Source of the DNA: Parcubacteria bacterium C7867-006
GTDB lineage: Bacteria; Patescibacteriota; Minisyncoccia; Phycocordibacterales; DATDWN01
Reading direction: 5' to 3'
Length of the DNA: 43,363 bases
NCBI GenBank assembly: GCA_001189155.1
Contig: LFCP01000001.1
Coordinates: 211,779 to 255,141 of the forward strand
Below the pieces are notes generated by a model that saw only the letters and a list, made by a program, of their open reading frames with translations, was not told where the DNA came from and searched no databases. Both the position numbers and the translations under genes were made by a program. Below are positions 1 through 43,363 of the stretch, in pieces (the first letter of the stretch is position 1; each line of letters begins with the position of its first letter).

Positions 1-252
1 GGGGGTCTTCGTGTTGGGGTGGAGTTTAAAAATCAAAAGACAATTATAAAAGGGGATGAGAAAGAGAGGATTATTGCTTGGGCTTCTATTTTAGCCAAAG
101 TCTCTCGAGACAGTTTAATGAAAAAAAATTCCATAAAATTTCCGGAATACGGCTTTGATATTCATAAGGGGTACGGAACTGAAAAACACCGAGATATGAT
201 TAAAAAACATGGGATATCGGCTTTTCACAGAAAAACCTTTTGTAAAATTTGA
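1..252 (+). CDS. rnhB: Ribonuclease HII, C-terminal part (5' truncated by window)
   Basis: Open from base 1; KDEKERIIAWASILAKVSRD..FPEYGFDIHKGYGTEKHRDMIKKHGISAFHRKTF matches the RNase HII C-terminal region. Confidence 0.9.
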   Translation, partial: GGLRVGVEFKNQKTIIKGDEKERIIAWASILAKVSRDSLMKKNSIKFPEYGFDIHKGYGTEKHRDMIKKHGISAFHRKTFCKI

Positions 253-300
253 TTATTTGCGGCTTTTAGTGTAATGTTGTCTGCATTATGGTAGTACGAA

Positions 301-506
301 TGCGTCATACAAAGGGACACCGAAACAACAGACGATCTCACGATGGTCTTTCAAAGCCGGCTGTAACTTTGGATAAAAATACAAATGTTCCACATTTGCG
401 ACATAGAGCATCAACAGTTACAGGTCAATACAAAGGCCGAGTGGTTATTGATGTTGCTGCAAAAATCGCAAAAAGAGCAAAGCGAGCAAAGAAAGAAGGT
501 CGGTAA
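301..506 (+). CDS. rpmF: 50S ribosomal protein L32, cysteine-less variant (track ORF begins at 288)
   Basis: MRHTKGHRNNRRSHDGLSKPAVT...HLRHRAS...GQYKGRVVID has L32 architecture; zinc-ribbon Cys absent. Confidence 0.8.
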
Positions 507-574
507 TCCACACCTAGTTTCTTTTTAGTTTTGTTTTGGTTGGAAATATTGTACACTGATATACATACAGTAGT

Positions 575-1462
575 ATGGCAAACAGGCACCTTTCTAGATC
601 AATAGTTCTACAATCCCTATTTGAATGGGATTTCTCTAACAAGTCTTTTGAAGAGGCTTCTACAATTTTTGTGCGTAATGCGAAGGAATTTGCTCCCGGT
701 ATGGGGGATTTTTCTTTTATGGAAAATCTACTTAATGGTGTTTTAGAAAAACAAAAAGATATTGATCACATAATAGAGAAAGCCGCTCCAGACTGGCCAA
801 TAAATAAAATAAGTATTATTGATAGAAATATACTTCGTATTGGTTTGTATGAACTTTTGTTTTCTGATAGATCTCAGGTTCCACCAAAGGTTGCTATAAA
901 CGAAGCAATAGAACTTTCGAAAGCATTTGGAGGGGAGACTTCAAGCAAATTTGTTAATGGAGTTTTGGGTGCCGTGTATAAAGAGTTGGGTGAACCAGGT
1001 AAAGAAGAAACATCAAAAGAAAAGAAAAATGGTAATGGTGTGGTGAATACAGAGCATCTAGGAGGTGCAGTTGTTTATGCTCGTGACGGAGAAGATATTT
1101 ATTTGGCTTTGGTCCACGATGTATTTGGCCGGTGGACTCTTTCAAAGGGTAAAATACCTGAAGGTGTAGATATTGAGACAGGAACTGTTCAAGGAATAAA
1201 AGATGAAATGGGTCTTGATGTGACTTTGAAAGAAAAATTAGGAGAAAATGAGTATATTGCTTATCATCCAGAAAAAGGAAAGACAAAAAAGCACGTGGTT
1301 TACTATCTTGCAGAGTCTGCTTTTACAGATATTATTCCAGAGAAAAAGGGAGGGTTGGATGATGCTCGTTGGTTTAAACTAGCCGATATACTTGACCTAA
1401 ACTTTTATAATGATATTCTGCCACTAGTTACTAAAGCTATAAACATTCTCCTAAAGAAGTAA
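575..1462 (+). CDS. nusB: NusB antitermination factor fused to a C-terminal Nudix-like domain
   Basis: N-term NusB (SRSIVLQSLFEWDF..., PKVAINEAIELSKAFGGETSSKFVNGVLGAVYKEL); C-term GAVVYAR..DVFGRWTLSKGKIPEGVDIETGTVQGIKDEMGLDV is Nudix-like. Confidence 0.88.
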   Translation: MANRHLSRSIVLQSLFEWDFSNKSFEEASTIFVRNAKEFAPGMGDFSFMENLLNGVLEKQKDIDHIIEKAAPDWPINKISIIDRNILRIGLYELLFSDRSQVPPKVAINEAIELSKAFGGETSSKFVNGVLGAVYKELGEPGKEETSKEKKNGNGVVNTEHLGGAVVYARDGEDIYLALVHDVFGRWTLSKGKIPEGVDIETGTVQGIKDEMGLDVTLKEKLGENEYIAYHPEKGKTKKHVVYYLAESAFTDIIPEKKGGLDDARWFKLADILDLNFYNDILPLVTKAINILLKK

Positions 1463-1505
1463 TAAGGCTTATTTTAAGGACTTTATAACTTTTAACTCAA
1501 ATTAT

Positions 1506-2204
1506 ATGCAACCTGATTTAAAGGAGTTTCAAAATAAAATAGGTATAAATTTTAAAGACACTGGGATTCTTACCCAGGCTTTTGTGCATCGTTCATATAT
1601 AAACGAAAACAAATCTTCTGGTCTTTCTCACAATGAAAGATTGGAGTTTTTGGGTGATGCTGTATTGGAGCTTGTTATTACAGATTTTCTATACAAAGAA
1701 TATGATAAAAAAGCAGAGGGTGAACTAACCGCATATAGATCTGCATTAGTTAATGCTGATACTTGTGCTGGTATTGCTACATCACTTGGTATTAATGATT
1801 ATCTCCTACTTTCAAAAGGTGAGAGTAAAGACACTGGTCGTGCACGACAATATATTCTTGCTAATGCACTTGAGGCCCTAATCGGTGCTATTTATTTGGA
1901 TCAGGGTTATGATTCAGCAAAGGTGTTTATAGAAAATAATTTCACTCCACTTATACATAAAATAATTTCAGAAGGAGCATTTATTGATAGTAAAAGTTTG
2001 TTTCAAGAAAAAGCTCAAGAGTTTGAAGGAGTCACTCCATCATATAAAACAGTCAAAGAATCTGGCCCAGATCATGAAAAGAAATTTACTGTTGGTGTTT
2101 ATATTGGAAAAGATTTAATTGCAACTGGAGAAGGAAAGTCAAAACAAGATGCAGAGCAAATTGCAGCTAGAGAAGCTCTCCACAAGCGAGGTTGGAATGT
2201 ATAA
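1506..2204 (+). CDS. rnc: Ribonuclease III
   Basis: HNERLEFLGDAVLELVITDFLY signature plus C-terminal dsRBD. Confidence 0.96.
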   Translation: MQPDLKEFQNKIGINFKDTGILTQAFVHRSYINENKSSGLSHNERLEFLGDAVLELVITDFLYKEYDKKAEGELTAYRSALVNADTCAGIATSLGINDYLLLSKGESKDTGRARQYILANALEALIGAIYLDQGYDSAKVFIENNFTPLIHKIISEGAFIDSKSLFQEKAQEFEGVTPSYKTVKESGPDHEKKFTVGVYIGKDLIATGEGKSKQDAEQIAAREALHKRGWNV

Positions 2205-2230
2205 CAACTTTTTTTGTTATACTAAATAAT

Positions 2231-4479
2231 ATGTATTTGAAATCTATTTTAAATCTTTTGCTAAAAAAGCAGAACTCAATTTCACATCTAAAGTTTCGGC
2301 TATTGTAGGTCCAAATGGTTCTGGAAAGTCTAACATTGCGGAGGCTTTTCGTTTTGTATTAGGAGAGCAGTCTATAAAAAGCCTGCGTGGTAAAAAAGGT
2401 GAGGACCTTATTTTTAATGGTGCAGGGGATTTGCCACGTGCAAATAGAGCTAGTGTTAAAGTTACATTTGATAATAGTTCAAAGTTTTTGCCACTAGATT
2501 ATGAGCTCGTTACTATTGAGCGCGTTGTTCATCGTGATTCTGTAAATGAGTATTTAATAAATGGTTCTCAGGTAAGACTGAAAGACGTGGTTGAGCTTCT
2601 TTCCTCTGCGCATATTGGAGCGTCTGGACACCACATCATATCTCAAGGTGAAGCCGATAGGATTTTAAACGCTAGTATAAAAGAAAGAAAAGCAATGATA
2701 GAGGATGCTCTTGGTTTGAAACTCTATCAATACAAAAAACAAGAGAGTGAAAGAAAATTAGAAAAAACTAGAGAAAATATTGAAAAAGTAGAATCTCTTA
2801 GACGGGAAATAATGCCTCATCTGAAGTTTCTTAAAAAACAGGTAGAAAAAGTAGAGAAGGCAATACAAATGAAAGATGAACTACAGAAAGAAGCTCTGGA
2901 GTATTGTAAGCGTGAAGATCATTATATAAAAACAACTGAAGAAAAAATTAGATCACAGAAAGAACCATTGCTTCACAAAGAAAAAGAGTTGGATAATGAA
3001 CTAAAAGAAGCAAAGTCTATTTTGGAAAATGCAAAAAATAAGGATGAAAAGTCTGAGGAATTAATTCATCTTGAAAATGATTTGCATCAATTAAGAGATG
3101 AAAAGGATGGACTATTCCGTGATTTTGGAAGAATAGATGGTGAGCTTAATTCTCTTGTTCGTATGGTTAAAAAACAGCAGGAGGTTGCAAACTCAATGGA
3201 GCATAAAACAGTAACACTGGTTTCTGTTGAGGAATTGTCTGTCAAAATAGAAGAGAGAATTAAAAAAGCAAAAAGTTCCAATGATATCGATATATTGATA
3301 AAAGCTCTAGATGAGGTTTATAGTCTTATTTCTGATTTTGTTGATTACAATAAAGATAAAGTCGAAATGTCTCTTATTGCAGATGTAGAGAGAGATATTG
3401 ATAATTTACAAAAATCCAAAAAGGGGCTAGAGGAAAAATTAGAAGAATTAAAAAAGAAAGAGAGTCATCTTTCTCAGAGATATAACAATCTAAAAATTGA
3501 AATAGAAAAAGAAAAAGATTCAAATCGTGATGCTGAAAAGGCTGTTTTTAGAATAATGGCAGAGTCACAGGAAGTTCGTTCACAAATACACACAATTCAC
3601 GCAGAAGAAGAAACATTGAAAGTGGTAAGAGAAGATTTTAAAAGAGAGATAACTGAACTCGGAATGCTTCTCGGAACCCATGTTTTGCAGTTTCAAAATC
3701 TAGAGTTTGATTTTTCTGAACCTAGACATGAGCAAGAAGACAGACGAAGAAGAATCGAAAAAATAAAAATACGTTTAGAGGATTCTGGTGGAGTAGGAGG
3801 TGCAGAGACACTGAAAGAATATACAGATGCAACAGAGCGTGATGCATTTTTAGCAAAAGAGTTGCTTGATCTAGAAAACTCCGCAAATTCTTTAATGGAG
3901 CTTATAAAAGATTTAGATTTCAGACTTTCAACAGAATTTAAAACTGGATTAGATAAAATAAATCATCAGTTCAAAGAATACTTTGCTCTAATGTTTGGAG
4001 GTGGGGAAGCTCATTTGTCTGTAACTATACCCCCAAAAAAGAAGAAAGATACTGACCTATTACTTGATGATGAAGAAGGCGCTTACCCCGATGTTGAATC
4101 ATTAACATCAGAGGGCGACAGCCTCGAGGGTATTGATATAGAAGTAAATCTTCCAAAGAAAAAAGTAAAAGGACTAATGATGCTATCTGGTGGAGAGAGG
4201 GCACTCACATCTATCGCACTTTTGTTCGCTATCTCACAGGTGAACCCACCACCATTTATTATTCTTGATGAAACCGATGCTGCGCTCGATGAGGCAAACT
4301 CAAAAAAATATGCAGATATGATAGAAAACCTTTCAAGGTATTCTCAGCTTATTGTTATAACTCATAACAGAGAGACCATGTCTCGTGCAGGCCTACTATA
4401 TGGAGTAACTATGGGAATGGGCGGGGGATCAAAATTACTTTCAGTTGCCTTCGAAGAAGCACTTGCTGTTGCAAAATAA
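2231..4479 (+). CDS. smc: SMC-family ATPase, short form; apparent 1-nt frameshift close to the start (main frame open from about 2230; track ORF 2431..4479)
   Basis: Frame-1 reading before 2431: FEIYFKSFAKKAELNF...AIVGPNGSGKSNIAEAFRFVLGEQ (Walker A); C-term LSGGERALTSIALLFAI..PPFIILDETDAALDEAN. Confidence 0.85.
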
Positions 4480-4482
4480 ATA

Positions 4483-4510
4483 TTGACAAATATTTAAATT
4501 AATTTATAAT
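4483..4510 (+). promoter_or_regulatory. Consensus sigma-70 promoter of cassette A: TTGACA-N16-TATAAT
   Basis: ttgaca 4483-4488, tataat 4505-4510. Confidence 0.8.
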
Positions 4511-4529
4511 ATTTGTGGGAGGTGAGGCT

Positions 4530-4862
4530 ATGCTTCACAAGGTCAGTTTTCTTTCCATGTGTCCTTGTGGCCAACATGGAAGGTTTGTGTTGCCGGACGA
4601 GACATATGGCCACGAGTTCTGCTCAAAGCTAGACGCTAGGGCAGAGATCGACCGTCTGTTTGCTGAGAAGAAGATTCTGGCTGATGAGAAGAAGTTCCTC
4701 AACAGCCAGATCAGTGAACAGGAAGAGCTTGCCCCCTCGAAGGAGCTCGCTGGAATGCGAGCTCGTCTCAAGTGTGAGATCCTCAACCAGCTCGAAGAGA
4801 TGATCGAGCGCGAAGCTTGCTTGGATGAGGGTGGTCAGCACACGGACGAAGTCGTGCACTGA
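4530..4862 (+). CDS. Cassette A: hypothetical protein with N-terminal CPCGQHG motif and coiled-coil-like middle
   Basis: ATG preceded by GGGAGGTGAG SD; GC-rich codons unlike flanking genes; own promoter and terminator. Confidence 0.75.
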   Translation: MLHKVSFLSMCPCGQHGRFVLPDETYGHEFCSKLDARAEIDRLFAEKKILADEKKFLNSQISEQEELAPSKELAGMRARLKCEILNQLEEMIEREACLDEGGQHTDEVVH

Positions 4863-4877
4863 CGACACAACCTACTA

Positions 4878-4910
4878 CCCGCCAGAATGACAAGCCCGTC
4901 ATCTGGCGGG
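4878..4910 (+). terminator. Hairpin terminator between cassette A and rnr
   Basis: CCCGCCAGAATGAC/GTCATCTGGCGGG with one bulge, followed by ctttgcttt. Confidence 0.75.
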
Positions 4911-4917
4911 CTTTGCT

Positions 4918-6843
4918 TTATACCAATGCGTAATCTAGAACTCTACGATCGAGGTCGGCAGAGACTACTTTAAACTTTACAGAGTCGCCGAGCATAAACT
5001 TCTTTCCAGTTTTTTCACCTTTTAATGTGTAGTTTTTTTCATCAAGAGAATAGAAATCGTCACCAATATCTCTGATTTTTACCATTCCTTCACATTTTGT
5101 ATTTTTTTCTTCAATAAATATTCCGAATTCAGATACTCCAGTAATAGTTCCATCAAAAGATTCTCCGATATGATCCATCATGTATTCTACTTGTTTGTAT
5201 TTTATACTTGCCCTCTCGGCATCAGAAGCTTTTTTCTCAAGTTCAGATGATGCAAGGCAAATTCTCTCAAACTTCTGGTATTCATCCTGTTCTATTTTTC
5301 CACCCTTCAACTCTCTTTCTAGAAATCTATGAACCAACAGGTCTGGGTATCTTCTGATAGGAGAAGTGAAATGTGTGTAGTATGCAAAAGCTAGTCCAAA
5401 GTGGCCGATATTTTTTGTTGAATAAACAGCTTTGGCCATGCTTCTTATTGTTGCTGTTTTTATCAACTCTTCGTTAGGTGTTCCTTCTGACTCTTTCAAA
5501 AGTTTGTTTATGTCTTTTGATGTAACCTCACCTTCTTCATTGTGTAAATCAAAACCCATAGCTTTTAGGAATATTGCTAGGTCTTTGATTCTATCTTTGT
5601 CTGGTTTTGCGTGGATTCTGTACACAGACTGCCAACCTTTTTTTCTTATGTCTTGGTTCTGTGACATAAAAATAAATTTCGCAACTGCTCGGTTTGCAAG
5701 CAACATATATTCCTCAACCAGTTTATGCGTATCTAGTCTCTGTTTTTTGTATACAGAAATAGGTTTACCTTTTTCATCCAAGACAAATTTAACTTCTTCT
5801 GTTTCAAAGTTGATTGCTCCGTTATGGAATTTTGATACTTCCATTTTTTTTGCGATTTTCTGGAGAGTTCGAAGTTCGTTTTGGTATGGGCCATCTTGTT
5901 TTCCGTCTATAACTTCTTGAGCATCTTCATATGTAAATCTTCTGTCACTATGTATGACAGTTCTGCCAAACCACTCATCTAAAACTTTTCCATCTGTGTT
6001 TAGTTTGAAAACTGCAGAGAATGTGAATTTATCTTCATTTGGGTTTAGTGAACAGAGATCATTCGATAGAACTTCTGGAAGCATTGGTATTGTTCTATCT
6101 ACTAGATAAACTGACAGACCTCTTTTTTCAGATTCTCTATCTAGTTCTGATCCCGGTGTAACAAAATGCGATACATCTGCGATGTGAACTCCTATCTCAT
6201 ATGTTCCATCACCAAGATCCTGAAAAGATATCGCGTCATCAAAGTCTTTTGCGTCAGCAGGATCAATAGTCATTGTTGTAACTCCTCGCATATCTCGGCG
6301 ATTTTTTATTTCAGCTTCAAATGTTTCTTTGTATGTTGAATGTATTTTTTCTGCTTCAGCTTCTACAGAAGGAGGGAACTCAACACGAAATCCCTTTTCT
6401 AGGACAATAGATTCCATCTCGGCGTTGTTTTCACCCTTTTTACCTATAACTTTTATGATCTCACCTTTTAGAGTATCCCAATCGATAATTTTTACTAAAA
6501 CTTTTGTATCATTTGGTATGTTTTCGTTATTATCCAAAAAAATATCGACATACATTCTTTTATCATCTGGAACAATATAAGTTTTTCCATTTGTTGAATC
6601 TATTACTCCAACGAATTCATCTTTTGCTCTTTTTATTATTTTCTCAACTTTACCTTGTTCTCGGTTTTTGATTTTTTTTCCAAGGAGAACGATTTCCACG
6701 GTATCTCCGTGAAAGGCTCGGTTTATGTTTTCTGGCTGTATTTCTATACTGTTTGCTCTGTCTTTGATTTCAGGATTTGGGTCGAAAAAACCAACACCTT
6801 TTGTGTTGATACTTATAGGACCTATTAAGGGTTCGCTTTTCAT
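4918..6843 (-). CDS. rnr: Ribonuclease R (RNB-family exoribonuclease, S1 C-terminal)
   Basis: TIDPADAKDFDDAIS, VHIADVSHFV, Y.HFTSPIRRYPDLLVHR motifs. Confidence 0.95.
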   Translation of the reverse strand: MKSEPLIGPISINTKGVGFFDPNPEIKDRANSIEIQPENINRAFHGDTVEIVLLGKKIKNREQGKVEKIIKRAKDEFVGVIDSTNGKTYIVPDDKRMYVDIFLDNNENIPNDTKVLVKIIDWDTLKGEIIKVIGKKGENNAEMESIVLEKGFRVEFPPSVEAEAEKIHSTYKETFEAEIKNRRDMRGVTTMTIDPADAKDFDDAISFQDLGDGTYEIGVHIADVSHFVTPGSELDRESEKRGLSVYLVDRTIPMLPEVLSNDLCSLNPNEDKFTFSAVFKLNTDGKVLDEWFGRTVIHSDRRFTYEDAQEVIDGKQDGPYQNELRTLQKIAKKMEVSKFHNGAINFETEEVKFVLDEKGKPISVYKKQRLDTHKLVEEYMLLANRAVAKFIFMSQNQDIRKKGWQSVYRIHAKPDKDRIKDLAIFLKAMGFDLHNEEGEVTSKDINKLLKESEGTPNEELIKTATIRSMAKAVYSTKNIGHFGLAFAYYTHFTSPIRRYPDLLVHRFLERELKGGKIEQDEYQKFERICLASSELEKKASDAERASIKYKQVEYMMDHIGESFDGTITGVSEFGIFIEEKNTKCEGMVKIRDIGDDFYSLDEKNYTLKGEKTGKKFMLGDSVKFKVVSADLDRRVLDYALV

Positions 6844-6874
6844 ATTGCTGATATGGTAACAAATTATGAGTTAT

Positions 6875-6903
6875 TTGACCATTTTATACTATTTTGTTAC
6901 TAT
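6875..6903 (+). promoter_or_regulatory. rpsP promoter TTGACC-N17-TACTAT, about 7 nt before ATG
   Basis: ttgacc 6875-6880, tactat 6898-6903, ATG at 6911. Confidence 0.65.
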
Positions 6904-6910
6904 AGGGGCC

Positions 6911-7315
6911 ATGTTAAAAATACGATTACAGAGAGTAGGACGAGTTCATGAGCCATCATACAGGCTTGTTTTAACTGACTCAAAGAACTCAACAAAGAGT
7001 GGAAAGTATATAGAGTCTCTAGGAAGCTTTGATGCTAGACGAGGAGAAAAGGCGGAGTTTAAGTCTGACAGAATAAAAGAGTGGATTGGAAAGGGTGCAA
7101 AGCCAACAGACACAGTTCATAACCTATTGGTATCAAAAAAGATAATAGACGGAAAGAAGATTAACGTTCTTCCTTTGAAAAAGGCTATTGTTAAAGATGT
7201 TCCTCCAGAGGCGACACCAGCTCCTGCTCCTGCAGAGGTTGCTGCTCCAGCAGAAGAACCAGCTCCAGCTCCAGCTGAGTCTACACCAGAGGTGGTAGAA
7301 GAGGCGACTGCCTAA
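6911..7315 (+). CDS. rpsP: 30S ribosomal protein S16 with Ala/Pro/Glu-rich C-terminal tail (track start 6866)
   Basis: MLKIRLQRVGRVHEPSYRLVLTDSKNSTKSGKYIESLGSF. Confidence 0.95.
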   Translation: MLKIRLQRVGRVHEPSYRLVLTDSKNSTKSGKYIESLGSFDARRGEKAEFKSDRIKEWIGKGAKPTDTVHNLLVSKKIIDGKKINVLPLKKAIVKDVPPEATPAPAPAEVAAPAEEPAPAPAESTPEVVEEATA

Positions 7316-7386
7316 TCATTGACTCTCAGGTTTTAACCTATTAGAATTAATACTGTAAAGTCGGGTTTTATAATTAACTGAAATTC

Positions 7387-7704
7387 ATGGAACAAGACGT
7401 AAAATTTCTTGATTTTGTAATAAAAGCTTTAGTTGAGAAGCCAGAGGATGTGAAAATCGTGCGAACAGTTGATGAGATGGGTGTTTTGATGACTTTGGAT
7501 GTAAATAAGGACGATATGGGAAAAATTATTGGTCGTGAAGGAAATACAGCAAAAGCAATAAGAACACTTCTTCGAGTTGTTGGAATGAAAAATAACTCAA
7601 GAGTAAATTTAAAGATAAATGAGCCAGCAGATGGCGGAAGAGACATGAAGCCAGGAAGTGCTTCAAAAAGTTTAGATGAGGCTATGAGCGATCTAAATCT
7701 TTAA
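7387..7704 (+). CDS. khpA: KH-domain RNA-binding protein (KhpA-like)
   Basis: VNKDDMGKIIGREGNTAKAIRTLLRVV KH loop. Confidence 0.8.
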   Translation: MEQDVKFLDFVIKALVEKPEDVKIVRTVDEMGVLMTLDVNKDDMGKIIGREGNTAKAIRTLLRVVGMKNNSRVNLKINEPADGGRDMKPGSASKSLDEAMSDLNL

Positions 7705-7714
7705 TTTTACATAA

Positions 7715-7756
7715 AAGCAAAACAAAAACTCCCATTGGGGAGTTTTTGTTTTGCTT
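7715..7756 (+). terminator. Perfect 19-bp stem, 4-nt loop intrinsic terminator
   Basis: AAGCAAAACAAAAACTCCC-attg-GGGAGTTTTTGTTTTGCTT then T-tract. Confidence 0.93.
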
Positions 7757-7809
7757 GCTTTTTTTTGAATAAACTCGCAATATTTAATTGGGCATTTTGG
7801 GGAGGGAAC

Positions 7810-7965
7810 ATGAGGACAGTGTTGGTGACAATCATCTTCGTCATGTTCGGTTCTTGTAGGGAACTTCGTGTTCCCGAGTTTCGGGCGTTTCGAGAGTCCG
7901 GTCAGAGGACTGAGATCCAACTGAAACAGTACTACATGAACCAGTCGAGAGGACCCTTTCGTTGA
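7810..7965 (+). CDS. Cassette B: 51-aa putative small lipoprotein/secreted peptide
   Basis: GGGGAGGGAAC SD; MRTVLVTIIFVMFGSC signal-like N-terminus ending in Cys (lipobox not perfect). Confidence 0.55.
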   Translation: MRTVLVTIIFVMFGSCRELRVPEFRAFRESGQRTEIQLKQYYMNQSRGPFR

Positions 7966-7966
7966 T

Positions 7967-8004
7967 CTAGCTTAATTCGGTCTGTCGGATCGAAGGTGAG
8001 CTAG
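7967..8004 (+). ncRNA. Structured 3' element of cassette B: CTAGCT...TTCG...CGAA...AGCTAG
   Basis: Nested complementary arms immediately after the stop codon. Confidence 0.35.
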
Positions 8005-8008
8005 CGTG

Positions 8009-8040
8009 GAGGAGGTGTGCTGGAAGGCCACCTCCTCTTT
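8009..8040 (+). terminator. Cassette B terminator
   Basis: GAGGAGGTG/CACCTCCTC followed by tttt. Confidence 0.75.
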
Positions 8041-8072
8041 TCAATTATGAAAAATTGTGGTATAAAAGTGAA

Positions 8073-8726
8073 ATGAATTTTCATATTATCACTTTGTTTC
8101 CAACCGCTTTTGATTCGTATCTAAACGAGTCTATTATTTCTCGCGCTATAGAGGACAAAAAAATAAAGGTTGGTTTTTACAACCCTCGAGACTATTCTGA
8201 TGATAAATGGAAAAGAGTAGATCAAAAACCATATGCTGGCGGACCTGGTATGGTTATTCAAGCCTTACCAACAATAAAGGCAATAGAGAAAGCAATTTTG
8301 AAGATTAAGAGAAATAAAAAAGCTAAGGTAAAAATTATTTTCTTCTCTCCAGGAGGAAAAGAGTTTAATACTGAATACGCTAAGAAAACTGCAAAAAAAT
8401 ATACAGATATTATTTTTGTTTGTGGAAGATATGAAGGGATAGACGCACGTGTGAAAAAAGTTTTCAAAATGGAAGATGTATCTATTGGAAATTATGTTTT
8501 AACTGGTGGAGAGTTGCCTGCAATGATTGTTTTAGATTGTGTATCACGACAAGTCGAAGGAGTTTTAGGAAATTTTAATTCATTAGAAGAGACACGTGTT
8601 TCAAGCAGAGACTGCTACACTAGACCTGAAGTTTTTGAATATAAAGGAAAAAAATATAGAGTTCCAAAAGTTCTACTATCTGGAAACCATAAGGAAATTG
8701 AAAATTGGAAACTAAAATCTAAGTAA
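8073..8726 (+). CDS. trmD: tRNA (guanine-N1)-methyltransferase
   Basis: MNFHIITLFPTAFDSY..PYAGGPGMV..CGRYEGIDARV..SIGNYVLTGGELPA. Confidence 0.97.
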   Translation: MNFHIITLFPTAFDSYLNESIISRAIEDKKIKVGFYNPRDYSDDKWKRVDQKPYAGGPGMVIQALPTIKAIEKAILKIKRNKKAKVKIIFFSPGGKEFNTEYAKKTAKKYTDIIFVCGRYEGIDARVKKVFKMEDVSIGNYVLTGGELPAMIVLDCVSRQVEGVLGNFNSLEETRVSSRDCYTRPEVFEYKGKKYRVPKVLLSGNHKEIENWKLKSK

Positions 8727-8746
8727 CAAAAAACACCCCACCGACC

Positions 8747-8769
8747 CAAGGGGGAAATTTCTCCCCTTG
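8747..8769 (-). terminator. Terminator of minus-strand cassette C (also convergent to trmD)
   Basis: CAAGGGG..CCCCTTG stem; minus-strand downstream reads ggtgttttttg. Confidence 0.65.
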
Positions 8770-8793
8770 TGTCGACGCGGCGTCGTGTTGGTG

Positions 8794-9117
8794 CTAGGCG
8801 CTTGTCAGCTGGTGCTGACGAGGTTGAATGGGTACGACCTTCGAGTGGATCTTGGTTTTCACCCGATGGTTGTAGTTCGCGAGGAACTCCTTGCGGGTGT
8901 CGTTGCTCTGCAACATCCCGAGGTGCTCCCAGATGGTCTTCGGGAACTTGCCGGTGTGGGGATTCCTCCTCACAGGGCACGACGGAACGTCGTGGGCGAT
9001 CTCGTGCACGATGCTCGAGTCGTAGCCCTCGTCTCCATCCGGCTTCTCATAGAGAAGCTGAAGGAGAGTCTTGGTCTTGAAGTCCTTGGCGATCTCGCAT
9101 TCGTCTTGCCGATTCAT
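8794..9117 (-). CDS. Cassette C: hypothetical 107-aa protein
   Basis: Minus-strand CTGGAGGCGCAGAAC-ATG (SD) and TTGACA (revcomp of 9162-9167) upstream; GC-rich codons. Confidence 0.7.
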   Translation of the reverse strand: MNRQDECEIAKDFKTKTLLQLLYEKPDGDEGYDSSIVHEIAHDVPSCPVRRNPHTGKFPKTIWEHLGMLQSNDTRKEFLANYNHRVKTKIHSKVVPIQPRQHQLTSA

Positions 9118-9208
9118 GTTCTGCGCCTCCAGGTGACAATATTTACATTTTTATATTTTACTGTCAAATACTTTTCCACTATTTTGTATAGCTGGTACAA
9201 TGTTTTCT

Positions 9209-10900
9209 ATGACTCAAGCTGAAGCTTTGGATATTTTAAAAATGGGCAAAAACGTTTTTCTTACTGGTCCTGCTGGTAGTGGGAAAACCCACGTTGTAAA
9301 TGCATATGTAAAATATTTGAAGCAACATGCAGTAGATGTTGCTGTGACTGCATCTACTGGTATCGCTGCAACGCATATAGGTGGTCAAACAATACACTCT
9401 TGGTCAGGACTTGGAGTGAAAGATACTTTGACTGACTATGATATAGAAAGTTTGATGGAGAGGCAGTATTTGTATAAAAGGTTTGAGAAAACAAAAGTTT
9501 TAATAATAGATGAGGTTTCTATGCTCCATCATTTTCGTCTCGATCTTATCGAATGGATTTGTCGACAGATGAAAAGAAACGAAGCACCGTTCGGTGGTAT
9601 GCAGATTATTCTTTGTGGAGATTTTTTTCAGCTCCCGCCAGTTTCTCGTAGAAGATTTGATGGGATGGATTTTATTGAGCCAGTTGAGTCAGAGTTTGCA
9701 TTCAAAGCTGAAAGTTTTTTGACTTCAAAATTTACAATATGTTATCTGTCAGAACAGCACCGACAAAAAGACAATACATATTTATCAATACTGAACCAGA
9801 TTCGTCAGAATAAAGTTACTCAAAAAACAGTAGATCTTTTGAAAACTCGTTTGAACGTAGATCCAGATACTGGGGCTGTTGTAACTCGTTTGTATACTCA
9901 CAACATAGATGTTGATGAAATAAACAAAAAACATTTGAGTTTAATTGATGCCGGTGAAAAAGATTATCATATGACATCAAAAGGTGCCTCATCGCTAGTT
10001 GAGTCTTTGAAAAAAAGTTGTCTTTCGCCAGAAGTTCTTGTTTTAAAAAAAGGAGCTAGAGTTATGTTTACAAAAAATCAGCCAGAGGGGGGATTTGTAA
10101 ATGGAACTTTGGGAATAGTAAAAGATTTCAATCAATTTGGAGATCCTATAGTAGAGACAAATAGTGGTATGACTTTTCATGTTTCTCCACAGGCTTGGAA
10201 AATAGAAGAAGAGGGAAAGGTAAAAGCAGAAATAAACCAGCTACCTTTAAGACTGGCTTGGGCTATTACTGTTCACAAAAGTCAGGGAATGTCTCTGGAT
10301 GCGATGGAGGTGGACCTATCAAAGTCTTTCGTGAAGGGAATGGGTTACGTGGCTCTATCTAGAGTCCGCTCTTTGAACGGGATGAAGCTTCTCGGCTTTA
10401 ACGATATGTCTTTGGAGGTTGATATGGAAGTTTTAGAAATGGATGAAAAATTTAGAGAAAAATCAGATGAGGCGGTGGATAAATTGAAGTCAATGAAAAG
10501 AAGTGAAATAGAAGAAAAACAGAGATTGTTTATTGAGAGTATTGAGCCAGAAGAGAAAGTAAAAATAAAAAAGAAGGAGAAAGAGTTAAAGAAATCAACT
10601 CATGAAATAACAGCAGAGATGTTGGAAAAAGAAATGTCTCTAGCTATGATTGCTGATAAGAGAGGGATTAAACAAGAAACAGTGGTTTCTCATATTGAGG
10701 ATTTGATGAAAGAAAATAAATGTCCAGATATTGATTATTTAAAAAAAGAATTAAAAAGAAGTGAGTTAGATGAAATACTTTCTGTTTTTGAAGAGTTGGA
10801 CACAGACACACTTTCCCCAGTTTATAATCTGCTTTTAAAAAGAAAGAAAAAGCCTAGTTATCTCAAAATACGTTTAGCCAGATTATTTTTAAATAAGTGA
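9209..10900 (+). CDS. Pif1/RecD2-like SF1 helicase with C-terminal helical/HTH-like extension (track start 9200)
   Basis: NVFLTGPAGSGKTHVV Walker A, VLIIDEVSML, CGDFFQLPPV, LAWAITVHKSQGMSLD, YVALSRVRSL. Confidence 0.93.
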   Translation: MTQAEALDILKMGKNVFLTGPAGSGKTHVVNAYVKYLKQHAVDVAVTASTGIAATHIGGQTIHSWSGLGVKDTLTDYDIESLMERQYLYKRFEKTKVLIIDEVSMLHHFRLDLIEWICRQMKRNEAPFGGMQIILCGDFFQLPPVSRRRFDGMDFIEPVESEFAFKAESFLTSKFTICYLSEQHRQKDNTYLSILNQIRQNKVTQKTVDLLKTRLNVDPDTGAVVTRLYTHNIDVDEINKKHLSLIDAGEKDYHMTSKGASSLVESLKKSCLSPEVLVLKKGARVMFTKNQPEGGFVNGTLGIVKDFNQFGDPIVETNSGMTFHVSPQAWKIEEEGKVKAEINQLPLRLAWAITVHKSQGMSLDAMEVDLSKSFVKGMGYVALSRVRSLNGMKLLGFNDMSLEVDMEVLEMDEKFREKSDEAVDKLKSMKRSEIEEKQRLFIESIEPEEKVKIKKKEKELKKSTHEITAEMLEKEMSLAMIADKRGIKQETVVSHIEDLMKENKCPDIDYLKKELKRSELDEILSVFEELDTDTLSPVYNLLLKRKKKPSYLKIRLARLFLNK

Positions 10901-10913
10901 TATAATTATCTGT

Positions 10914-11312
10914 ATGAATAATACATATAATTGGTATCAAAATTTAGTAAAACCTAGTTGGGCACCACCAAGCTATCTATTTGGGCCAGTTTGGACATTT
11001 CTTTATATAATCATTGCTGTGTCATATGGTTATGTTGGTTATTTGTATTTTACAAAGAAGATTCCGTTTGTTGTGTTGCTACCTTTTATTTTGAATTTAA
11101 TTTTTAATTTTGCTTTTTCTCCAATTCAGTTCGGTTTGCAGAACAACCTTTTAGCTTCAGTTGATATTTTGTTAATTTTGGGAACTTTAGTATGGGCATT
11201 GTATTCTATATATCCTTATTTACCATGGGTCTCATATATAAACATTCCTTATGTACTTTGGGTTTCTTTTGCTACTGTTTTACAACTAACGATAACTTAT
11301 CTAAATAAATAA
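10914..11312 (+). CDS. tspO: TspO/MBR family membrane protein
   Basis: WYQNLVKPSWAPPSYLFGPVWTFLYIIIAVSYG and five hydrophobic segments. Confidence 0.9.
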   Translation: MNNTYNWYQNLVKPSWAPPSYLFGPVWTFLYIIIAVSYGYVGYLYFTKKIPFVVLLPFILNLIFNFAFSPIQFGLQNNLLASVDILLILGTLVWALYSIYPYLPWVSYINIPYVLWVSFATVLQLTITYLNK

Positions 11313-11818
11313 TGAAAAATTTTGTTTTGGTTAACGATAAGATGCAGAAAAAATATAAGTATGAACTAGTTGCTCCAGTTGGTAAAAAATTTGACCCTGA
11401 ATTTAAACCTGCACTGACTCCAAAACAAATGTTAGCTCTCGGTGTTTTTGGTGGTGTTTATATGAGGGATTGTATAAATGAATTTCCAAAGGATTGGTTT
11501 GTTAAAGCAAAATTTGCAAAGGATAAAAGAGATGAAAAGATAAATTTTTTTGGCATAAATGCTAGTCAGTCACTTTCAGTTTGGAGAAAAAAAGGTTGGA
11601 TATATGATGAGGATCCTAGGGGCTGGTTTCAGTGGTATTGTCGTTATTATATGGGCAGAAGGATACCTAGTGAAGATTCTCGTCAGATAGGTAGGTGGAA
11701 AAAGATGCGTCGTCATGTTGGCCAAATAGTTGCAAATTGTCGGCCTGGCGATCTGAATTGTAGAAGGAAACAAAGACAAGCTTTGCTTCACTGGGCCTAT
11801 GATTCTAGAAAAATATAA
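11312..11818 (+). CDS. Conserved-looking hypothetical protein (GWFQWYCRYYMGRR..RQIGRWKKM..HVGQIVANCRPGD..CRRKQRQALLHWAYDS)
   Basis: Stop/start overlap with tspO (TAATG); dense Trp/Arg/Tyr motif. Confidence 0.75.
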   Translation: MKNFVLVNDKMQKKYKYELVAPVGKKFDPEFKPALTPKQMLALGVFGGVYMRDCINEFPKDWFVKAKFAKDKRDEKINFFGINASQSLSVWRKKGWIYDEDPRGWFQWYCRYYMGRRIPSEDSRQIGRWKKMRRHVGQIVANCRPGDLNCRRKQRQALLHWAYDSRKI

Positions 11819-11859
11819 CTTAAACCACTTTATTGTTTCAATAGATGTATAATTAGGTT

Positions 11860-12888
11860 ATGAGGAAAATCCTATTATACGCTTTTTATTTATTAGTTGT
11901 TTTGGTTTTATTTGGTCTTTTTGTGTTTATAAAAAAACCAGAACATATTGTTTTTCCAAATGTAAATATTTTTAGAAATGAAACAGTCTCTGTTTTAAAT
12001 TTTGGTGACGTTATGTTTGATAGAGGGGTTAGGAATATTATTGAAAACAGAAAGAGGGACCCATTTGAATATATAAAAAAAGATTTAGATTTAATAAAAA
12101 AATATGATGTTGTTATTGCAAATCTAGAGGGTCCAATAGTAGAAATGGACAGGTCTCTGTGTCAGCAAAAAGCATACAACTTTCAGTTTGCTTCCAACAC
12201 AACAGAAAGACTAAAAAGTGTGGGAATAAATATGGTGAATATTGCAAACAACCATTCGCATGACTGTTATTCCAGAGGTGTTGAAAGTACAAAAAATTAT
12301 TTACAGAAAGCGGGGATAGATTATGTTGGAGATATTGATACAGAAAAATCTGCTTCATCGACAAGCAATAGCTATGTTGTAAAAAATATAAATGGAAAGA
12401 GTGTTGTTTTTGTTGGTATAGATCAAACTGTTGGAGTTGTACCTGTTTCTGATTTTTATGGATTGATTAAGAAACTTAAAACTGAAAATGATTTTGTGGT
12501 TGTTAATATACATTGGGGAACGGAATATGAGTTAACTGAAACTTCTACTCAATCAAACATAGCTCATAGACTAATAGATAGTGGAGCTGATGTTATTTTC
12601 GGTCATCATCCGCATGTTATAGAACCAGTCATAATATATAAAGGTAAAGCAATTTTCTACTCACTAGGTAATTTTGTTTTTGATCAAGTTGGAGAGAATG
12701 AAAATTCTGGTATTGGAGTCGGTGCGGAGTTTCGGGACGGCGATGTAAAGTTTGAAATACTGCCTTATAAAATAAAAATATTTGCTCCAGATTTTCTAAA
12801 AGGAATTGATAAGAATAATTTCTGTGAAAAATTTCTAAAAGATATAGAACATGGTGGTTGTAGTTTTGAATTGACAACTGGTCGCTAA
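11860..12888 (+). CDS. CapA-family (PGA_cap) metallophosphatase-like protein, N-terminal membrane anchor
   Basis: VLNFGDVMFDRGV..VIANLEGPI..NIANNHSHDCY..VVNIHWGTEY..GADVIFGHHPHVIEPV..IFYSLGNFVFDQ. Confidence 0.93.
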   Translation: MRKILLYAFYLLVVLVLFGLFVFIKKPEHIVFPNVNIFRNETVSVLNFGDVMFDRGVRNIIENRKRDPFEYIKKDLDLIKKYDVVIANLEGPIVEMDRSLCQQKAYNFQFASNTTERLKSVGINMVNIANNHSHDCYSRGVESTKNYLQKAGIDYVGDIDTEKSASSTSNSYVVKNINGKSVVFVGIDQTVGVVPVSDFYGLIKKLKTENDFVVVNIHWGTEYELTETSTQSNIAHRLIDSGADVIFGHHPHVIEPVIIYKGKAIFYSLGNFVFDQVGENENSGIGVGAEFRDGDVKFEILPYKIKIFAPDFLKGIDKNNFCEKFLKDIEHGGCSFELTTGR

Positions 12889-12900
12889 AAGATTTATATA
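12871..12900 (+). promoter_or_regulatory. Promoter of cassette D (TTGACA-N18-TATATA) overlapping the capA stop
   Basis: ttgaca 12871-12876 lies inside the last codons of capA; tatata 12895-12900. Confidence 0.65.
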
Positions 12901-12937
12901 ACATATAGAGCGGATTTATCCGTGGAGGGAGATATCC

Positions 12938-13309
12938 ATGCACAGGACTTGGTTTGTTGAGATTGATGATGCACAGAATGTGGTGGTCATCTCGTCGGTC
13001 ACACTTCGGGGAAGATTCGGGAATGGTAATCGAGTTTTCTACCCCGGCCAGCAAGTTGTTCTGACTCGGGATATTGTCGCTCTCAGTCTCTCCAAGGGAG
13101 ACAGGGTGGTCATCCAGTCTCTGAACTATCCTGGTGGGGGCAGGGGGTTCATCATGATCGGCCCCACCTCGAGCGGCCAGCTTGTGGCCATCTCCCACGA
13201 TGATGTCACGGAGGCTCCGCAGACGAGCCCCACTTCAGTTGGAGATGTGCCTCCTCACGACTGCGCTTCGGTCGAAGAGCCAGAGCCCAAGGGCTACGGC
13301 CTCGTCTGA
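12938..13309 (+). CDS. Cassette D: hypothetical 123-aa beta-rich protein
   Basis: GGAGGGAGATATCC-ATG SD; 5'UTR hairpin CGGATTTATCCG (12911-12922); GC-rich codons. Confidence 0.7.
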   Translation: MHRTWFVEIDDAQNVVVISSVTLRGRFGNGNRVFYPGQQVVLTRDIVALSLSKGDRVVIQSLNYPGGGRGFIMIGPTSSGQLVAISHDDVTEAPQTSPTSVGDVPPHDCASVEEPEPKGYGLV

Positions 13310-13333
13310 AGTTCATCGTTCACAACTGCACAC

Positions 13334-13360
13334 AACCTCGCGGGTCCACCCCGCGAGGTT
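13334..13360 (+). terminator. Cassette D terminator, 11-bp stem
   Basis: AACCTCGCGGG-tccac-CCCGCGAGGTT then aactttttt. Confidence 0.9.
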
Positions 13361-13477
13361 TAACTTTTTTATATTAATAATTGATAAAAATTAAGAAATA
13401 GTTTTAGTTAATTGAAAAGTTGGTTTTTCCCGGGTTAAGAGTATATTTATGTTAAGTATTAAATAACATAAAAATAA

Positions 13478-16400
13478 ATGAAACTAGCTTATTCAGGGTT
13501 TAGGTTAAGCTTTTTCTTATCAATAGTGTTTTTTGTTTTTGCTCCATTTTTTGTAATTGCTGATGTTTCGAGGCCTGATGTAAACATAACCCCAGCTGGG
13601 ATTATAGACTCTTTTTCTGTTCCTTGTAGTGGGACAAATGCAACAGCAATACTGATTACTGGTTATCCATTTCAATCTTATGTTGGTGAATACATGCGTC
13701 GACCTTGTCTAAACGGCGTAGTTAATTTTGATAGTTTTGACTTGAGTCAATATCTAACTAGTCATGGTGGAGCATATCCAGAGTGGTTTAATTATTTTAA
13801 GCCACCATTTTATCTTGTGGTTAAAGATACTACAGATCTCCTCGCTCCAGATGCTCCTATATATAACCAGATAGTGAATATAGTCGGTCCTTCGAATAAC
13901 TACAGCGTAATACTGCTTAGTCCAATCAATAAAACATATCCAACTCTTGCAATAGGTTCATCTTTTTATTTTACTGGACTTGAGTGGGTAAAAACTCCAC
14001 CTCCTCCAGCCCCTCTTCCACCTGAAACAATAGGCGATCCAAACAATCTTCCAGCGAATATTTCTCTAACAGGTGATGTTCCGAGAGTTTCTATTAATTG
14101 TACAATTGGACACGATTATACATTGTCTCTTGTTCACAGAGAGGACGATTATGTTTTCCGTAGTTTTGGTGTTAAGCAGAGAGAATATTGTGTAGATGGT
14201 GTGGTTTCTTTTGACGGTTTTAACATAGTAGATTTTTTTGGTGGCCAGAGTATATCTTGGTGGCTATATTTTTATACTCCTATTGAATACATAATTAAAG
14301 ATACGACAGGTATTTATGAATGTAATGAATATTATTGTCCTCTTGTGAGTTTAATTAGTGCTAGTAATAATTTTGATACCAGTCTTTATTTAGCATCATC
14401 AACTCGTTGGGCAACAGTGGGTAAGGGTCCGATTTATGATGTTGATGAAACTCACACAGTTTGGTCAAATAAAAATCAGACTCAACCAACCGGAAATTCG
14501 AACGTAATGTTCATTCCTGGGTTAATGGGCTCCAGATTATATGAACAAACTGGAATTGTTGATTGTGGTAGTAGTTTAGCTGGAAGTGATTGTATTGATG
14601 ATAATGAATTGTGGGTTTCTTCTTCTGATTCTGATCAAGAAAAATTATCTTTGGATTCAAATGGCAAGAGTATAAATTCTGTTTACACAAAAAATGATAC
14701 TCAAAGTTTAAATGATGAAGTAGAAACAGGAATAGTGGATGAAGCATATGGGGCTAACATTTATAACTCTTTTATTAATGATTTGAGGAATTGGAAAACA
14801 GATGGAACAATAAAAGACTATGCATTTATCCCTTACGACTGGAGACTTTCTCTCGAAGATATTATTACTGATGGGGCAACTTCTACTTTAAGAAACAAAC
14901 TTTATTTTACAAATCCTCAAGGATTTACAGAATCTTTTATTCTTAAAAAGTTAGAAGAATTACAAAAGAGTTCTAATTCTGGAAAGGTGACAATAATAGC
15001 TCATTCAAACGGAGGTCTTGTGGCAAAAGCTTTAGTCCAAAAACTAAAAGATACAAATAATCCTCTTTATTACAAAATAGATAAAATTATTTTGGTTGCT
15101 GTACCACAGGTTGGAACACCAGATGCTATAGCTGGGCTGCTTCACGGAACTGAACTTGGTTGGCACGGCCTTGTTATGAGTTCTGCTCGTTCAAGACAAC
15201 TTGCAGAAAATATGCCGACTATTTATAACCTTTTACCAACGCCAGGTTATTTTTCAACTGTTGATCAGTCATATAATGTTGATAAGGTTGTATCTTTTTC
15301 AAATGACCCGAGTTGGCAACAAGAAACATCACAATATGGAACATATATATCAGATCCTGCTAATTTAAAGAATTATATTTTAGGAAGTGACGGCAGAGTT
15401 AAACCTAGTTATTCTGATACTAATAGTGCAAGTATAGGAAATTCTAATTTGTATTCTGATTCAGAAGTCGTTCATTCTATTTTAGATAATTGGCAACCGG
15501 CATCTACAACAAAAGTTATACAGGTTGCGGGCTGGGGGGAAGAAACTTTAGCTGGAATTGATTATAAAAATTGTAGGTATTACTACATTGGAAAATTACA
15601 TAAATGTTACAGTCCGAGAGTGGTGGTTGATGGTGATGGGGTCGTTGTTGTTCCAAGTGCACTGTGGATGGCAACATCTTCACCTAATGTTGAAAGATGG
15701 TGGGTGAATATAAAAGATGCAAACATTTTATTAGGTATAAAGAGAACTCATAGAGATATATTAGAGATTACAAACTTAAGAAGTTTTATTAAATCTGAAG
15801 TTATTAATAATAATTTTATTGATGATAGTAAAATTGTAGTTAATAACCCATCAACTTTGGTTTCTCAAGATACTCGACTTCATTACACTCTTCACTCTCC
15901 TCTGACTCTTGGAATAACTGATTCTCAAGGTAGGTACACAGGCATTGACCCAGCAACAAAACAACTTAGAGAGGAGATTCCAGGGGTTATTTATAGGAAA
16001 ATAGGAGAGACTCAATATATTTCCGTTCCAGAAGATATTTCACATACATTGAAACTTAAAGGATACGATGATGGTAGTTTTTCATTGGACATTGATGAAC
16101 AAACAGGGAATGTTTCAACTCAAATAACTTCTTTTCAAGGAGTTCCAACATCTACAACAACTATTGCGACACTGGACTACACTACCGGAATGAATTTATC
16201 TAGTACAACATTGAATGTTGATTTGAATAGTGATGGAAATATAGATTTATCACTAAATGCTAAATTAGGAGAATTGGTGGATACTCCGTTTTATAAATGG
16301 AATGGATTTTTGCAACCAATAAATGATACAAAGTATCATCCAGAACAGTCTAGTAGTGTATTTAAAGGTGGCAGTACTGTTCCAGTTAAATTTGTATTAA

Positions 16401-16663
16401 AGGATTTTTATGGAAATTTAGTTCAAGCATCATCATCTCCAAAATGGTTGGTACCAGAAAAACTTTCCCCAATGAGTTCTCCTATTAGTGAGTCAATAAC
16501 GAGCACAACAGCAACATCCGGTTCAGATTTCAGATGGGACTCTTCGAGTCAACAATATGTTTATAATTGGAGTACAAAAGGTTTGATATCTGGCTATTGG
16601 TACAAAATATCAGCTAAACTAGATGATGGATATGTGTATTCAGTTGTAGTGGGCTTGAAGTAG
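13478..16663 (+). CDS. Large secreted LCAT/lipase-like alpha/beta hydrolase with C-terminal PxKF-type domain
   Basis: Signal peptide; VMFIPGLMGSRLYE, YDWRLSLED, VTIIAHSNGGLVAKALV nucleophile elbow; C-term FKGGSTVPVKFVLKDFYGN. Confidence 0.85.
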   Translation: MKLAYSGFRLSFFLSIVFFVFAPFFVIADVSRPDVNITPAGIIDSFSVPCSGTNATAILITGYPFQSYVGEYMRRPCLNGVVNFDSFDLSQYLTSHGGAYPEWFNYFKPPFYLVVKDTTDLLAPDAPIYNQIVNIVGPSNNYSVILLSPINKTYPTLAIGSSFYFTGLEWVKTPPPPAPLPPETIGDPNNLPANISLTGDVPRVSINCTIGHDYTLSLVHREDDYVFRSFGVKQREYCVDGVVSFDGFNIVDFFGGQSISWWLYFYTPIEYIIKDTTGIYECNEYYCPLVSLISASNNFDTSLYLASSTRWATVGKGPIYDVDETHTVWSNKNQTQPTGNSNVMFIPGLMGSRLYEQTGIVDCGSSLAGSDCIDDNELWVSSSDSDQEKLSLDSNGKSINSVYTKNDTQSLNDEVETGIVDEAYGANIYNSFINDLRNWKTDGTIKDYAFIPYDWRLSLEDIITDGATSTLRNKLYFTNPQGFTESFILKKLEELQKSSNSGKVTIIAHSNGGLVAKALVQKLKDTNNPLYYKIDKIILVAVPQVGTPDAIAGLLHGTELGWHGLVMSSARSRQLAENMPTIYNLLPTPGYFSTVDQSYNVDKVVSFSNDPSWQQETSQYGTYISDPANLKNYILGSDGRVKPSYSDTNSASIGNSNLYSDSEVVHSILDNWQPASTTKVIQVAGWGEETLAGIDYKNCRYYYIGKLHKCYSPRVVVDGDGVVVVPSALWMATSSPNVERWWVNIKDANILLGIKRTHRDILEITNLRSFIKSEVINNNFIDDSKIVVNNPSTLVSQDTRLHYTLHSPLTLGITDSQGRYTGIDPATKQLREEIPGVIYRKIGETQYISVPEDISHTLKLKGYDDGSFSLDIDEQTGNVSTQITSFQGVPTSTTTIATLDYTTGMNLSSTTLNVDLNSDGNIDLSLNAKLGELVDTPFYKWNGFLQPINDTKYHPEQSSSVFKGGSTVPVKFVLKDFYGNLVQASSSPKWLVPEKLSPMSSPISESITSTTATSGSDFRWDSSSQQYVYNWSTKGLISGYWYKISAKLDDGYVYSVVVGLK

Positions 16664-16700
16664 TTGTTGTTAATTAATATATTGCTATAATTAAGACATA

Positions 16701-17096
16701 ATGAATTTTTTTAAAGGAAAAAAACAGTCAATTTTATATTTAGTTCTGTCTTTATTAGTTTTGGGCATTTCATATTATGTAAACATTAATATGAGAGATA
16801 GATTATTGACAATTGCTTTAAGCAAATCAGTTTTTTGGTTAGCTATTCCCATTATGTTTTTTTCTTTATTTTCTTTTTTTATTAGATATTCCACCTTTAA
16901 ATCTTGGAGTAAGTTTACACTGTTTTATATTGTAATTTCTATATTAATTGTTCTTATTTCCCCAAACTCAACACATGGAATGGATATTTATCCAGCAACA
17001 AAAGAAAATATGACAATAGTTCTTGCTTCTATTTATTCAGTAGTTTCAATCATCCTAATAATTTATAAATCTTTTAAAAAAGAAAGTTCAATCTAA
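16701..17096 (+). CDS. Hypothetical membrane protein with about four TM segments
   Basis: Hydrophobic segments; TATAAT 9 nt before ATG. Confidence 0.7.
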   Translation: MNFFKGKKQSILYLVLSLLVLGISYYVNINMRDRLLTIALSKSVFWLAIPIMFFSLFSFFIRYSTFKSWSKFTLFYIVISILIVLISPNSTHGMDIYPATKENMTIVLASIYSVVSIILIIYKSFKKESSI

Positions 17097-17107
17097 ACAA
17101 TATCTAA

Positions 17108-17695
17108 GTGCAATCTACTATAGACTTTATAAAAAAATATCAGACGACTATTTTGTGGGTGATTTTTATATTTGTTGCTACTGGGGCAATAGAGTTTTTT
17201 TCTGGTAGATCAGTTTTGGGTCCTGATGGGATGTTCGGATGGTGGGAGGGAAGTGTGTGGAGTGCAGAGAACTCACAACGAGTCGCGGATGCCTATACTT
17301 TTTCACACATCATACACGGTATGTTGTTCTATGCCTTCCTCTGGCTAGTTGTTCGTAAAGTTCCAGTAAAGTATCGTTTTATTTTTGCTCTGGCTATTGA
17401 GGCTGGTTGGGAACTGCTAGAGAACTCTCCTATTGTTATTGATAGATACAGAGCGGTTACTATTTCTCTCGGGTATGTTGGTGATAGTGTACTGAACTCT
17501 CTGTCGGATATTATGTTTGCTGGTATTGGTTTCATGATTGCAAAATACTCAAAGTTTTGGGTTTCAGTTTTTCTTATTATCGCTATGGAGCTCGGTTGTT
17601 TGTTCTGGGTTCGGGATAATCTAACTTTGAATGTTTTGATGTTGCTCTACCCAATAAAAACAGTTCAGGTTTGGCAATCTGTTGGGCATGTATAA
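17108..17695 (+). CDS. DUF2585/UPF0314-like membrane protein
   Basis: WWEGSVWSAENSQRVADAYTFSHIIHGMLFYAFLWLV..WELLENSPIVIDRYRAVTISLGYVGDSVLNSLSDI. Confidence 0.75.
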   Translation: MQSTIDFIKKYQTTILWVIFIFVATGAIEFFSGRSVLGPDGMFGWWEGSVWSAENSQRVADAYTFSHIIHGMLFYAFLWLVVRKVPVKYRFIFALAIEAGWELLENSPIVIDRYRAVTISLGYVGDSVLNSLSDIMFAGIGFMIAKYSKFWVSVFLIIAMELGCLFWVRDNLTLNVLMLLYPIKTVQVWQSVGHV

Positions 17696-17769
17696 AAATA
17701 TTATATTTCCATTCTATTTTAATGTGATACAATTTATTCATTAAAATTAAAATTAATTCTTAAAAATAA

Positions 17770-18105
17770 ATGGAAGGAAATAATCAAAATCGATGTGATG
17801 TTTGTGGTTCAGGATATGGACACTGTGGTAAATGTGGAAATATGTGCGGATATAACGGGAAACATTTACTTAGGTGGTTTCTTGGAGTGATTATAATTAC
17901 TTGGGTATTTTCAATTGGAATGAAAATTGGAGAGTTGAAAGCAAGTATAGAAGGATATGGTTATGGTCACAGAGCTATGCCTATGATGTACGGTGCACAG
18001 AGTGGATGGAGTGATGGAAACGTAATGTTTACTACAACTTCAGCTCCTGCAACAATGATGACTGGAGTTAAGGGGGGTACTATCCAGGTAATCAAGGGAA
18101 ATTAG
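17770..18105 (+). CDS. Hypothetical protein with N-terminal Cys cluster and one TM segment
   Basis: CDVCGSGYGHCGKCGNMCGYNG then hydrophobic WFLGVIIITWVFSIGM. Confidence 0.65.
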   Translation: MEGNNQNRCDVCGSGYGHCGKCGNMCGYNGKHLLRWFLGVIIITWVFSIGMKIGELKASIEGYGYGHRAMPMMYGAQSGWSDGNVMFTTTSAPATMMTGVKGGTIQVIKGN

Positions 18106-18109
18106 TTAT

Positions 18110-18508
18110 ATGAAAAACAGAGTAGTACATTTTGAAATATACGTGGATGATATAGAACGTGCAAAAAAGTTCTACACTGATGTTTTTGGTTGGGAGTTTG
18201 TCGATTGGTCAGGTGTTACTGGTACACCGTATTGGGGAGTAATGACTGCACCTATGGGAAGTACAGAGCCTGGAATTAATGGAGGTCTTATGCAAAGACA
18301 GGGTGCAACAGTTGTTCCAGATATAGCAGTTGTTGGATATGTTTGTACTGTTCAGGTAGAAAATATTGATGAGACTATTAAAAAAGTTGAGAGTGCTGGT
18401 GGAACTATGGCTATGCCAAAATATGCTCTAGGAGATATGGCTATGCAGGCTTACTATAAAGACACCGAAGGAAACATTTTTGGTGTTCATCAAGTTATTA
18501 AAAAATAA
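18110..18508 (+). CDS. VOC/glyoxalase superfamily protein
   Basis: VVHFEIYVDDIERAKKFYTDVFGWEF..AYYKDTEGNIFGVHQ. Confidence 0.9.
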   Translation: MKNRVVHFEIYVDDIERAKKFYTDVFGWEFVDWSGVTGTPYWGVMTAPMGSTEPGINGGLMQRQGATVVPDIAVVGYVCTVQVENIDETIKKVESAGGTMAMPKYALGDMAMQAYYKDTEGNIFGVHQVIKK

Positions 18509-18530
18509 AACAAATCTAAAATTGTTTTTA

Positions 18531-18573
18531 AAACACAAAACCCACCGAACACAACCCGGTGGGTTTTGTGTTT
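18531..18573. terminator. 17-bp perfect stem, convergent bidirectional terminator
   Basis: AAACACAAAACCCACCG...CGGTGGGTTTTGTGTTT. Confidence 0.9.
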
Positions 18574-18586
18574 CGGTGGGTGAGAG

Positions 18587-18808
18587 TCAGGCCTTGGGTT
18601 TCTGGAAGTCCATGTGGGGGACACCCTGCTTCTCCGAGACTCTACGGATGACAGCGATCTTTTCCTGTGAGGTTGAGTCGTTCCTCACTCGGATGACGTT
18701 GCCAGGCACGAGACCGTTCCAGTCACGTGGCCGTGGCCAACTGACAATATTGCCGGAATCGAACAGTTGCCAGTGTTCGTTGCGCAGCACCAGATTTCTG
18801 GTATTCAT
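18587..18808 (-). CDS. Cassette E: hypothetical 73-aa protein
   Basis: Minus-strand GAGGAGGAGATGCTCT-ATG SD; GC-rich codons; convergent terminator. Confidence 0.65.
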   Translation of the reverse strand: MNTRNLVLRNEHWQLFDSGNIVSWPRPRDWNGLVPGNVIRVRNDSTSQEKIAVIRRVSEKQGVPHMDFQKPKA

Positions 18809-18905
18809 AGAGCATCTCCTCCTCTATTTTTAGAGTATCAGAGTCGAAAATAAATGCAATAAATCTGGCTTTTTGAAGTTATCCACATTTTTTTACCGGC
18901 TGGTG

Positions 18906-18935
18906 TTGACTGGTGAACCACCGTTCACCTATAAT
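18906..18935 (+). promoter_or_regulatory. lexA operon promoter with embedded LexA/SOS box GGTGAAC-N4-GTTCACC
   Basis: TTGACT 18906-18911; dyad 18912-18929; TATAAT 18930-18935; core GAAC-N4-GTTC resembles the Gram-positive SOS box. Confidence 0.85.
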
Positions 18936-18988
18936 AAAAACATAACAAATTACCAGGGTTTAAATTATAAATTTATTTTATTAAAAAT

Positions 18989-19180
18989 ATGAGTAAACAA
19001 AATTTTGAAAAGTCATTAAAAAAAGAGCTTCGAGTTTTGAATGAAATCATAGATATGAAAATTGTTAGAGGTTTGTCTTATGCGCAGGAGGCTAGAAGAC
19101 ACAAGTTTATTTTAAACAGTCTCACAAACATAAAACGAACAAAGTCAGGATGGATGCTAAGATCATTTAATTTTGCATAG
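18989..19180 (+). CDS. 63-aa basic hypothetical protein, first gene of the lexA operon
   Basis: Downstream of the SOS box, directly before lexA. Confidence 0.65.
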   Translation: MSKQNFEKSLKKELRVLNEIIDMKIVRGLSYAQEARRHKFILNSLTNIKRTKSGWMLRSFNFA

Positions 19181-19183
19181 AAT

Positions 19184-19762
19184 ATGAGTAACGAAAAATA
19201 TTCTACATATAGAGATAAAATACTTTCTTTCTACAGAAAGAACCGACGTATGCCTGGTTACAAAGAGATAATGACTCTTGTTGGTTTTAAATCAAAAAAT
19301 GCGGTTTACAAACTCATCAATAAACTGGTTGATGATGGAATTGTAGATAAAGATTCCAACGGTAAACTCACTCCTATGAAAATTTTTGGCGAAGTCCCAC
19401 TACTCGGACTTGTTGAAGCCGGAATACCAACAACTGTTGATCAGGGCACTGATACCCTGAGTTTAGAAGAGTACCTAATAGGAGGAAACAAAAACTCAGT
19501 TTATCTACTAGAAGTAAAAGGTGACTCTATGATAGATGAGGGTATACACGAGGGAGATCTAGTTCTGGTTGAAAGAAGAGGTGACCCGAGAGATGGAGAT
19601 ATTGTTATAGCAGAGGTTGATGGTGGTTGGACTATGAAGTATTTTAAAAAGAAGGGAAGTACTGTTTATCTAAAAGCAGCAAACAAAAACTATTCACCAA
19701 TATATCCAACATATGATTTGAAAGTGGCCGCTATAGTGCGTGGCGTTATACGAAAATATTAA
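19184..19762 (+). CDS. lexA: LexA repressor
   Basis: Winged HTH-like N-term; EAG cleavage site (LVEAGIP), GDSM catalytic Ser, TMKYFKK catalytic Lys. Confidence 0.95.
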   Translation: MSNEKYSTYRDKILSFYRKNRRMPGYKEIMTLVGFKSKNAVYKLINKLVDDGIVDKDSNGKLTPMKIFGEVPLLGLVEAGIPTTVDQGTDTLSLEEYLIGGNKNSVYLLEVKGDSMIDEGIHEGDLVLVERRGDPRDGDIVIAEVDGGWTMKYFKKKGSTVYLKAANKNYSPIYPTYDLKVAAIVRGVIRKY

Positions 19763-19787
19763 ATTTGTTTTGTGTTAAAATTTGTTT

Positions 19788-20405
19788 ATGAATAAATACC
19801 CCTTATTTGCAGTTGGAGGTCTTGTTTTGGTTTGTGTTTTATTTTTAATATTTACAAACAAGCAAGATATAAAAAATTACCCATCAAAAGGCGTAGATAT
19901 AATCGCATTCGGTGATAGTTTGATAGAGGGAGTTGGAGCGTCTAGTCCAGATAAAAATTTAATTTCTTTGCTATCAAAAAGTATAGGTAAACCCATTGTT
20001 AATCTTGGAGTTTCTGGAAATACAACGATAGATGGTTTAAAAAGATTAAGTGATTTAGATAACTATAAACCAAAAGTTATAATTCTTCTTTTGGGTGGAA
20101 ATGATTATTTAAGAAAAATACCAATAGATGAGACTTTTGATAATCTTGGGAAAATAATATCTAATTTACAAGACAGAGGTGCTGTGGTTTTGGTTTTGGG
20201 GGTGAGAGGTGGTTTGTTTAGTGATAAGTTCGAATCCAAATTTCAAGATCTGAGTGAAAAATATAATACAGCTTATGTTTCCGATGTTTTAGATGGTTTG
20301 TTTGCTAATACAAAATATATGTCAGATGCGATACATCCAAATGATTTGGGTTATAAAAAAATAGAAGAAAGAGTATACCCTGTACTTTTAAAGCTAATAA
20401 AATAA
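19788..20405 (+). CDS. SGNH/GDSL hydrolase (TesA-like), N-terminal signal/anchor
   Basis: IIAFGDSLIEGVGAS, LLLGGNDYLR, DAIHPNDLGY. Confidence 0.9.
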   Translation: MNKYPLFAVGGLVLVCVLFLIFTNKQDIKNYPSKGVDIIAFGDSLIEGVGASSPDKNLISLLSKSIGKPIVNLGVSGNTTIDGLKRLSDLDNYKPKVIILLLGGNDYLRKIPIDETFDNLGKIISNLQDRGAVVLVLGVRGGLFSDKFESKFQDLSEKYNTAYVSDVLDGLFANTKYMSDAIHPNDLGYKKIEERVYPVLLKLIK

Positions 20406-20698
20406 TGTCAAAGATTTTTAAAATTTACTCGCAGGTTTGGAGATGGCCAGGAGATATGGGGTGGCATTTTGTTACTTTACCTAAAAATTTATCTGCAGAT
20501 ATTAAAAAAGTTGGAAAAAGATATGGTGCTGGATTTGTGAAAGTTAAAGTTACAGTAGGGAAAAGTACTTGGGTTACAGCTTTGTTCCCACACAAAGAGT
20601 CGGAGTCATATCTGCTCTCAATAAAACAGAATATTCGCAAAAAGGAGGGAATATGGGAGAATGACAAAATAAAAGCATCATTCGTTTTAGAAAAATAA
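20405..20698 (+). CDS. DUF1905-like small protein
   Basis: WRWPGDMGWHFVTLPK..GFVKVKVTVGKSTWVTALFP. Confidence 0.75.
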   Translation: MSKIFKIYSQVWRWPGDMGWHFVTLPKNLSADIKKVGKRYGAGFVKVKVTVGKSTWVTALFPHKESESYLLSIKQNIRKKEGIWENDKIKASFVLEK

Positions 20699-20949
20699 TG
20701 AGAATATTTGTAAAAGTTAAGGCTAATAGCAGGGAAAATAAAGTTGAGGAGCCTCCTCAGAGACTTTTGCAAACCGATGAAAGACTAAACGACTACTATA
20801 CAGTATCTGTAAAAGAACCTCCTGTTGAGGGGAAAGCAAATGATGCGGTAGTTAGAACACTAGCTGAATATTTTAGTGTTTCTCGTTCACAGGTAACTCT
20901 TTTATCTGGTTCTACATCAAAAATAAAGACATTTGAAATAAAGAAATAA
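20698..20949 (+). CDS. DUF167/YggU (UPF0235) protein
   Basis: VKVKANSRENKVE..VSVKEPPVEGKANDAVVRTLAEYFSVSRSQVTLLSGSTSKIKTFEI. Confidence 0.9.
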   Translation: MRIFVKVKANSRENKVEEPPQRLLQTDERLNDYYTVSVKEPPVEGKANDAVVRTLAEYFSVSRSQVTLLSGSTSKIKTFEIKK

Positions 20950-20950
20950 T

Positions 20951-21211
20951 ATGAAAACAAAAACATTTGGAGATAGGGTTCGTGATGTAGTCAAAAAAAT
21001 ACCAAAGGGTAAGGTTATGACTTATAAAGAGGTGGCAAAGAAAGCTGGTAATGAAAAAGCTGTTCGAGCTGTGGGGAATATATTGAGTAAAAATTATGAT
21101 AAAAATATACCATGTCATAGGGTAATACGTTCTGACGGTGGGATGGGTGGATACAACAGAGGAATAAAAAATAAAATCTCTATTTTGAGAAAAGAAGGAG
21201 TAAAAATCTAA
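20951..21211 (+). CDS. ogt: O6-methylguanine-DNA methyltransferase-type protein (catalytic domain only)
   Basis: KIPKGKVMTYKEVAKKAG..VGNILSKN..IPCHRVIRSDGGMGGY; catalytic PCHRV retained. Confidence 0.88.
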   Translation: MKTKTFGDRVRDVVKKIPKGKVMTYKEVAKKAGNEKAVRAVGNILSKNYDKNIPCHRVIRSDGGMGGYNRGIKNKISILRKEGVKI

Positions 21212-21254
21212 TAACTCTCTGGTAATTTGTTTCTACGATTTATATAATTATATA

Positions 21255-21420
21255 TGGAAGTACTCGCCAAACGATTTTCGACAATTCGTTTTTGCCATCC
21301 GGCTGATTCAATTTCCATTCAGCCTAGTCTCGTTGCCCCAAACCAGGACTATTGACGAGACTCCCACGTATGTCCTACCCACCATTATCCCCGGTCGCCA
21401 AAAGCGATCGGGGGTGCCTT
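21255..21420 (+). ncRNA. Candidate structured small RNA upstream of rpoB (unassigned family)
   Basis: TATAAT at 21243-21248; hairpins 21269-21291, 21301-21324, 21326-21362; terminator 21389-21413 plus T-run. Confidence 0.55.
21389..21420 (+). terminator. Terminator of the candidate small RNA
   Basis: CCCCGGTCGC-caaaa-GCGATCGGGG, then gtgccttttt. Confidence 0.88.
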
Positions 21421-21530
21421 TTTATTGTCTAAATGTAATAAATTAGCCGTTTTATTGTATAAGAGGGTGTAAGTAACTGTTTACTTGGGAGTGTGTCAAA
21501 TACGGTGTTAATAGTATGTGTATAACTTTG

Positions 21531-21582
21531 TTGACTTTATTGTTGACAAAATATACCTACTTGACGTATACTCTACTTGACT
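21531..21582 (+). promoter_or_regulatory. rpoB upstream region with four TTGAC motifs and TTGACA-N18-TATACT promoter
   Basis: TTGAC at 21531, 21543, 21561, 21577; TATACT 21567-21572; CTACTTGAC repeated at 21557 and 21573. Confidence 0.6.
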
Positions 21583-21596
21583 TCACGGATTGAGTT

Positions 21597-21686
21597 ATGG
21601 CAGACGAAGTGAGGATTATTCGGGTCAATTGTTCTCAACTACTTCCTTGCGTTTCAATCGCTAACAAAAAAATAAGCAAAAAATAA
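21597..21686 (+). CDS. Putative 29-aa leader uORF upstream of rpoB (MADEVRIIRVNCSQLLPCVSIANKKISKK)
   Basis: ATG to TAA; stop lies in the left arm of the 21677-21713 hairpin; no strong SD. Confidence 0.3.
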   Translation: MADEVRIIRVNCSQLLPCVSIANKKISKK

Positions 21687-21728
21687 ACCACATAAGGGGT
21701 GGGGTATTTTTTGTTCGTTTTTTATTTT
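21677..21728 (+). terminator. Attenuator-like hairpin plus T-rich tract in the rpoB leader
   Basis: CAAAAAATA-aa-CCAC / GTGG-gg-TATTTTTTG then ttcgttttttatttt. Confidence 0.6.
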
Positions 21729-21781
21729 AAAAGGAGGTAGTAGGTGTCCGGGGTTTATTATTAAAAAGCACAATATTTTTT

Positions 21782-24700
21782 ATGAACACTAAAACTGCAC
21801 GCCCACAGAAGTTTTTCGGACGTTTCAAAAAGCCGTTAGTGTCTACGCCCAACTTTGTTGAGCCACAGACAGATTCTTTTAAATGGCTTATTGAAAAAGG
21901 TCTAAAAGAAGTTTTTGAAGAGTTTTCATCTATAAAAGATTTTTCTGAAAAGAAATTTACTTTGGATTTTACAGGTTTTGAGTTAGCTCAGCCTAAATAC
22001 GATGAGTATTACGCAAAGGACAACAAGCTTTCATACGAAGCTACATTAAAAGTAAAGGTAAAACTAAAGAACCATATATTAGGTACAGAAAAAGAGCAGG
22101 AGATTTTCATGGCTGATTTGCCAGTTATGACAAGTCATGGAACTTTCATCATCTCTGGTATTGAGAGAGTTATTGTTCCACAGCTTGCTCGTTCATACGG
22201 AGTATTCTTCACAGCGTCTGAAATAAAGGGACGAAAGTTTTTTGGTGCAAAAATAATCCCTTCAAGAGGAGCTTGGATAGAAATAGAGTCAGATGCTGAT
22301 GGTGTTATCTCTATACGTATAGATAGAAAGAGAAAATTTGCTGGAACTACCCTTTTAAGAGTTCTAGGTGCAAAAGATAACGAGGCTATCAAAAAACTAT
22401 TTGCTGGAGATGAATTTAGTCTAAAATCTATAGAAAAGACTCTATTAAAGGATCATACAAAGTCTGTTGATGAGGCATATATAGATATTCATAAAAGACT
22501 ACGAGATGGAGATCTAGCTTCTGCTGAAAACGCAAAGGAGTTTATTGACTCTATATTTGATTCTGAGCGATATGACCTTTCTCCAGTTGGACGACACAGA
22601 TTCAATAAGCGATTTGGTAAGCCAATGACAGATAAGGATCTAAAAAGAAAGACTATTTCTTTGGATGATATCGTCACAATCATAAACAACATAGCAATGT
22701 TGAACAATACTCCAAACGCAATGGAGGATGATATTGACCACCTAGGTTCAAGACGAGTTAGATTTGTTGGAGAGCTATTTCAGGCAAAGATCCGAACAGG
22801 TATGGCTCAGATCAAGAGAAACATTCAAAATAGAATGTCTACTATTGATACAGATGTGACTCTTCCAGTTCAGTTTATTTCTCCAAAACCTCTACAAGCA
22901 AGAATCAAGGAATTCTTTACAACAAACCAGCTTTCACAGTTCATGCTTCAGGAAAACCCTGTTGCTGAGATCGAACACCTTCGAACACTGTCAGCTCTAG
23001 GTCCTGGAGGATTGAACAGAACACGAGCAGGTTTCGAAGTTCGAGACGTTCATACATCTCACTACGGAAGACTTTGTCCTATTCATACACCAGAAGGTCC
23101 AAACATTGGATTGGTTCTTCGTCTATCTGTTTATGCTCGAATCAACGATTTCGGAATGATTGAGACTCCATATGCAAAAGTAAAAAATGGAAAAGTTACA
23201 GATGAGATTGTTTATCTAAACGCTTCCGAAGAAGAGGGATATGTTATTGCCCACGCAGCTACTCCTGTTGATGAAAACGGAAAGATTTTATCAGACGAAG
23301 TTGAGGTGCGAGTAGAAGGAGACCCAACAGTTGTTTCAAAAGATAAAGTTGACTATATGGATGTTGCAACAAACCAGGCATTTTCTATTGCAACTTCTAT
23401 GATTCCTTTCCTAAACCACGACGAAGCATCTCGTGCTCTCATGGCCTCAAACATGCAGAAGCAGGCTACACCTTGTATTATTCCTGAAGCTCCACTAGTT
23501 GCTACAGGTATGGAAAGTGCAGCATTGAAAAATACAGGAAGACTTATTGTTGCAGGAGAAGAAGGTGTTGTTACTCATGCAGATGGTGCTAAAGTCGTTG
23601 TAAAAAACAGCAAAGGAAAAGAGACAGAATACAATCTAGTTAAATTCTCACGAACAAACGGATTTACAGCTTTCCATCAGAGACCATCAGTTAATGTTGG
23701 AGATAAAGTAAAGAAAGGAGATGTTCTCGCGGATACATCAGCTTCAGAACACGGTCAGTCAGCTATCGGTCAGAATATGCTTGTTGCTTTCATGTCATGG
23801 AGTGGATCAAACTACGAGGACGCGATTATTCTTTCAGAGAGAGTTGTAAAAAACAGTAAATTCACTTCTATACACATTGAAGAGTTTGTTGTTAATGTTC
23901 GAGATACAAAACTTGGTCCAGAAGTTACTACTTGCGATATTCCAAACGTCGGAGAAACAAAACTAAAAAATTTGGCTGAAGACGGTATTATTCAGGTTGG
24001 AGCAGAGGTTAGACCAGGGGATATTTTGGTTGGGAAAATTACACCAAAAGGAGAAACACAGCTTACACCAGAGGAAAGACTACTTCGATCACTTTTCGGT
24101 GAGAAAGCTCATGATGTAAAAGATACATCAAAGAGAATGGAAGGAGGAAAGAGGGGAAGAGTTATCAAAGTTCAAATATTCTCACGAGAAAAGGGAGATA
24201 AACTTGATTCAGGAATTATAAAAAGAATTCATATTGAAGTTGCACAGCTCAGAAACGTTTCAGTTGGAGACAAACTTGCTGGACGACACGGAAACAAAGG
24301 AGTTATATCAAAAATTCTTCCTGAAGAAGATATGCCTTATATGGCAGATGGAACTCCTATCGATGTTATTCTAACACCACTTGGAGTGCCTTCACGTATG
24401 AACCTAGGACAGATTCTAGAGCTTCACTTAGGTCTAGCTGCTAACACACTTGGTTATCAGGCAATCGTTCCTCCATTTGCAGGTGCGACAGGAGAAGAAA
24501 TCAAAGAAGAACTAAAAAAGGCTGGATACAACGAGTCAGGAAAGATGAAACTATTTGATGGACGAACAGGAGAGGCTTTTGCACAGGATATTGCTGTTGG
24601 ATATATGTATATCTTGAAACTGCACCACATGGTTGAGGACAAGATTCACATGCGATCTATTGGTCCATACTCACTTATTACTCAACAGCCACTTGGAGGA

Positions 24701-24985
24701 AAGGCTCAAAACGGAGGACAGAGATTTGGAGAAATGGAAGTGTGGGCACTACTTGGTCACGGGGCAGCACATACTCTACAAGAAATTCTTACAATTAAGT
24801 CAGACGATATTGCAGGACGATCTGCTGCCTTTGATGCAATCGTAAAGGGTATGCCGATTACACAACTAAACACTCCGGCGTCATTCAATGTTCTATTGAA
24901 TAACTTACGAGGATTAGCTTTGGATGTTCAGATAAAGAAAGGGTCGAAAGAATTACTAGATGGTCATGGGAACAGTAACATTTAA
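21782..24985 (+). CDS. rpoB: RNA polymerase beta subunit
   Basis: Full-length RpoB: FFTTNQLSQFMLQENP, GRLCPIHTPEGPNIGL, GDKLAGRHGNKGVIS. Confidence 0.99.
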   Translation: MNTKTARPQKFFGRFKKPLVSTPNFVEPQTDSFKWLIEKGLKEVFEEFSSIKDFSEKKFTLDFTGFELAQPKYDEYYAKDNKLSYEATLKVKVKLKNHILGTEKEQEIFMADLPVMTSHGTFIISGIERVIVPQLARSYGVFFTASEIKGRKFFGAKIIPSRGAWIEIESDADGVISIRIDRKRKFAGTTLLRVLGAKDNEAIKKLFAGDEFSLKSIEKTLLKDHTKSVDEAYIDIHKRLRDGDLASAENAKEFIDSIFDSERYDLSPVGRHRFNKRFGKPMTDKDLKRKTISLDDIVTIINNIAMLNNTPNAMEDDIDHLGSRRVRFVGELFQAKIRTGMAQIKRNIQNRMSTIDTDVTLPVQFISPKPLQARIKEFFTTNQLSQFMLQENPVAEIEHLRTLSALGPGGLNRTRAGFEVRDVHTSHYGRLCPIHTPEGPNIGLVLRLSVYARINDFGMIETPYAKVKNGKVTDEIVYLNASEEEGYVIAHAATPVDENGKILSDEVEVRVEGDPTVVSKDKVDYMDVATNQAFSIATSMIPFLNHDEASRALMASNMQKQATPCIIPEAPLVATGMESAALKNTGRLIVAGEEGVVTHADGAKVVVKNSKGKETEYNLVKFSRTNGFTAFHQRPSVNVGDKVKKGDVLADTSASEHGQSAIGQNMLVAFMSWSGSNYEDAIILSERVVKNSKFTSIHIEEFVVNVRDTKLGPEVTTCDIPNVGETKLKNLAEDGIIQVGAEVRPGDILVGKITPKGETQLTPEERLLRSLFGEKAHDVKDTSKRMEGGKRGRVIKVQIFSREKGDKLDSGIIKRIHIEVAQLRNVSVGDKLAGRHGNKGVISKILPEEDMPYMADGTPIDVILTPLGVPSRMNLGQILELHLGLAANTLGYQAIVPPFAGATGEEIKEELKKAGYNESGKMKLFDGRTGEAFAQDIAVGYMYILKLHHMVEDKIHMRSIGPYSLITQQPLGGKAQNGGQRFGEMEVWALLGHGAAHTLQEILTIKSDDIAGRSAAFDAIVKGMPITQLNTPASFNVLLNNLRGLALDVQIKKGSKELLDGHGNSNI

Positions 24986-25013
24986 TAAGACCACTTAATT
25001 AATAAAAAAATCT

Positions 25014-28000
25014 ATGAAAACAAGAACAACAACAGATTCAAACGATTTCGAGACAATAGCACTTCGTGTCGCGTCTCCAGAGCGAATAAAAGAGTGGTCT
25101 TTTGGTGAAATTACAAAACCAGAAACTATCAACTATAGAACACAAAGATCAGAAAAGAATGGTCTATTTGATGAAAAAATATTCGGTCCAGATAAGGACT
25201 ACGAGTGTTATTGTGGAAAGTATCGAGGAATAAGATACAAGGGAATTATCTGTGAGAAATGTGGAGTTGAAATCACACGTTCAATCGTAAGACGAGAGAG
25301 AATGGGTCACATTGAGCTAGCTACAGTGGTTTCTCACATCTGGTTCCTAAAATCTATGCCAAGTAGAATCAGTTTAATTTTAGGTATACCTACAGCAGAC
25401 CTTGAAAAAGTTATCTACTTTGCTGGATACATCATTACAAAAGTTTCAGAAGAAGATAGAACAAGATATCTAAAGGATTTGGATTCTGAATATAAAGCAA
25501 AAGTAAAATCTCTACAGGATGAAAAGACAAAAGAAGCTGTAAAAGAAATGCTTCTTACTGCAAAGAGAGAAATAGAATCAATTCAGGAAGGAAGAGTGCT
25601 TGATGAGGTTGAGTACTATAACTTTGGAATGAAGTACGGAACAATGTTTGAGGCATCTATTGGTGCAGAAGCAATCTACAATATATTTAAGAAAATTGAT
25701 CTTGAAAAACTACTAGGTCAGTTAAATGCTGAGCTTGAGAAAGCAAGTAGTATAGAGACAGGAAAAATAAACAAAAGAATCAGTGTTGTAGCTGCGATGA
25801 TTAATTCAAACATCAGACCTGAGTGGATGTTCTTAACATCTATTCCTGTTATACCTCCAGCTCTACGACCTATGGTTCCACTAGATGGAGGACGATACGC
25901 TACATCTGATGTTAACGATCTATACCGAAGAGTTATAAACCGAAACAATCGTCTAAAGAAACTAAAAGAGATTCACGCTCCAGACGTAATTCTACGAAAC
26001 GAAAAAAGAATTCTACAAGAAGCTGTTGATGCTTTGATAGATAACTCTATCCGACATGGTTCAGCATCTGGTGCTGTTAACCAGTCACAGAGACGACCAT
26101 TGAAATCTCTTGCAGACAACCTAAAAGGTAAAAGAGGAATCTTCCGACAGAACCTACTTGGTAAAAGAGTGGACTATTCAGGACGTTCAGTTATTGTTGT
26201 GGGTCCAGATTTGCACTTAAATCAGTGTGGTCTTCCAAAACATATGGCACTTGAACTATTCAAACCATTTGTTATCTCAGATCTTTTGAGAAAAGAGTTG
26301 GCTTACAACATAAGAGGAGCATCAAAACTTATTGAGGATGGTATTCCAGAAGTTTGGGCTATTCTTGAAGATGTTATTTCTACAAGATATGTGTTGTTGA
26401 ACCGAGCACCTACTCTACACAGACTTGGTATTCAGGCTTTCAAACCAACTTTGATTGAAGGAAACGCTATTCAGCTTCACCCACTAGTATGTTCTGCTTT
26501 CAACGCGGACTTCGATGGTGACCAGATGGCTGTTCACGTACCTCTATCAGATGAGGCTCAGATGGAAGCTAGAGAAATCATGGCTTCTGATAAAAACATT
26601 CTAAAGCCAGGTTCAGGAGATCCTACAGTTTCAGCAAAAATGCTTGATATTGTTTTGGGTTGTTACTGGATGACAAAAGAGATTGGAGGTGAGAAGGGAG
26701 AAGGAAAAATATTCCAGACTCCAAACGCTGCTATCATGGCTTACGATCTAAATGAGGTTTCATTCAGAGCAAAAATAAAAGTTCTACCTTCTGATTCTGA
26801 GAAATACTCACAGTTTGAAGGTAAATTGTTTGAAACTACAGTTGGAAGACTACTTTTCAACTCTGTGTTACCAAAAGACTATCCATTTATAAATGGAGAA
26901 ATTAACAAAAAGAAAACTTCATCTTTGATTGATGATTTGATTGAGAGGTATGGAATTGAAAATGTTCCAGCTATCATTGATAAAATAAAATCTTTCGGAT
27001 TCAAGTATGCAACACACTCTGGTGTTACTTGGGGATTGGATGACGTTATCATTCCAGAAGGAAAGAAAGATATTGTTATAAAAGCAAAATCTAAGGAAGA
27101 TGCAATTAAAGAGCACTTTGGTGCAGGACTTATTTCAAAGGAAGAAAGACTACGACAGACTATTGAAGTATGGCACGGTGCAAAAGCTGATGTTGAAAAA
27201 CTGATGCCAGACACTCTTCCAAAAGACGGTTCAGTTGCAGACATGGTTATTTCAGGAGCTCGAGGTTCTATGGGTAACATTACTCAGATGGCTGGTATGA
27301 AAGGTTTGATTACAAACACAGCTGGAGAAACAATCGAATTCCCAATTATTTCATGTTCAAAAGAGGGTCTAACACCACTTGAGTATTTCATTACTACTCA
27401 CGGTGCTCGAAAGGGTCTAACTGACACAGCTCTTAACACAGCAAAGTCCGGTTACCTAACTCGAAAAATGTTCGTTGTGGCTCAGGATACTATTATTACA
27501 GAAGAAGATTGTGGAACAAAAGATGGGGTTATAATCGATAAGCATGCTATTTCTGGAATTGAAACACCTATCGCAAAACACATCAAAGGAAGATTCCTTT
27601 CAGCAGATGTTGTTAAAGATGGAAAAGTTTTATTTGAGAAGGGATATCTGCTTTCAAAGAAAGATGCACAACAGATTGAGGCTCTTGGAATTGAATCAGT
27701 TTCTGTTCGATCACCTCTATCATGTAAAACTCCAAATGGTATTTGTGTAAAATGTTACGGAGTTGATCTTGGTAAAAATAAAGTAGTTGAGTTGGGTGAA
27801 GCAGTTGGTACAGTTGCCGGACAAGCTATCGGTGAACCTGGAACACAGCTGACAATGAGAACATTCCACGCCGGAGGTACTGCATCAGTTGGTGGAGATA
27901 TCGTTTCAGGTCTTCCTCGTGTAGAAGAGCTGTTTGAGAAGCGAAAACCAAAGAACCCATCAGTTGTTGCTTCTGTTTCTGGAACAATTTCAGAAATCAA

Positions 28001-28679
28001 AGTTACAGATAAAGAGAAAATCATATCTATAACTCCAGTTCTAGAAGACCGAGCAAAGAATAAAGACAAAATTGAGTATTCAACATCTCTAAACAGAACA
28101 GTTCTAGTAAAAGTTGGTGATGAAGTTAAAAAGGGAGATATCATAACAGATGGTTCAGCTGATATTGATGAACTATTCAAATACGCTGGAAAAGATAAAA
28201 CAGTTGACTATATCATTCACGAAATTAACAAACCTTACGAACTACAAGGAGAAAATGTGTCTCGAAAGCATATTGAAACTATCGTTAGACAGATGTTCTC
28301 ACGAAGAAAAGTAAAATCTTCAGGTGACTCACAGTTTATCGCTGGTGATATTGTAGAAGCATCATTCTTAGCAGAAGAAAATGCAAAACTAAAGGCAGAG
28401 GGTAAAGAGGAAGCAAAATCAGAACCAGTTGTAATGGGTATTACTGAAGTATCTCTATCACGACAGTCATTCCTATCTGCTGCATCATTCCAGCATACAA
28501 CTAGAATTCTTATCTCAAACGCAGTTAGAGGAAATGAGGATAAGCTATCAGGACTAATGGAAAATGTTATCCTTGGACGACTTATTCCAGCAGGAACAGG
28601 ATTTAAGGGAAGTAAAAAAGCTGCAAAAATAGCAGAGATGCGAGAGGCAAGAGGAAACGTTGAGCCAGTTCAGTACTAG
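25014..28679 (+). CDS. rpoC: RNA polymerase beta' subunit
   Basis: [24 protein letters not shown] zinc site; [16 protein letters not shown] catalytic motif. Confidence 0.99.
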   Translation: [1221 protein letters not shown]

Positions 28680-28770
28680 TTCTTTTCTCAAAACTGAATA
28701 GCAACCGAAAATAGCCGTTGGATAGGATCCCTTGAGTGAAGGTCGGTGGCGTAAGATTTCCCCAAACAAA

Positions 28771-30528
28771 ATGTCATCATCTGTTGATCAGATAAAATCA
28801 AAGATAGATATTGTCTCGCTTGTCGGCTCTTATATAAAGCTGGAAAAAGCGGGGGCAAACTTTAAAGGCAGGTGTCCTTTTCATAACGAAAAAACGCCTT
28901 CCTTTTTCGTATCTCCAGATAGGGGGAGTTACTATTGTTTTGGCTGTCAGGCAAAAGGGGATATATTTACGTTTGTTCAGGAGTTTGAGGGATTGGATTT
29001 TATCGGGTCACTAAAAGTTTTAGCAGAAAGAGCTGGGGTAGAACTTGAGCAGTTAAAAAGTGGAGAAAAATCTGAAAGAGAAAGACTGTTTTTAGTTTTA
29101 GAAAAAGCAGTTTTCTTTTACGAGAAAAAACTTTCAGAAAATAAAGAGGCTTTGGAGTATCTACATAAACGTGGTGTTTCAGATGACTCAATAAAAAACT
29201 TTCGTATTGGTTACGCACCAGCTGATTGGCGAGAACTACTAGACTATCTTTTGAGTAAAGGTGTTACTGAAAAAGATATGCTTTCTGTGGGTTTGATAAA
29301 ACAAAAAGACTCATCTCTGCCTTCACGTTCTTCTTATTACGATACTTTTCGTGGAAGGATAATGTTTCCTATAGCTGATTCCTCTGGTAGAGTTGTCGGT
29401 TTTTCTGGAAGAATACTTGTTCCAGATGAAAAGTCACCAAAATATTTGAACACTCCAGAAACAGAACTGTTTAATAAATCAGAAATATTATTTGGTCTGG
29501 ATAAGGCTAAAAAAGATATTAGATTGAAGGGCTATTCTATTTTGGTAGAGGGTCAGATGGATTTGGTGATGATGCACCAAGCAGGACTTACAAATACAGT
29601 TGCATCTTCTGGGACAGCACTGACTGAAATGCATCTAGAAAAACTCAGACGATTATCAGAAAGGATTATGATGTCTTTTGATTCAGATTCTGCTGGTTTC
29701 AACGCTTCTGATAGAAGCGCAAAGATTGCATTATCTCTAGGTATGGATTTGAAATTGGTCCAAATGCCAGAAGGTAAAGACCCAGCTGATTTAGCGTTTG
29801 AGGACCCAGAACTTTTGAAAGAGTGTTTTAGAAATTCAAAATCAATTGTTGATTTTTATGTAGATACTTTGCTTTCAAAAAATCTTGATCCAAAAGATTT
29901 GGCCATTGAAATCAGAAAAAATGTTTTACCTTATATCGCTCAGATGAAAGATAAAACAGATCAGTCTCAATGGATTAACGTCATTAAGAAAAAAACTTTT
30001 CTTAATGAGGAGGCTCTTTGGGAAGACTTGAAAAAGATTGGAGTTGGAGCAAATACATACACCAATTTACCACTAAATGGAGCTCCACCAGGAAACGGCA
30101 AAAGAGTGGATACGATAGAGAGAAGGGTTTACGGAATCATATTATGGCTAAAGGAACAGGGGAGCAAAAATAAAACAGAAGGTGAGATTGTAGATAAGAT
30201 AGGTTTAGAAAACAGAGCCAAGGAAATATTTAAAGAGAGATGGGAAGAGTTAGAGAAAATATTTGAGAAAGAAAAAGAGTTGTTGTTGTTTGAGACAGAG
30301 AGTTACTACAACAACAAAAGTAATTTAGAAAAAGATATCGATGAGTTGTTGGTTGCGTTAGAGGAGGAGTATCTTAAAAAGGAATTAGGGTTTGCAATGA
30401 TAAGTCTTCAGAAAGCCGAACAAAAAAAGGATAGCAGTGAGGTTCTAAAGTATCTAGAGGAGTGCCAACGTATAACACAACGGATTAACACAATCAAAAC
30501 AATTAAAAACGCTTATGAAAAAAAATAA
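28771..30528 (+). CDS. dnaG: DNA primase (track start 28732)
   Basis: [25 protein letters not shown] zinc finger; [27 protein letters not shown]. Confidence 0.98.
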
Positions 30529-31825
30529 AAAAAACAACAACCACACGAAGCCAAGTGGTCGTATGACCAAAAATAAGGTTAAAAAACAGAAGGCTGTTAA
30601 AGCTAAAAAGTCTGTAAAGAAACCTAAAGTAAAAAAAGCAAAGAAAATTGTGGTTCCTAAAATACGCGCAAAAAAGAAAAATAAATCTTCTCTAGCAATG
30701 AGAGCATCTAAAACTGTCTCAACAAAAGGTGCGCCAAAAATGAAAATGGCAGATAGACAGTCTCAAGGAATGGAGAGACTTCTACACAAAGGAAAAGAGA
30801 GAGGCTATGTCACATACGATGAGATTTTGAAAGAGTTTCCAAATGTTGAAGAAGATATCTTTTTCCTAGATGAGCTTTATGAAAAACTTTCTGTTTCTGG
30901 AGTTGATGTTTTGGAAGGAGGAGGACTTCTAGAGAATCCTGCTGATGATTTGATTAATAAAAAATATTCGTACGGAAGAGGTGGAGAGGGTTCATACGAC
31001 TCAATTCAAATGTACCTAAAGGAGATAGGACAGTATCAGTTGATTTCTGGAAGTATGGAAAAAGAGTTGGCTAAAAGAATTGAGGCGGGTGATGAAGAGG
31101 CGAAAAACCTTCTAGCTAGAGCAAACCTCCGACTTGTGGTTTCTATCGCTAAAAAATACGCTAACAGATCTGCCGACCTAACACTTCTTGATCTTATTCA
31201 GGAAGGAAATCTCGGTTTGTTCAAAGCTGTAGATAAGTTTGATTGGACAAAGGGTTACAAGTTTTCTACATACGCAACATGGTGGATACGTCAGGCCATC
31301 ACTCGTGCTCTAGCTGACCAATCACGAACTATTCGTGTTCCTGTGCATATGGTTGAGACTATCGCAAAGTACAAACAAGTTGTTCGAAGGCTTTCACAGG
31401 ATTTGGGACGAGATCCTTTGCCAGAGGAGATTGCAACAGAAATGAACCTTTCAGTTGATAAGGTGTACACTATTGAGAAAATCGACCAGTCCACATTGTC
31501 ACTAGAGGCTCCGATAGGTGAGGAGGATGATGGAAAAAGTAAGTTGGGAGACTTTCTTGCTGATGAAAAAATACTTTCTCCAGATCAGGAATCTTCTAGA
31601 AGAATTATTTCTGATCAGGTTAGAGAAATACTTAACGATCTTCCAGAAAAAGAAAGAAAGATTTTGGAACTTCGTCATGGACTTGTTGATGGTGTTACTC
31701 ACACATTGGAGGAAGTAGGAAAAGAGTTCGGAGTGACTCGAGAGCGTATCAGACAGATTGAAGCAAAGGCACACGAAAAAATCCGACAACATGACAAAAT
31801 TAATAGGTTGAGGAATTACTATTAA
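30515..31825 (+). CDS. rpoD: RNA polymerase sigma-70 (RpoD) with Lys-rich N-terminal tail
   Basis: [52 protein letters not shown]-term region 4.2. Confidence 0.98.
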
Positions 31826-31857
31826 ATAGTATTAGTAGATTTTATGTAAACATTGAA

Positions 31858-31880
31858 GCCGCAGGCGGAATGCCTGCGGC
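31858..31880. terminator. Bidirectional GC-rich terminator between rpoD and cassette F
   Basis: GCCGCAGGC-ggaat-GCCTGCGGC. Confidence 0.75.
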
Positions 31881-31904
31881 TTTGTGGTAGAACGAACGGC
31901 GTGG

Positions 31905-32486
31905 CTACTTGAGTAGTCCGACGAATTCGAATTTGTAGTGATTGATGTCGAAGGCGAATTCATACCCTTCGCACTCACCGAGAACGTCATCGAGAAGGTC
32001 CGCGGGGAGTGGTCCATCCCCGATCAGATTCACACAGATGGCCTGAGTGAGGATCGCATGTCCCACAACAAGGACATTCTTCATTCCTCGTTCTGAGTAG
32101 TGCATGAAGCGGGGAATGAGCGCGTCTGTTGCTCCGTTGGCGAATTCATACATCGCCTCAGAACAGTGGTCGAAGTACGACCTGACTCCCGAGTTGCCGA
32201 AGCGGTCGTATGCCGCATCGATGACCCTGGTGCTCCCATAGTAATCGAGCATCCAGAGTTGGGGGACTGCGTAGGTCTTTACATTCGGATCATCCTCCTT
32301 GCCTGCGTAGATGAGTCCCGTTTGCCTGGTCCTAATCTTGCGTGAGTGGACGATGACATCGAACTCAGGGTTACCGTTTGCCGCTCGCTTCTGTCGAGCA
32401 AGTTCGATTCCCTCGGGTGAGAGAACACGACTTGAATCGTCATCAGCAAGAAGCGTCAGGCTGTGGCGGAGAAACGCAATTTTCAT
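31905..32486 (-). CDS. Cassette F: histidine phosphatase superfamily protein (track start 32579)
   Basis: MKIAFLRHSLTLL (RH motif), HSRKIRTRQTG, VLVVGHA; upstream minus-strand AAAGGAA SD. Confidence 0.8.
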   Translation of the reverse strand: MKIAFLRHSLTLLADDDSSRVLSPEGIELARQKRAANGNPEFDVIVHSRKIRTRQTGLIYAGKEDDPNVKTYAVPQLWMLDYYGSTRVIDAAYDRFGNSGVRSYFDHCSEAMYEFANGATDALIPRFMHYSERGMKNVLVVGHAILTQAICVNLIGDGPLPADLLDDVLGECEGYEFAFDINHYKFEFVGLLK

Positions 32487-32513
32487 ACATTCCTTTCTGG
32501 AAAGTTTTCGTGT

Positions 32514-32570
32514 GTAGTCAGAGTGACTACTCTGATTCCAATTATACATATAAATATGTGTGTAGTCAAT
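32514..32570 (-). promoter_or_regulatory. Cassette F promoter TTGACT-N17-TATAAT with operator-like dyad GTAGTCA-gag-TGACTAC
   Basis: TATAAT is the revcomp of 32541-32546; dyad 32514-32530; 11-nt direct repeat GTGTGTAGTCA at 32510 and 32558. Confidence 0.7.
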
Positions 32571-32647
32571 AGTAAACAATAATATCTTTAAAAATTAAAA
32601 AATAAATATTTAGATTTTTGTGTTATTATAATTTCGGAAGGAGTGAG

Positions 32648-32860
32648 GTGAGAGTCCATCACTTTGTTACAACTGCTCCGAGTAAATGTAAACATTGTGG
32701 TAGTGACAAAATCGGATTGTTTCAGGTCATCTACTACATTTGTTGGAGCTGTAAAAGGCTTTTGGGAGAAATACCACCAACAATTCCAAACGAGTCAGAT
32801 CGTTCTAGTCAGTCGCAGATACCGAACTTCGGGTTCGGTGAGGAAGTCTTGTCTGAGTGA
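32648..32860 (+). CDS. Cassette G: 70-aa zinc-ribbon-like protein (GTG start)
   Basis: CKHC...CWSC pairs; AAGGAG SD; TATAAT 32627-32632; terminator downstream. Confidence 0.6.
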   Translation: MRVHHFVTTAPSKCKHCGSDKIGLFQVIYYICWSCKRLLGEIPPTIPNESDRSSQSQIPNFGFGEEVLSE

Positions 32861-32894
32861 AGCCCATCGCGGGCTTCACCGGCAAGACTTTTTT
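32844..32894 (+). terminator. Two-tier terminator of cassette G
   Basis: AAGTCTTG..GTGAAGCCC-atcgc-GGGCTTCAC..CAAGACTT followed by tttt. Confidence 0.85.
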
Positions 32895-32922
32895 GATATC
32901 AAAAAAATGGTATTCTATATCC

Positions 32923-35844
32923 ATGAGTAATGCGATATTTGAAGAACGATACAAACGATTAAATAAAGCCCAAAAGGAGGCGGTGGATACAATAGAGGGT
33001 CCAGTTATGGTTATAGCAGGCCCTGGAACGGGCAAGACGACGATTTTAACTCTTCGTATAGCGAATATACTAAACAAAACAGATACACCAGCTTCGGGTA
33101 TTTTAGCCCTTACTTTTACAGATGCTGGTGTTAAGGCCATGAGAATGAAGCTCCGTGAGATTATTGGGAACAGAGCTGATGAGGTTAGACTTCATACATT
33201 TCACGGTTTTGCTTCTAGCGTAATAGCAGAGTTTCCAGAGCACTTTCCACATTTGTCACGAGCAAAACAAATAACAGATGTTGAAGCAGAATCAATACTG
33301 CGTGAGATTCTAAAAAATAAAAAGTATTCAAAACTACGTCCATTAGGAGAAACTGATTTTTATTTAAATAAAATAATTTCTGCTATTGGAGATGCAAAAA
33401 AAGAAGCGTGGACTCCAGATACCGTCAGAGAGTTTGCAAAAGCTGAAATAGAACGGGTGAACGCTGACCCTGATGCTATTTCTTCTCGTGGAGCAACAAA
33501 AGGGAGTTTGAAAGCTGATGCTTTAAAAAGAATAGAGAGATGTGAGAGAACTGTTATTTTTGCAGATGTATACAATGAGTATGAAGCCAAAAAAAGAGAG
33601 GAAAGAAAAATAGATTTTGATGATTTACTTTTTGAGCTTTTGTCGGCGCTCAGAAGCGATGAACTTTTACTCAGACTACTTCAAGAAAAGTTTTTGTATA
33701 TTTTGGTTGATGAACATCAAGACACAAATGATGCACAAAACCTTATTGTTGCATTACTTGCGAACTTTTTTGATAATCCAAACGTTTTTGTGGTGGGGGA
33801 TGAAAAGCAGGCAATATACCGTTTCCAAGGAGCTTCGGTTGAAAACTTTTTAAAGTTTCAGAACATCTGGAAAGATATGAAAGTTATTTCTTTGGAAGAA
33901 AACTATCGCTCTCATCAGGATATTTTGGACGCCACTTACTCAATGATAGAAGAGAACTATGATGATGGTCAGTATAAAGATTTACGAATAAAACTTAAGT
34001 CTGGTTCAAAAGAAAAAAATAAACCAATTGATTTAGTTTATGCGGAGGATGCTGGTTCATCAGATCATTTTTTGGTGAATGAATTATTAAAAATAACAGA
34101 GAACGACCCAGAGGCAACAGTTGCTGTGATTTTAAGATGGAATAGGGATGTAGACTATGTGCTTTCACTTTGTGAGGCTAACGGTATAAAAGCATCGGCT
34201 GAGCGCGGGGCAGATGTTTTTGCTTCACCTATAGGGGTACTGTATTTTAAGATTTTGGAGTATTTGAATGATCCATCTAAAACTGAGGCTCTGGCCGAAA
34301 CTATTGCTGGAGGGTTGTGGGGTTTGGACTTTGCCAAATCAAATGAATTAATAAAAAAAATACGAAGTGGAAATATAAAAGATATAGAAAAGGAAATACC
34401 GGAACTTATTGAATTAAAAAATGAACAAAATAAATCTGGAGTAATAGAGTATTTAATAATGATAGGTGAGCTTTCTTTTTTAACAAAAGCTGAGAAACTA
34501 ACTTCACCTATGCAGGTTGAGATTTGGAGAGCTATTATAGATTTAGGACGTGAGCTGGCGGTTAATTCTCACATAGAAAATCCAAGTAACCTCATAAAGC
34601 AACTTTTGGATTATCAAAAAACAGCTGAAAACAAGACTATTAAAATAGGTAGTGGAAGAAATGATGCAAAAATACAGGTTATGACTGCTCATTCATCAAA
34701 AGGCCTCGAGTATGATTATGTCTTTTTACCTTATGCGCTTGAGGAGTACTGGATGAGACGCCCTAGATCATCTGTTTTTGTTATGCCGAGGGATAAAGAC
34801 ACTAGTGATGAAGTCCGAGATTCAAGGAGACTCTTTTATGTTGCTCTAACCAGAGCAAAGAAACACGCTGTTGTTATGGTCCCAGCACAAGATAATTTGG
34901 GTAAGGATTTTACTCCACTGCGGTTTATAGATGAGATGCACAAAGACAGTGTATCTAGAATTGATTCACCAAAAACAGATTTACCACCAAAAGCTCTTAA
35001 TAGAACTGAATTAAAGTCTCATAGAAAATCAGAGATAGTTGAATATACAAAAAGGGTTTTATTAAAAAATGGTTTATCTGTAACTGCTCTGAATCATTTT
35101 TTGGTATGTCCTAGTCAGTTTTTGTATAAAAGTATTTTGAAAGTCCCAGAAGCTCCTAGTCCAAGTTCTGAAAAGGGAATAGCAATGCATAAAGCCATAT
35201 CAGATGTTTGGAAAAATAAAGATAAAACAGTTAAGGATATAACAAAAACAATTAAAAATTCTGTTACAGAGTATTTTAATTCATCTCTTCTTCCAAAGTC
35301 AGAAAAAGAAATTATTTTAGAGGAGTTAACCGCTAACGCTCCCGTTGTTGCTAGCGCTCTGCAGGAACATTTTGCGATAGATGGAATCGTGTTTACTGAT
35401 AAATGGATAGAGAGTAATTTTACTACTGATTTAGGAGAGTTAAAAACTATAGTTCTTCATGGTCAGATGGATACAATAATTGATACTGACAAAAAAACTT
35501 TTGTTTTTGACTACAAAACTCGTGAGTCAATGAGTGTGAATGCAATAAAAGGTGATACCAAGGATTCTGACGGTAACTATTTTAGACAGTTGGTTTTTTA
35601 CAAAATGTTGCTTTCTGGTAATTATCAATACAAAGAAAAAGCAATAGAACCTGCTTTGGTTTTTGTAAAACCAGATGATAAGGGTAGGTGCCCGACTATT
35701 ACTCTACCAATAGACTATGGTGATGAAGAAAAAGTGAGATCTGAAATAACACGACTAGTTCAGAGTGTTTTTAGTGGAGATTTTATGACTGAAACTTGTG
35801 ACGATAAAAGCTGTCAGTATTGTGGTTATAAAAAGCTTATTTAA
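32923..35844 (+). CDS. UvrD/PcrA-like helicase with C-terminal PD-(D/E)XK nuclease domain (track start 32857)
   Basis: VIAGPGTGKTTILTLRI, DEHQDTNDAQ, GDEKQAIYRFQGAS, VMTAHSSKGLEYDYVFLP; C-term CPSQFLYK..FDYKTRE..CDDKSCQYCGY. Confidence 0.95.
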   Translation: MSNAIFEERYKRLNKAQKEAVDTIEGPVMVIAGPGTGKTTILTLRIANILNKTDTPASGILALTFTDAGVKAMRMKLREIIGNRADEVRLHTFHGFASSVIAEFPEHFPHLSRAKQITDVEAESILREILKNKKYSKLRPLGETDFYLNKIISAIGDAKKEAWTPDTVREFAKAEIERVNADPDAISSRGATKGSLKADALKRIERCERTVIFADVYNEYEAKKREERKIDFDDLLFELLSALRSDELLLRLLQEKFLYILVDEHQDTNDAQNLIVALLANFFDNPNVFVVGDEKQAIYRFQGASVENFLKFQNIWKDMKVISLEENYRSHQDILDATYSMIEENYDDGQYKDLRIKLKSGSKEKNKPIDLVYAEDAGSSDHFLVNELLKITENDPEATVAVILRWNRDVDYVLSLCEANGIKASAERGADVFASPIGVLYFKILEYLNDPSKTEALAETIAGGLWGLDFAKSNELIKKIRSGNIKDIEKEIPELIELKNEQNKSGVIEYLIMIGELSFLTKAEKLTSPMQVEIWRAIIDLGRELAVNSHIENPSNLIKQLLDYQKTAENKTIKIGSGRNDAKIQVMTAHSSKGLEYDYVFLPYALEEYWMRRPRSSVFVMPRDKDTSDEVRDSRRLFYVALTRAKKHAVVMVPAQDNLGKDFTPLRFIDEMHKDSVSRIDSPKTDLPPKALNRTELKSHRKSEIVEYTKRVLLKNGLSVTALNHFLVCPSQFLYKSILKVPEAPSPSSEKGIAMHKAISDVWKNKDKTVKDITKTIKNSVTEYFNSSLLPKSEKEIILEELTANAPVVASALQEHFAIDGIVFTDKWIESNFTTDLGELKTIVLHGQMDTIIDTDKKTFVFDYKTRESMSVNAIKGDTKDSDGNYFRQLVFYKMLLSGNYQYKEKAIEPALVFVKPDDKGRCPTITLPIDYGDEEKVRSEITRLVQSVFSGDFMTETCDDKSCQYCGYKKLI

Positions 35845-35851
35845 CTAACAA

Positions 35852-35871
35852 AAAAGCCCCGAAGGGCTTTT
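35852..35871. terminator. Convergent terminator with CGAA loop
   Basis: AAAAGCCC-cgaa-GGGCTTTT. Confidence 0.88.
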
Positions 35872-35881
35872 GTTGTTTATA

Positions 35882-36577
35882 TTACTTGAGGAGGGCGTCG
35901 ATAATGGCTTTAACTGCTTCGTATGACTGAGCACCTTGTATAACTGTTTTTGTTCCGTCTGCTGAAACTACAATTGAGTTTGGAGTTCCTCGTCCTCCCG
36001 CTTTTACTGCATCTTGATAGTCGGCTTCAACTTTAGCAGCATACCTTCCAGAAGACAGGCAAGTGTTGAAAGCTGTAACATCTAGGCCAATTTTCTTTGC
36101 GATTTTTGGAAGCTCTGCTAGATCAAGAGAGTTGTTTGAGTTTGTTGTTGTATAAATCATATCTGTAAATTCCCAGAATTTTTGAGGTCCGCCTAATTCA
36201 TTTGCACATTCTGTAGCCTCCGCCTCCTTTCTAGCTTTTGAGTGTAGTTGATCAATAGGGAAATGTCTGTAAACCCAAGCCACTTTTCCATTTTTTCCAT
36301 AAACATCCATTACTTGTTTCAAAGTAGAATGAAATACTTTACAGAACGGACATTCTAGATCAGAGTACTCCACGATTTTTAGAGTCGCGTTTGGATTTCC
36401 TAGTATATGATCGTCAGCTGATATAGGTCTCATATTATCAGTATCTGAGCTAGTTGCTAGTTCAACATTTTTTACTTGAGGCTGGCTTGCTATTTTTACA
36501 TTTGATAGATAAAGGGAACCTCCTATTAGGACACCCGCTATTACTATCGCTATTGGAACTGAAAGTTTCTCTAACAT
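35882..36577 (-). CDS. DsbA-family thioredoxin-fold protein, membrane-anchored
   Basis: VEYSDLECPFCKVFHSTLKQV (CPFC), GRGTPNSIVV. Confidence 0.93.
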   Translation of the reverse strand: MLEKLSVPIAIVIAGVLIGGSLYLSNVKIASQPQVKNVELATSSDTDNMRPISADDHILGNPNATLKIVEYSDLECPFCKVFHSTLKQVMDVYGKNGKVAWVYRHFPIDQLHSKARKEAEATECANELGGPQKFWEFTDMIYTTTNSNNSLDLAELPKIAKKIGLDVTAFNTCLSSGRYAAKVEADYQDAVKAGGRGTPNSIVVSADGTKTVIQGAQSYEAVKAIIDALLK

Positions 36578-36618
36578 CTATTTAAGGTTAATGGTTAATT
36601 GTGATAACATTCTACTAT

Positions 36619-37413
36619 ATGACACATTTGGTAGCAATCATACTTGGTTTTGTTGAGGGGGCAACGGAATTTTTACCTATTTCATCATCTGGGCATCTTA
36701 TAATAGCTAGACATTTAATGGGGGTTAACGATTTGGGTGGGCTTACTTTTGATGCTGTTTTGCAGTTGGCCACAACTTTGGCTATAGTGTTTTATTTTTG
36801 GAAAGATATTTGGTATTTAGTCCAAACATTTTTTAATTTAGTTAGAAAAAATCCTGTAATGGAAAAAGACAGAGTTTTGTTTTACTCAATACTGATAGGA
36901 ACTATTCCAGCCATCATTGCCGGACTATTTCTAGAAAATTATATGGATACTGTTTTTAGAAATATCAATCTTGTTGCTTTAACTTTAATACTTGGTAGTG
37001 TTTTGTTTTGGTTTGCACAGAAAATTTCTAAGAAGAACAGTGATTTATCTATAGGGAAGGGAATTATGATTGGATTTTTCCAGTGTTTAGCTTTGATTCC
37101 TGGAGTTTCTCGTTCTGGAGCAACTATTTCGGGTGGGTTGATTGCTGGACTTACACAGGAGGAGTCGGTTCGTTTTAGTTTTCTCCTTTCAATACCTATT
37201 TTGCTTGGGGCTGGTTTGAAAAAAGTATTTGAAGTTCGTCATGAGTTGTTTACTTCAGACTTTGGTTCATCACTTTTGCTAGGTTCAGTTGTTGCTTTTG
37301 TTACTGGGCTTATGGCAATAAATTTTTTAATACGATACTTAAAAAACAACAATTTAGACATTTTTATATATTACAGAATTGGCCTCGCTATAGCCATATT
37401 TCTTCTATTCTAA
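36619..37413 (+). CDS. uppP: Undecaprenyl-diphosphatase (track start 36601)
   Basis: GFVEGATEFLPISSSGHLII; IPGVSRSGATISGGL. Confidence 0.97.
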   Translation: MTHLVAIILGFVEGATEFLPISSSGHLIIARHLMGVNDLGGLTFDAVLQLATTLAIVFYFWKDIWYLVQTFFNLVRKNPVMEKDRVLFYSILIGTIPAIIAGLFLENYMDTVFRNINLVALTLILGSVLFWFAQKISKKNSDLSIGKGIMIGFFQCLALIPGVSRSGATISGGLIAGLTQEESVRFSFLLSIPILLGAGLKKVFEVRHELFTSDFGSSLLLGSVVAFVTGLMAINFLIRYLKNNNLDIFIYYRIGLAIAIFLLF

Positions 37414-37529
37414 CTTCCAAATTTAGCAAACTCCTGCGTTGGAATATCGAAAATGTTCGTCACCTTATCTAGATAAGGCTTCTCTCATTTTCTCATTCCG
37501 CCTTGGATTTTATCTAAATTTGTAAGTTA
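37411..37529. repeat. Long imperfect inverted repeat (about 119 bp) with perfect 16-bp core palindrome
   Basis: TAACTTcCAAATTTAG...GGAAT..GAAAATG...CCTTATCTAGATAAGG...CATTTTC..ATTCC...CTAAATTTGtAAGTTA. Confidence 0.75.
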
Positions 37530-37600
37530 TAACAATCACGTTTTAATGGCTTATTAGAGCCATTATAGTATTATTTTCATAAATAAAACATAAAAATCGC

Positions 37601-37629
37601 TTGACAGTCAAGAGTAGGTGTGCTACACT
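37601..37629 (+). promoter_or_regulatory. Cassette H promoter TTGACA-N17-TACACT
   Basis: ttgaca 37601-37606, tacact 37624-37629. Confidence 0.8.
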
Positions 37630-37704
37630 GTTGGGGTACAAGTTCGTTAACGTTGGTAGAGGCAGGCGATGCCTCTACCACCATCTTCTTCACAAGGAGT
37701 GCTC

Positions 37705-37818
37705 ATGCGCTTCGATCTGGGTCCGCCGAACAGCGAGATCATGATGATTCCCGAAATCGACCAGAAGGTCGTCACCGAACAGATCACCGCGAACAACGCC
37801 GGCCTCGGCGCGACCTAG
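37705..37818 (+). CDS. Cassette H ORF1: 37-aa peptide MRFDLGPPNSEIMMIPEIDQKVVTEQITANNAGLGAT
   Basis: AAGGAG SD, consensus promoter, 5'UTR hairpin 37654-37680. Confidence 0.55.
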   Translation: MRFDLGPPNSEIMMIPEIDQKVVTEQITANNAGLGAT

Positions 37819-37855
37819 CCAGGTCGCCGCACGGCCCTCGTCACAGGAGCATTCC

Positions 37856-37885
37856 ATGAAGAACAAATCACCGCCGAGCAAGTAG
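37856..37885 (+). CDS. Cassette H ORF2: 9-aa peptide MKNKSPPSK
   Basis: ACAGGAGCATTCC-ATG: SD-spaced start in the same transcript, before the terminator. Confidence 0.3.
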   Translation: MKNKSPPSK

Positions 37886-37935
37886 CAAGGCGGAACTAGG
37901 GGCCCGTATGTGGTCCCTTTTTCCTATCCAAAATT

Positions 37936-38517
37936 TTAAAAAAGACTCTGCGTTTTTATCTCTGGAACTGGCTCCCAGTGTTTTGTGTCTAGTTTTATTT
38001 CTTTTGTAAAAGGTCCTTCTTTGAAAATCAGTTTTTTATTTTTTAATGCAAATTCATAAATATCTTTTGTGATTCTTACATCATCCAGACAGTATTTTTT
38101 TATTTCTTCTATTTTTCCTTCTCTCCACCATTTTACAGCTTCTAATCCATCACCACTTTTATTAACACCAAAAGTGCCTTGGGCTATTTTATCTAGTTTT
38201 AGCCATCTTCCAGATGTTTGTTTTATTTCTTTAAAAATATCTAAAGAACGAATGTTTTTTAAATCACCTAGACCGGCCTTTTTGTAGTATTTGTTGAGTA
38301 GTGGTATATCAAAGTACTCTCCATTGAAAGTTATGAGAACATCGGCTTTGTTTATAATTTCCCACATTAAATGGAATTCTTCCTGTAGAAAAGTGTGGTA
38401 CCTGTCAGTTTCGTATTCATATAGTCCAACAACAGATATATCTAGATCTTCAGGGTTTCTAGACCCAACATCTTGGAATATATTTTTTGTTTCTATATCG
38501 AATACTATTTTTCGCAT
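37936..38517 (-). CDS. YprB/PolB-like DEDD 3'-5' exonuclease
   Basis: IVFDIETKN, VLITFNGEYFDIPLL, KKYCLDDVRITKDIYEFA. Confidence 0.85.
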   Translation of the reverse strand: MRKIVFDIETKNIFQDVGSRNPEDLDISVVGLYEYETDRYHTFLQEEFHLMWEIINKADVLITFNGEYFDIPLLNKYYKKAGLGDLKNIRSLDIFKEIKQTSGRWLKLDKIAQGTFGVNKSGDGLEAVKWWREGKIEEIKKYCLDDVRITKDIYEFALKNKKLIFKEGPFTKEIKLDTKHWEPVPEIKTQSLF

Positions 38518-38560
38518 AAGGCCAGTATATCAGTAGAATATTATTAAGCAAAAACCTGTC

Positions 38561-38661
38561 GAGTTGTAATATTTTTGGAACATCGCGGAGTCCGTGAAGA
38601 GACGAGCGCGAAGAAAATTTTCAGCAGAAAATTATTCTGTTTCCAAAAATGTTGCAACGAG
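38561..38661. repeat. Second imperfect intergenic inverted repeat (about 100 bp)
   Basis: GAGTTGTAATATTTTTGGAACA ... TGTTTCCAAAAATGTTGCAACGAG. Confidence 0.65.
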
Positions 38662-38672
38662 AAAAAGATTTA

Positions 38673-39959
38673 CTATTTTTTAACAACAACTAAAATATCC
38701 TCAACTTTTACTTTCTTTTCCTCGCCAGTCTCTAGGTTTTTTAATGGGTAAACACCTGATTTTATTTCATCTTCTCCAACACAAAGAACAAATAGAACAC
38801 TCTGTTTGTTTGCTGTTTTGATTTGGTCTCCAACTTTTTTATCAGTTAGATCAACTGCAACATCCAAACCTTGAGCGCGTAGATTTTCAGCTAGTTTATT
38901 GGCTTCTCCAATAAAATCTGATTTAAGTGTACAGATGTATATATCTGTTGTTGGTCTGTATTTAGGAAGAAGTCCATGAACATCCAAAAAGTCTCTTGCT
39001 GTTACATCTCCAGCTCCAAATCCAACCGCTGGAACTTTTCTTGTTCCGAATATATCTAATAGGTCGTCATATCTTCCACCACCGAAAACAGAACGGTTAT
39101 TGTCTGGGTGTAAATCAAACACTTCAAAAACAATACCTGTATAGTAGTCAAAACCGCGCATCAGTGTTGGTTCAAAAGATATGTTATTTACTCCAAGAGC
39201 GTTTAGTTTTTCTATAACAGCTATTATTTGTTTTGCATTTTCGTCTTCTGATCCTAGAAACTCCATAAGTCTCTCTGCTGAAGTTAAAAGTCTAATAAAA
39301 TCAGAAGTTTTATCTCCCAATATCTCGTTCATTGCTGACTCAAAAGCCTCTGTCGGTATTTTATTTTTTTTATCTATTATTTTTGAGATTTTGTAGGAGT
39401 TTTCTTCGTTAAGTTCAAATTTTTTGTATAGGTCGTTGATTATTTTTCTGTTGTTTATTTTTATTACAAAATCCTCATCTTTTGCACCAAATTTTTTCAT
39501 AATTTTATGTGCAATATTTATGACTTCTACATCAGCATCGTTTGAATCCACACCAAAAAGATCAACGTTCAGCTGCCAGTGTTCTCGTAAACGTCCACGT
39601 TGTGGTTTCTCGTATCTAAAAAGGTTTGGTATTGAGTACCAACGTAAAGGAAAAGCCAAATCGTGGATTTTTCCAGCCACCATTCTTGCCACTGTTGGAG
39701 TCATTTCTGGCCGGAGGGTAACCTCTCTTTCACCTCGGTCCAAAAAAGTGTATGTTTGCTCGTTTACTATTTCCTCACCAGATTTTGCTTTGTAGAGTTC
39801 TGCTGACTCTAGGATAGAGGCTTTATATTCAACGTAACCATAGCTTTCAACCACGTTTTTCCATACATAAAAAATATATTCTAGAATAAATGAATCTTCC
39901 GGATAAAAATCTCGTACACCCTTATAGCTTTCTGTGCTGATTTTTGATTTGTCGCTCAT
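38673..39959 (-). CDS. hisS: Histidyl-tRNA synthetase (track start 40016)
   Basis: GVRDFYPED, TLRPEMTPTVARMV, WQLNVDLFGVDS, MRGFDYYTGIVFEV, FGGGRYDDL. Confidence 0.96.
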   Translation of the reverse strand: MSDKSKISTESYKGVRDFYPEDSFILEYIFYVWKNVVESYGYVEYKASILESAELYKAKSGEEIVNEQTYTFLDRGEREVTLRPEMTPTVARMVAGKIHDLAFPLRWYSIPNLFRYEKPQRGRLREHWQLNVDLFGVDSNDADVEVINIAHKIMKKFGAKDEDFVIKINNRKIINDLYKKFELNEENSYKISKIIDKKNKIPTEAFESAMNEILGDKTSDFIRLLTSAERLMEFLGSEDENAKQIIAVIEKLNALGVNNISFEPTLMRGFDYYTGIVFEVFDLHPDNNRSVFGGGRYDDLLDIFGTRKVPAVGFGAGDVTARDFLDVHGLLPKYRPTTDIYICTLKSDFIGEANKLAENLRAQGLDVAVDLTDKKVGDQIKTANKQSVLFVLCVGEDEIKSGVYPLKNLETGEEKKVKVEDILVVVKK

Positions 39960-39980
39960 ATTGGTATAGTGTATCAAATT

Positions 39981-40748
39981 ATGGCTGACAGACAAAGCAT
40001 TAATAATAATTTGCATTTACTATACAAAAAGCTTGGAGAAACTCCTCACGAGGCTATTTTGAGGTATAAAAATGAGCATCCGGAATACAAAGAAACCTCC
40101 ATGACGTATGCGGGCAGACTAGACCCTATGGCCGAGGGTTTGCTTCTGGTTTTATCTGGTGAGGAGATTTTAGAAAAAGAAAAATATTTGGATTTACCAA
40201 AAACATATGAGTTTGAAATGTTGTGGGGATTTGAGACTGACACACTTGATGTTCTTGGTCTGGTTCAAAAATTTGAAAATCGTGATGTTCAAACTGAAAA
40301 AATAGAAGAATATTTAAAAAATTCAATAGGGAAGTTTGAGCAGATATATCCAGTTTATTCATCTAGGCCAGTTGACGGTAAATCTCTATTTCAGTGGGCA
40401 AGAGAGGGGAGGATTGGTGAGGTGGATATTCCGAAACACACAGTTGAATTGTATGAGGCAGAGCACCTTTCTAGAAGATTTATTTCTAAAAATGATTTAT
40501 TGGAAGATATAAAAAATAAAGTTGGTTTAGTAAATGGTGATTTCAGACAAAATGAGATAGTTAGTAAATGGGAAGAGATTTTGGGTGAGACTGATGCATC
40601 TCAATTTGTAATAGATAAAATCAAAGTAAAAGTTTCTAGTGGTTTTTATATTAGACAACTAGTTTCTGATTTAGCTGAGAGTTTTTATACAAAGGCTATT
40701 GTTTTTCACATAAATAGAGAAAGTGTTGGGGGTTATAAAATTAGTTAG
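39981..40748 (+). CDS. truB: tRNA pseudouridine-55 synthase (track start 39969)
   Basis: HLLYKKLGETPHEAIL; YAGRLDPMAEGLLLVLSG catalytic Asp motif; RPVDGKSLFQWAREG. Confidence 0.93.
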   Translation: MADRQSINNNLHLLYKKLGETPHEAILRYKNEHPEYKETSMTYAGRLDPMAEGLLLVLSGEEILEKEKYLDLPKTYEFEMLWGFETDTLDVLGLVQKFENRDVQTEKIEEYLKNSIGKFEQIYPVYSSRPVDGKSLFQWAREGRIGEVDIPKHTVELYEAEHLSRRFISKNDLLEDIKNKVGLVNGDFRQNEIVSKWEEILGETDASQFVIDKIKVKVSSGFYIRQLVSDLAESFYTKAIVFHINRESVGGYKIS

Positions 40749-40750
40749 TA

Positions 40751-40779
40751 TTTACATATTTTTCAAATATAGTTATCCT
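40751..40779 (+). promoter_or_regulatory. Cassette I promoter TTTACA-N17-TATCCT
   Basis: tttaca 40751-40756, tatcct 40774-40779. Confidence 0.6.
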
Positions 40780-40822
40780 GTAAAAGGAGTCTCACCGAGC
40801 CTAAAAACACGGAGGAGAGAGT

Positions 40823-41125
40823 TTGCCGACAGTCGCCGTTGACCTCGCAAGGCAATCTAGAGCCATTCGTGGTCTGAAGCCACGAAAGGTTGTTGCAGAG
40901 CAAGCGGGAGTTTCAAGGAGGGTGCTGAACGCTATCGAGCACGAGAAGTTCTACCAGGCGCGAGTCGAGGATGTGCTGAAGGTCATCAACACTCTTCTGG
41001 AGATGCCAAATCTTCCAGAAGAGCAGAGGAAGACCCTATGTGCAATCTATCGCAAGCTCAAGCCAAAAGTGGCCAAGACACACAGGTGTTACTGCCACAA
41101 GCATCGACGAGCAGTTCGTCGGTAA
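40823..41125 (+). CDS. Cassette I: HTH (XRE-like) small protein, TTG start
   Basis: GGAGGAGAGAG SD; KVVAEQAGVSRRVLNAIEHEKFYQARVEDVLKVINTLLEMP. Confidence 0.7.
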   Translation: MPTVAVDLARQSRAIRGLKPRKVVAEQAGVSRRVLNAIEHEKFYQARVEDVLKVINTLLEMPNLPEEQRKTLCAIYRKLKPKVAKTHRCYCHKHRRAVRR

Positions 41126-41137
41126 GTTCGTTTGATG

Positions 41138-41174
41138 AAAGCCCTAGGTATACAAGCTGTATGCCTAGGGCTTT
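41138..41174 (+). terminator. Cassette I terminator
   Basis: AAAGCCCTAGGTATACA-agc-TGTATGCCTAGGGCTTT. Confidence 0.92.
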
Positions 41175-41253
41175 TCTCAAATATTGCATATTTTCCATTA
41201 TGTGATTTAATGATAAATGGAAAGTCTCCACGACGGAGACTTAGGGAGGTTGT

Positions 41254-41622
41254 ATGCTCCAGACGTTTGAAGAAGAGCTCGGTTCACAGATCCGTCGCCA
41301 GCGCATCATTGTTGATGGGTCGGCGACCCGAGAAATCTTCTGCGAGAAGCATCATGAGGTGATCCCCGGGGTCACCCCCAACATGCTTCGTTCGATCGAG
41401 AAGGCGGACCTGTTCGGCGACTACGAACTTGACCATCTCCTGCTGATCATCTCGGCTCTCTGGTCGAGTGAAGCTTGTAGGGAGGTGATGGGGGCCAAGG
41501 CGGTTCATGTCATCGAAAGAAAGAGGGAGGCCTACAACTCGGTTCGGGCGAAGTCTGAACCGCCCAAGGTTACTGACAGGTTCTTCCCCAGAAGCCGGCC
41601 GGCATCGCAGGTGTCCGTCTAG
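41254..41622 (+). CDS. Cassette J: small HTH-like protein, possible distant relative of cassette I product
   Basis: GGGAGGTTGT-ATG SD; 5'UTR hairpin AAGTCTCC/GGAGACTT; TPNMLRSIEKADLFGDYELDHLLLIISALWSS. Confidence 0.65.
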   Translation: MLQTFEEELGSQIRRQRIIVDGSATREIFCEKHHEVIPGVTPNMLRSIEKADLFGDYELDHLLLIISALWSSEACREVMGAKAVHVIERKREAYNSVRAKSEPPKVTDRFFPRSRPASQVSV

Positions 41623-41646
41623 CATTCCTCCAAGAAATTCAAAAGA

Positions 41647-41671
41647 GCCCCGGGTGCTGTGCACCCGGGGC
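41647..41671. terminator. Cassette J / typA convergent terminator
   Basis: GCCCCGGGTGC-tgt-GCACCCGGGGC then ctttttt. Confidence 0.93.
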
Positions 41672-41715
41672 CTTTTTTGGTCATACGACCACTGCTCGCT
41701 TTCAGCGGTTGCTAT

Positions 41716-43363
41716 TTATTTTCTCATCACTTTCTTTCGTAGTCGGACTGATTTTGGGGTGATTTCTATATACTCATCTTCCTGCATAATTTCCATAGCT
41801 TTTTCAATATCAAGTTTTACTGTAGCAGCTAGATATACAGAGTCATCTGAACCAGACGCTCGCATATTTGTTAGTTGTTTGCCTTTTGTTGGGTTAACAG
41901 TCAGGTCTTCACCTTTTGATGTATTACCGATAACCATTCCAACATAAACTTCTGTTCCTGGATCTATGTATAGAGTTCCTCTTTGTTGCAAGTTGTCTAA
42001 CGCAAAAGCCAGAGCTTTTCCTTTTTCCATAGAAACCATTGAACCGTAGTGAGTTTTCTTTATATCTCCAACATACTCTCTAAATTCAATAAATCGTGAT
42101 GAAAGAATTCCTTGGCCTTTTGTATCAACAACAAACTGTCCTCTGTAACCGAGTAGTCCTCGAGTTGGAATTTCTATGATAATTCTTTGTTGACCATCAT
42201 GGTTTTTAATATTTGTGATAAGACCTTTTCTTTCTGTTAGTCTTGAGATAACTGAACTTGCAACTTCATCAGAAACATCCAAAGTTACTTCTTCAAAAGG
42301 TTCCATTTTTACTCCGTTAACTTCTTTAATAATAACTTGTGGTTGAGATACTTGTAACTCGTATCCTTCTCGTCTCATATTTTCACAAAGAATCGCGATA
42401 TGAAGCTCTCCACGTCCATACACAGTAAAATATTCGTTGTTATTCCAGTCCACCTTTAGTCCAACGTTAACTTCTAGTTCTTTTTCAAGTCTGTCTCTGA
42501 TTTGTCGACCTGTTACAAATTTTCCTTCTTTTCCTGCGAAAGGTGAGTCGTTAACTAGAAAGTTAAGTGAGATAGTTGGTTCATCGATATTAATGGATGG
42601 AAGTCTTTCTGAAAGTTCATCTTGGCAAATAGTGTCTCCAATGTATACATTTGGAAGACCCGCAATCATAACAATATCTCCGGCGATAGCTTGGTTAGTT
42701 TCAACTCTCTTTGTTCCTTCGAAACTGAAAAGTTTCGTTATTTTTCCTGAAGAAACTTGTCCATCATGGTGTTTGTCGAAAACAGTATCACCAACTTTTA
42801 TTGTTCCTTCGTAAACTCTACAAACAGCTAGTCTACCTAGGAAGTTGTCATATGCAAGGTTAAATGACTGAAGTTTTGCTGGCGCAGAAGCGTTCCCAGT
42901 TGCTGGGGGAACTTCCTTCAAAATAGTTTCAAGTAGGGGGGTTAAATCTTTTGACTCGTCTGTAAGTTTCATTTTTGCGATTCCGTCACGACCAATAGCG
43001 TAAACTGTTGTAAAGTCTAGCTGTTCGTCATTAGCTCCTAGTTCTAGGAAAAGTTCAAGTACCATTTCGTGTACTTCATCTGGTCTGGCAGCTGGTTTAT
43101 CGATTTTATTTATAATAACAATAGGTTTTAGCCCTAACTCTAGAGATTTTTTAAGAACGAAACGAGTCTGTGGCATTGGTCCTTCCTGTGCATCCACCAA
43201 AAGAAGCACTGTATCAATAGAACGAAGTACTCGCTCTACTTCTGATCCGAAGTCAGAGTGACCTGGTGTATCTACTATATTGATTTTTGTTATTTCACGC
43301 CCTGAATCTTTAGATGGGTAGTATACAGATGTATTTTTTGCATAAATAGTAATACCTCGCTCT
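41716..43363 (-). CDS. typA: TypA/BipA ribosome-associated GTPase, partial (N-terminus beyond window; track start 43209)
   Basis: Frame open to window end: ERGITIYAKNTSVYY..NIVDTPGHSDFGSEVERVL, then INKIDKPAARPDEV; PTRGLLGYRGQFVVDTKGQGILSSRF. Confidence 0.96.
   Translation of the reverse strand, partial: ERGITIYAKNTSVYYPSKDSGREITKINIVDTPGHSDFGSEVERVLRSIDTVLLLVDAQEGPMPQTRFVLKKSLELGLKPIVIINKIDKPAARPDEVHEMVLELFLELGANDEQLDFTTVYAIGRDGIAKMKLTDESKDLTPLLETILKEVPPATGNASAPAKLQSFNLAYDNFLGRLAVCRVYEGTIKVGDTVFDKHHDGQVSSGKITKLFSFEGTKRVETNQAIAGDIVMIAGLPNVYIGDTICQDELSERLPSINIDEPTISLNFLVNDSPFAGKEGKFVTGRQIRDRLEKELEVNVGLKVDWNNNEYFTVYGRGELHIAILCENMRREGYELQVSQPQVIIKEVNGVKMEPFEEVTLDVSDEVASSVISRLTERKGLITNIKNHDGQQRIIIEIPTRGLLGYRGQFVVDTKGQGILSSRFIEFREYVGDIKKTHYGSMVSMEKGKALAFALDNLQQRGTLYIDPGTEVYVGMVIGNTSKGEDLTVNPTKGKQLTNMRASGSDDSVYLAATVKLDIEKAMEIMQEDEYIEITPKSVRLRKKVMRK

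Follow-up and report, generated by a model that had tools for sequence, protein, structure and literature searches.

The lexA gene of Parcubacteria bacterium C7867-006 is preceded by an ORF for a 63-aa protein, and a perfect inverted repeat lies in the promoter in front of these two genes. This locus raises two questions. Is the inverted repeat the operator of LexA, and is the small protein an output of the SOS response? An initial annotation, made from the sequence alone, had proposed both. We analyzed the whole stretch of 43,363 nucleotides around the locus (the window) and compared it with the genomes of relatives. The genome that contains the window has 673,860 bp and is 98% complete. The nearest named relatives, as judged by LexA, are Candidatus Zambryskibacteria. 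The features discussed below are collected in Table 1.

Table 1 Features of the lexA locus and SOS boxes at polymerase loci of relatives
Feature	Position or locus	Strand	Basis
-35 hexamer TTGACT	18906-18911	+	Direct reading; -35-like hexamer in lexA promoters of relatives
Putative LexA operator (SOS box) GGTGAAC-CACC-GTTCACC, GGTGAACCACCGTTCACC	18912-18929	.	Direct reading and conservation
-10 hexamer TATAAT, abutting the operator	18930-18935	+	Direct reading
63-aa basic protein, uncharacterized lexA-linked family, predicted two-helix hairpin	18989-19180	+	Homologue profile, pN/pS, AlphaFold2
lexA, 192 aa, winged HTH and S24 autoprotease	19184-19762	+	TIGR00498, Peptidase_S24, PDB 3k2z, Foldseek
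SGNH/GDSL hydrolase, probable operon member	19788-20405	+	PF13472 (1.8e-23); 25 nt after lexA
DUF1905 protein, overlaps the SGNH stop	20405-20698	+	PF08922 (3.5e-21)
DUF167/YggU protein, overlaps the DUF1905 stop	20698-20949	+	PF02594 (2.2e-20)
Ogt-type O6-alkylguanine transferase C-terminal domain, 86 aa	20951-21211	+	PF01035 (9.7e-29); PCHRV motif
Box before Y-family polymerase in relatives, at some loci with a UmuD-like S24 gene first	L115, L116, L117, L119, L121, L123, L187, L188, L189, L190, L192, L193

The dyad fills the spacer of the lexA promoter

The hexamers TTGACT and TATAAT are separated by exactly 18 nt, and these 18 nt are the whole of the perfect dyad GGTGAACCACCGTTCACC. This layout had been described in the initial annotation, and its coordinates (18906-18935) were read back exactly. 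A scan of the genome for GGTGAAC-N4-GTTCACC, which had been suggested as a check, gave a single perfect copy, the one in the promoter of the lexA operon; it is likewise the only copy in the window. Although the window contains 15 promoter-like hexamer pairs, a dyad with arms of 7 is enclosed by this pair only. In first-order resamples of the window, a promoter-like pair around a dyad with arms of at least 7 appeared in 2 of 40 cases. Thus, the layout of this single sequence is only modestly unlikely by chance and, taken alone, is only suggestive. The significance of the dyad comes from its conservation across genomes, not from the statistics of the window.

The dyad is conserved in lexA promoters of relatives

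According to the initial annotation, its reading would fall if the dyad were not conserved in front of lexA in relatives. The promoter search was seeded with TGAAC-N4-GTTCA only, and the outer G and C were not required. Distinct lexA promoters, 39 in number, from several groups of Patescibacteria were collected, and GTGAAC-N4-GTTCAC is invariant in them: the outer G and C are kept in 39 of 39 although they lie outside the seed. The TATA of the -10 hexamer stands at a fixed distance from the box (within 1-2 nt) in 37 of these promoters, and a -35-like hexamer (TTGAC-, TTGCA- or TTGTC-like) precedes the box in 34. In the relatives, the box is fixed with respect to the -10 hexamer, whereas the position of the -35 hexamer varies by about 1 nt. 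A spacer of exactly 18 nt is therefore not a general rule.

In the order, 247 genomes were compared. Among the 93 genomes with lexA, 68 carry an exact copy of the 12-base dyad, versus 6 of the 154 without lexA, in counts that ignore phylogeny. Seen from the side of the box, 68 of 74 box-bearing genomes also have lexA, and 148 genomes have neither (phylogeny again being ignored). The reversed control pattern was rare. By this cross-genome conservation, the claim of a LexA box is well supported.

The core of the box is already known. The LexA/DinR box of Bacillus subtilis is GAAC-N4-GTTC, with autorepression of lexA (PMC4234289), and its core and spacing are identical to those in this group. The group differs from B. 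subtilis in that the outer GT...AC is invariant and that the box stands between the -35 and -10 hexamers, at a fixed distance from the latter. The GAAC-N4-GTTC palindrome is found in lexA, Y-family polymerase and umuDC promoters. Accordingly, the resemblance to the Gram-positive SOS box that had been noted at first holds for the core, whereas the outer extension characterizes this group.

The repressor is LexA

The product of the second ORF scored 115.8 bits against TIGR00498, an equivalog-level model with a cut-off of 110.95. It also matched Peptidase_S24 (PF00717, 1.7e-26) and the LexA of PDB 3k2z, by sequence (1.5e-19) as well as by Foldseek (E 2.7e-13). A cleavage site and a Ser/Lys dyad had been recognized in the initial annotation; they were found as A79-G80, S115 and K152, align with A84-G85, S119 and K156 of E. 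coli LexA, and are invariant in 31 homologues. The Pfam model LexA_DNA_bind remained below its threshold (15.0 versus 23.7 bits). In the AlphaFold2 model, helices 3-20, 26-33 and 38-50 and strands 54-56 and 62-64 are predicted to form a three-helix winged HTH, and Foldseek matched this model to full-length, solved LexA structures. On the TIGR00498 score, the invariant catalytic residues and the match of the predicted structure, the protein is identified as LexA.

Four genomes that hold the main lexA (G012, G114, G165 and G179) encode a second LexA besides it. This second protein is 45-51% identical, and its gene is located directly before a Y-family polymerase, without the small ORF (G012:C14, G114:C64, G165:C9 and G179:C12).

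The dyad as the probable LexA operator

Boxes at genes other than lexA, in promoter context, precede Y-family polymerases or umuDC at 12 loci in relatives. Pfam analysis covered four polymerases and a single UmuD-like protein; the rest of the 12 loci were recognized by sequence. Genes for umuDC and Y-family polymerases are classical SOS targets. Furthermore, the flank of the box covaries with the recognition helix of LexA. In this group, the flank TGAAC is paired with the helix KSKNAVYKL; Syntrophaceae relatives combine AGAAC with RSKSVVNFW, and L031 and L033 combine CGAAC with SRSSA or SKSSA. This covariation comprises few independent changes, and there is one exception, L032, which keeps N with an AGAAC box. 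Because promoter conservation, SOS-gene targets, covariation of flank and helix, and the identity of LexA agree, the assignment of the dyad as the LexA operator is well supported at the level of sequence comparison.

If the dyad were instead the operator of another regulator, its place beside lexA would be incidental. The sub-threshold Pfam score fits this idea in so far as it marks the HTH as divergent, and binding of LexA to the dyad is a prediction from sequence. However, the box follows the presence of lexA across the 247 genomes and marks umuDC and Y-family polymerase genes, its flanks change with the recognition helix of LexA, and three helices and a wing are predicted at the N-terminus, in a model that matches full-length LexA. 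We consider another regulator very improbable.

Several other boxes were observed. In L062-L066, the LexA of Syntrophaceae and other bins is about 50% identical and is accompanied by a variant box, AATAGAAC-N4-GTTCTAT; a binning error is possible, as is a transfer between Patescibacteria and bacteria resembling Deltaproteobacteria. A box also precedes the gene for a conserved Cys-rich protein of 212-226 aa with a weak HNH match, in two family members (L120:2231-2869 and L122:2467-3147); these genes stand after genes resembling rpsB and tsf. In one relative of the genus, a gene for a RhuM-Fic protein has an SOS box upstream (L118:1480-2460, minus strand). Exact boxes outside a promoter context (L125, L186, L191 and L194-L197) were treated as chance occurrences. 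When viral contigs were searched for the full promoter pattern, no match was obtained.

Operator sites and SOS genes of this genome

We searched for further members of the regulon by pattern scans. In the genome, the scan detected no second operator, either exact or with one mismatch, and the number of sites with up to two mismatches was 15 versus 16 for the control pattern. The inspected sites whose TGAAC-N4-GTTCA core is intact or nearly so lie inside coding sequence and were rejected. The recA gene is present in this genome, and no box was found upstream of it. Many SOS systems, by contrast, have a box at recA. In relatives, the same operator is found at umuDC and Y-family polymerase operons. 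A Y-family polymerase was not detected in the present genome; the same polymerase model gives matches above its cut-off in 82 of the 247 genomes of the order. Several dispersed targets that include a translesion polymerase, as in an SOS regulon, are present in several relatives but not here. The single operator and the lack of a detected Y-family polymerase suggest that the SOS regulon of this genome may be one operon.

A small-protein family is linked to lexA

The 63-aa ORF ends 3 nt before lexA, and the two ORFs lie as the initial annotation had described them. It had also advised a search for homologues beside lexA. By profile search, the family was found in 62 of the 247 genomes of the order, and in 61 of them the member is the direct same-strand neighbor of lexA (54 before and 7 after the gene). 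In the 62nd genome (L200), the contig ends just past the small ORF. When a phylum-wide sample of 380 was searched, strong matches came from members of the order only. Within the order, the family was never found beside Y-family polymerases or other targets of LexA. Of the 93 genomes with lexA, 32 do not have it; therefore, the small protein is dispensable to LexA function. Among lexA genomes, the small ORF is present in 29 of the 35 that lack a Y-family polymerase, versus 32 of the 58 that have one (Fisher p 0.007, phylogeny ignored).

We aligned 31 homologues that are encoded between the box and lexA. They align over the first 50 residues, and seven positions are invariant: M1, N18, I21, D22, I25, Y31 and H38. 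The length of the family members is 59-83 aa, all 31 are basic, and in most of them the last two residues are hydrophobic. The gap between the small ORF and lexA reaches 100-220 nt in several genomes. The mean pN is 0.22, the mean pS is 0.80 (near saturation) and the mean pN/pS is 0.27. Thus, the small ORF is under purifying selection. AlphaFold2 predicts helices at residues 3-27 and 32-60 with a mean pLDDT of 85 and a C-terminus of low confidence, and the 63-aa protein is predicted to be a helical hairpin. A transmembrane segment was detected in none of the 31 members (maximum 19-residue hydropathy up to 1.16).

Searches for relatives of the family in Pfam, NCBIfam, PHROGs, PDB sequences and PDB folds gave no significant match, and a search of viral contigs gave no relative of the small protein. 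Seryl-tRNA synthetase arms and SSV1 D-63 came up as Foldseek matches of the hairpin and were discarded as generic coiled-coil (E above 0.8). Identity with VapC was also rejected: 2 of 31 members are weakly similar, with a best E of 0.0041, far below the curated cut-off.

Genes downstream of lexA

From lexA through the Ogt gene, the gaps are at most 25 nt or the codons overlap, and Pfam confirmed the domains of the four genes (SGNH, DUF1905, DUF167 and Ogt-like) that had been listed as tightly packed. In the Ogt domain, the active-site motif PCHRV is intact and the usual N-terminal domain is missing. The genes downstream of lexA vary even inside the genus, and SGNH, DUF1905, DUF167, Ogt and MPG form a recurrent set in varying combinations. 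For example, an SGNH gene is also found 3′ of lexA in L035, a DUF1905 gene in L038 and L040, a DUF167 gene in L037, L039, L040 and L041, and the Ogt domain, behind MPG/AAG, in L036 and L042.

We also note the following around the operon. A gene for methylpurine-DNA glycosylase is located in the lexA operon of genus relatives (L036:4117-4635, L037:3583-4116 and L042:3848-4351), at the place that corresponds to Ogt here and twice directly before an Ogt domain; alkylation repair may be the SOS output of this lineage. Between the Ogt gene and rpoB, a GC-rich hairpin is followed by a T run (21391-21425), and the lexA operon may plausibly end there. The opposite strand carries, close upstream of the SOS promoter, an ORF of 73 aa (18587-18808, minus strand) without a family match; it lies in a patch of about 55% GC, and its surroundings have about 30-38% GC.

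Possible functions of the small protein

The observations are best explained as a whole by a LexA-autoregulated SOS operon with the small protein as a damage-induced effector, and we regard this explanation as probable. A LexA dimer would bind the dyad that fills the spacer between the -35 and -10 hexamers and would block RNA polymerase. RecA filaments on damaged DNA would then cause self-cleavage of LexA at A79-G80, and the operon would be expressed. Its output would be, in order, the small protein, new LexA, the SGNH, DUF1905 and DUF167 proteins and the Ogt-type alkylation-repair domain. We infer binding by LexA, induction triggered by RecA and a single transcript; LexA would then regulate its own gene, and the 63-aa ORF would belong to the SOS operon. 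Because a repressor that controls only itself would be hard to maintain, the small ORF is read more easily as an output. The proposal that it encodes a candidate SOS effector gains support from the conserved lexA-linked family, and the effector role is predicted on this basis.

The main rival reading is that the small protein modulates the switch. It may bind LexA or the RecA filament and tune cleavage or re-repression; DinI and RecX tune RecA. The restriction of the family to the side of lexA would be explained, since strict linkage to a partner is typical of interacting pairs, and a small, basic protein with a predicted helical hairpin is compatible with such a role. However, LexA works without it in the 32 genomes mentioned above, and the ORF is enriched where a Y-family polymerase is absent, as expected of an output and not of an accessory. 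Moreover, no match of sequence or fold to DinI, RecX or known modulators was found. We therefore think a modulator rather unlikely.

A leader peptide or translational coupler for lexA, with a functionless product, is highly improbable. The usual position of the ORF 5′ of lexA and the short gap in this genome fit coupling. The ORF nevertheless follows lexA in 7 genomes and elsewhere is separated from it by the long gaps described above, and its amino acids are conserved although synonymous sites are nearly saturated; seven residues do not vary among 31 diverse members. The position after lexA, together with conservation at the protein level, makes a leader-peptide role unlikely, and the small protein would be a damage-induced effector instead. 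That the lexA operon captured a toxin-antitoxin or phage-derived module is scarcely credible: apart from the weak VapC similarity, a protein of 59-83 aa is half a PIN domain, there is no partner gene but lexA, and neither a viral-contig relative nor a PHROG match below E 0.01 was found.

Apart from polymerases, SOS effectors are lineage-specific and not easily recognized. SosA (77 aa), YneA, ChiZ and DivS are lexA-adjacent SOS inhibitors of cell division; they are small, lineage-specific and LexA-controlled, and they have a transmembrane segment, mostly with LysM (PMC6851548). The 63-aa protein resembles them in its small size, its place next to lexA and the box upstream, with LexA control being predicted here. 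It differs in that it is encoded inside the lexA operon, whereas sosA is divergent from lexA (PMC6851548), and in its predicted helical hairpin. No homology to SosA, YneA, ChiZ or DivS was detectable. Because it does not have their single transmembrane segment, which in them goes with an extracellular C-terminus, we do not class the 63-aa family with these inhibitors. The small proteins next to lexA in Gram-positives are SOS division inhibitors, and a division brake is therefore the first hypothesis for the effector. Most likely, it would act as a temporary brake on a process such as cell division, like SosA, YneA, ChiZ and DivS. This suggestion is speculative and tentative, and the absent transmembrane segment weakens the analogy.

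An SOS network of Patescibacteria is also already known: a DNA damage-inducible network was reported by Sanchez-Osuna, Barbe and Erill (2017, Environ Microbiol 19:3465; cited in PMC8565304 and PMC7739468), which, going by its title, concerns the same superphylum and regulatory system. In the literature on CPR with LexA/SOS, we found nothing beyond this network. In the literature searched, no description was found of the small family, of its constant association with lexA or of the regulon that apparently consists of one operon, a statement limited mainly by the 2017 network, which is known by its title.

The small protein accompanies lexA constantly in dozens of genera and is thereby a concrete effector candidate in a group that is hard to culture. 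With reserve, we propose that the small helical-hairpin protein, always encoded with lexA, is the core SOS output of this order of ultrasmall Patescibacteria. If this is true, the SOS response of species such as the present one would have shrunk to a single operon without a translesion polymerase, in which DNA damage would lead to a brake and alkylation repair instead of mutagenesis.
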